From assembly GCA_001768195.1 (NCBI GenBank), contig MENI01000071.1, forward strand, positions 1 through 40,658: a stretch of DNA of 40,658 bases, read 5' to 3'. Below, one piece after another: positions 1 to 40,658 of this stretch. The stretch is from Bacteroidetes bacterium GWA2_40_15 (lineage in GTDB: Bacteria; Bacteroidota; Bacteroidia; Bacteroidales; VadinHA17). Position 1 is the stretch's first letter; each line of letters opens with the position of its first letter. Below the pieces are notes generated by a model. That model searched no databases, was not told the DNA's origin, and worked only from the letters and a program-made list of their open reading frames with translations. The translations under genes were made by a program, and so were the position numbers.

Positions 1-954
1 CTCCTGCACCCATGCAGGCATTACAATATCAAAACCTGTTGAGCTTGCAATATAATTGTACATGTCGGCAGTTATCTGCAGTCCTGCTGTCCTGGATGAA
101 TCGATTTTTCTGGTAACATCATCAAGCAGGTTCCAGCTTGCCTTTCCGGATTGTTTCAGGTGGTAGATCTCAACCCTTACGCCAGTTTTATCTGCCACAT
201 CAAGCATTTCATCAATTGCCGGCAACAGTCCGGTGCCTTCATCCCTTACATGTGTGATATACATTCCGTCGTACGCTTTAGCCTCAGAGGCAAGTGCAGT
301 CAGCTCATCAGGTTTTGCAAAGCTGGCAGGAACATACTGCAGCGCCGAACTGACACCCATTGCTCCTTCCTCCATCGCCTGACGGACAAGCATTCTCATT
401 GAGTCAAGCTCAACAGGCGTTGGTGGTCTGTCTTCATAACCCACAGTATAGATCCTCACTGTTGCTGTACCGATAAACGATGCTACGTTTGTTGACACGC
501 CCTTTTTAATTAGAAAATCGAGATACTCACCAAGGGTTGTCCAGCTGATATCATATTTAATATCACCCTGACCTGCAATCATATCCTCCTTCATCTTATC
601 ATTCAGGGGTCCCATGGAATCACCCTCGCCAAGCACCTCAAGGGTCACACCTTGTCTTATATCACCCTGCGAACGGCCGTCGTGGATAAGTGATTCATTT
701 GCCCAGCTGAGCATATTGATAAATCCCGGTGCAACAGCCAGCCCGGTTGCATCGATCTCTGTTTTGCCACGGGCATTTTTAAGATCACCAATAGCAGCAA
801 CAGTATCAGCTGTGATACCGATGTCTCCATTGAAAAATGGTGTTCCGGATCCATCATAGATGTCTCCGTTCCTGATAATTACATCATATTTAACCGGAGT
901 GGAACAGCCGATGAGAATAAAAGTGATGAATATGACTGAGGTAAATTTTTTCAT
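1..954 (-). CDS. N-acyl-D-amino-acid deacylase-like amidohydrolase lipoprotein (3' end outside window)
   Basis: The gene reads from an ATG at 952-954 to the first base of the window without a stop, giving 318 codons; the C-terminal part is missing. Residues 1-17 form a lipoprotein signal ending in LIGC (Cys17), so the enzyme is probably anchored outside the inner membrane. The fold signature is that of the D-aminoacylase/amidohydrolase superfamily: a beta-sandwich start (VIIRNGDIYDGSG), PGFIN at 76-80, and the metal-binding candidates His235 (YITHVRDEG) and His265 (EIYHLKQSG). The usual HxH/HxD pair after PGFID is absent, with Leu82 and Trp84 at those places, and a Glu110 lies near the canonical Cys. 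Substrate is therefore uncertain. It lies 31 bases downstream of the discoidin-like gene on the same strand and is probably co-transcribed with it. Confidence 0.8.
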   Translation of the reverse strand, partial: MKKFTSVIFITFILIGCSTPVKYDVIIRNGDIYDGSGTPFFNGDIGITADTVAAIGDLKNARGKTEIDATGLAVAPGFINMLSWANESLIHDGRSQGDIRQGVTLEVLGEGDSMGPLNDKMKEDMIAGQGDIKYDISWTTLGEYLDFLIKKGVSTNVASFIGTATVRIYTVGYEDRPPTPVELDSMRMLVRQAMEEGAMGVSSALQYVPASFAKPDELTALASEAKAYDGMYITHVRDEGTGLLPAIDEMLDVADKTGVRVEIYHLKQSGKASWNLLDDVTRKIDSSRTAGLQITADMYNYIASSTGFDIVMPAWVQE

Positions 955-985
955 ACTGATTGGTTTATTAAACACAGAATAATCA

Positions 986-2098
986 TCACTCTTTCTCATC
1001 AAGACTCTTTTTGATTTTATCCAGATCAACTGTTCCTTTATCGGTCTCAAGCCATATTTTGCCATCCTTTTCCAAAAACCCATACATGCCACCGGTTTCT
1101 CCTATGATATCCTCTCTTATCCTTCTTGCAGATCTTACATGGTACAGAACCGGGTATTCTTCAACTCTTGCTCCCGGGGCACTGAACATAAAATCAACTT
1201 GGGCCCACTCGTTATCAGGACTTGTATCCATCAACGAGATTGCCATTTTAACTCCCTGTACAGTCTCCTTGTATTCCTTAAGGTTAACCAGATCGACAAG
1301 TAACATCTCTGACCTGATATCAGTATCAAAAAGGATATTCTCTCCCTCTTTTACCTGGTAAATCTTCTTTATAATTTCGTCACTGCTTACAGGATCTGTA
1401 ACCATATCGTTTGTCTTAAAATCTGATATGCAGGTATCGTCAAAAGATGAGCCAGGGTACACATCAACGATCTCAAACTTTAATAAATAGTGCAGATAAA
1501 ACGGAATTATTATATCAGGTTCATATTTCATTACTTCATTTATTCTCTCCCTGTAAACATTCCGAAATTCTGCTGTAAGGGATACTCTTTCCTTGAAAAA
1601 TGCTTTAATATCGAAAGGCAGTGCTACTTCCTGAATCCCCATTGCATCGCGGAGAGCGACAACTGATCCGTTTCCTGCCTGCTTTGCTTTATATCCTTTC
1701 CCTATCTCTGTTACCTCACCCGAAATGTGGAAAGCAACAAACGGTGTTATCTTTGCGCTCTTCACACGACTGTTCTTCTTAAATACTGACTCCGATTTCT
1801 GGTATCCATTTCTGATGGCTAACTTTTTTGGCAGGGTATATCCCATATCCAAAAAGAAATACTCTCCGCTCCCATAGCCTTTAACCCCTTCAACCCATGC
1901 AGTTGCCGGATTGTTATCGAACAGATTCCGAACTCCGTACGGTCCGGGTTTACCTTCAAATGGATTGCCCGGATTCAGTTCAGAACTGCAACTGGAATTT
2001 CCAATTAACATCAATTCAATCCACGGTTTCTCTACTGTGAAACCGGATATTAAAACCAGTAGAATAAAAGGTACTACATATTTTTTCATTTGTATCAT
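986..2098 (-). CDS. secreted protein with discoidin-like (NADase-type) glycan-binding domain
   Basis: A 370-residue protein with an N-terminal hydrophobic signal (residues 5-21). Residues about 37-175 match the pattern of the discoidin-like 'NADase-type glycan-binding domain': SSELNPGNPF, YGVRNLFDNNPATAWVEG, then GYGSGEYFFLDMG and IRNGYQKSESVFKKNSRVK. This domain is a beta-sandwich thought to bind carbohydrate. The remaining 190 residues are not recognised and contain no evident catalytic motif. Two ATGs are possible (codons 1 and 4); MKKYVV at codon 4 looks like the more typical start. It is the first gene of a two-gene unit with the amidohydrolase. Function beyond surface or glycan binding is unknown. 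Confidence 0.75.
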   Translation of the reverse strand: MIQMKKYVVPFILLVLISGFTVEKPWIELMLIGNSSCSSELNPGNPFEGKPGPYGVRNLFDNNPATAWVEGVKGYGSGEYFFLDMGYTLPKKLAIRNGYQKSESVFKKNSRVKSAKITPFVAFHISGEVTEIGKGYKAKQAGNGSVVALRDAMGIQEVALPFDIKAFFKERVSLTAEFRNVYRERINEVMKYEPDIIIPFYLHYLLKFEIVDVYPGSSFDDTCISDFKTNDMVTDPVSSDEIIKKIYQVKEGENILFDTDIRSEMLLVDLVNLKEYKETVQGVKMAISLMDTSPDNEWAQVDFMFSAPGARVEEYPVLYHVRSARRIREDIIGETGGMYGFLEKDGKIWLETDKGTVDLDKIKKSLDEKE

Positions 2099-2201
2099 AT
2101 TAGATTCACAGATAAAGAATCAATATGCAATTTACACATTATTATATTGTTTCTCCCTTCTGCGTTGATCTGCGTGATCAGCGGGAAAAAGTTACCAGAA
2201 C

Positions 2202-2435
2202 TCATGCAGGCTTTACCTCTGCCTGCCTGATTATTATTACTGCTAAGCCTTTAGCTGAAATCTGCCAGAGTTTGCCATTCTCGCGGTAGAATTTCCATTC
2301 TCCCTCCATCTGTCCATCTTCAAATATGCCCTCAGCCTTAACAATACCGGTCTTAAAGAAAAAGGTCAGTTTATTGCCGGTAAACTCAAAGACTTTCTGG
2401 CCATTGGTATAATGTGTTTTATCAAACATTGCCAT
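2202..2435 (-). CDS. small MORN/YwqK-like repeat protein, probably truncated
   Basis: The 77-residue product contains one MORN-like repeat at about residues 32-56 (AEGIFEDGQMEGEWKFYRENG), as in YwqK-type proteins of the Bacteroidota. After KLWQ the reading changes character (ISAKGLAVIIIRQAEVKPA) and no longer looks like a MORN repeat, whereas family members normally continue with another GxMKHGKW-like unit. The tail is encoded by a stretch rich in GGCAGGCAG-type sequence and is followed by a dispersed-repeat-like sequence. The original 3' end was probably lost or overwritten. A TATATTTA box lies at 2452-2459 on the minus strand, close to the start. No role can be assigned. Confidence 0.5.
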   Translation of the reverse strand: MAMFDKTHYTNGQKVFEFTGNKLTFFFKTGIVKAEGIFEDGQMEGEWKFYRENGKLWQISAKGLAVIIIRQAEVKPA

Positions 2436-2539
2436 CGCATTATTCTTTTTGTAAATATAAAAAATTGAAGCATTTGAAAAGAATCAAAAAAATCTTAAAC
2501 CGGATTAAGAGGTGGAGTTTAATGATCCTTTTTATTCGT

Positions 2540-2806
2540 TTAGGTTAAGTCTTTATTCTGACTCTCCATCGGATATGGATTCGTGGTCCCTGGTCTCCGG
2601 AACCTGAACATGCCTTTAATTTTCTCCCAGAAACTTTTGCCAAGGATAAAGATGCTCAGATAAAAAGTAACCTCACCGATTATGATCAGGCCTGTAATAA
2701 GCCCTGCTATCTGTCCTTTTGAATAACCAAACCATGGAATGACAAGGATCAGTAAAAATGAAATGGCCGAGATGCCCATCAATATATATCCGATTATCCT
2801 GATCAT
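2540..2806 (-). CDS. small membrane protein of the transporter-suffix-domain type
   Basis: I chose the ATG at 2804-2806 (88 residues, MIRIIGYILMGI) because the upstream codons of the longer frame are not protein-like. The product has two membrane segments (about residues 3-27 and 34-58) joined by GYSKGQIAGLITG, followed by a basic segment (KSFWEKIKGMFRFRR) and a polar tail. The pattern PWFGYSKGQIAGLITGLIIIGEVTFYLSIFILGKSFW matches, from memory, small proteins annotated as 'transporter suffix domain-containing protein'. It is probably an inner-membrane protein with its C-terminus in the cytoplasm. It stands alone between unrelated genes, and its biochemical role is unknown. Confidence 0.65.
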   Translation of the reverse strand: MIRIIGYILMGISAISFLLILVIPWFGYSKGQIAGLITGLIIIGEVTFYLSIFILGKSFWEKIKGMFRFRRPGTTNPYPMESQNKDLT

Positions 2807-2963
2807 GTTTTTAATATCTTTAATGTTAAACAAGAAAATAAGCAAAAAGTTGTGCAAAACAGCAGTATACAAACCACTCAGATTTGCCGCCGACGGATAA
2901 GAGCAATAGGGTGGCTGTTATAAGAAAAAAAATATTCTGTAAAGAAATTCTGCATAAAGATAT

Positions 2964-2971
2964 TATCTTTG
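2964..2971 (+). promoter_or_regulatory. Bacteroidota-type -7 box (TATCTTTG) upstream of the DUF3863-like gene
   Basis: The octamer matches TAnnTTTG exactly and lies 48 bases before the ATG at 3019, giving a leader of about 40 bases. No clear TTTG -33 box is present, so this is a partial match. Confidence 0.45.
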
Positions 2972-3018
2972 ACAGAATTGAGCACTTTCGATGAGTAAAA
3001 CTCCAACATCTAAAACTA

Positions 3019-4353
3019 ATGAAGTTAATATCAATCATTTACCTGATGGCTATTTCTGGTTTATTCACATATCTTTCAGCTGAAGGAATCAACAAAACAG
3101 ATGTACTTATGGGTAACAGGTTTCTTACTTTCAATACAGTAATAAGGGTAAATCAGATAGAGGTTACACGCAACAGGAATGAAGGAGTGGACGAGCGGGA
3201 TGTACATTCTCCTGAAAGAGTGACCGCTTTCAGGAATGCTGTTGAGGAGGGTTTCCCCGGAGCCAGAATAACCTGGGCATTCAGCTGGCTGGCATTGCAT
3301 GATACATCTTCCAATTACAGAAAGATCAGGCAACGGGTAGTCAGTTATCATCAGAAATACGGAGATGAAATAACGTTCATCCCTGGCGGGTATTTTGCAA
3401 ATGCTTATAATTCAACAACTCAGGTGAACAGGGATCTTCATGAGGCTCTGACAAAAGTGTCGGAGATAGTTGGAAATGGCTACCGGCCGAAAAGTATTGT
3501 TGCAGGTTTCCTTTCAGCAAAGAACCTTCAGTACCTGGCTGATGAAGAGGGTATTCATGTATGCCAGGCCAATATATGGAGCCAGTATGCCATCGATAAC
3601 CAGGATGGCGACGGATCAGTCTGTTATCCATATTATCCCTCAAAGGAACATTTCTGCAAACCGGCACAGGGTGAAGAGGATCTCATTGATTGCGTAAACC
3701 TCGACGGATGGACAATGGATTTTCTTGCAGCACGAAGGGAAGGATTTTCAAAAGGGTTCAACAGCAGGATGGGTGTTGGACCAATTGAAACGCTTGGGAA
3801 ATACGGCTCAGATACCGGACTGGTGCAGATGCTTCATACAACAGCTGTACACTTCGACCGGGGATTTGAACTCAACGGCTTTGCCTGGGTTACCAATTGC
3901 TGGGAAATTTGCCTGCCTTATGATGTTAAAGATCTTACCAGATGGCTTAGCTCAATAAAGGAGCAATGGCCCGGTACCAGGTTTATTACACAAGGAGAAT
4001 TCGGACTTATCTGGCGCGAACAGTTTAAAAGAAATGACTTCAGGTACCGTTTTGAACAGACTGGTACAGGTATAGGGGGTTCAGATAAAGACAAGAAGAT
4101 ACAATGGCTGATGAACAGATCATTCAGGCTTGCCCTCCTGTCGGAACCAGGTAATGATGCTGAGGAGATGGTCATCGATTTCACCCGCTATGATGTAAGG
4201 GCAAAAGAACCTGTATCAGGAACATCCAGGAACTGGAGCATTATGGGTGAAATCAATCAGAAACAGACACGGTTCCCTGATAAGCCTGTCCCTCTTAAAA
4301 AAATCAACAATGAGTGGAGAGCGATCATTTTCAAAGAATATCCTGATCTTTAG
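3019..4353 (+). CDS. DUF3863/DUF3864-type secreted protein, probable glycan-active barrel
   Basis: The 444-residue product starts with a signal peptide (residues 1-21) and then resembles Bacteroidota proteins with DUF3863 followed by DUF3864, assigned from memory. Conserved-looking features are an early LTFNTVIRVNQIEVTRNR segment, ITWAFSWLALHD, FIPGGYFANAYN, and the central FELNGFAWVTNCWEICLP. These look like strands and loops of a (beta/alpha) barrel resembling polysaccharide deacetylases or glycoside hydrolases, but I cannot name catalytic residues with confidence. It is convergent with the GH2 gene downstream (89 bases between stops), so it may belong to the same glycan-use neighbourhood but is not in its operon. 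Function is unproven. Confidence 0.65.
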   Translation: MKLISIIYLMAISGLFTYLSAEGINKTDVLMGNRFLTFNTVIRVNQIEVTRNRNEGVDERDVHSPERVTAFRNAVEEGFPGARITWAFSWLALHDTSSNYRKIRQRVVSYHQKYGDEITFIPGGYFANAYNSTTQVNRDLHEALTKVSEIVGNGYRPKSIVAGFLSAKNLQYLADEEGIHVCQANIWSQYAIDNQDGDGSVCYPYYPSKEHFCKPAQGEEDLIDCVNLDGWTMDFLAARREGFSKGFNSRMGVGPIETLGKYGSDTGLVQMLHTTAVHFDRGFELNGFAWVTNCWEICLPYDVKDLTRWLSSIKEQWPGTRFITQGEFGLIWREQFKRNDFRYRFEQTGTGIGGSDKDKKIQWLMNRSFRLALLSEPGNDAEEMVIDFTRYDVRAKEPVSGTSRNWSIMGEINQKQTRFPDKPVPLKKINNEWRAIIFKEYPDL

Positions 4354-4442
4354 TTCACTGAAGAGACCCGGAGATAATATGATTTATCTGACGACAGCTT
4401 CTCCCATTTTATAGTAACCGTCATCACTCCGGCGAATTGCTT

Positions 4443-7052
4443 TTACAGGTTCCACCCTTTGAATTTGAAGACCGGTTTTTCTCCCTTCAATGCGGCCGCT
4501 GTAAATCTTGCTTTGACCACTCTCTTTTCCTTTGGAAGCAGTGAAATATAATTATCATCCCACAGAATTGGAACTATTGATTCCCCCGATTTATCGCCGA
4601 CAATGCTCAGTTCAATCAGAAATGCGATATTATCTCCGGGATTATTAAGATTTACAATAACCTCATATTCATTGCCTTCATTCTTAATTGAGCTTTCTAT
4701 ATCTGTTTTAACTTTTGGTAACTTATCCAGGTCCGTAAAATCGGCATATTCAGAAAGAGGAGTATAAAACCAGGTTGTATTTTTAAAATCCGGTACATCT
4801 TTTTTAGTTGATAACCAGTAGAAGTTATCCGCAACTTCATTACCCTGCTCCCCGGTCAGGTGTAAACTGAGAAAATAAACCTTCGAATAACTTTTGTCTG
4901 CCGGCAGACTGTACACCTTTAGGGATGAATTTGCTTTCAGCGAAGCATTCTCCTGCTTTTCATCAATTAATCTGCCATCGAAACTGTAAATTTTAATCGA
5001 GGTCCTATAATTGCTGATAACCCCGGGTGTAAGATTAGTTACATAAACAGAATTATCACCATAGTTATAGGCGATGTTTACCTGCCTGGCTCCAAGTCTC
5101 GCACCATAAAATGAAGCATTTGGCAGCAGATTGTAATCCCAGAACTGCCAGATCAGTTTTGGCCATGCCGAATTGTACATCCATTGAATAATGCCGGTTG
5201 TATTGCTCCTGTTTATTGCAAAAGCTTCAAACATGGCACGCATAGCCTCAAGGTTAGATGCCTGACTTTTAAAAGTAAAATCCTCCACATTGTCCTGTTC
5301 ACCATACCGGTTATTGAAGGCAATTAAATACCGGTCAAGGGTTTTGAATGCACCCCTTCCGCAATGGAAGCTCCACATTTCATCTATCGGCCAGAGCTTA
5401 TCTTCAGGTATCATGGTTTTTACCACTTCAAGCGAAGGGATCTGCGGGCCCGGACCGGTTTCGGTATTAAAGCCAAACGCACCTCCGTTTACAGTATCTA
5501 TATACCAGTAGTTGGGTGAGATATAATCGTAAGGACCGTTCATTTTGACTGCAGACTTACCCGATATTTCGCTGGTCAATCCTTTACACGACATCAACAG
5601 GGGACGCGAAGAGTCAAGTTCTTTGAAAAGGGTGTAATACTTCTCTTCAAGCTCAGGACGAGGCAGTTTATCACTTCCCATTACCCACACGAAAATACTC
5701 GGATGGTTGCGCAACCAGTTCACATGGTCGCGTGTGTAGTTCAGTATCAACTCAATATCTTCAGTTGTGCGGATCGACATAAAATCATCCTCTGGCTTGT
5801 CGAGATAACCGCTCCACTCCCATTGACAACTCCATCCTGCCATTATCAGCAAGCCCAGCTCATCGGCCAGTTCATAAAATCTTTCGCTGTTTCCCCAGAA
5901 ACCCTCAAGCCTTATGGTATTCATATTGGCATGCCTGACATATTCCATCTGGGCTTTCACCTTTTCCTCTGTGTCGTCCAGAAACATACCATCTACCCAC
6001 CCGCCACCTTTTATAAGCACTTCAACACCGTTCAGTTTATACCCCCGGTGCCCGCTGGCATTCAGATAATCCTCCACCTCGCGTATACCAAAACGGGTGG
6101 TTTTCATGTAAGAGACTTTATTATTGGTCTCAATATCAAGGATTAAATCATACAATTCCGGCTTGCCCATATCGTGTGTCCACCAGAGCCTCGGGTTATC
6201 TATTTTCAGCTGTGGAAATTCCGATGAACTGAAAACCACCTGTTGTTTTTCGCCGGGCTTCAGTATGATCCTCTTTTCGAAAGTGATGTTTTCAATTTTT
6301 CCTTTAATTGTGGCATCAACTGATTCTGAAGTATTGTTTACTGCTTCCGCGCTGATCTGCAGATCAGCTTTTTTGTAATCTTTTTTGTCGATTTTCGACG
6401 CAACAAAAATATTATCGAGCCTGGTTGTGCCTGATCTTTTTATCTTAACAGGACGCCACAGTCCCATTAACCGGTCGGGGGGCATGGGAGCCCAGTCGAC
6501 AAATCCGACTGATGGTTCATCTGGCCTCTGATGAATAACTTCGATGGCAAGTACATTATAACCGCCTACAATGAATTTTGAGACATCCAGTTTGAAAATT
6601 CTGAACCCGCCGAAAAGAGTGTCGGCAGAAGCTATTTTAGTACCGTTGAGCCAGATATTTGCCCTGTAGTTGATCCCTTCAAAAACCAATTCCGTGTTTT
6701 TTGAAGCATTCTCAACAGTAAACTCGTTCCTGTACCACCAAGGGGTTCTGAACCTGGAAGTATCAACCAGGTTGATGTTATCGCCCATAAAAATACCGGG
6801 ATACTCATTATTTGCGATCAGGGCAGCCATTACAGTTGCCGGAACTGTGGTTTTGTACCATTTTGAAACATCAAAGCCCGGTTTCGAAATAATATCACCT
6901 GAGGCATTAACTTTTACCGATGATTCAACACTCCATCCATCCTTCAATTGCTGATCAAATTCATCTCTCTGCGATCTGTCTGCAGTATTGCATCCACTGG
7001 CAAGAATTACCAGCATAATAAATGCTGGGATTTGACTTATAATGTTTTTCAT
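4443..7052 (-). CDS. GH2 lipoprotein, exo-beta-D-glucosaminidase-like
   Basis: An 869-residue glycoside hydrolase family 2 enzyme. Residues 1-21 are a lipoprotein signal (LASGC, Cys21). A sugar-binding beta domain follows (WWYRNEF, GINYRANIWLNG), then an immunoglobulin-like domain, then the catalytic barrel from about residue 340 (TIRLEGFWGNSERFYELADELGLL). The acid/base position reads GSD (Asp461) rather than the NE of ordinary GH2 enzymes, and the nucleophile is Glu531 in FNTETGPG. An Asp acid/base is characteristic of exo-beta-D-glucosaminidases such as CsxA, where the pair is Asp469/Glu541 with almost the same spacing. The likely job is to release glucosamine from chitosan-type oligosaccharides; a beta-mannosidase is the main alternative. 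Located 30 bases downstream of the collapsed rhodanese gene. Confidence 0.82.
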   Translation of the reverse strand: MKNIISQIPAFIMLVILASGCNTADRSQRDEFDQQLKDGWSVESSVKVNASGDIISKPGFDVSKWYKTTVPATVMAALIANNEYPGIFMGDNINLVDTSRFRTPWWYRNEFTVENASKNTELVFEGINYRANIWLNGTKIASADTLFGGFRIFKLDVSKFIVGGYNVLAIEVIHQRPDEPSVGFVDWAPMPPDRLMGLWRPVKIKRSGTTRLDNIFVASKIDKKDYKKADLQISAEAVNNTSESVDATIKGKIENITFEKRIILKPGEKQQVVFSSSEFPQLKIDNPRLWWTHDMGKPELYDLILDIETNNKVSYMKTTRFGIREVEDYLNASGHRGYKLNGVEVLIKGGGWVDGMFLDDTEEKVKAQMEYVRHANMNTIRLEGFWGNSERFYELADELGLLIMAGWSCQWEWSGYLDKPEDDFMSIRTTEDIELILNYTRDHVNWLRNHPSIFVWVMGSDKLPRPELEEKYYTLFKELDSSRPLLMSCKGLTSEISGKSAVKMNGPYDYISPNYWYIDTVNGGAFGFNTETGPGPQIPSLEVVKTMIPEDKLWPIDEMWSFHCGRGAFKTLDRYLIAFNNRYGEQDNVEDFTFKSQASNLEAMRAMFEAFAINRSNTTGIIQWMYNSAWPKLIWQFWDYNLLPNASFYGARLGARQVNIAYNYGDNSVYVTNLTPGVISNYRTSIKIYSFDGRLIDEKQENASLKANSSLKVYSLPADKSYSKVYFLSLHLTGEQGNEVADNFYWLSTKKDVPDFKNTTWFYTPLSEYADFTDLDKLPKVKTDIESSIKNEGNEYEVIVNLNNPGDNIAFLIELSIVGDKSGESIVPILWDDNYISLLPKEKRVVKARFTAAALKGEKPVFKFKGWNL

Positions 7053-7082
7053 ATGGTGTGGTATTTAACTTTACGGAATTTC

Positions 7083-7376
7083 TTAAGGGTGCGATGCTGA
7101 TTCTATCGGAAGATCGAACCTGCTTGCCCACTCTTCCATTGAACCATCATATATAATGGGATCGTAGCCTGCAATGATAGCAGCAACATGAAGTATTATA
7201 AGTCCGGCGGTTGAAAGATTTTCTTTCAGCCAGGTGGCTGAAACAATCGGCGGAACTTTTGTTGCAGGATCCTGCGGAAGATTACTGGTTGCATCGTTTA
7301 ATACAACAAGCACAATAAATAATGATAAAATGATCCTGATACAGTAAATTCGGGTAAAATATTTAACAGCGTTCAT
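7083..7376 (-). pseudogene. internally deleted thiosulfate sulfurtransferase (rhodanese) remnant
   Basis: The 97-codon frame joins two distant parts of a two-domain rhodanese. Residues about 40-68 (PIVSATWLKENLSTAGLIILHVA) are the start of domain 1, while YDGSMEEWASRFDLPIES is the end of domain 2. Everything between them is gone, including the catalytic CxxGxR loop; a normal protein of this type has about 280-300 residues. The joint falls around AIIAGYDP. It is still in frame and has an N-terminal hydrophobic signal, so it may be expressed as a short exported peptide, but it cannot be a sulfurtransferase. A possible minus-strand -7 box lies upstream at 7400-7407. Confidence 0.72.
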
Positions 7377-7399
7377 AAGCTTATAAATAACTGTTTTCT

Positions 7400-7407
7400 C
7401 AAAAGTA
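7400..7407 (-). promoter_or_regulatory. possible -7 box (TACTTTTG) for the rhodanese remnant and GH2 gene
   Basis: On the minus strand the octamer matches TAnnTTTG and lies 24 bases before the start at 7376. No -33 box was found. If it is used, it could drive the downstream GH2 gene through the broken rhodanese gene. Confidence 0.35.
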
Positions 7408-7608
7408 ATGATTTTTCTTTTCCTGATACTCGTTATGGAAGCTGACCAGACTGTCTGAGATGATCTGCTTTAATTGAATTATTTAATCACCGATACCATC
7501 TTTTCAATTGATTCTCCTTTTGAACAATCTGTATTGATACGTTGTTTAGTAAAATAGACCTGACGGTTGATCAGTTCTGTATTACAAATCTCTTTAAAAC
7601 ACATTTCT

Positions 7609-8151
7609 ATGAAAACTAAAATGATTTATCTCTTTGCATTAATTCCTCTATTCGCAGCATGCAGTCTGATTGAAGATGCGTCAACAATTACAATCTCAAC
7701 AGACTTAAAAGCTGATATCCCTGTGGTAATAGTATCACCTGGTGCGAAGTCGGGTGATCAGACAGGAGGAGTAAATACAATAGTTTTTACTAAATCTCAG
7801 GATCTTATGCTCTCAGGCAATGCTGATATTGAACCATATCTCGATAAGATCAAAGAGATAAACCTGAATTCACTGGTAGTTACTGTCACCGGTTTGAGTG
7901 AAGGTCAGACTATCAATTCCGTTGCATTGGATGTTACCGGTGTCGGGAATATTTTTACCCAAACCAATATTACAATGACCAATAACTCATTCACTCCCAC
8001 GATAACGGCAGCAACACTTGATCAGGTTGCAGCAAAGCTTTTCAGCGACAGGAAAATCACCCTTACTTTATCGGGGAATGCCAGCGGACCAATGACATTC
8101 ACGGTCGGACTGAATTTCGATACAGACATTGTTGCAAATGTGCTTGAATAG
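7609..8151 (+). CDS. hypothetical lipoprotein, all-beta
   Basis: The ATG at 7609 is preferred over an earlier one at 7567 because the protein then begins with a proper lipoprotein signal, MKTKMIYLFALIPLFAAC (Cys18). The remaining 160 residues alternate polar and hydrophobic positions (NSLVVTVTGL, NSVALDVTGV, FTVGLNFDTDIVANV), suggesting a beta-sandwich. It has many Asn and Thr, few Cys, and no catalytic motif. It stands alone, followed by a strong hairpin terminator, and is convergent with the next secreted protein. I do not recognise the family; a small surface or periplasmic binding protein is the most that can be said. Confidence 0.7.
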   Translation: MKTKMIYLFALIPLFAACSLIEDASTITISTDLKADIPVVIVSPGAKSGDQTGGVNTIVFTKSQDLMLSGNADIEPYLDKIKEINLNSLVVTVTGLSEGQTINSVALDVTGVGNIFTQTNITMTNNSFTPTITAATLDQVAAKLFSDRKITLTLSGNASGPMTFTVGLNFDTDIVANVLE

Positions 8152-8186
8152 TTTAAGGATCTGATTGCTACTTCCTTAATATCTAA

Positions 8187-8219
8187 AAGAGAGGGTGTCT
8201 CATAAGGACACCCTCTCTT
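8187..8219. terminator. rho-independent terminator, probably bidirectional
   Basis: A perfect 13-bp stem (8187-8199 with 8207-8219, left arm AAGAGAGGGTGTC) encloses a 7-base loop. It sits between the converging stops at 8151 and 8273. A short U-rich run follows on both strands (ATTT on plus, TTTT on minus). Confidence 0.85.
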
Positions 8220-8272
8220 ATTTGCCTGATACCAGACTGTTCATAATTATACTAAATTGGATAATCCCATTA

Positions 8273-8809
8273 TCAAGGCTTTATCACATTTACTGTTACT
8301 ACACCGTTGGCATTAATTTGTAATATTGCTAAAATAGGCATCTTAAACATTGCCCCCTTGCAGAGGATTTTACATGACATCTCAACAGCTACCCCTTCTG
8401 CAGGCATCTGTTCAGGATAAAAAGGAGTCAGCCAGTTTTCGTCAGTACTGTATTGTATTCCCGGATAATAGCCATTCATATAATCAGGTGTATTAAACCA
8501 TATCCACAAAACTCCCTGGGTGTCATGGCCTGAATCAACAACAATCACCTTTTCTCCATTAGAGTTTACGAGATTAAAATCTCTTGCATTCCAGTGTATG
8601 CTTTCAAGGTAGCCTTCTTTAGACAACTTGTAGCTGAAATGATAGGTGTAAGTTCCGTTGACAACTCCAATTTCAGGAGAAACAACACTGTAATCATAAT
8701 CTGTCACTGTCACAACAATATCAGTCTGAACAGGTTGTGCCAGGACAGCATTACTGACTGGCAAGGCTGCAATTACAATAATCGCAAAAACCAATTTCAT
8801 TGTTTTCAT
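8273..8809 (-). CDS. hypothetical secreted protein
   Basis: A 178-residue product with a clear signal peptide (residues 1-24, ending SNAVLAQ). The mature part is rich in aromatic residues and beta-type patterns (TYTYHFSYKLSKEG, GVLWIWFNTPDYMNGYYPG) and ends with a repeated-strand segment (ILQINANGVVTVNVIKP). The two cysteines close together near the C-terminus (CKILC) could form a disulphide. No family is recognised. ATG codons at positions 1 and 4 are both possible. It is transcribed away from the hybrid regulator at 9085, so the 275 bases between them hold two divergent promoters, but the sequence gives no proof of shared control. Confidence 0.65.
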   Translation of the reverse strand: MKTMKLVFAIIVIAALPVSNAVLAQPVQTDIVVTVTDYDYSVVSPEIGVVNGTYTYHFSYKLSKEGYLESIHWNARDFNLVNSNGEKVIVVDSGHDTQGVLWIWFNTPDYMNGYYPGIQYSTDENWLTPFYPEQMPAEGVAVEMSCKILCKGAMFKMPILAILQINANGVVTVNVIKP

Positions 8810-9084
8810 AAATGATTCTGTTTAGTTAATAAAAAAATAAAGTATAAGTTATTACGCTGTTAATTGGCATCAGTTCACCTCCAATTTATAAACAAAGTTC
8901 GGCTATCCATATATTAAAATCTACCTCTGGCGTTACATAAAATGAGAATCCTGTTTCATTTGCAGGTTAGACGTCCGACATTTACCACCAAATTTAATAA
9001 AGGATAAAATGGTAACATTTATAGTGACTGATAAAAAAAAATTGTAACTTATGTATCTCAAATATAGATTAAACGGATTTTACC

Positions 9085-12000
9085 ATGTCTGCTCCCGAAG
9101 TGTCAATGCCATCCGTTAAAATTGCGATTATATGTTTGTTTGCCATTTTCCCAAGCTCGGCATTTAATCAGAAGGTAATTTATCCTGAGCAAAACAGTTT
9201 TCAGGGCAGGTTTATAAATTACAGGATAACCGACCCTGTAGCAGATATCTCAACACTTTGCATCTATTTCGACAGGAAAGGATTCATGTGGTCAGGCACC
9301 ATGAACGGACTATTCAGGTTTGACGGGATCGATTACAGAAGCTACCTGTTTAATGATCCCTCAGGTTCCGGTCTGGCAGGCATAGAGGTTACGGATATCT
9401 GTGAAGACAGTGGCGGAAAAATCTGGATTGGAACTATCGGAGCGCTTAATTGTCTCGATCAGAAATCAGGGATTATACATCATTTTTCCCCCGATACATC
9501 CGATTTGTTGAGTATTGATAACAGGATATTAAAAATACATGAGGATAACCAAGGTATCCTGTGGCTGATAACAGGTGGCAACATTTTTACTTTCAATAAA
9601 ATCACGGAAAACTTTATAAAATATCCTGTTGATAGTACAAGTTTTCGTACGGCAACCTTTCTTATGAGAAGGGCAGGACAAATACTGGAGGATTCATACG
9701 GGAGGATATGGATAGCATCGCCCGATGGACTGTATCATTACAGCAGGCAGGAAGATAAATTCAAAGTATTCAGAAATATTCCGGGTAATAAATCCAGCCT
9801 TTCGGCCAATACGGTAACTTCTTTATCAGAAGATGGTTACGGCACGATATGGTGCTCTACGCTGGGTGGAGGGTTGAATAAAATAGTTGATCCCGTGAGA
9901 GGGATATTCGAAAAAGCAGATCTGAAAGTCAGTCAGGGATATTCTTCACGGTACGATAGTATTCTTACCATTCTTCAGGATAAAAAAGGTCAGATATGGA
10001 CATCCGGTTTTGGTACCATATCATGCTATAACCCGGATAATAAAATGACAAGAAATTATTTCTTACCTGATGCGCGCCAGCTTAAGATCAGCAGATATTC
10101 TGATGCGCTTAGTTTAGACTATGCATTCGAGGACTGGGATGGAGATATATGGTTCGTAAATTCGTTAAAAGGTATTGTATTTCGGCTCAATCCGGGTAGC
10201 GAAAAACTATTACTCTACATTGTTCCAAACTGGGTACTCTTTGATTGTTTGTATGATAAAACCGGGTCATTCTGGTTCGGATGCGCTAACATGAATGTGC
10301 AGCGTCTTGTTCTTAATAGCCTGCCTTACCAGTCAGTCACAGTTAACAATATGTTTTCTGTCACCATGCCATGGGGAAGCAGAATATTGGAAGATGATGA
10401 AAAAAGAGTATGGTTCAGATTCTCAACAGGAATTTACAGAGCTGACAGTATAAATATAAGATCTGCATTTAATATCAGGCAATTCAGTTTCCCGGATGGA
10501 GATAAGTCGGTCACCTCAATATGTAAAGACCGAAATGGCGATCTTTGGTTTGGCAGGAATAATGGAAACGTAACCAGGTTAGCTGAAACAGGCCTCAGAT
10601 ATACCTCTTACCTACTGCCTGATAACAACAAGGAACCAATAAGAAATATTATCGAAGATGACCATGGAAATAAATGGTTCATTTCGGCTCATTCATTATT
10701 TATATTGCATTCCGGTCGAAACGAAATAGAGATATTCAAAATCAATGATGAAAAGCTTAATAAATCTCTTTCTGAGGGAGTTTTTGATGTTTTGATCGAT
10801 TCTCATTACAGGATCTGGTTTGCCACTTTTGGAAACGGCCTGTTTGTTTATGATTTAACGAATAACGATATTATTCATTATTCATCCTCAGAAGGACTTT
10901 CTATTCCCTATGGAGATTATTGTCTGAAGATTGAAGAGGACAGCAAAGGACGGATCTGGGTTCTCTATTTACTAAACGGGCTCTATTTGTTTGATCCCCA
11001 AACAGAAAGATTCATGAAACGCGGAATTATGGATTTCGCGGAAAGAGAATCCGGGTTCATGGGTCTGTTTATTGACAGAAATGATTTTATCTGGGTATCA
11101 CATAACTATGGATTTACCATATTCAATCCTGATTCAGGGTCAGTCAGACAAATCTCAGAATACCAGGCATCCGGCAATTGCGCATTTTATCAGCTGAGTT
11201 CAGGTGAGATACTCTATAATCTGGGTAATAAATTATTTCTGTTTCCGGACAGCATTCCTTCAAATGCAGAGATACCCGATATTTATATAACATCTGCTTT
11301 TGTAAATAACCTCTCATTCAATAAAGTGTTTCCTGAAGCAGACGATATTATTTCTGTCAGCAGGATCAATCTCAATCATAAACAGAATAATCTCAGGATT
11401 GAGTTCACAGCCCTGAACTACCTCGATTCGAGAAATAATAAGTACAGGTACTTTATGAATGGCATAGATAAGGACACAATAAATACATCCGCTAATAACC
11501 GGTATGCTGAATATAAACAAATGCAACCCGGGAAATACAGGTTTTGGGTCACCGGATCGAACAATGACGGAGTTTGGAATCCGACAGGCCGAACTATTGA
11601 AATCGTTATCACTCCGCCATGGTACAAATCTCTCCTCGCCATTATAATGTATGGTTTAATTGCCATTTCAATGGTGCTGATCTTTATCAGAATAAGGCTT
11701 TATCAATTGAAAAAGGAAAAAATGATGCTGGAATATGAGGTACACCTCCGTACCGTGGAGCTTGAAGAAAAGAATCGGCATATAGAGGAAATGGACAGGT
11801 TAAAAACAAGATTTTTCACAGAAATATCCCATGAGATAAGAACTCCTCTTTCGCTTATTATCGGACCGGCTGACAATCTTATCAGAGAGTCTGAAGGTAA
11901 TGAAGATGAAAGAAAATTCAAATGGATGGAAATGATCCGTCGTAATGGGATGAGACTATTAAAACTTGTTAATCAGCTTCTCGATATTTCAAAGCTCGAT

Positions 12001-13428
12001 GCAGGGAAAATGAAAGTTATACTTTCTGAGTCAGATATAATGAGGTGCCTGAAAATCCTTGCTTACGAGTACCTTTCAACGGCAGAAAGCCGCAGAATAG
12101 TCTTATCCGTTAATATACCTGAAGATCCGTATATCACATTTTTCGATAGAGAAAAAGTTGAAAAGATCATCTCAAATCTGCTCTCAAATGCGTTTAAATT
12201 TACACCTGCAGGAGGTACCGTTTCCTTCAATATCGAGATTATTGATTCTGTTGATAAAATATCACCCGCAACAATTCTGATAAGGGTATCAGATACAGGG
12301 ACCGGCATCAGTAAAGAGCATATTGACAAGATATTTGACAGGTTTTACAGTGTAGAAGGACAGTGGGAAAAAGAAGGAGGCAGTACAGGTGTCGGACTCT
12401 CTCTTGTAAAAGATTTTATTAACCTGCTACATGGTAAAATTGAGGTTTCAAGCGAACCCGGAGCCGGTACAACATTCTCCCTGTCAATTCCACTCGGAAA
12501 AGAACATTTCAGCAAAGATGAATATACTATTGTTGATTTTAATGAGGATGAAGTATCAGATCGGCCCCATCTGACTCTTTCTCATCACGACTCTGTTGAG
12601 AGGGTATCCGAAGTCATTGAAAAGAATCATCAGATATTGTTAATTGAAGATAATTCCGATCTCCGGAACTTCATTCATGAAAATCTTTCTTCGGATTATT
12701 CAATCTGTGTAGCTGACAATGGGAAAAACGGTCTGAATGTCGCTTTTGCAATAATTCCCGATCTTATCATTACAGATATATTAATGCCTGATCTCGATGG
12801 AATTGAAGTTTGCACACGCCTGAAGACCGATGACCGGACAAGCCATATTCCGGTCATTATGCTTACTGCAAAAACCACTCTTGAGGATAAGATTACCGGG
12901 TTGAAGACAGGAGCTGACGACTATCTTTATAAACCATTTAACATCTATGAATTGAAGATCAGGATATCAAATCTGCTTGTACAAAGAGAAAAACTCAGGC
13001 TCAGGTTCGGATTGCTTACAGGGTTCGAACAACAAGATATCCATGCTGAAAGTGCAGATGAGAAATTCATGAGAAAAATTGCATTTACAATCAATGAAAA
13101 CATGGGAGATTTTGAATTTGATGTCGGCGCCCTGCAGGAAAAAATCGGAATGAGCAGAGTACACCTTTACAGAAAGCTTAAAGCTATAACAGGCTTATCT
13201 CCAAGTATGATAATCAGGACTTTCAGGATGAAGAAGGCAGCTATGTTTATTAATCAAAAGGCGGGTAGTCTGCTCGAAATTGCCCTGATGGTCGGCTTCT
13301 CCAATCCATCATATTTTGCAAAATGCTTCAGGGAATATTACGGTGTTTCTCCAAGAGATTATACTAATCAACATAGCGAAAAACCTGAAACTGATAATAG
13401 TAGTCATAGATTAAATAGTGTTAATTAA
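9085..13428 (+). CDS. hybrid two-component system regulator (14-blade sensor, kinase, receiver, AraC)
   Basis: All parts of a classic Bacteroidota one-protein sensor-regulator are present in 1447 residues. After a signal peptide come about 14 Reg_prop blades (EDSYGRIWIASPDGLYHY and similar, residues about 45-740), i.e. two seven-bladed propellers outside the cytoplasm. Then follow a Y_Y_Y domain (about 775-840), one membrane helix (about 847-869), HisKA with His916 in ISHEIRTP, and an ATPase domain with SNLLSNAFKF, DTGTGI and GVGLSL. A receiver domain with Asp1231 (ITDILMPD) and a C-terminal AraC helix-turn-helix (from about 1330) complete it. Such proteins normally sense oligosaccharides and switch on polysaccharide-use genes. 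No SusC/SusD pair lies in this window, so its target is unknown; the GH2/DUF3863 genes upstream are candidates. A second possible start is codon 8. Confidence 0.93.
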   Translation: MSAPEVSMPSVKIAIICLFAIFPSSAFNQKVIYPEQNSFQGRFINYRITDPVADISTLCIYFDRKGFMWSGTMNGLFRFDGIDYRSYLFNDPSGSGLAGIEVTDICEDSGGKIWIGTIGALNCLDQKSGIIHHFSPDTSDLLSIDNRILKIHEDNQGILWLITGGNIFTFNKITENFIKYPVDSTSFRTATFLMRRAGQILEDSYGRIWIASPDGLYHYSRQEDKFKVFRNIPGNKSSLSANTVTSLSEDGYGTIWCSTLGGGLNKIVDPVRGIFEKADLKVSQGYSSRYDSILTILQDKKGQIWTSGFGTISCYNPDNKMTRNYFLPDARQLKISRYSDALSLDYAFEDWDGDIWFVNSLKGIVFRLNPGSEKLLLYIVPNWVLFDCLYDKTGSFWFGCANMNVQRLVLNSLPYQSVTVNNMFSVTMPWGSRILEDDEKRVWFRFSTGIYRADSINIRSAFNIRQFSFPDGDKSVTSICKDRNGDLWFGRNNGNVTRLAETGLRYTSYLLPDNNKEPIRNIIEDDHGNKWFISAHSLFILHSGRNEIEIFKINDEKLNKSLSEGVFDVLIDSHYRIWFATFGNGLFVYDLTNNDIIHYSSSEGLSIPYGDYCLKIEEDSKGRIWVLYLLNGLYLFDPQTERFMKRGIMDFAERESGFMGLFIDRNDFIWVSHNYGFTIFNPDSGSVRQISEYQASGNCAFYQLSSGEILYNLGNKLFLFPDSIPSNAEIPDIYITSAFVNNLSFNKVFPEADDIISVSRINLNHKQNNLRIEFTALNYLDSRNNKYRYFMNGIDKDTINTSANNRYAEYKQMQPGKYRFWVTGSNNDGVWNPTGRTIEIVITPPWYKSLLAIIMYGLIAISMVLIFIRIRLYQLKKEKMMLEYEVHLRTVELEEKNRHIEEMDRLKTRFFTEISHEIRTPLSLIIGPADNLIRESEGNEDERKFKWMEMIRRNGMRLLKLVNQLLDISKLDAGKMKVILSESDIMRCLKILAYEYLSTAESRRIVLSVNIPEDPYITFFDREKVEKIISNLLSNAFKFTPAGGTVSFNIEIIDSVDKISPATILIRVSDTGTGISKEHIDKIFDRFYSVEGQWEKEGGSTGVGLSLVKDFINLLHGKIEVSSEPGAGTTFSLSIPLGKEHFSKDEYTIVDFNEDEVSDRPHLTLSHHDSVERVSEVIEKNHQILLIEDNSDLRNFIHENLSSDYSICVADNGKNGLNVAFAIIPDLIITDILMPDLDGIEVCTRLKTDDRTSHIPVIMLTAKTTLEDKITGLKTGADDYLYKPFNIYELKIRISNLLVQREKLRLRFGLLTGFEQQDIHAESADEKFMRKIAFTINENMGDFEFDVGALQEKIGMSRVHLYRKLKAITGLSPSMIIRTFRMKKAAMFINQKAGSLLEIALMVGFSNPSYFAKCFREYYGVSPRDYTNQHSEKPETDNSSHRLNSVN

Positions 13429-13517
13429 TTGCAGGCCCCCTGCCAGGTGTAATCTGAGGACAGTCAATAATCTGCGGTTCTGCAGACTTCAGACTGTTGT
13501 TCCATTAAAATCTTAAT

Positions 13518-13542
13518 ACCCGCAGATCAGTGATTTGCGGGT
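13518..13542 (+). terminator. rho-independent terminator after the hybrid regulator
   Basis: ACCCGCA (13518-13524) pairs with TGCGGGT (13536-13542), extended inward by four more pairs including one G-U, leaving a 3-base loop. The run TTTTTGTTTT follows directly. It lies 90 bases after the regulator stop. Confidence 0.85.
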
Positions 13543-13616
13543 TTTTGTTTTACACAGTATGTGAATTATACAAATCCTTTCAGGAATTATGTAACTATAA
13601 CGACATATCAGAGCGT

Positions 13617-13624
13617 TATCTTTG
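13617..13624 (+). promoter_or_regulatory. -7 box (TATCTTTG) upstream of the small lipoprotein gene
   Basis: Exact TAnnTTTG match, giving a leader of about 70 bases to the ATG at 13701. No clear -33 TTTG was found at the usual distance. Confidence 0.45.
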
Positions 13625-13700
13625 ACTGGCTAAATATCTGAATCTGAGTTTAAGCTGGAAATAAGTCTTAGTCCGGATGACTTTTATTATGCCCTGAAAG

Positions 13701-13886
13701 ATGAAAACACTTAAAACAATTTTTGCTTTGCTATTCTGTATTGCCCTTTTATCAGGCACTTCTTCATGCGTTGTTTATAGCAGACATGATAACGGGAACC
13801 ATAAAGGGTGGTATAAGAATCAGCAGAATCCACATCATCCCTATAGCGCAAATCCGGGAAACAGTAACGGCAAATCCAGGAAATAG
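13701..13886 (+). CDS. tiny lipoprotein, basic and His-rich
   Basis: The 61-residue product has a lipoprotein-type signal ending at Cys23 (SGTSSC), then VVYSRHDNGNHKGWYKNQQNPHHPY and a Gly/Ser/Lys tail. Small proteins of this build (signal, Cys, V-Y, then Gly-His-Trp-rich sequence) are common in Bacteroidota genomes and are often misnamed as quinol oxidase subunits. It is flanked by a terminator upstream and has its own -7 box, which supports real expression. The role is unknown; metal binding through the histidines is only a guess. Confidence 0.6.
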   Translation: MKTLKTIFALLFCIALLSGTSSCVVYSRHDNGNHKGWYKNQQNPHHPYSANPGNSNGKSRK

Positions 13887-13902
13887 TTAATAAAAAAAAG
13901 CT

Positions 13903-13942
13903 GTGAGACTTGAGACTTGAGATTTGAGACTTAAGACTTGAG
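13903..13942. repeat. degenerate 7-base tandem repeat (GAGACTT)
   Basis: About five and a half consecutive copies of GAGACTT with single-base variants (GAGATTT, AAGACTT) lie in the 198-base gap between the small lipoprotein and the dehydrogenase. The rest of that gap shows no gene. Simple repeats of this kind occur in intergenic DNA of many Bacteroidota. Confidence 0.75.
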
Positions 13943-14084
13943 GAGCGCGGTTTTTATACACATTGGCCAGAAGGCCGGATGAAAATAATTATCACACAAT
14001 ATACAATTCAGTACTACTTTTTAATCACGTAAGGCGTAGGGCTCAGGGAAGAACAGGTGCGGCGGTGCGACGGTTCTCCCTCTA

Positions 14085-15038
14085 TCAGTTAAGGCAGTCA
14101 TCAACTTCATTCCCTTTCAGAAAATTCAAGAGGTTATTTGCGGCTCTGCGTTGAAGTTCAAGCATAGATTTATCGGAATACCATGCATAGTGTCCGGTGC
14201 AGATAATGCGGGGATGATTAACGAGTTCTCTTTGCCTGACAGTTATTGGTTCATCCTCAAATACATCTAATCCTGCACTATGGATTTTACCTGAATTCAA
14301 TGCATCCAGCAATGCCTCTTCACTTATTACTTCGCCACGCGAAGTGTTAATAATTATGGGCCTTTTTGTCATTACCGAGAATTTCTCCCTGTTAAGCAAA
14401 TGTCCTGTCTCCTTTGTCAGGTTACAATGAATGCTTATAACATCCGATCTTTCAAGTAGCTCATCCAGTTCAACGCGTTGTACAGATAACTCATTAAAAT
14501 GGCTATCCGGTTTATAAGGATCGCAGGCAATAACCTGGTGAAAGAATGGGGCAGCTTTTTTACTGAACATACTTCCTATTCTTCCTATACCTATAATTCC
14601 GACAATTTTGTCGTGCAGTTCAATAACATCAGGAACAGGTGGGGTAGCAAATTTTTCTGAAAGTTGCAATCCGGTATGCCACATTGCCCGTGTACACGAA
14701 AGCATTAATGCCACAGCATGATCAGAAACCGCGTGATTTGCGTACCCTTGGACATTGGCCACCTTAACACCATGCCTTGTGCAGGCTTCAACATCGATAT
14801 TATCATACCCCACGCCATACCGCACAACAGCTTTGAGGTTTTTCATCCCGGAAAGGAAAACCTCATCTATTGGTGTATGCCTAACAAGGATGCCATCTGC
14901 ATTTTTTGCAAAATCTCTCTTCTCAAATGAATCACCTTTATAATCGCTGTGAATTTTCAGACGAAACCCGTTTTTTTCAAATAGTTCCTTCTCGATAGAA
15001 TAAGATCTGTATCCTGAGTCTAGAATTACAATTTCCAT
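14085..15038 (-). CDS. D-isomer-specific 2-hydroxyacid dehydrogenase
   Basis: The full-length (317 residues) NAD-dependent dehydrogenase has the family layout: a substrate-binding lobe (1-100), then a Rossmann lobe with GIIGIGRIGS (147-156). The catalytic Arg234 (INTSRGEV), Glu261 (DVFEDEP) and His283 (CTGHYAW) are all present, so it should be active. These enzymes interconvert 2-keto and D-2-hydroxy acids. The closest naming from memory is the 'C-terminal binding protein' branch, where the substrate is often unknown. An AGGAG-like sequence lies 11-15 bases before the ATG. It is monocistronic. A decayed fragment of a second copy lies at 26328-26433. Confidence 0.88.
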   Translation of the reverse strand: MEIVILDSGYRSYSIEKELFEKNGFRLKIHSDYKGDSFEKRDFAKNADGILVRHTPIDEVFLSGMKNLKAVVRYGVGYDNIDVEACTRHGVKVANVQGYANHAVSDHAVALMLSCTRAMWHTGLQLSEKFATPPVPDVIELHDKIVGIIGIGRIGSMFSKKAAPFFHQVIACDPYKPDSHFNELSVQRVELDELLERSDVISIHCNLTKETGHLLNREKFSVMTKRPIIINTSRGEVISEEALLDALNSGKIHSAGLDVFEDEPITVRQRELVNHPRIICTGHYAWYSDKSMLELQRRAANNLLNFLKGNEVDDCLN

Positions 15039-15241
15039 ATATCTGTTTCTCCTGCAGGTGGCAATAAGGCTGCTTTTTTAATATCTCCTTTGTATTTTCT
15101 GCAAAATAGTCAAAACAGAATAAAATGTCATAAAATAAATTGAATATGTGAAAAATAGTCCTCAGACGACAAGCGACGGGCAGAACTGCCGGCTTTATTG
15201 TCACATCTGACTGCATTTGCTCTTATTCCCGGTAGCTTTTC

Positions 15242-15665
15242 TCATACCTGCTCAGCTGTTGATGCAGCCATCTTTTCTTTTAATGATTGGTTATATTTGT
15301 CCTCGCATTTTCTCCTCCACTCTTTTTTATGATTATGCCTCGACCCCGGAGCAACACCTGTAAGGAGAATCTTCGACAGGATGAACAATCCGACAGTTTG
15401 CCAGAAGGTAAGTACCGGACCGTGGAATAATTCTGGAATCAGCCAGTTCCCCAAGTGTCTCTTCGATAGTTTCCCAAATCATCTCCTTCAGATCTTCATC
15501 ATCTGGTGCTGTTCCCACGGATGGAAGAATATCGTCAGCCTCCACACTTACAGGGATCCTCTTCCTTATATACCCGAGCAAACGGTTATGCTCGTTCCTG
15601 TAAGCAGCTGTATCTTTCCTCCAACCGGCATTTTGCATGAGGCTACCAGCGAGGGGCGCAGACAA
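15242..15665 (-). pseudogene. collapsed ECF sigma factor plus small membrane protein gene
   Basis: Two overlapping minus-strand frames carry pieces of two genes. The first frame (15333-15665) has HNRLLGYIRKRIPVSVEADDIL, the start of sigma region 2, then PDDEDLKEMIWETIEETLGEL, the beginning of region 4; the DNA-binding core between and after these is missing. The second frame (15242-15454) has NWLIPELFHGPVLTFWQTVGLFILSKILL followed by a basic KKEWRRKCEDKYNQSLKEKM tail, typical of the small membrane protein encoded after such sigma factors. The frames are fused within a few codons, so at least two deletions must have happened. No functional product is expected. Confidence 0.62.
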
Positions 15666-15721
15666 TTATAAACAGACTGCCATCCAAAAGTAATGAACAG
15701 AACCCGGGATAGCAAAATAAA

Positions 15722-15753
15722 ATTGTATTTATAAATATGAAGGTTTAAATTTG
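15722..15753 (+). promoter_or_regulatory. promoter of the molybdenum hydroxylase operon
   Basis: A -7 box TAAATTTG (15746-15753) matches TAnnTTTG exactly, and ATTG at 15722-15725 lies 20 bases upstream, the usual spacing for the -33 element. The predicted start leaves a leader of about 50 bases before the ATG at 15810. Confidence 0.5.
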
Positions 15754-15809
15754 ATTATGACTTAAACAAAAGTCAGAATATCATTGTAAGAAAATCAAAT
15801 TTAATTCGT

Positions 15810-16292
15810 ATGGAGGAGACTGTTCGTTTCGAACTAAACGGGAAGAAAACAGAGATGCTTTCGGATCCGGACCATAATCTGTTATGGGTTTTACGCAACA
15901 GGTTCGGATTGACCGGAACCAAATACGGTTGTGGTATTGGATACTGCGGAGCATGTACTGTACTGATGGATCAGGAAGCTGTCATATCCTGTACACTGAA
16001 GGTCAGAGATGCTGATAATAAAAAAATTGTCACAATCGAAGGACTGGCAAATAACGGAACCCTGCATCCTGTTCAGAAAGCATTTATTGAAAATGACGCT
16101 TTACAGTGCGGGTACTGCACACCCGGAATGATAATGAATGCCGTAGGATTATTGCTGAAGAATCCTGAACCGTCTCAGCAGGAAATCATCATGGGGATGG
16201 AAGATAATCTGTGCCGCTGCGGAGCTCATGTAAGAATAATTAAAGCAATTCAGACAGCCGCCAGAGAAATGAAAGGAGGGAAACAGACATGA
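15810..16292 (+). CDS. (2Fe-2S) subunit of a xanthine dehydrogenase-family molybdenum hydroxylase
   Basis: The 160-residue protein is the standard small iron-sulfur subunit. The plant-ferredoxin-type cluster ligands are Cys41, Cys46, Cys49 and Cys61 (YGCGIGYCGACTV...ISC), and the second cluster uses Cys100, Cys103, Cys135 and Cys137 (QCGYCTPGM, NLCRCG). It passes electrons from the molybdenum subunit to an acceptor. It overlaps the next gene by 4 bases (ATGA), so the two are translationally coupled. The next gene has a strong GGAGG site at 16275-16279. No FAD subunit is encoded nearby. Confidence 0.95.
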   Translation: MEETVRFELNGKKTEMLSDPDHNLLWVLRNRFGLTGTKYGCGIGYCGACTVLMDQEAVISCTLKVRDADNKKIVTIEGLANNGTLHPVQKAFIENDALQCGYCTPGMIMNAVGLLLKNPEPSQQEIIMGMEDNLCRCGAHVRIIKAIQTAAREMKGGKQT

Positions 16293-18427
16293 AAAAAACA
16301 ACCGTAAAAAAAAGCGAAACATTAAAGCCGCTTGACCGTTCCGCTATGAAGAGAAGAGAATTTTTCAAACTTCTTGGTGGTGGCATCTTCATCTTCTTTC
16401 AGCCATGGGACACGTTTGAACTTTTTGATACACAGACACAACAGCCCAGATCTCTGCCATCAGATTTCAACGCTTTCCTCCAGATCACCGAAGATGGAAC
16501 GGTGAATTGTTATACCGGAAAAATGGAAATGGGACAGGGAGCAATAACTTCTCTGGCACAGATAATGGCTGATGAGATTGAGGTGCCGTTTGAAAAGGTA
16601 AAGATGGTTATGGGCGATACCGACCTCTGTCCTTGGGATGGGGGAACAAACGGTTCCAGGTCAATCCGTTCATTCAGCCCGAATATGAGGGTTGCAGCTG
16701 CCGAAGCATTAACAATATTAATGCAGCTGGCTTCAGACAGCCTTCATGTACCTGTATCACAACTGGAGGCAAAGAATGGAATTATCAGTGATACTAAGAA
16801 CTTCAAAAACAAAGTGAGCTACGGAGAGCTGGCAAAAGGGAAAAGGATTGAAAAACACATCGACAGAAAACCGGAATTAAAGGATTACAGAAAATTCAGA
16901 TATACCGGGAAACCATTTTTACACCAGGATGCCAGGATCAAGGTTACAGGTGAGGCCAGGTTTTCAGCTGACATACAGCTGCCCGGATTGTTACATGCAC
17001 GTATTCTGAGACCTCCCTCGCATGGAGCAAAATTGAAAATAGCAGATATTTCTGAAGCTGAAAAGATAAAAGGTATCCGGGTAGTTCGCGATGGCGATTT
17101 TATTGCAATACTGAGCGACGACCGTGAAATGGCTGACCGGGCACTTGATAAGATAAAGGCGGAATATTCATACAACGAAATTGAGGTTGATGACAAAACA
17201 ATCTTTAACCGCATACTGAAAGCTGATTCGGTTGCCAATATCATTAACAGTAACGGCAATATCGAAACGGGCAGGGAAAATTCGGACATACTTACAGAGT
17301 CGGAATTTCTTAACAGCTATGTGGCACATGCACCAATGGAACCTCATGCAGCGACTGCCATGATTGAAGGCGATAAGATAACAGCATGGGTTTCCACACA
17401 ACAACCTTTCCGTGCTCAGGAGACAATTGCAAGGGAGATGAATGTTCCTCTTGAAAAGGTAAGAATAATAACTCCTTTTACCGGCGGAGGATTTGGTGGC
17501 AAATCAGAACACAGGCAGGCTGTTGAGGCAGTTAAACTTGCAAAGATCACCGGGAAACCCATAGTGGTTGCCAGAACGCGGCAGGAGGAGTTCTTTTTCG
17601 ATACATTCCGTCCGGCAGCAGTTGTGAAAATTGCATCCGGTGTTGACAAATCGGGCAGGATTACGCTCTGGGATTTTAATACCTACTATGCAGGATCGAG
17701 GGGATCAGACACTATCTATGATGTCCCCAATTCCAGAACTACAGATTACGGCAGAGGACAGGTGCATCCCTTCGCCACAGGAGCATGGCGCGCCCCCGGG
17801 AATAATACCAATACTTTCGCAAGGGAATCGCAGATAAATATAATGGCATATAAAGCCGGTATTGATCCTCTGGATTTTCGTCTTATAAATCTCAAGGATG
17901 AGAAGATGATCGGAGTATTAAAAGCGGCAGCTGACAAATTCGGATATACACCCGGAAAGAACCCCAGCGGTAGGGGTTATGGCATTGCCTGCGGAACAGA
18001 TGTTGGAACCTGGGTGGCACATATTGCTGAAGTGAAGGTGGATAAGAGTACCGGCCATGTTCGGGTCATTCGTGTTGCCTGTGCGCAGGATATGGGGTTG
18101 TGCGTTAATCCCCAGGGTACAACAATACAGATGGAAGGATGTATAACCATGGGTTTAGGATATGCACTTACTGAAGAGATCCAGTTTAAAGGGGGAGATA
18201 TAAGAAACCACTCATTTGATACTTATGAGATACCACGTTTCTCCTGGGTCCCTGAAATTGATACAGTTATAATGGACAAAAAAGATCAGCCACCGCAGGG
18301 AGGCGGCGAACCGGCTGTTATCTGCATGGGAGCTGTTATTGCAAATGCTGTTTTTGATGCTACCGGAGCCAGGCTGTATCAATTGCCTATGACTCCTGAA
18401 AGGATCCTGGCTGCCATCAAAAATTGA
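16289..18427 (+). CDS. molybdopterin-binding subunit of a xanthine dehydrogenase-family oxidoreductase
   Basis: The 712-residue catalytic subunit carries a twin-arginine-type signal (MKRREFFKLLGGG, Arg22-Arg23), so the folded heterodimer is probably exported. Later come PFTGGGFGGKSEHRQ, GAWRAPGNNTNTF and the catalytic Glu674 in PPQGGGEPA, the base of this enzyme family. The two-subunit layout without a FAD protein matches isoquinoline 1-oxidoreductase-like and aldehyde dehydrogenase-like members, which give electrons to a cytochrome or quinone-linked acceptor. The substrate, an N-heterocycle or aldehyde, cannot be told from sequence. The first 19 residues before the second Met are unusual, so a start at codon 20 is possible. 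It converges with the propeller gene, leaving only 9 bases between stops. Confidence 0.92.
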   Translation: MKKTTVKKSETLKPLDRSAMKRREFFKLLGGGIFIFFQPWDTFELFDTQTQQPRSLPSDFNAFLQITEDGTVNCYTGKMEMGQGAITSLAQIMADEIEVPFEKVKMVMGDTDLCPWDGGTNGSRSIRSFSPNMRVAAAEALTILMQLASDSLHVPVSQLEAKNGIISDTKNFKNKVSYGELAKGKRIEKHIDRKPELKDYRKFRYTGKPFLHQDARIKVTGEARFSADIQLPGLLHARILRPPSHGAKLKIADISEAEKIKGIRVVRDGDFIAILSDDREMADRALDKIKAEYSYNEIEVDDKTIFNRILKADSVANIINSNGNIETGRENSDILTESEFLNSYVAHAPMEPHAATAMIEGDKITAWVSTQQPFRAQETIAREMNVPLEKVRIITPFTGGGFGGKSEHRQAVEAVKLAKITGKPIVVARTRQEEFFFDTFRPAAVVKIASGVDKSGRITLWDFNTYYAGSRGSDTIYDVPNSRTTDYGRGQVHPFATGAWRAPGNNTNTFARESQINIMAYKAGIDPLDFRLINLKDEKMIGVLKAAADKFGYTPGKNPSGRGYGIACGTDVGTWVAHIAEVKVDKSTGHVRVIRVACAQDMGLCVNPQGTTIQMEGCITMGLGYALTEEIQFKGGDIRNHSFDTYEIPRFSWVPEIDTVIMDKKDQPPQGGGEPAVICMGAVIANAVFDATGARLYQLPMTPERILAAIKN

Positions 18428-18436
18428 ACCACACGG

Positions 18437-19693
18437 CTATTTTGCTTTTATTGAATATACAGCCAGATAATCACCGTGCCTGACGAACAATCTCCCTTTA
18501 TCTATCACAGGATGAGCCCAATAGGGGCCTTCTCCTTTTGTAATCTTAAAAGAACTTATCAGATTGAACTGTTCACTGTCTGGTTTTATCAGTCCGACAT
18601 TACCACTTTTTTCCTCAATGATATATAGCATCCCGTCAGCTGATATTACGGCACCCTTATTAAACCAGTCAGTTATCCACATGGTTTTTCCTGTTGTCCA
18701 GTCAACACATATCCATCTTCCTTTGGAGTTGGTATCATGAGTTGAACTGTATATGTAGTTCCCAATAAGTACCATACCTCCAACATGTGGTGTAAAGTCA
18801 GCATTTTTCCAGACCAGTGCCGGATCTGATCCATCCGGATTAAGTTTCAGTTTTACTGCTACTTGTGTGTATCCGTTTGCAGCAACAAGACAACCATCAC
18901 GATAGATCGGGGTATTGACACGTGTCCTGTTCTCTTTATGTTCAGCATTAAGTATCTCGCAATTGAATTTCCAGAGAAGTTTTCCTGTGACAGAATTAAC
19001 TGCGATAATATGATCCGCTGTCAGCGTTACAATGATTTTCATGCCGCCATAATCGATGAGCAGAGGATTTATATAATTTGTAACTTCATTTATTGCCGGG
19101 GTTTCCCATACAACATTCCCGTTTTCAATATCGAAAGCAACCATTGAAGCGACATTGCCACCCGGGGTTCCGATTACCTTATTATCAACTACCAGAGGTG
19201 ATTCAGAAATACCGTGCCGTGGTGTTGGAGCACTATATTTCCGGGCATAATTCACTGACCAGATAATTTTTCCATCTTTTCCGACACAAACCAGGTCACC
19301 CTGCCCGCTTACAAGGAAAATTTTATTTTTGGTATATGTAGGAGTGCAGCGACTTTCCGGAAAGTTGTTGGCGGAGGAAGCATCTCCATATACCACTTCC
19401 CAGTTTTTCTTTCCATTCTGATTGAAAGATGCCAAAACGTCTTTTTCACCCTTTTTCCCGGTAATATAGATTGCATCATCAGTAACTGTAATACTTGAAT
19501 GTCCCGTACCTATTCCTGTTACTTCCCAAAGCAGCACAGGTCCCGAAGCCGGCCATATCTTCATCAATCCTTTTTCATTGTAGATACCGCTGCGCCCGGG
19601 TCCCCTCCAGCCAAACTGTTGCCCCTTAGCTACAACAAAGAGAGACAGTAAGAAACCCATTGCGAGAATTATTCTGCTAAAATTGCTCTTCAT
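18437..19693 (-). CDS. PQQ-binding-like beta-propeller protein, exported
   Basis: The 418-residue protein has a signal peptide (residues 1-24, VVAKGQQ), then WRGPGRSGIYNEKGL and repeated propeller strands ending in phrases such as GKIIWSVNY, GNVVWETP, GKLLWKFNC and GKTMWITDW. These are the WD-like blades of the PQQ/BamB superfamily; no Cys pair or metal ligand typical of true PQQ dehydrogenases is apparent. Such proteins are usually periplasmic and often sit in genomes of planctomycete- or Bacteroidota-like glycan users; the exact role is unknown. A decayed paralogue lies at 30759-31361, with a closely similar C-terminus (SSFKITKG, HPVI/NKG, RHG). Confidence 0.85.
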   Translation of the reverse strand: MKSNFSRIILAMGFLLSLFVVAKGQQFGWRGPGRSGIYNEKGLMKIWPASGPVLLWEVTGIGTGHSSITVTDDAIYITGKKGEKDVLASFNQNGKKNWEVVYGDASSANNFPESRCTPTYTKNKIFLVSGQGDLVCVGKDGKIIWSVNYARKYSAPTPRHGISESPLVVDNKVIGTPGGNVASMVAFDIENGNVVWETPAINEVTNYINPLLIDYGGMKIIVTLTADHIIAVNSVTGKLLWKFNCEILNAEHKENRTRVNTPIYRDGCLVAANGYTQVAVKLKLNPDGSDPALVWKNADFTPHVGGMVLIGNYIYSSTHDTNSKGRWICVDWTTGKTMWITDWFNKGAVISADGMLYIIEEKSGNVGLIKPDSEQFNLISSFKITKGEGPYWAHPVIDKGRLFVRHGDYLAVYSIKAK

Positions 19694-19917
19694 ATTATAT
19701 TGGACATCATTTTTAATTAATGCAATTTAGCAAATAATTGCTTCTTGTGTATGCTTGTAGGCCGGACATATCTTACTCTTATAAACTGGCCGCCATTTTC
19801 ATATTCATACTTTCTGATTAGGCTTACGTCAGTATTAGACGATACAGGGGTTCGACGATACGACTGTGCGAAGGATAAACGTTTTGATCCCCTGCTGAGC
19901 GAACCTGCCCTGATCCC

Positions 19918-21750
19918 TCAGCCGGCTGATGTCGGGGGGCTTGGGTTAGTTATTCCTGGAAAGAGCGTTCTTCTTAATGCCTCGATATAGTATACAAGCG
20001 GGTACATCTTCTCGTCGTACCAGATTGCTGCAAAGTACAAACCAATAGGAGCAGAACGAAGATCACTGTTCCTGTATTCCTCTGCAAGCCATCTGAATCC
20101 GTTAAGACAAGCTTCCTGATGTTGAATTGCCAGGGCTGAGACAGAAAGGGCCGTTTCCTCTACGGTTCCGGGAATTCCCTTCCCTCCTCCCCAGCTTCCG
20201 TCGGGATTTTGCTGAGATAAAAGATATTGTTCAGCAAGTAAGATCATTTTTCCCAGTTTTTCTCTCAGGTCTGATTGTAAGCTATTATTTAACAGAGAAT
20301 CCTTAAGACTGATACAGACTTTTGCTGTTCCGTAAACAGGATTTTTCTTATCGGCTGTATACTGATTACCAAACCATAGTGGATACCAGCATCCATTCTC
20401 AGACTGATACTTTTGCAAATAACCTGCTGCTTTTAAAAGACAACTGTTTAACTTCTCCTTTAAAGTTACCGGAATATTATTGCCAAATCTGTCCATGGCT
20501 CTTACAAACGCCTGAACAGCATGACCCGTCAGATCGGCACAACTGCTGTCGAATGGTAAACGCCCCCAGCCTTTACAGAATGTGGGGAATCCTCCATCTG
20601 AGTTCTGAAGCCCTTCAAGCCAGATAAGCCCGTTGATAATGGCAGTCGTTTCACCGGAGGTACCTTCATACATCTCAAGCAGGGCCAGGATAGCCCCGGC
20701 TGTATCATCCGCATCGGGAACAGAACCGGAATGGTTTGTCCATCCCCAGCCGCTTGGCTTTGAGCCGTTAAAGGGATGTTTCCCGGTAAACTGTATTTTA
20801 AGCAGATGGGCTCTTAACTTCTGTACAGATTCCTTTCCTGTCACCGATTCCAGCTGCGGACCCAGCGCCTTTATACTAAGTGTTGTAACCCATGTTGAAA
20901 GATCCGTGTCGATAGGCCAGCTACCGTCAGACCGCTTCTGCTTACGAAGGAAATCCAAGCCCTTTTTCACAACCTCATTATATTTTTCCCCACTGGCAAT
21001 AAGACACATGTTCACAAATGCAGTGAGAGGTATTGCCTCAAGAAATCCACCGCTTTCAGGCATTAATGCGGACAGCTTCTTAATGGCCGGCTCTACTGCA
21101 CAGCTCCTGTATATCCGTGAAAATGAAAACCTTCTTTTTTTATTTGAATGAAGATAAATACCCACACCGATAAGCGCAGGAATAGCATAACTTACAACCT
21201 GCAGGTTAAAGAACCTGTAATATGAAGCAGGCAGGAGTGACAATTCAAAAGGAAGCTGTGGGATACGTCTGAATGCTTCGTCGGCCAATACGCCACATAG
21301 TGCAAGCATAGAAAGTATAGGTACTGAAAAGGTGTAATCACTGCCGTAGAATTTTAAAATGGATGATGTAATATTCAGACTGTCGGATGTTATGCCTTTC
21401 GTTGCAAGATAGTTCTCAACCGATTTTAAAAACTTTTTTGCACCGGCATCAGAGGAATTGCAAAAAAAGATAGCGGAATAACAGAGCAGACTGGTACTTA
21501 CATTACTCTCACTGCCGGGTGTATCTCCATATCCTCCATCGTCATTAATATTTGAACATAACCAGTAAAAACCCGATTGTATAAGCTCTTTATCTGCAGC
21601 ATCTCCATTGATTTTAAGAGCAACAATTGCAGTGGCTGTCGAAAGGGCGCTCGATGAAAGCATTCCGCTCCAGAAGCCTTCACTGTTTTGCTCCTTCTTT
21701 AAGCGGTCAGTCAGTACCTGCATCTGACTTTTAAGTGCATCTCTTTCCAT
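19918..21750 (-). CDS. class II terpene cyclase, squalene-hopene cyclase-like
   Basis: The start is taken at the ATG 21748-21750, two bases after the upstream stop; an in-frame TTG lies two codons earlier. The 610-residue product has the length and build of squalene-hopene cyclase: two alpha/alpha barrels with QW-type repeats (DGSWPIDTDLSTWVTTLSI, SDGGFPTF, NPDGSWGG) and the catalytic PDADDTA motif (DXDD at 346-349), where the middle Asp protonates the substrate. Also present is NGCWYPLWFGNQY...YGTAKV, like the C-terminal domain of the family. It is the last gene of the terpenoid operon. Because no squalene synthase gene is seen here, the substrate could be squalene from elsewhere or a linear polyprenyl chain. 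The product is unknown. Confidence 0.85.
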   Translation of the reverse strand: MERDALKSQMQVLTDRLKKEQNSEGFWSGMLSSSALSTATAIVALKINGDAADKELIQSGFYWLCSNINDDGGYGDTPGSESNVSTSLLCYSAIFFCNSSDAGAKKFLKSVENYLATKGITSDSLNITSSILKFYGSDYTFSVPILSMLALCGVLADEAFRRIPQLPFELSLLPASYYRFFNLQVVSYAIPALIGVGIYLHSNKKRRFSFSRIYRSCAVEPAIKKLSALMPESGGFLEAIPLTAFVNMCLIASGEKYNEVVKKGLDFLRKQKRSDGSWPIDTDLSTWVTTLSIKALGPQLESVTGKESVQKLRAHLLKIQFTGKHPFNGSKPSGWGWTNHSGSVPDADDTAGAILALLEMYEGTSGETTAIINGLIWLEGLQNSDGGFPTFCKGWGRLPFDSSCADLTGHAVQAFVRAMDRFGNNIPVTLKEKLNSCLLKAAGYLQKYQSENGCWYPLWFGNQYTADKKNPVYGTAKVCISLKDSLLNNSLQSDLREKLGKMILLAEQYLLSQQNPDGSWGGGKGIPGTVEETALSVSALAIQHQEACLNGFRWLAEEYRNSDLRSAPIGLYFAAIWYDEKMYPLVYYIEALRRTLFPGITNPSPPTSAG

Positions 21751-21752
21751 AT

Positions 21753-22607
21753 TCAATCCGATAATGCTCCCAAAGCCAGAAGACCATAAAATGTATATTC
21801 CACATCGGGACCGGGATCTGAAGCAGTTGCACAGAAGCCTCCCTCTGAATATAGTGAGTCAATATAGATAAGGCAGTCAGGTTTAATGATCCTGATCTCT
21901 GAGTTTATAAATTTCAGGGCATAGAGAGCAACTCCTGTTGAAAGAAGGTCTCCTGTGGGTGCTCTCCTCAGGGCTGCAAAGCTTCCGTCATTTCTATAGA
22001 AATCATTAAGCTGTTTGCCAGGTTTCGTTACAGCTCCACCTGAACAATCTTCAAGTATCAGATGAGCTGCTATTACAGAACATGGCATTTCAGAACCCCG
22101 GTTACTTATCTTCAGTTTTCGCCGGATACGAAAAAGAGCCTGATAGTCTTCAGTATAATAATAAGCCAGCAGGTTTATAAAATCAGAATATAATGGCTGA
22201 AGCTTATCGCCTTTTTTCAGAGCTGAGGGGACCGTCTCCGGACCAAAAAGTTTTGAAAGCAATATCACCGCACATTTCAGATGAATTCCTTCCAGGTTAC
22301 CTGCCCTGACTCTATTCATTACATATTCCCTCAGGGAAGGCATTAGCTCATGAACCCCCAGTGCCTGTGCAATATAACAACCAAATAATGAATAATACAG
22401 ATCGCATTTGCCTCCCCTGTCGGCAAATCCCCCCTCAGAAGTCTGCCGGGTCCTAACAAATGCCTGCATTTCAGAAAGAGTATCCTGATCAATCATACGG
22501 ACAGACTTTGCAAGAACAGTCTCAATGGAGTTTGTCCTGATCTTTTGGAGTGATCTTCCTGCAACGAGCTTAAATATATTCTTTGAAAATATTTCCAAGA
22601 ATCTCAT
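21753..22607 (-). CDS. prenyltransferase-beta/cyclase-like alpha-toroid protein without catalytic residues
   Basis: This 284-residue protein has the alpha/alpha toroid repeats of protein prenyltransferase beta subunits and terpene cyclases (SEGGFADRGGKCDLYYSLFGCYIAQAL, DGSFAALRRA, EGGFCATASDPGPDVEYTFYGLLALGAL). In prenyltransferase beta subunits the zinc ligands fall in D-x-C-Y-S and near x-H-T motifs; here the places read Asp69-Leu-Tyr71-Tyr-Ser and Glu270-Tyr271-Thr, so Cys and His are both lost. It also lacks DXDD. It overlaps the end of the synthase gene by 38 bases and ends two bases before the cyclase ATG, so it is tightly coupled with both. A partner or substrate carrier for the cyclase is my inference. 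Confidence 0.7.
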   Translation of the reverse strand: MRFLEIFSKNIFKLVAGRSLQKIRTNSIETVLAKSVRMIDQDTLSEMQAFVRTRQTSEGGFADRGGKCDLYYSLFGCYIAQALGVHELMPSLREYVMNRVRAGNLEGIHLKCAVILLSKLFGPETVPSALKKGDKLQPLYSDFINLLAYYYTEDYQALFRIRRKLKISNRGSEMPCSVIAAHLILEDCSGGAVTKPGKQLNDFYRNDGSFAALRRAPTGDLLSTGVALYALKFINSEIRIIKPDCLIYIDSLYSEGGFCATASDPGPDVEYTFYGLLALGALSD

Positions 22608-24156
22608 GCAAAGCCATTTTTAAACCAATGTTCTGAAAGTTATCCAGTGAGTTTTCTGATTCCTCTATATAGTCTTTCAGAAGATCCTCAGCAGACTGAC
22701 GGATATTGTAATCGTCTGCCAATTTCTGGATTATTTCAATATTACTGTTCTGAAAAGCATGCTGAAAAAGTGTTCTATCATCCGATGTCAGTTTTTCCAG
22801 GAGCATTGAAACAAGTACAGAAGGTTTACGGATTTCAAAATCACCGTTTTCATTTTTAAAATCCTCTAAATCATCTTTTATCTGGTATGCTATACCGACT
22901 GAACGGCTGAATTGTTCCAGCAGTGAAATTGAACCGGCATCAGCGCCTGCAGCTGTTGCCCCGAGCAGCAGTGAAACCCTGAAGGCTGTTGAAGTTTTAT
23001 ATTCAAAAACAGTTATGATCTCCTCCGTTGACAGAATCTCATGGTTCCTTAATGCCATCAGCTCAATACCCTGACCAACAGACAGTTTACGGTGTCCGTT
23101 AGAAACCATTTTAATGCAATCGCAGATAGTACCGGCAGGAAGCCTGGTCTCGGTTATAAGCCGATAACCCTCTCCGATCAGAAGATCACCAATATTTATT
23201 GCTACTGGCACACCATACCTGGCATGAATAGTCTCTGTTCCATATCGTTTTTCATCGTTATCTTCAATATCGTCGTGGATAAGAGAAGCTTTATGAAAAC
23301 ACTCCACCGAGAGAGCCAGACGGTTCAGGTTGTAAGGTTCGATCTGATTACTGAATGCTTCAAAAGCCAATACGGTAAGAAGAGGCCGAAGTCTTTTCCC
23401 TCCTGCAAGCAATGATTCAAAAACCAGATTCTCGGTTGAATTACCTGCAGGCTCAAGGATGCGGCTCAATTGTTCCTTTCCGAATATAGAAGATGTTCTG
23501 GTTTTCAAATAGTTAAGATTGAGTAACCGAAAAGCAGAGTTGCTATCGAAGTGATATATCTCTTCTTTAATCCAATCTGAATCGGCGAATGTATCGGCAC
23601 AACCACACTCCAGAAGAGGTACTCCGATACTGGGAATGGAGAATTTGCTTACTGAAACGAACATCTTCTGTAATACATCCATGCATCCCACACCAATTAC
23701 TGCATCAACTTTACCGCTCTCGATAAGTCTTGCAGCTATTGTTGTTCCTTCAGTGATAATAGCCACATATCCCAGGTTCTCTGCTTCACGTAAAAGAGCT
23801 GATATACTGCAGCTGCCACATTCTCTGCAAAGAAGTCCCATCTCATCCTGCTGCCCCTGGCACAGACGGCTGTTCTTTAAACAATGGGGAAGCAAAAATA
23901 TTCTGCGGTTAAACGGTACCGAACCAATTACAGGACGCCATATAGCATTACCGCAGCATACCATAACAAAGGCTTTGTATTTTTTATCCCACCCGTATTT
24001 CTCAAGCAGCAGTGTTGCTTGATCTTCAATGGTGCTATAAGATACGGGGGGTATTATAGTCCCCGAAGAAAACCATGCCTCAACCTCTTTCCGTATATTT
24101 TGCCGGATCTCAGATAATAATGGAACCTCCAGCGATAATTCTAATCCTGTCATCAT
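22570..24156 (-). CDS. DUF116-polyprenyl diphosphate synthase fusion
   Basis: The start is placed at ATG 24154-24156 because AAGGAG lies 8 bases upstream, overlapping the radical SAM stop; the longer frame begins inside that gene. In this 528-residue protein, residues about 45-200 are DUF116-like with Cys92, Cys99 and the CxxCxxC group Cys110, Cys113, Cys116 (GLLCRECGSCSI), plus Cys158, Cys184 and Cys186, probably binding an iron-sulfur cluster or zinc. Residues about 225-528 are a trans-isoprenyl diphosphate synthase with GGKRLRP, the first Asp-rich motif DDIED (295-299) and the second DDLED (428-432). Small residues Ala290 and Ser291 before the first motif suggest a long product (C20 or more). 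Fusion of these two domains is unusual. Confidence 0.88.
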   Translation of the reverse strand: MMTGLELSLEVPLLSEIRQNIRKEVEAWFSSGTIIPPVSYSTIEDQATLLLEKYGWDKKYKAFVMVCCGNAIWRPVIGSVPFNRRIFLLPHCLKNSRLCQGQQDEMGLLCRECGSCSISALLREAENLGYVAIITEGTTIAARLIESGKVDAVIGVGCMDVLQKMFVSVSKFSIPSIGVPLLECGCADTFADSDWIKEEIYHFDSNSAFRLLNLNYLKTRTSSIFGKEQLSRILEPAGNSTENLVFESLLAGGKRLRPLLTVLAFEAFSNQIEPYNLNRLALSVECFHKASLIHDDIEDNDEKRYGTETIHARYGVPVAINIGDLLIGEGYRLITETRLPAGTICDCIKMVSNGHRKLSVGQGIELMALRNHEILSTEEIITVFEYKTSTAFRVSLLLGATAAGADAGSISLLEQFSRSVGIAYQIKDDLEDFKNENGDFEIRKPSVLVSMLLEKLTSDDRTLFQHAFQNSNIEIIQKLADDYNIRQSAEDLLKDYIEESENSLDNFQNIGLKMALHEILGNIFKEYI

Positions 24157-24164
24157 CTTTCTAT

Positions 24165-24170
24165 CTCCTT
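24165..24170 (-). promoter_or_regulatory. Shine-Dalgarno AAGGAG for the fusion synthase
   Basis: AAGGAG on the minus strand overlaps the radical SAM stop codon (24170-24172) and sits 8 bases before ATG 24154-24156. Strong ribosome sites are uncommon in Bacteroidota, so this site helps fix the start and suggests coupled translation. Confidence 0.65.
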
Positions 24171-25348
24171 CAACCATAAGCTCCCATTCCAAAGAAAGCT
24201 GTCTTTTTTGCTATCCTGTATAACCTGTTCTTCTCCGGAACATAAGGACAGCTGCCATGACTGCTTACAACCGGAGCAATTTCAAATCCGGGCAACATGC
24301 CTGGCCTGTTTGATGTATTTAATGCATTATGTTTTTCAGAAAATTCCTTAAGCCACAATGGATCTTCCATTAAGACACACCCTTTTGTTTTGTGAAGGAT
24401 GGTGTTCCTGAAATCTTTCAGAAATTCTGAGTTTTCATAAACCTGCTTAAGGTTCCCATCACTGATATTCTCGCGGGCGAGCTGAATTACGGGACATGGC
24501 TCAATGTTTCCCGATGCATTTATATGGTGGCTTAATCCTTCAGCGGCAGGGCAGAAAGGTTCTCCATCAGCCCTCCAGTATGAATCGATCATCACTATCG
24601 GGTATTTGGTCCTGCCCTCCACAAGGAAATTCCTCAATCTTAATATTTCTTCATTATCAAGACATAATTCATAATTGGGATTTTCACCTGCAGGCCGATA
24701 AATATAATACCATATATAAATCACTCCGCTATCATGAAGCATCTGAACAAATTCCTCAGAAAGAGCCATTTCTATATTCGATTTACAGACGCTGATGGCT
24801 ACTCCTGTAATTAACTTATGCCTCACAGAAGTGTTAATAGCCTCAAATGTCTGCCGGTAAATATTATGCCCGCCACGACGCACATCTGCAACCTGCTCAT
24901 CACCCTCAAAGCTGAACATAGGGGTTACATTGGCTGATTTGAGAAGTCCTGAAGCAACAGAGTCAGTAAACAGCGTTCCATTCGAGAATAACTGAAAATA
25001 ACAGTCCGGATGTTTCTCAAAAATTTCGAATAACTGTTTATATATCAATGGTTCGCCACCCAGAATGCCAAAGAAATAAGAGCCCTGTTTCTTACTCTCT
25101 TCAATTATGGAATGGATCATTTCAATATCAAGAGATTCCTTGCTGCCGTTTGTACTTACCCAGCAACCCTGGCATTTCAGGTTACAGTCGTTTGTAACAG
25201 ATATGAATTGAAACGCAGGGAAGAGCTCCCCCCTCCTTTGTCTCTTCTTAAACTTACGGAAACCGTTAAATCCTTTCCACACCATATTTATGATGAACCT
25301 GTTACGGCAACGACGATCTGTTCTTATAAAATTTGAAAAAAGTGACAT
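24170..25348 (-). CDS. radical SAM protein with SPASM-like C-terminal cysteines
   Basis: The 392-residue protein has the radical SAM cluster motif CxxxCxxC at Cys55, Cys59, Cys62 (TNDCNLKCQGCW), followed by GILGGEP (94-100), the SAM-binding loop, and further strands (FQLFSNGTLFT). The C-terminal half holds Cys266, Cys285, Cys324 and Cys367; GEPFCPAAEG and SGNIEPCPV resemble SPASM-type auxiliary cluster regions. It lies 53 bases after the ferredoxin gene and immediately before the fusion synthase, sharing regulation with both. A role in modifying a prenyl or cyclised intermediate (methylation, cross-link or adenosyl transfer) is inferred from context only; peptide substrates cannot be excluded. 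Confidence 0.88.
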   Translation of the reverse strand: MSLFSNFIRTDRRCRNRFIINMVWKGFNGFRKFKKRQRRGELFPAFQFISVTNDCNLKCQGCWVSTNGSKESLDIEMIHSIIEESKKQGSYFFGILGGEPLIYKQLFEIFEKHPDCYFQLFSNGTLFTDSVASGLLKSANVTPMFSFEGDEQVADVRRGGHNIYRQTFEAINTSVRHKLITGVAISVCKSNIEMALSEEFVQMLHDSGVIYIWYYIYRPAGENPNYELCLDNEEILRLRNFLVEGRTKYPIVMIDSYWRADGEPFCPAAEGLSHHINASGNIEPCPVIQLARENISDGNLKQVYENSEFLKDFRNTILHKTKGCVLMEDPLWLKEFSEKHNALNTSNRPGMLPGFEIAPVVSSHGSCPYVPEKNRLYRIAKKTAFFGMGAYG

Positions 25349-25401
25349 TAAAATAATTCCTTTTATGTTTTGCTAATCTGAGTATTGTCCCCGGCCCGAC
25401 C

Positions 25402-26199
25402 TTATCTATATTGCTTATTCATATCCCCGGAGCGCTCTTCAAGAGCTTTTTTCATTGCCTCCTCCGTAATAATTGACTTACGTTTATGTTTCCTCTGCTC
25501 CAGGGCACTGTATATATCACCATCAGGAAGGTTATTTATATCAATGGCCTGCCGCTTCTGTTCAGACACTTCATCAATAGAATCAGAGCCCCCTATAGCC
25601 CCACCCTGTTTGTATTTTGGAAAGATTATTGCTGTTTGCGGACAAATCCTGGCGCAGGCCGGACAATTGTTTTTGCACTCAGCAGGCTTTATCACATTAA
25701 CCCTTCCTTCACTTTTTTGATATACACCGAAGAGACAGAAATCGGCGCATTGCCCGCAAGCGGAGCATCGGGTATAGTCAATAACCGGATACCATGATGG
25801 CCATGAGGAGTCGGCTTTATCCTCCTTAAAAGTGGAAGGCTGATCATTATTAATAAGGAATTCTGAGACTTTCTTAAAAAGATCTTCGTCTGATGACTCC
25901 AGAAAGTTGGCATAATGAAAAGAATGGTTGTTAACTTCAACATTTGCCTGTCCCAGTAATAACTTCAACGATCGTGAATGGCATCCTATGATCATGTATT
26001 CTTCAGCCCCTCTGAAAATAGTTGCAAGTCTCTCTCTGTCAAGGGCAGCAAGCCCGCACAGGTCCGACAGTTTAATCAATTCAGCATTATAGTCAATGAG
26101 GTTATTTTCAATATCCTGCAGTCGCTCCTGACTGATCCTGTCGCCACCGCAATTACAGAATATTATTCTCTTCCCCATGTTTAAAACCATTTCAGACAT
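25402..26199 (-). CDS. ferredoxin-like protein with HdrA-like N-terminus
   Basis: The 265-residue protein is the first gene of the terpenoid operon. The C-terminal half contains two (4Fe-4S) motifs, CSACGQCADFC and CKNNCPACARIC, the second in a CxxxCxxCxxxC order. The N-terminal half has IIFCNCGGD and an AEEYMIIGCHSRSLKLLL segment, similar to the entry domain of heterodisulfide reductase HdrA-type proteins, and could bind another cofactor. It probably supplies electrons to the radical SAM enzyme or to a redox step on the product. An in-frame ATG at 26178 is an alternative start and would give 258 residues. Confidence 0.82.
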   Translation of the reverse strand: MSEMVLNMGKRIIFCNCGGDRISQERLQDIENNLIDYNAELIKLSDLCGLAALDRERLATIFRGAEEYMIIGCHSRSLKLLLGQANVEVNNHSFHYANFLESSDEDLFKKVSEFLINNDQPSTFKEDKADSSWPSWYPVIDYTRCSACGQCADFCLFGVYQKSEGRVNVIKPAECKNNCPACARICPQTAIIFPKYKQGGAIGGSDSIDEVSEQKRQAIDINNLPDGDIYSALEQRKHKRKSIITEEAMKKALEERSGDMNKQYR

Positions 26200-26220
26200 T
26201 CAACAATCAAATTTCCAACG

Positions 26221-26228
26221 CAAGTATA
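26221..26228 (-). promoter_or_regulatory. possible -7 box (TATACTTG) for the terpenoid operon
   Basis: One mismatch to TAnnTTTG, placed 22 bases upstream of the ferredoxin start. An ATTG-like element lies a little further upstream with a spacing slightly too long. It is the best candidate promoter in the region but weak. Confidence 0.28.
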
Positions 26229-26327
26229 TCATTTTTATTATGGAATTACAGCAATTATGGTTTAAACAACTTTTTAAGAGCAGCAAGGTGTTTAAGTGTG
26301 TGGCGGACTGCTTTGCCAATTCCGTGT

Positions 26328-26433
26328 TCAGTAAAGGCAATCGGCAACTCTGTTACCGGTTAAAAAATTTATCAGGTTAATCGCTGCTCAGCGTTGAAGT
26401 TCCAACACAGAATTATCGGAATACCAGGCATAG
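26328..26433 (-). pseudogene. C-terminal remnant of a second D-2-hydroxyacid dehydrogenase
   Basis: Read on the minus strand, the stretch encodes YAWYSDNSVLELQR, then a stop, then AAINLINFLTGNRVADCLY and a terminal stop. This closely matches the end of the intact enzyme at 14085-15038 (YAWYSDKSMLELQRRAANNLLNFLKG...). The Arg codon is replaced by TGA, and everything upstream of the Tyr is missing, so this is a truncated, inactivated copy. It lies in a 445-base stretch without a working gene, beside repeat-like sequence. Confidence 0.75.
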
Positions 26434-26435
26434 AT

Positions 26436-26560
26436 ATGTGAATAACAGGCAACAGGCTACCGATAGCTATCAGGACGGAATACGGCGACCGGCGAGGGTG
26501 GAGAAAATATGAACCCGGAACCTTGAACCCGGAACTCCCCCATCTCCCCATCTCCCCCTC
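26436..26560. repeat. mosaic of short repeat-like intergenic sequence
   Basis: The stretch contains an imperfect palindrome CCGATAGCTATCAGG (from about 26460), tandem GAACCCGGAACCTTGAACCCGGAAC-like phrases (26510-26537), and a C-rich CCCATCTCCCCATCTCCCC run (26538-26556). No reading frame looks protein-like. Such phrases occur as dispersed repeats in Bacteroidota genomes; this was recognised by pattern only. Confidence 0.5.
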
Positions 26561-26591
26561 ACCTCCTAAGGTTCTGTAGAATGATTTTCAT

Positions 26592-26599
26592 TATATTTG
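26592..26599 (+). promoter_or_regulatory. -7 box (TATATTTG) upstream of the YncE/phosphoesterase gene
   Basis: Exact TAnnTTTG match, leaving a leader of about 40 bases to the ATG at 26645. No TTTG -33 element at the usual spacing. Confidence 0.5.
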
Positions 26600-26644
26600 T
26601 AAATAACCCTGGCAAATGTCCCCAACCTTATAAAACCTGCTAAA

Positions 26645-29176
26645 ATGAATACAAACAAAATTCTGGCCCTGCCGTTAGTTCTTCTTATAATCTCCGGCTG
26701 CCTCAGCGACAATCAGAAGCGCACACCCGGACAGAGAGTCGGCATTCAGCCCGACAGCAGTATTCTTGTACCATCCAACCAGCTGTTGCGTCCGGCGGGA
26801 TTTCAGGTTTACCTTCCCGGCCGGCCTGTCGACCTGGCACTCACACCCGATGGCAGATTCCTTCTGGTTAAAAATAAGTCTGATCTTGATCTGATAAGAT
26901 TGTCAGACAGAACAATTATGCAGACGCTTCCGTTCGGTAAAAGCGGAGCATCTTTTACCGGTATATGCCTCTCTCCCGACGGCAGGCGGGTATATCTTAC
27001 AGATGCATTGAACAGTATACAGGTGGCAGAGATCAACAGAAACAACATCATGCAGTGGAGCGATCCTTTGATCCTACCTGCTCCTTCGATCGGAGGTTAT
27101 GCGGTTCCTGGCGGACTGGCTTTGAACTTAAAAGGCGACAAAATATTTGTCACACTGAGCAGAAACAATTCACTCGGAGTGGTTAATTTATCGACCAATA
27201 AAGTAACTGAGATCCCGGTTGGCATTGCACCGTATTCAGTATTATGTGCATCAGAAACAAAAGCTTATGTCACGAACTGGGGCGGCCGCCGGCCAAAAGA
27301 AGATGAAACAACATATAATACCTCAGGCAGCCAGGTACTGGTCGATCCGGAAACAGGAATCGCCAGTAACGGATCAGTCTCGGTAGTTGACCTGTCACGT
27401 AATGCAGAGATAAAGAGCATTGAAGTAGGATTGCACCCAACCGGAATGGTATTAAGCCCGAACGGTGACAAACTGTATGTTGCCTGTGCAAACAGTGATA
27501 TAATATCTGTTGTCGACACAGGTACGGATGAAGTGGTCGACAACATATCAGTACACAGAAAAGAAGGTATGCTGTTTGGCAGTTCACCAAACGACCTTAC
27601 GATCTCACCCGACAGCAAATATCTGTATGTTGCCAACGGAACAGAAAATGCCATTTGCGTAATCGCGACAGGTACTCCTGCAAAAATTCTTGGTTATATT
27701 CCATCCGGCTGGTATCCCGGTTCAGTTATCCTGAACAGTGCCGGGAATACCCTTTTTGTTGCGAATGTAAAAGGTATTGGCTCCCGCAATCAGCTGACTG
27801 GCCGCGAAGGATATAACTCGCATGACCATCTGGGGAGTGTTTCAATCATCCCGGTACCTGCCAGTAAGGAGCTTCAAAGAATGACAGAAACTGTACAACT
27901 GAATAACTCCTGGGCAGAAAAGGCAAGAGGATCATACAGATCGGATGGCAAGACGAAAAAAGTCCCTGTACCGGTATTGCCTGACCAGGCTTCACACTTC
28001 AGGCATGTCGTCTATATCATTAAAGAGAACCGCACCTACGACCAGGTATTTGGTGATATCCCTCAGGGAAACGGAGATACCAGCCTGGTGCAATTTGGTT
28101 ATGAAGTAACACCAAATCATCATAAGCTGGCTGAGGAATTTGTGCTTCTCGACAACTATTACTGCAGCGGGGTACTAAGTGCCGATGGTCACCAATGGAC
28201 TGATGAAGCAATTGTAACTGATTACCTCGAAAAATCCTTTGGAGGATTCTCACGGAGTTACCCTTATGACGGCGATGATGCTCTTGCCTATGCCAGTTCA
28301 GGCTTTATATGGGATAATGTTCTGAGAAACGGGTTGACATTTCGCGATTACGGTGAGTTCGTAAATGCCGTTATCGAACCAAAAGATGCAACATTCCTCG
28401 AGATCTACCAGGATTTCAAGGAGGGTACCGGAAAGATAAAGATTGAGGCAAAGGCAAATATTGAGCAGCTTACGCCCTTTATCTGTCCCAACTTTATCGG
28501 ATTTCCCAGCATCGTGTCCGATGTATACCGTGCAGCGGAATTCATTAAAGAACTGAAGGAGTACGAGAATAACGATAATTTTCCGAATTTCATTATAATG
28601 CTGCTGCCCAACGACCACACCTCAGGTACAAGGCCGGGCATGCCGACACTGGAGGCTTCGGTTGCCGATAATGATCTTGCACTCGGGCAGGTCGTTGAAG
28701 CGATATCGCATAGTAAATTCTGGAAAGAGACATGCATTCTTGTTACCGAAGATGATCCTCAGGCAGGGCTCGATCATGTTGACGGGCACCGGACTGTGGG
28801 GCTTGTGATAAGTCCATATACAAAAAGAGGAGAAGTTGTCTCATCCTATTATTCGCAGATAAACATGGTCAGGACCATTGAGGATATTCTTGGCATTCCG
28901 CCGATGAACCAACTCGATCTGTCGGCAGAGGCTATGGTTGACTGTTTCACCGAAAAGGCTGACTTTACTCCGTACAAAGCTGTTATGAACAATATCCCCC
29001 TTGATGATATCAATCCACCCTTAGTATCTCTTACCGGTGATCAGTTATACTGGGCAAAGAAGTCGATGGAGCAGGATCTTGATGATGTTGACCGTATTGA
29101 TGAAGACACCTTTAACCGGATCATCTGGCATTCAGTGAAGGGTTATGACAGGCCGTATCCGGTTCAGAGCAGGTAG
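26645..29176 (+). CDS. YncE-like propeller fused to a phosphoesterase (alkaline phosphatase superfamily)
   Basis: The 843-residue lipoprotein (IISGC, Cys19) has two domains. Residues about 50-420 form a YncE/lactonase-type beta-propeller of repeated units such as GKSGASFTGICLSPDGRRVYLTDA and LYVANGTENAICVI. Residues about 453-830 match the bacterial phosphoesterase family (HVVYIIKENRTYDQVFGD, LLDNYYCSGVLSADGHQWTDEA, LPNDHTSGTRPG, LVTEDDPQAGLDHVDGHRT), a metal-dependent hydrolase related to phospholipase C and alkaline phosphatase. Metal-binding candidates are in NRTYD, NDHT and EDD...HVDGHR. The whole resembles proteins named 'bifunctional YncE/alkaline phosphatase'. It is probably periplasmic or surface-attached. 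Substrate is unknown. Confidence 0.88.
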   Translation: MNTNKILALPLVLLIISGCLSDNQKRTPGQRVGIQPDSSILVPSNQLLRPAGFQVYLPGRPVDLALTPDGRFLLVKNKSDLDLIRLSDRTIMQTLPFGKSGASFTGICLSPDGRRVYLTDALNSIQVAEINRNNIMQWSDPLILPAPSIGGYAVPGGLALNLKGDKIFVTLSRNNSLGVVNLSTNKVTEIPVGIAPYSVLCASETKAYVTNWGGRRPKEDETTYNTSGSQVLVDPETGIASNGSVSVVDLSRNAEIKSIEVGLHPTGMVLSPNGDKLYVACANSDIISVVDTGTDEVVDNISVHRKEGMLFGSSPNDLTISPDSKYLYVANGTENAICVIATGTPAKILGYIPSGWYPGSVILNSAGNTLFVANVKGIGSRNQLTGREGYNSHDHLGSVSIIPVPASKELQRMTETVQLNNSWAEKARGSYRSDGKTKKVPVPVLPDQASHFRHVVYIIKENRTYDQVFGDIPQGNGDTSLVQFGYEVTPNHHKLAEEFVLLDNYYCSGVLSADGHQWTDEAIVTDYLEKSFGGFSRSYPYDGDDALAYASSGFIWDNVLRNGLTFRDYGEFVNAVIEPKDATFLEIYQDFKEGTGKIKIEAKANIEQLTPFICPNFIGFPSIVSDVYRAAEFIKELKEYENNDNFPNFIIMLLPNDHTSGTRPGMPTLEASVADNDLALGQVVEAISHSKFWKETCILVTEDDPQAGLDHVDGHRTVGLVISPYTKRGEVVSSYYSQINMVRTIEDILGIPPMNQLDLSAEAMVDCFTEKADFTPYKAVMNNIPLDDINPPLVSLTGDQLYWAKKSMEQDLDDVDRIDEDTFNRIIWHSVKGYDRPYPVQSR

Positions 29177-29320
29177 GGAGTACGGTACGGCAGAACGGCA
29201 TCAAAATATTCAAGAGATGCTTTCATCGAATTGCACAAGGGCTGAAATTTGGAGTAAGTATACTGGACAGTCTAAAGTGCATGGATTTTTGTTAAGATAG
29301 ATGGATGCGTCAGTTAGGTT

Positions 29321-29340
29321 GGGACGCAAGGCTTGCGACG
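29321..29340. repeat. palindromic repeat CGCAAGGCTTGCG
   Basis: A 13-base near-palindrome (29325-29337) lies inside the 312-base gap between the YncE gene and the GH99-like gene. Otherwise the gap shows no gene. Similar CGCAAGG/CCTTGCG palindromes recur in Bacteroidota DNA. Confidence 0.45.
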
Positions 29341-29488
29341 CACGATGCGGGGCACACAATTGCTTACTTGCTTTACGACCAACTGTTCCTGAGTAACCCA
29401 TACTTTGTCCTCCGAAACATAGCCCCACGCACCATGCCATGTGCCTTTTGTTCTGAGCGTTCAGGGCCGGAGCTTATTTTCTATCTTT

Positions 29489-30703
29489 TTAATACCTGTC
29501 GTACTTACCGTCAATGATCACCTCCTTCACGGCTTCCAGATAGCCAAACCCGTTGAGCATATCCGGCAACAGGTAACTGCCTTCCACCCATTCGTTCCAC
29601 GCGTTGATTGTGATCAGACCGGGTTGTTCAGGGTGGCTGTCGGCATATTTTTTTGCTTTGGAGAGCAGGGCTGCAAAACTCTGGGGCGTATTGCGGTAGT
29701 GCACCACATCATGTATCCCTTTTGCGGGAAAACGCGGTGTATCGTCCCATCCGATGGACACGCAGGGAAAGACAGGTACATCAAGTACTGAGTCCATCTG
29801 TTCCCGTATCTTTATGGAATTGGTGCCATAGGTAATATAATCTTCATCAAGTCCGCCCATATTGTACATTGCAACACTGTTGAAACCCATAGTTTTCACA
29901 CTGTTGATAAACTTCCCGGCTGCCTCTGCCGACATAACGGAACCGCCGCCCTGATTCCACTGGATATGCAAGCCGGGAAAACCGGCCTTTTTCACTTCAT
30001 CACGGAAATAATCCAGCGCTTTGCGGGCTTCTGCCTCACTGTTGCCAAAGCTTTCCATCAGTTTGTTCACACTGAAAATTGAAAAAACAGGTTCGCCGTT
30101 AATTTTAAAATAGTTCGGGCGCCTGAAATACTGATTGATGATCCTGTCCACGATGATCTGATAGTTCTTCCAGTCCACTTTAGCGTTCCAAAGGATATCA
30201 GTATTGTCCTTGTAGCGGTGAACGTTCCAGTAATTGTACTTCACATCGTGATTGGCCCACATGATGTAAAACTGCATTTTATCATTGTTCCTGGCTTTCA
30301 GGAAACCATCGTTAAGAGCACTTTCAAGAAACGGACTCCCGTCATACCAGTACCAGTCGTATACAAATACATTTACACCGTGGTCAGTGGCTGCATCAAT
30401 CCATTTTTCAACCACTTTCGGATCGTTGTCCGATTCATAACCCCAAAGCGGCTGACGGGGCTGGTAGTGTCCGTCGAAACGGGGATTGCCCTTTTTAATC
30501 ACTTCCCATTCGCCGGTACCGTCAGGCCAAAGCTTATCCCGGCCCAAAGAATCATCGTGGCATGACGGCCAGATATACGCGGCCACATAATATTCTTTTT
30601 TTGTTGGTTTCTCTTCCTGCCGGGGTGACTGAACATCTGTTGAACATCCGGAAAGAACAAGCGACACTATCAGAGCGCTGAAATTTATAATTGTGAATTT
30701 CAT
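29489..30703 (-). CDS. GH99-like (WbsX-type) lipoprotein, probable glycan hydrolase
   Basis: The 404-residue protein has a lipoprotein signal (VLSGC, Cys20) and matches GH99/WbsX-type domains: YYVAAYIWPSCHDDS near the start, GVNVFVYDWYWYDGSPFLE, MQFYIMWANHD, and NAWNEWVEGSYL (Glu371 and Glu374) near the end. GH99 enzymes act on alpha-mannosides (endo-alpha-1,2-mannosidase or mannanase), so cleavage of mannose-containing glycans is plausible here, also because GH130 and mannose-type glycosyltransferase genes lie downstream. WbsX-type proteins were first linked to O-antigen gene clusters, so a glycosyltransferase function cannot be excluded. Confidence 0.82.
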   Translation of the reverse strand: MKFTIINFSALIVSLVLSGCSTDVQSPRQEEKPTKKEYYVAAYIWPSCHDDSLGRDKLWPDGTGEWEVIKKGNPRFDGHYQPRQPLWGYESDNDPKVVEKWIDAATDHGVNVFVYDWYWYDGSPFLESALNDGFLKARNNDKMQFYIMWANHDVKYNYWNVHRYKDNTDILWNAKVDWKNYQIIVDRIINQYFRRPNYFKINGEPVFSIFSVNKLMESFGNSEAEARKALDYFRDEVKKAGFPGLHIQWNQGGGSVMSAEAAGKFINSVKTMGFNSVAMYNMGGLDEDYITYGTNSIKIREQMDSVLDVPVFPCVSIGWDDTPRFPAKGIHDVVHYRNTPQSFAALLSKAKKYADSHPEQPGLITINAWNEWVEGSYLLPDMLNGFGYLEAVKEVIIDGKYDRY

Positions 30704-30753
30704 GAGTAAAATTTTTCAAACAATTTAATAAAATTATTGCAATAAGAAATTTT

Positions 30754-30761
30754 TATATTTG
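30754..30761 (+). promoter_or_regulatory. -7 box (TATATTTG) just upstream of the decayed propeller gene
   Basis: Exact TAnnTTTG match directly before the first readable codons of the pseudogene. It may be a relic promoter left when the 5' part of the gene was deleted. Confidence 0.4.
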
Positions 30762-31361
30762 TACCCGGGTAAAATTATTTCTGCAGTCCCTGACTGGACA
30801 TCAGCCGTTGCACCAGGTTTGGGAAATTTGTATTGTGCTGACAGGAACAACGGGAAAATTATCTGGGCAAAAGACCTGGCAACGGAGATACTCACGCCAA
30901 CACTGTCATTTATGAAGATGGTTCAATATATTATGCTGCCGGCGACGGCAACTGCGGGGTAAAACTTACACTTTCGGAAGACGGTACCAAAATAACCCGG
31001 AACTGGCGGAATGCAGGCTTTGACAGCTTTATGGGTGGTAGTAAAAACAGGTGATTACCTCTTTGGCTGTGGAACTGCAACACCTGATCTTCGGTCAGTA
31101 AATGCAGAGTCAGGTGTAATAACCGACTCTCTGAGAATTGGCAGCGGAGCAATCATTGCAGCAGATGATATGCTGTATTATTATAACCAGAAAGGTGAGC
31201 TTATGCTTCTGTCATTTAATAACGGAAAGTTACAGAAAGTCAGTTCTTTCAAGATAACTAAAGGGACAAATCAGCATTTTTCTCATCCGGTGATCAATAA
31301 AGGAATTTTGTACCGGCGGCATGGCGGTGTGCTGATGGCATTCGATGTCCGTAAAAAATAA
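30759..31361 (+). pseudogene. decayed PQQ-like propeller gene, paralogue of 18437-19693
   Basis: Only about 200 of 418 codons remain. The first piece reads AVAPGLGNLYCADRNNGKIIWAKDL, then a frame change near 30875 leads to NTVIYEDGSIYYAAGDGNCGVKLTLSEDG, and a second change near 31045 leads to TGDYLFGCGTATPDLRSVNAESG. The end, VSSFKITKGTNQHFSHPVINKGILYRRHGG, parallels ISSFKITKGEGPYWAHPVIDKGRLFVRHGD of the intact copy. Loss of the N-terminus, signal peptide and frame makes it non-functional. Confidence 0.75.
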
Positions 31362-31404
31362 TCTTGTCTTGCGGTCGCGCTTTGAAAGCCTGAGTTTAAT
31401 CCAG

Positions 31405-31538
31405 GTCATTTGTTTCGCGTCATTAGGCTGCGCTGTCATTAATGGTCATTTGCGCTTCGCGCGTCATTCGGTTTCGCCGTCATTAATAGTCATTTATTGG
31501 TTTACAATTGAATGACTACTGAATGACCATCGAATGAC
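31405..31538. repeat. GTCATT array with inverted AATGAC copies
   Basis: Seven GTCATT copies lie at 31405, 31419, 31435, 31445, 31463, 31479 and 31489, followed by three AATGAC copies (inverted orientation) at 31511, 31522 and 31533. The distances 14, 16, 10, 18, 16, 10 form two higher-order units of about 40-44 bases. The fillers are GC-rich fold-back words such as GCGCTTCGCGC. It lies between a pseudogene and the NlpC/P60 gene. Confidence 0.8.
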
Positions 31539-31620
31539 TATTGTTTGACAACTCAATATTAAGTCCCTCCGAAATAAGAGACTAATAATTAATTTATTAC
31601 GTTATAGTTCAGGAGTACTG

Positions 31621-32196
31621 ATGATGAAAAAACTTTCTGAATCCAAAGGAATATTAATTATTATGTTAATAGCTGTATGTCAGCTACTTATTACTTATTG
31701 CTCAAAACCGCTATATCCTGATTCATCATTTCATAACATCAAAAGTCATTCTGAAAAGAAAATGCTGAAAGATTTTATGGCTGCCGGGACTGAAAAAGCG
31801 ATAAACACTCACAATACCAGGGCTGACGATATAATTAACACTGCTAAAAAATACCTTGGGGTGCCGCATTGCATGGGTGGGACAACAAGGAAATGCATGG
31901 ACTGCTCCGGATTACTTGTAACGGTTTTTGCGAGATACCGTATTCGCCTGCCCCATAATTCGGAAGAGCAGGCCAGGTATGGAAAAATAATAACCGGAAT
32001 GGATAAACTCCGGAAAGGAGATCTGGTCTTTTTTATCAGATCATACGAAACAGATAATTTCATCACTCATTCGGGCATTTGTATCGGGAATAATAAATTT
32101 ATCCACACTTCTACCAAAAATGGTGTGACCATCACATCACTAAGTGATCCTTATTGGAACGAAAAGTTCATTTTCGGAACAAGGTTGTCTGATTAA
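31621..32196 (+). CDS. NlpC/P60-family cysteine peptidase, lipoprotein
   Basis: The 191-residue protein starts with a hydrophobic signal ending in ITYC (Cys27), so it may be membrane-anchored. Residues about 70-185 are an NlpC/P60 domain with Cys95 in MDCSGL, His150 in ITHSGI and His162 in FIHTS as the catalytic triad. These enzymes cleave bonds in peptidoglycan stem peptides. The length is that of a short housekeeping or stress-type member. AGGAG at 31611-31615 lies 5 bases before the ATG, an unusually clear ribosome site for this phylum. It stands alone after the GTCATT repeat array. Confidence 0.9.
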   Translation: MMKKLSESKGILIIMLIAVCQLLITYCSKPLYPDSSFHNIKSHSEKKMLKDFMAAGTEKAINTHNTRADDIINTAKKYLGVPHCMGGTTRKCMDCSGLLVTVFARYRIRLPHNSEEQARYGKIITGMDKLRKGDLVFFIRSYETDNFITHSGICIGNNKFIHTSTKNGVTITSLSDPYWNEKFIFGTRLSD

Positions 32197-32205
32197 TTAA
32201 CCAGG

Positions 32206-32372
32206 CTATTTTGCAGGATCTCCCACAAAATCAATATCCATATAGTATTTTTCAGGATCCTGACGGTCAATATAAACAACAATTGTTTTGCGTCCTGCAA
32301 GTACGGAATACGGATCGACCCAGATGTTTTTGATTGTGTGGGTGTACTCTTTGCCTGTAATGGGATTGATGC
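32206..32372 (-). pseudogene. C-terminal tail of a DUF3592-like gene
   Basis: Downstream of fabF on the minus strand, about 55 codons read LSINPITGKEYTHTIKNIWVD, PYSVLAGRKTIVVYIDR and QDPEKYYMDIDFVGDPAK before a stop at 32206-32208. The ending (VYIDRQDPEKYYMDIDF) resembles the C-termini of DUF3592-type membrane-associated proteins of the Bacteroidota. There is no start codon or N-terminus; the fragment begins where the fabF gene ends, so it is probably the remnant of a gene cut by a rearrangement. Assignment is tentative. Confidence 0.45.
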
Positions 32373-33608
32373 TCAGGCTTTTGAGAAAACAAGCACCCCA
32401 TTTTGCCCACCAAAACCGAAAGAGTTAGAAATCGCAGCTCCAATTTTCACAGCCCGGGCTTGATTGGGTATTACGTCCAGATCACATTCCGGATCTTTTA
32501 ATTCAAAATTAATGGTTGGAGGTAAAATCCCATGATGAACTGCCAGTACAGTAGCAGCTGCTTCAATTGCACCTGCTGCACCAAGCGTATGACCAATCAT
32601 TGATTTGTTCGAACTTACAGGGATATTCCTGTATCCAAAAGCCTTTTTAATCGCAAGTGTTTCCGTTTTATCATTCACCCTGGTCGAAGTTCCATGAGCA
32701 TTGACATACCCTATATCTTCCAGATCAAGACCTGCATCTTTAACAGCAAGCTGCATGGCCGCAGCTGCCCATGTGCCATTTGGTTCAGGAGCAGCAATCC
32801 CATATGCATCTGAGGTCATGCCGAATCCACTTAACAATGCCAGAGGTTTTGCTCCTCTCTTTTCAGCATGTTCCAATGTTTCCAGAACCAGAACACAGGC
32901 ACCTTCACCCATCACAAATCCATCCCGATTCAGATCGAAGGGACGACTTGCAATTTCAGGCTTTTCATTGAAGGTTGAAAGAACTCCCATGCTCGCGTAA
33001 GCATCAAGAACCAAAGGGGTCATGGTGGATTCTGCTCCACCGGCCAGGATCACATCTGCCATGCCTGCCCTGAGCAGTCCAAGTGCAATTCCAATTGAAT
33101 GTGTGCCGGTTGTACAAGCAGCAGAGACTCCCAGGTTTGGCCCATGAATTCCAAGAACTATTGCTGCATTACAAACCGGCATATTGGGAATAACCCTGGG
33201 CACAGTTAAAGGACTAACCGAGCCCGGTCCCATTTTTAAAAACCGGATATGCTGATCTTCAAGGTGTGTAGTATCTCCGGCGGCCGATCCAATGACACAT
33301 CCAATTCTGCCCCTGTCTTCATTATTCAGATCCAGACCGGCATCCCTCACTGCCTCAATTGCTGCACTGGAAGCCAGTTGGGATACCCTGGCCATTTTAC
33401 GCGATTCTTTACTATCAAAATAATCTTCCGGTTTATATGAAATTACCTCGGAACCGATCTGGCTTTTGTGGGCATGAGGATCGAAAGCCTGAATTCTTTT
33501 AATTCCCGATTTGCCTGTTATCAGTGAATTCCAGAAGTCAGCACGATTACAACCAATAGAGGTAAATACTCCAATGCCAGTGACTACAACAGCTTTGTTT
33601 TTATCCAT
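32373..33608 (-). CDS. fabF: beta-ketoacyl-ACP synthase II
   Basis: The 411-residue protein is a complete condensing enzyme of fatty acid elongation. The catalytic triad is Cys165 (SAACTTGTH), His305 (NAHGTST) and His340 (MIGHTLGAAGAIE), with Lys335 in SSNKSMIGH. It adds malonyl-ACP-derived carbons to acyl-ACP in the cytoplasm. No acyl carrier protein or other fab gene is next to it, unlike the usual acpP-fabF pair; this may be an extra copy for a special fatty acid or a polyketide-like lipid. A TACCTTTA sequence lies 43 bases upstream as a near match to the -7 box. Confidence 0.93.
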   Translation of the reverse strand: MDKNKAVVVTGIGVFTSIGCNRADFWNSLITGKSGIKRIQAFDPHAHKSQIGSEVISYKPEDYFDSKESRKMARVSQLASSAAIEAVRDAGLDLNNEDRGRIGCVIGSAAGDTTHLEDQHIRFLKMGPGSVSPLTVPRVIPNMPVCNAAIVLGIHGPNLGVSAACTTGTHSIGIALGLLRAGMADVILAGGAESTMTPLVLDAYASMGVLSTFNEKPEIASRPFDLNRDGFVMGEGACVLVLETLEHAEKRGAKPLALLSGFGMTSDAYGIAAPEPNGTWAAAAMQLAVKDAGLDLEDIGYVNAHGTSTRVNDKTETLAIKKAFGYRNIPVSSNKSMIGHTLGAAGAIEAAATVLAVHHGILPPTINFELKDPECDLDVIPNQARAVKIGAAISNSFGFGGQNGVLVFSKA

Positions 33609-33802
33609 GACAGGTATGAGTTCTTAGTGAAATAGAATAAAGTCACGAGCTAAAGGTACAAAAGCCGGACAATCTGACACCATTTGGCCTATTTGATTAC
33701 AATTAAAATACACAAGTTAAAAACAAGTAATTACCTCAAGTCAAGGATGGTCAGTTTTACTTTGGTCAAAGGTGATTAAGTACATTAGTTTTTTCACTAT
33801 TC

Positions 33803-33985
33803 CTATAATGCCAGACTTTCTAATTCATCGTTTTTACATTCGCATTTTTTGGTTACGATAAACAGAGCTATGGCCGGCAGCATGAAGCTGTTTGCGGCCT
33901 GGAAAAAATTCACAGCATGATCAAAACCTAAAATTCCTTTCCCTGTTAAAAGAGAAATACATTTGTTACCAGGAATATCACACAT
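33803..33985 (-). CDS. possible small membrane ORF or gene remnant
   Basis: A 60-codon frame encodes a hydrophobic stretch (FFQAANSFMLPAIALFIVTKK) and a charged end with two Cys (KKCECKNDELESLAL). The frame continues upstream of the ATG as NKLPEGTAE without a stop, into the promoter of the neighbouring glycosyltransferase gene, which hints at a 5'-truncated remnant rather than a whole gene. I do not recognise it. Apart from this ORF, the 422-base gap 33609-34030 holds only the promoter of the next gene. Confidence 0.3.
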   Translation of the reverse strand: MCDIPGNKCISLLTGKGILGFDHAVNFFQAANSFMLPAIALFIVTKKCECKNDELESLAL

Positions 33986-34017
33986 CTCAGCTGTCCCCTC
34001 AGGTAGTTTATTAATTG

Positions 34018-34025
34018 TATCTTTG
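34018..34025 (+). promoter_or_regulatory. -7 box (TATCTTTG) close to the start of the GT4 fusion gene
   Basis: Exact TAnnTTTG match, ending only 5 bases before the ATG at 34031. If it is used, the message would be almost leaderless, or translation begins further downstream. Confidence 0.4.
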
Positions 34026-34030
34026 AAATT

Positions 34031-36280
34031 ATGAAAATTGCATATATTGGAACATACCCTCCACGAGAATGTGGTATTGGTACTTTTACCATGAATCTCT
34101 ACAATTCCATGGCGATGAATCCTGTCTGCCGGCAGGCAGGTAATAAAACAACTGAGGTTTCAATTGAAAGATTCGTAATAGCCCTGAACGATCATGAACA
34201 AACTTATAATTATCCTGAAGAAGTAAAACTGACAATAAGACAGGAGCATCAAAGAGATTATTTATCGGCAGTAGATTTCATTAATCTCAGCGGAGCTGAC
34301 CTTTGTATTCTGGAACATGAATTTGGGATATTTGGCGGGCAAAATGGTATATACATCCTTCCTTTACTGCATCGGCTTGAAATCCCGCTGATTGTAACCC
34401 TTCACACTATTGTAAAAGCACCTTCCTACAACGAAAAGGTAGTATTGCAGGAAATATGCAAAATGGCCAATAAGATAGTTGTGATGAGTCATAAAGCCAT
34501 TGAGTTTCTTACAACTATCTATAATGTGGATAAAAAGAAAATTGAATATATTGAACACGGTGTGCCAGATATTCGCTTTAACCAGACTCAATCCAAAAAG
34601 GATTTCCACCTCGAAAATAAAAAGATCCTGATTACTTTTGGTTTCATCAGCCGGAATAAAGGGATTGAAACGGTAATAAAATCATTACCAAAAGTTATTG
34701 AAAAGTTTCCTGAGGTCTTATATATGGTTTTAGGGAAGACTCATCCGAATGTTCTTCGGTATTCCGGAGAAGAATACAGAATTTATCTTCAGCATTTAGT
34801 AAAAAGCCTTAACCTGGGCAAACATGTTTTTTTCCTGAATGAATATATTAATCAGAAAGAATTGTTCAAATATTTATCTGCGTCTGATATTTATGTTACA
34901 CCCTATCTTAGTGAAGCTCAGATCACAAGTGGTACCCTTTCCTACGCGATAGGAGTAGGCTCTGCTGTAGTTTCAACACCTTACTGGCATGCTTCAGAAT
35001 TATTGGCTGATGGAAGAGGAAAGCTCTTTAACTTTAATGATTCAGATGAGCTTTCAGCGATCTTCTCAGAATTGTTAGATAATCCTGAAGTGTTGAAAGA
35101 TCTTCGAAAAAAGGCATATGATTATGGCAGAACCATTACATGGCCTAAGTCAGGGGCTAAATACGTTGCACTTGCCAGAAAAATTCTTGCCGCCAGGCCG
35201 GAAGCATCTGAAAAAAAAGAAACCATTCTTGATCCGCTCATTCTGCCTCCATTCTCGCTTGCTCATATTAAACGTTTAACAGATGATACAGGGATCATTC
35301 AACATGCAAAATTTGGTATTCCAAATCTAAAAGAAGGGTACTGTCTGGATGATAATGCCAGAGCCCTGCTTATGGTACTGATGGCCTACAAGCAAAAAAA
35401 GAATACTCTGGCCCTTGAATTATCACCTATTTATATAAGCTATATCCACTATATGCAGAACAAAGACGGGACATTCAGGAATTTTCTGAGTTTCAGCCGG
35501 AATTTTCTCGATGAGACAGGTTCGGAAGATTCCTTTGGAAGAACCATCTGGGCCCTCGGATATCTGCTTGCCAATGCACCTAACGATGCTTATTACCGGA
35601 CCGGAAAATTGATTTTCTTTGATGCATCTCCAAACTTTGAAAAGCTTAAATCAATCAGAGGTATTGCCAATTCAATGGTAGGTATCAGTTATTATCTCAG
35701 GAGTAACCCTAATGATGATTCAATGGTCGAAAGATTAAGGAATCTTGCCGATAATCTGGTCAGGAACTATGAAGGAAACAGCACACCTGACTGGAAATGG
35801 TTTGAACCGTTGCTGGCTTATGATAATGGGATATTACCACTTGCTCTTTTACATGCGGCAGAAATACTTAAAGATGAAAGAATAACTAAGACTGCCATGG
35901 ACACAATGAGCTTTTTAACAGAGGTTACACTTAAGGATGGCTATTTATCGATTATTGGAAATGAAAAATGGTATAAAAAAGATGGCGAGCGTTCCCTTTT
36001 TGCCCAACAACCTGTAGATGCTCTTGCTATGGTATTAATGTATCATCAGTCATTTCATCTGACTAAAGATAAAGAATATCTGAATAAATTATTTTCATGC
36101 TTCATGTGGTTCCTGGGAGAAAATGATCTCAGGATGAGCTTGTTCGATTTTGAAACCAAAGGTTGCTGCGATGGATTTGAAAATAATGGGGTAAATCGAA
36201 ACCAGGGTGCCGAAAGTTCACTGGCCTATTTGATCTCTCACCTGACAGTTCTGATGGCGTTTGAAGAATATGAAGAATAG
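34031..36280 (+). CDS. GT4-type glycosyltransferase with C-terminal toroid domain
   Basis: The first 390 residues form a GT-B glycosyltransferase (family 4): MKIAYIGTYPPRECGIGTFT at the start, LEHEFGIFGG, IEHGVPD, ITFGFISRNKGIETVIKSL, and the donor-site region LSEAQITSGTLSYAIGVG. Residues about 395-745 look like an alpha/alpha toroid as found in glycan-active enzymes (LDDNARALLMVLMAY, DNGILPLALLHAAE), probably another catalytic or binding part. The sugar donor is unknown; nearby GH130 genes point to mannose. Codons 31-37 (PVCRQAG) are made by a palindromic repeat at 34121-34140, inserted in frame. Confidence 0.85.
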   Translation: MKIAYIGTYPPRECGIGTFTMNLYNSMAMNPVCRQAGNKTTEVSIERFVIALNDHEQTYNYPEEVKLTIRQEHQRDYLSAVDFINLSGADLCILEHEFGIFGGQNGIYILPLLHRLEIPLIVTLHTIVKAPSYNEKVVLQEICKMANKIVVMSHKAIEFLTTIYNVDKKKIEYIEHGVPDIRFNQTQSKKDFHLENKKILITFGFISRNKGIETVIKSLPKVIEKFPEVLYMVLGKTHPNVLRYSGEEYRIYLQHLVKSLNLGKHVFFLNEYINQKELFKYLSASDIYVTPYLSEAQITSGTLSYAIGVGSAVVSTPYWHASELLADGRGKLFNFNDSDELSAIFSELLDNPEVLKDLRKKAYDYGRTITWPKSGAKYVALARKILAARPEASEKKETILDPLILPPFSLAHIKRLTDDTGIIQHAKFGIPNLKEGYCLDDNARALLMVLMAYKQKKNTLALELSPIYISYIHYMQNKDGTFRNFLSFSRNFLDETGSEDSFGRTIWALGYLLANAPNDAYYRTGKLIFFDASPNFEKLKSIRGIANSMVGISYYLRSNPNDDSMVERLRNLADNLVRNYEGNSTPDWKWFEPLLAYDNGILPLALLHAAEILKDERITKTAMDTMSFLTEVTLKDGYLSIIGNEKWYKKDGERSLFAQQPVDALAMVLMYHQSFHLTKDKEYLNKLFSCFMWFLGENDLRMSLFDFETKGCCDGFENNGVNRNQGAESSLAYLISHLTVLMAFEEYEE
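34121..34140. repeat. REP-like palindrome inserted in the GT4 gene
   Basis: The 20 bases CCTGTCTGCCGGCAGGCAGG form a near-perfect palindrome with one mismatched pair (T/G). They encode the unusual PVCRQAG between MAMN and NKTTEVS, where the family sequence would not need them. A related 14-base perfect palindrome, GTCTGCCGGCAGAC, is at 4896-4909 in the GH2 gene. Confidence 0.7.
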
Positions 36281-36329
36281 ATTTCATCGAGTCACTGCAT
36301 AATACGAACTTGATAGTAACCTGATAATC

Positions 36330-37117
36330 ATGTTAATAAAAAGATATCACAATAATCCCATACTTACAAAAGATGATGCGCCTTATCCGGTCGCTACTGT
36401 ACATAATGCAGGTGTTGTAAAATTCGATGGCCGGTATATAATGATTTTCCGGTCTCATAAACTTAACGGAAGAAGTATATTAGGCAAAGCAGAAAGTGAT
36501 AATGGGTATGATTTTATAGTGGATAAAAACCCTTTCATGATCCCTGCTACCGAAGGGATATTCAAAGAATATGAGGAATACGGTGTTGAAGACCCCCGGA
36601 TTATTTTTCTCGATGGCGAATATCTTATAACTTACAGTGCCTATCCCAGGTATGGTGTGCGTGTAGACCCTGGTCAATATGGATCTCTTATTCTCCCGAT
36701 TTGAAATATTGGGGCGAATCAAAACTGATTATGAAGCCTGTTAAGTATCATTGGGATGAAATGAAAATAGGACCCGGAGCACCTCCGGTTAAAACTGCCC
36801 GAGGGTGGCTAAGCATTTATCACGGAGTATTTCCAACTATGGATGGGTGTGTTTACAGGTTAGGTGTTGCATTGCATAATCTTGAAGATCCTTCCCGGAT
36901 AATTGCTGTTGGCGATGAATGGCTTTTACAACCGGAAGAAGTTTTTGAAATAACCGGTTATGTACATAATGTAGTCTTCACCTGCGGAGCAGTCCCGGAA
37001 GAAGATGGCACCATTAAAATCTATTGGGGTGGTGCCGACAAAGTAATGTGTGTAGGTACAGCCAATATAGAATCTCTTGTTGATCATTGTTTGAAAAACT
37101 CAAGAAAAGCATTATAG
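36330..37117 (+). pseudogene. GH130 phosphorylase/glycosidase gene with frameshifting internal deletion
   Basis: The first frame (36330-36704) gives a typical GH130 N-terminus (RYHNNPILTKDDAPYP, ATVHNAGVVKFDGRYIMIFR, YGVEDPRI with the general-acid Asp) and ends in nonsense after AYPRYGVR. The second frame carries WSIWISYSPDLKYWGESKLI, then KIGPGAPPVKT, IYHGVFPT and HNVVFTCGAV, the C-terminal half. The frames join at about 36657-36664, and roughly 40 residues with the PPDNKDVVLFPEKI-type blade are missing compared with the family. One deletion explains both loss and frameshift. The intact gene would have been a mannoside phosphorylase or mannosidase. Confidence 0.78.
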
Positions 37118-37168
37118 TTATCAGTTTAAAATAATAAAAGGATTGTCAAGACTTTATGAACTTAAAAT

Positions 37169-38185
37169 ATGAAGATTGCCATATTATCACCTGTTGCATG
37201 GCGAACTCCTCCCCGAAAGTATGGACCGTGGGAACAGGTAGCTTCAAATATTGTTGAAGGGCTGATTGAAAAGGGAATTGATGTAACCTTATTTGCAACA
37301 GGTGATTCAAAAACAAAAGGCAGGCTGGAATATATATGTGAGCGCCCTTATTCGGAAGATGAAGAACTTGATCCTAAGGTTTGGGAATGTCTTCATATAA
37401 GCCATTTAATGGAACAGGCAGACAAATTTGATTTAATTCATAATAATTTTGATTTTCTCCCCCTAACTTATTCGCGTTTGATTAAAACGCCTATGGTAAC
37501 TACTATTCATGGATTTTCTTCTCAAAAAATTCTTTCAGTTTATAAAGAGTATAATAGTACCAGCCACTACGTTTCTATCAGTAATTCTGATCGGAGTCCT
37601 GAACTTGATTATACTGCTACCGTTTACAATGGTATTAATACGGATGAATTTACATTTCAATCTGAATCAAAAGATTATCTGCTGTTTTTCGGCAGGATTC
37701 ATCCCGAAAAGGGCACTTCTGAATCGATTCAGATAGCAAAACAATCCGGAAGACAGCTTATTATTTCCGGTTTAATTCAGCATCAGGAATATTTTGACAA
37801 CAAGATCAAGCCATACATTAATAATGATGACGTTTTATATACGGGAAATTCAGGACCACGGGAAAGGGATAAACTTCTGGGTGAAGCTTATGCTCTTCTA
37901 CATCCGATTAGTTTTAGAGAACCCTTTGGTTTAAGCGTAGCAGAATCAATGCTTTGTGGAACGCCCGTTATAGCATTTAACAAAGGCGCTATGCCGGAAT
38001 TAATCCATGACGGGGAGACTGGGTTTCTGGTTAATAGTATTGACGAAGCTGTGCACGCAGTAAATAATATTAAATATATTGACAGAAAATATTGCATGGA
38101 GTATGCTGCTTCAAAATTCAGCCGTCAGAAAATGATTGAAGGGTATCTGGAGGTTTACAGGAAGATTTTAGAAACAAAAAAGTAA
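37169..38185 (+). CDS. GT4 glycosyltransferase
   Basis: The 338-residue enzyme has a GT-B fold: MKIAILSPVAWRTPPRKYGPWEQVASNIVEGL (acceptor side), VTTIHGF, VYNGINTDEF, LFFGRIHPEKGT (start of the donor domain), and the E-x7-E motif REPFGLSVAE with Glu251 and Glu259. It transfers an activated sugar with retention. It lacks membrane segments and is probably cytoplasmic. It follows the broken GH130 gene by 51 bases on the same strand and is likely in the same transcription unit with the GT4-toroid gene. Convergent with the second GH130 gene (7 bases between stops). Confidence 0.9.
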   Translation: MKIAILSPVAWRTPPRKYGPWEQVASNIVEGLIEKGIDVTLFATGDSKTKGRLEYICERPYSEDEELDPKVWECLHISHLMEQADKFDLIHNNFDFLPLTYSRLIKTPMVTTIHGFSSQKILSVYKEYNSTSHYVSISNSDRSPELDYTATVYNGINTDEFTFQSESKDYLLFFGRIHPEKGTSESIQIAKQSGRQLIISGLIQHQEYFDNKIKPYINNDDVLYTGNSGPRERDKLLGEAYALLHPISFREPFGLSVAESMLCGTPVIAFNKGAMPELIHDGETGFLVNSIDEAVHAVNNIKYIDRKYCMEYAASKFSRQKMIEGYLEVYRKILETKK

Positions 38186-38192
38186 CATCATA

Positions 38193-39692
38193 TCAAGGCC
38201 GTTGTACTTGCAACTGTTTTGAGTTTTTCAATTCTTCCAGCAGTCCCAGTAAATTAACAGAAGCGTAAGTGGATGCGTAGTCAGACATGCCGTATGGAAC
38301 AATCAGATTACCATTGTGGATAATGGAACCGCAAGAGTAAACAACGTTGGGCACATAGCCTTCCCTTTCTTCATTGTTGGGAGCCAGTAAAGGTGTCTTT
38401 AGCCTTCCAATCTCTTTTTCAGGATCATCAAGATCATATAATGATGCTCCTAATACGTATTCCCTCATGGGCCCTACTCCGTGTGTAATAACAAGCCAAC
38501 CTTCTTTTGTCTCGATCGGGGAACCGCAATTTCCGATCTGAACCAGTTCCCAGGGATATTTTGGTTGCTGAATAAGTCTGGCTTCGCGCCAGATATTTAT
38601 TTTATCGGAATAGGCTATATAATTATTTACTCCATCTATTCTGCAAAGCATGGCATATTTACCTTTGATCTTTCTGGGGAAGAGTGCCATACCTTTATTC
38701 CGGGCAATTTCACCATGAATGGGTAAAGCCTTGAAATGGTAAAAATTTTTGGTTTCAAGTAACTTCGGTAATATTGTACTGCCATCATAAGCAGTATAAG
38801 TAGCATAATAAGTTACTTCACCGTTATCCTCTGTGAATCTGACAAAACGTGCATCTTCAATGCCATTTTTTTCAGTTTCGGAGGTAGGGAAAATGACTCT
38901 TTCAGAAATTGCCGAATCAAGTGAAAAGTCAAGTTCATAATGCGATTTCGCCAGCCACATCATCTGATTAATGATCGATTCTTTGTTTGGTGTAAGGTCA
39001 TGTGCTTTTCTGGTCTCTTCCACAGCTCTTTTTAATTCGCCATAAGTAAAACTGTCGCCCAGCTTTTCCAATACAAAGACCGGACTGATTTTATTGTCGA
39101 AATCCCGCATCTCATCCAGTTTCTTTATAAAGGATTTCTTATTGTATATATGCCTTTTGATTCGTTCTGCTTCTGCCAGCATTTTGCCTACAGGTTCAAT
39201 AATAAGGTTACAATTCTTATCTATGACAACAGAACGGAAAACAATGGATGAAATATGGCCTTCGCCGGTTGCCCTGAAACTGAAAATCACTCTTTTCTCA
39301 TCCGGGCCTAATTCCGACTGATCGGGATCTTCCACAACGGACGGATTAAAAAAAGCTGCCGATTCAATGGAATATTCCATTGTGAAATAAGAACCTATAA
39401 GCGCCTTCCGTGCCTTATTATTATTATTATTATTATTCTTTATATTCAGCTCTTTAAACAGGTTATTCAGTTTATAAAAATGCGCTTCAAATATTAATGA
39501 AATGTTCCTGTGACGTCTGGCATAACCTCTCAGCACCTGGCTTAATGCTATATTTACCTCATTATCAGACATGGCCATCACACTAAGAATAATATCTTTA
39601 CTTCTTTCATCAGTAGTATAAAGGAAACGGGCAATTACCCTGCTGGGATCAGGGAGAAACTTACTATCCTTTCTGGTGACGGTAACTTGCAT
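38193..39692 (-). CDS. GH130-family enzyme with N-terminal extension
   Basis: The start at ATG 39690-39692 is chosen because a promoter box at 39724-39731 lies inside the longer frame that would start at 39743. The 499-residue protein has about 180 residues of unknown extension (MQVTVTRKDSKFLPDPSRVI), then the GH130 five-bladed domain: NGIEDARFVRF (general-acid Asp region), TYTAYDGST, NKGMALFPRKIKGKYAMLCR, YIAYSD, KIN...GNCGSPIETKEGWLVITHGV and VPNVVYSCGSI. GH130 enzymes are inverting beta-mannoside phosphorylases or mannosidases. Residues encoded by an (ATT)n repeat form an Asn run at about 84-91. A role in turnover of a mannose oligosaccharide made by the GT4 genes is likely but inferred. 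Confidence 0.85.
   Translation of the reverse strand: MQVTVTRKDSKFLPDPSRVIARFLYTTDERSKDIILSVMAMSDNEVNIALSQVLRGYARRHRNISLIFEAHFYKLNNLFKELNIKNNNNNNNKARKALIGSYFTMEYSIESAAFFNPSVVEDPDQSELGPDEKRVIFSFRATGEGHISSIVFRSVVIDKNCNLIIEPVGKMLAEAERIKRHIYNKKSFIKKLDEMRDFDNKISPVFVLEKLGDSFTYGELKRAVEETRKAHDLTPNKESIINQMMWLAKSHYELDFSLDSAISERVIFPTSETEKNGIEDARFVRFTEDNGEVTYYATYTAYDGSTILPKLLETKNFYHFKALPIHGEIARNKGMALFPRKIKGKYAMLCRIDGVNNYIAYSDKINIWREARLIQQPKYPWELVQIGNCGSPIETKEGWLVITHGVGPMREYVLGASLYDLDDPEKEIGRLKTPLLAPNNEEREGYVPNVVYSCGSIIHNGNLIVPYGMSDYASTYASVNLLGLLEELKNSKQLQVQRP
39415..39439. repeat. (ATT)8 microsatellite inside the GH130 gene
   Basis: Eight ATT units on the plus strand encode a run of seven or eight Asn. 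It lies in the extension domain, so length changes would alter the protein without shifting frame. Confidence 0.8.
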
Positions 39693-39723
39693 AGTCCAAG
39701 ATTTATGATTTATAATCAGGCTA

Positions 39724-39731
39724 CAAATATA
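39724..39731 (-). promoter_or_regulatory. -7 box (TATATTTG) of the GH130 gene
   Basis: Minus-strand TATATTTG followed by TAG matches TAnnTTTG exactly. It lies 32 bases before ATG 39692 and excludes the earlier in-frame ATG at 39743. Confidence 0.55.
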
Positions 39732-39894
39732 ATATATAGACAAGGAAAAAATTCAGAAATATATCGCCATATGATTTTTTTACTAAATTGATAATCAGTC
39801 AATAAATATCATGGAAGAGCTTCAGGAGCATTCAGCAAACTCTCAGAAGACTCTTGTGGAGCTGGTGGCACCACTACCTTAAACATTAAACCCC

Positions 39895-40394
39895 GCAAGA
39901 TCAATGATCTGCAGGATTTGCAATTTATAAAGGCTAAGACAGTTTATAACTTTGTAATGTGGGTAAGACAAAAACATCACCTTCCCAAAACATGCCCTTC
40001 AAGGGATTACGAGGCTGTTGAAGAGCTCCCTTACGGGCAGCAGGCACAGGTCGATTTTGGAGAGTATAACCTTCGTAATAGCTTAAGAAAGCACATAAAA
40101 GTTTGGTTCTTTACCATGGTGTTGTCGCGTTCGCGGTATAAGTATGTTTTATTTTCTGAAACTCCTTTTACCAGTTTTTCAGCTATTGAAGCCCATGAGA
40201 AGGCCTTTGCATTTTTCCGGGGAATCACAAAGGAAATTGTTTATGATCAGGATAAGGTGTTCCTATCGGATGAAAATAAAGGTGATCTATTGTTGACCCG
40301 TGCATTTAAAGACTATTGCAGGGAACACACATTCCGGCTGTATTTTTGCCGTAAAGCCGATCCTGAAAGTTATGGAGAAAGGTATATTATGTAG
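39895..40394 (+). pseudogene. IS21-family transposase (IstA) fragment
   Basis: The readable part (39918-40394) matches the middle of IstA: KTVYNFVMWVRQKHHLPK, then the integrase core with the first catalytic Asp46 in QAQVDFGEY, second Asp110 in EIVYDQD, and RKADPES. The N-terminal DNA-binding part is missing. At the C-terminus the sequence changes after ADPES, where SKGKVEN with the catalytic Glu is expected, and it stops soon after. The fragment is truncated at both ends; the 3' break lies directly beside the putative recombinase site at 40386-40409. The frame begins without a good start codon. Confidence 0.85.
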
Positions 40395-40409
40395 ACATAT
40401 TTACATAAT
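40386..40409. other. putative tyrosine-recombinase core site (attachment site)
   Basis: ATTATGTA (40386-40393) and TACATAAT (40402-40409) are perfect 8-base inverted arms separated by 8 bases (GACATATT), the usual geometry of a recombinase core site. A third copy of the arm, TACATAAT, is at 40445-40452. The site sits at the break of the IS21 fragment and about 100 bases before a recombinase gene. Confidence 0.6.
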
Positions 40410-40509
40410 ACAGTGATTGCTATTACATTATTCTCGTTGTTTTCTACATAATCTCCTACCGTGTACTACATTTAGGAACGGCAATAAGCCGGAATTAAAT
40501 TAAACAACG

Positions 40510-40658
40510 ATGTATTACAAATTATCAGATTTTGACAATCTTGTGGAATCGGCAATTCTGTATATACGACAGAAAGGCCGGAGTGAAGCCACAATTAACC
40601 ATGTTAAATGGAAATGGGAACAGGTCAGACAATACCTGAAGGAGAAAGAAATGGAAAC
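40510..40658 (+). CDS. site-specific integrase/tyrosine recombinase N-terminus (runs off the window)
   Basis: An ATG at 40510 opens a frame of 49 codons to the edge of the window. The product (VESAILYIRQKGRSEATINHVKWKWEQVRQYLKEKEME) resembles the SAM-like N-terminal domain of phage-type integrases, which grips the core site. The catalytic domain lies outside the window. Its position next to the putative core site and the broken IstA gene suggests it belongs to the element that inserted there. Confidence 0.6.
   Translation, partial: MYYKLSDFDNLVESAILYIRQKGRSEATINHVKWKWEQVRQYLKEKEME

Follow-up and report, generated by a model that had tools for sequence, protein, structure and literature searches.

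In this study, we analysed a 40,658-nt stretch of DNA from Bacteroidetes bacterium GWA2_40_15 (contig MENI01000071.1, assembly GCA_001768195.1; hereafter the window), in which positions 19918 to 26199 of the minus strand hold a compact five-gene cassette (Table 1). Each of the five ORFs reads through without interruption at its listed position, and the sequence bears out the tight clustering described in the original prediction, with overlaps and with gaps of at most 53 bases: the widest gap, of 53 bases, separates the ferredoxin-like and radical SAM genes; the stop codon of the latter is overlapped by the fusion ORF, whether this begins at the TTG at 24192 or at the in-frame ATG at 24177; the toroid and fusion ORFs overlap by 38 bases; and the cyclase and toroid genes either overlap by 4 bases (TTG at 21756) or are spaced by 2 (ATG at 21750). 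Domain matches, a structure model of the toroid protein and the acid motif of the cyclase likewise confirm that the cassette encodes a ferredoxin-like protein, a radical SAM enzyme, a fusion of DUF116 with a prenyl synthase, a toroid protein and a DXDD cyclase.

Table 1. Genes and sequence features of the cassette and of the gene that adjoins it (positions in the window).
Feature	Positions	Strand	Remarks
Ferredoxin-like protein	25402..26199	(-)	265 aa; N-terminal Cys-rich part and two-cluster 4Fe-4S domain
Radical SAM enzyme	24170..25348	(-)	392 aa; CX3CX2C and twitch/SPASM-like cysteines
CX3CX2C motif of radical SAM enzyme	25163-25186		aa 55-62
DUF116 and trans-prenyl diphosphate synthase fusion	22570..24192	(-)	both domains in one ORF
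DUF116 (PF01976) match in fusion	23560-24012		E 5.4e-31; 107.6 bits, gathering cut-off 25
polyprenyl_synt match in fusion	22735-23421		E 1.3e-42; 146.3 bits, cut-off 27
FARM of fusion	23260-23274		DDIED
SARM of fusion	22861-22875		DDLED
Alpha-alpha toroid protein	21753..22607	(-)	284 aa; protein-prenyltransferase beta / SHC-type toroid-like fold
Class II terpene cyclase, SHC-like	19918..21756	(-)	612 aa; DADD motif
DADD acid motif of cyclase	20704-20715		aa 348-351
PQQ-type beta-propeller protein	18437..19693	(-)	adjoins cassette; related ORFs near 16/80 loci

A search for the same gene order in other Bacteroidota, proposed together with the original prediction, showed that the neighbourhood is not unique to this contig. 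Among the best 80 radical SAM relatives kept from a scan of species genomes, 66 loci carry all five genes in the same order on one strand, contig ends truncate another 11, and the remaining 3, Bacteroidota loci with room for the full set, lack one gene, either the cyclase or the ferredoxin-like gene. The order shared by so many related loci indicates that the five-gene arrangement did not come about by chance. In their pairwise distances, the five genes correlate with one another at r between 0.90 and 0.94 (63 loci, no control gene), and the toroid and cyclase genes lie more than 300 bases apart at 11 of the 66 complete loci. Beside the cassette, no ORF cluster other than the five recurs beyond 16 of the 80 loci. 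Those 16 are beta-propeller genes, which we judge to be accessory or mere neighbours outside the core cassette. By record title, 75 of the 80 loci come from MAGs, in which absences are weak evidence because no completeness values accompany the sampled genomes; the carriers titled as strains are Draconibacterium aestuarii, Mangrovibacterium lignilyticum, Sunxiuqinia indica, Gaoshiqia sediminis and Bacteroidales bacterium 6E. We do not trust the record-title lineages Alphaproteobacteria (L082) and Chlorobiota (L103), and the genome of the latter (G392) was sampled as a member of Draconibacterium's family. Within 120 genomes of that family, the cyclase is present in 73 and a strong DUF116 match in 74, with both in 72, only one of them in 1 and 2 genomes, respectively, and neither in 45.

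The cassette also occurs in a second phylum, provisionally called Verrucomicrobiota here from the record title and taxonomy of locus L062 (Akkermansiaceae). As far as listed, the genomes sampled from it share no handle with the Bacteroidota sample. The fusion profile is found at E<=1e-40 in 53 of 288 genomes of this phylum, 52 of them matched over the DUF116 part. Neighbourhoods of 20 such loci hold all five genes in 7 cases, two of these in another order, and the fusion alone within the fetched stretch in another 7; these lone fusions, like the Bacteroidota loci without one gene, indicate that the parts of the cassette are not always together. DxDD is present in 8/8 second-phylum cyclases, and 20/20 fusions have both a DDxxD preceded at −5 by alanine and the cysteine pattern of DUF116. 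The L062 cassette itself falls within a clade of seven sequences (support 1.0), together with loci whose titles read Bacteroidia or Mariniphaga, and it may thus have been transferred or mis-binned. The other 51 second-phylum genomes with the DUF116 part are independent of L062.

In the synthase half of the fusion, D307, D308 and D311 of the FARM, together with K399, Q437, D440 and D441, are invariant in 34/34 aligned fusions, whereas the last SARM aspartate (position 444) is Asp in 18 and Glu in 16 of them, and the lysine of the GGKR motif (Lys266), present in GWA2_40_15, is Gln in 20/34. The fifth residue before the FARM, which governs product length according to the chain-length rule, is alanine in the fusion and tyrosine or phenylalanine in the four solved FPP/GGPP synthases compared, which suggests that the synthase half would make prenyl products above C20. 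The DUF116 half carries the cysteines C104, C111, C122, C125, C128, C170 and C198, and its predicted structure gave no confident fold match. Fusions of DUF116 to a polyprenyl synthetase had already been noted in 2015 for Psta_0175 of Pirellula staleyi, in a paper whose part drawn on here describes neither a cassette nor a cyclase or radical SAM partner for them, and in which DUF116 (arCOG02078) is predicted to be a metal-binding, likely electron-transfer domain (PMC5898192).

The toroid protein has no domain match at E<=0.001; at E<=0.1, Prenyltrans is matched by 31 of 37 aligned members (best 2.4e-11; GWA2_40_15 member, E 0.003). Its AF2 model (pLDDT 92.1) adopts an alpha-alpha toroid fold resembling the toroids of protein-prenyltransferase beta subunits and of the SHC type. 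In the DPFHTLFG stretch of RabGGTase beta, HTLFG aligns with YSLFG of the toroid protein, where Tyr72, invariant in 37/37, replaces the histidine; the 37 aligned members share no invariant Cys or His, so that the zinc ligands of protein-prenyltransferase beta subunits, which we take to be Asp, Cys and His, are not all present. The structural matches of the model also include meroterpenoid-type type II cyclases (MstE), as would be expected if a cyclised prenyl chain were placed on a quinone or other head group and the radical SAM enzyme acted on that head group; beside the cassette, however, no further gene, for example one for an aromatic prenyltransferase, recurs at more than the 16 of 80 loci that have the beta-propeller genes mentioned above, and we give such a meroterpenoid only a slim chance.

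The cyclase matches SQHop_cyclase_C and SQHop_cyclase_N (E 6.7e-30 and 7.2e-19; 104.6 and 68.5 bits against cut-offs of 26.1 and 26.2) and is 582 to 610 aa long in loci L022 to L027. D348, D350 and D351 are invariant in 37/37 aligned cyclases, and the DXDD pattern is found in 67 of 69 cyclase ORFs; contig ends truncate the two exceptions. Its best solved match is SHC, over a region that spans DXDD, whereas the SQHop-type bacterial class II cyclase drimenyl diphosphate synthase (7xq4) is matched more weakly (6.7e-11), is shorter (514 aa) and, by its entry titles, binds farnesyl diphosphate. An SHC-type cyclase is a feature shared with the hopanoid pathway (SHC with HpnCDE and HpnH), and the cassette could accordingly be read as hopanoid or hopanoid-like, with a divergent squalene-hopene cyclase using squalene made elsewhere. 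Yet the cyclase scores 82.7 bits with the hopene-cyclase equivalog TIGR01507, far below the cut-off of 431.1, and the operon carries its own dedicated prenyl synthase.

The supply of squalene bears directly on this reading. The original prediction had seen no squalene or phytoene synthase, which does not hold genome-wide, since GWA2_40_15 has a single SQS/PSY homologue on another contig. Squalene synthase genes elsewhere in the genome, together with hopanoids in lipid extracts, had been named as a sign of a mere hopanoid pathway. The homologue, however, falls far short of the cut-offs of HpnC (32.8 vs 250.45) and HpnD (26.2 vs 278.6) and adjoins a CrtI-family desaturase gene; apart from a fragment of the same cyclase, the genome has no second SQHop cyclase. 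The homologue in Mangrovibacterium scores best with HpnD (112.9 vs 278.6), then with phytoene synthase, and it too lies beside a CrtI-family gene, so that such desaturases adjoin both SQS/PSY genes whose surroundings were read; no family model names either gene. Across the 120 genomes of Draconibacterium's family, 55 have both the cyclase and at least one SQS/PSY homologue, 18 the cyclase only, 19 SQS/PSY only and 28 neither (Fisher p 2e-4), a positive association that favours the hopanoid reading and is the opposite of what independence predicts, although genome completeness or ecology could lie behind it. Because no SQS/PSY homologue was found in 18 of the 73 cyclase-positive genomes, including the isolate D. 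aestuarii, and because the only one of GWA2_40_15 adjoins a CrtI-family gene, squalene appears, from sequence data, to be an unlikely substrate of the cassette, and we regard a hopanoid pathway as quite unlikely.

The radical SAM protein is unambiguous in its class (Radical_SAM, E 2.5e-13; 51 bits vs a cut-off of 29.5): CX3CX2C is kept at 80/80 loci and the cysteines are invariant in 34/34 aligned members. C266-x13-G280-x4-C285, with a further invariant C324 and a conserved C-terminal end, amounts to less than the full SPASM set, and we call this CX13GX4C pattern twitch/SPASM-like on the assumption that it corresponds to an auxiliary-cluster motif. HpnH, the adenosyl-hopene transferase of the hopanoid pathway, is also a radical SAM enzyme acting on a cyclic terpenoid; its model is matched by 29/34 members (best 5.3e-15), a level that many unrelated radical SAM models reach as well, and is absent among the 23 matches (E<=1e-8) of the GWA2_40_15 protein. 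The nearest solved relative and several of the nearest curated ones are peptide modifiers, which speaks against the terpenoid reading preferred below. In a peptide or protein modification system, a radical SAM maturase would work with a prenyltransferase-type toroid and a prenyl donor synthase while the cyclase tailors the prenyl group. No small ORF, the sign of a conserved RiPP precursor peptide, is common to more than 10 of the 66 complete loci within the 1.2-kb flanks on either side, however, and the RabGGTase histidine is replaced in all 37 aligned toroid proteins, which makes this system highly improbable.

The radical SAM profile also matches the archaeal macrocyclic archaeol/tetraether synthase (7tol; E 1.2e-6), a radical SAM enzyme that is longer (526 aa) and acts on isoprenoid lipids. 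This would suit a squalene-synthase-free route to a squalene-like chain in which FPP or GGPP is made, the radical SAM/DUF116/ferredoxin module joins two chains, and the SHC-like enzyme cyclises the result, as would the position of the radical module ahead of the cyclase in the operon, the SHC match of the cyclase and the 18 of 73 carriers in which no SQS/PSY was found. The 7tol match is confined to residues 48-178, however, SkfB is matched far better (2.7e-16), and the alanine before the FARM favours a longer single chain, so we consider chain joining unlikely. The ferredoxin-like protein is probably an electron donor: its 4Fe-4S matches lie slightly below the curated cut-offs in GWA2_40_15, but all 36 aligned members, including this one, match Fer4_10 at E<=0.1, and C15, C17, C48 and C73 of the N-terminal part are invariant.

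On balance, we think it probable, though far from assured, that the five genes act together as a single biosynthetic unit whose product is a cyclic terpenoid lipid not built on squalene. With its Asp-rich motifs, the prenyl synthase part of the fusion would extend isoprenoid units to a polyprenyl diphosphate that is linear, all-trans and above C20 in length; the toroid protein, resembling the prenyl-binding protein-prenyltransferase beta fold but with the usual zinc-site histidine replaced, would hold or pass on the chain, perhaps as a cyclase subunit; and the DXDD cyclase would protonate a double bond and fold the chain into fused rings in the manner of SHC, a role that its motif and family suggest. 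The radical SAM enzyme could then, independently of oxygen, attack an unactivated carbon of the chain, by dehydrogenation, C-C joining or addition of an adenosyl group, with electrons from the ferredoxin-like protein and probably also from the Cys-rich DUF116 domain. Of the dedicated terpenoid cassette originally proposed as an undescribed system, the conserved set and, probably, the non-squalene route stand, whereas the fusion has been in print since 2015; we found no description of the five-gene cassette in the literature searched. A close parallel is the sporulene/tetraprenyl-curcumene pathway of Bacillus subtilis (HepS/HepT, YtpB, SqhC), where a long linear C35 prenyl diphosphate rather than squalene is likewise ringed by an SHC-family cyclase, but with a heptaprenyl synthase made up of two components and with YtpB as a further, separate synthase ahead of the cyclase, and, as far as the portion of PMC11708026 drawn on here describes it, without radical SAM, ferredoxin, DUF116 or a toroid partner. 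No YtpB-type gene is among the recurring neighbours of the cassette at the 80 loci.

The product is likely to serve as a hopanoid-like membrane lipid. A more specific reading, to which we assign a very low probability, is that oxygen-independent cyclisation and radical tailoring of prenyl diphosphates of C30 or longer would yield regular tri- or polycyclic polyprenoids of the tricyclohexaprenol type, and hence that the cassette is a biological source of the tricyclic terpanes found in sediments and oils. The precise sources of these compounds are described as unknown, with algae as a possibility, in the part of PMC9247107 drawn on here, and the corresponding part of PMC10319793 reiterates that tricyclohexaprenol from prokaryotes may be the precursor. 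If our preferred reading of a non-squalene terpenoid unit is correct, the cassette would represent a hitherto unrecognised pathway to terpenoid lipids, frequent in one bacterial family (73 of 120 sampled genomes) and also present in a second phylum; it would connect a radical SAM enzyme, DUF116 and a toroid resembling prenyltransferases with terpenoid biosynthesis, giving DUF116 a pathway, and would provide a concrete candidate source for "orphan biomarkers." As a few of the carriers are cultured bacteria, besides many that are uncultured, the product of the cassette can be sought directly.

The five genes of the cassette, open and co-directional on the minus strand of the window (19918-26199), with a first gap of 53 bases and overlapping or touching junctions thereafter, are a conserved unit. 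The gene order that the original prediction proposed to look for in other Bacteroidota does recur there and is not unique to this contig: in the species-genome collection, where a pattern-based scan with the radical SAM profile kept the best 80 of 276 relatives (five of them the contigs of loci L022-L026 again), 66 of these 80 loci match all five genes, in order and on one strand. Every frame is flagged full in 55 of the 66, the other 11 being flagged partly from contig ends and partly from the script's choice of starts; the 38-base fusion/toroid overlap is found again in 25, and the toroid-cyclase distance exceeds 300 bases in 11, with a maximum of 3.2 kb. At least one gene is missing in 14 of the best 80 loci, 11 at contig ends and three with room. 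The first sample of 61 genomes (own plus 60 relatives; 37 in the window's genus) yielded a full-length fusion in eight, six of them among the 37, and only a piece at a contig end in a ninth (G028); the same order is seen in 7/7 loci readable with flanks (the window and L022-L027), the eighth full-length fusion locus, L009, lying on a contig of just 3.3 kb. A cyclase profile search of 37 genomes gave five positives, all in the window's genus, and these are also the ones with the fusion. Among 120 genomes of the family of Draconibacterium aestuarii, a species placed by NCBI in Prolixibacteraceae, the cyclase is found in 73 and the DUF116 domain in 74 at E <1e-70 (three more have only a weak hit), with both in 72 and neither in 45 (Fisher p 2e-29).

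Features of the window, of the cassette loci and of related stretches
Feature	Location	Strand	Remark
Ferredoxin-like protein, 265 aa	window	minus	1st in transcription order
Radical SAM enzyme, 392 aa	window	minus	2nd
DUF116 + trans-prenyl diphosphate synthase fusion, 540 aa	window	minus	3rd
Toroid protein, 284 aa	window	minus	4th
Class II cyclase, 612 aa	window	minus	5th
PQQ-type beta-propeller protein gene	window 18437-19693	minus	downstream neighbour, same strand
Phosphoesterase gene	window	opposite	upstream neighbour
Cassette, Bacteroidota	L049		cyclase missing despite room on contig
Cassette, Bacteroidota	L081, L093		ferredoxin-like gene missing despite room on contig
Cassette, second phylum	L154, L162, L166, L167, L169, L170, L171		all five genes (7/20 loci)
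Cassette, second phylum	L164		four genes, then contig end
Cassette, second phylum	L173		four genes, without cyclase
Cassette, second phylum	L155, L157		three genes each, without ferredoxin-like gene and cyclase
Cassette, second phylum	L165 (5.7-kb contig), L168		two genes each
Cassette, second phylum	L156, L158-L161, L163, L172		fusion alone within stretch (7/20 loci)
Cyclase fragment, aa 282-521	L031 9547-10380 = G000 contig C5 40046-40879		64% identical to window's
CobW-related GTPase ORF	L023 3959-5038 (L037 = same contig)		below curated cut-offs
Distant radical SAM relatives	L116 2254-3633; L117 4827-5912		29-32% identity over 270-300 query residues

No further ORF cluster recurs beside the five genes in more than 16 of the best 80 loci. 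PQQ-type beta-propeller ORFs lie near 16, often several in a row, mostly downstream and on the same strand, and the CobW-related GTPase ORF occurs in six (L023 and five others), behind the cyclase and at a distance of ∼6 kb from the radical SAM gene. Plasmids carry the distant radical SAM relatives, in Escherichia albertii, Klebsiella and Methanosphaera; neither of the stretches read there, L116 and L117, has any further cassette gene annotated. The control genome of Methanosarcina acetivorans is matched by both DUF116 and SQHop_cyclase_C.

The cassette crosses the phylum border. The genome holding locus L062 is labelled Akkermansiaceae, and thus Verrucomicrobiota. Within that phylum the fusion profile (E<=1e-40) matched 53 of 288 genomes, in 52 of which the match includes DUF116, and the gene neighbourhood was read for 20 of the 53. 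In L154 and L162 the ferredoxin-like and radical SAM genes are swapped, and such rearranged yet linked genes are good evidence of shared function. Where the fusion stands alone (in L172 the contig ends 1.3 kb upstream), it may work without neighbours, with a role of its own, or the other genes may be elsewhere. Eight cyclases (39-43% identical to the window's) all keep DxDD, and all 20 fusions (34-42%) keep DDxxD with Ala at -5 and the DUF116 pattern C-x6-C-x10-C-x2-C-x2-C, at loci ranging in GC from 0.39 to 0.72. In a midpoint-rooted tree of 84 fusions, these 20 form one clade (support 0.995) with L009 and L027, divergent relatives of the same taxonomic order as the window. The L062 fusion groups, at support 1.0, with six loci whose titles name Bacteroidia or Mariniphaga; its cassette (locus GC 0.57) is nested among Bacteroidota sequences though the genome is labelled Akkermansiaceae, which may reflect recent transfer or mis-binning. 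At position 266 of the fusion alignment, the Lys of GGKR is retained in the window and is Gln in 20/34 fusions, which might change binding of the second substrate.

The substrate of the cassette is probably not squalene, judging from gene content and profile scores. A squalene synthase elsewhere in the genome, which in the original prediction would, together with hopanoids in lipid extracts, mark a mere hopanoid pathway, has a partial counterpart: one squalene/phytoene synthase (SQS/PSY) homologue is present, but it scores far below the HpnC and HpnD cut-offs (32.8 of 250.45 and 26.2 of 278.6 bits), matches no phytoene synthase model at 1e-5 and stands immediately behind a CrtI-family gene (408.3 bits against a cut-off of 238.1). 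Its contig also carries an isopentenyl-diphosphate isomerase gene (147.6 bits against 127). Homologues are absent from 16 of 43 genomes holding cassette loci and from 18 of 73 cyclase-positive genomes of the family sample; of these 18, D. aestuarii, a strain by its record title, weighs most because completeness of the sampled genomes is not reported. These absences, and a cyclase score short of the hopene-cyclase cut-off, argue against a hopanoid or hopanoid-like pathway in which a divergent squalene-hopene cyclase uses squalene made elsewhere, an alternative we consider improbable. It gains from the positive association of SQS/PSY and cyclase in the family sample (55 both, 18 cyclase only, 19 SQS/PSY only, 28 neither; p 2e-4), and we rated it slightly likelier because the Mangrovibacterium homologue scores best with HpnD (112.9 of 278.6, below cut-off), phytoene synthase being second (97 of 550); that gene lies between CrtI-family and lycopene-cyclase-domain genes, both over their cut-offs.

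The window's own genome has no second SQHop cyclase, save a 240-aa fragment of the same cyclase on contig C5. This fragment lies in a haem gene cluster, where a protoporphyrinogen oxidase ORF of 223 aa, matching no more than model positions 1-208 of 470, precedes it by two ORFs; the ORF after it shows 30% similarity to the GTPase gene that L023 has behind its cyclase. The fragment appears to be what is left of a second cassette that has decayed.

With a substrate other than squalene, the cassette would resemble the sporulene pathway of Bacillus subtilis, likewise turning a long prenyl diphosphate into rings; there, SqhC makes rings from a C35 prenyl diphosphate (PMC11708026). It shares a squalene-hopene-type cyclase with hopanoid synthesis, but its cyclase scores below the hopene-cyclase cut-off and the signs of a squalene supply are mixed. 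Tricyclic terpanes are described as orphan biomarkers of unknown source (PMC9247107). Making tricyclohexaprenol-type lipids would take a dedicated prenyl synthase above C20 together with a cyclase of squalene-hopene size; the cassette, as predicted, would supply both and is a candidate, albeit a long shot. The original prediction knew of no described pathway with this set; among open-licence papers we found no description of the five genes together, and we rate the cassette as a bacterial route to terpenoids whose enzymes have not been reported in this combination.
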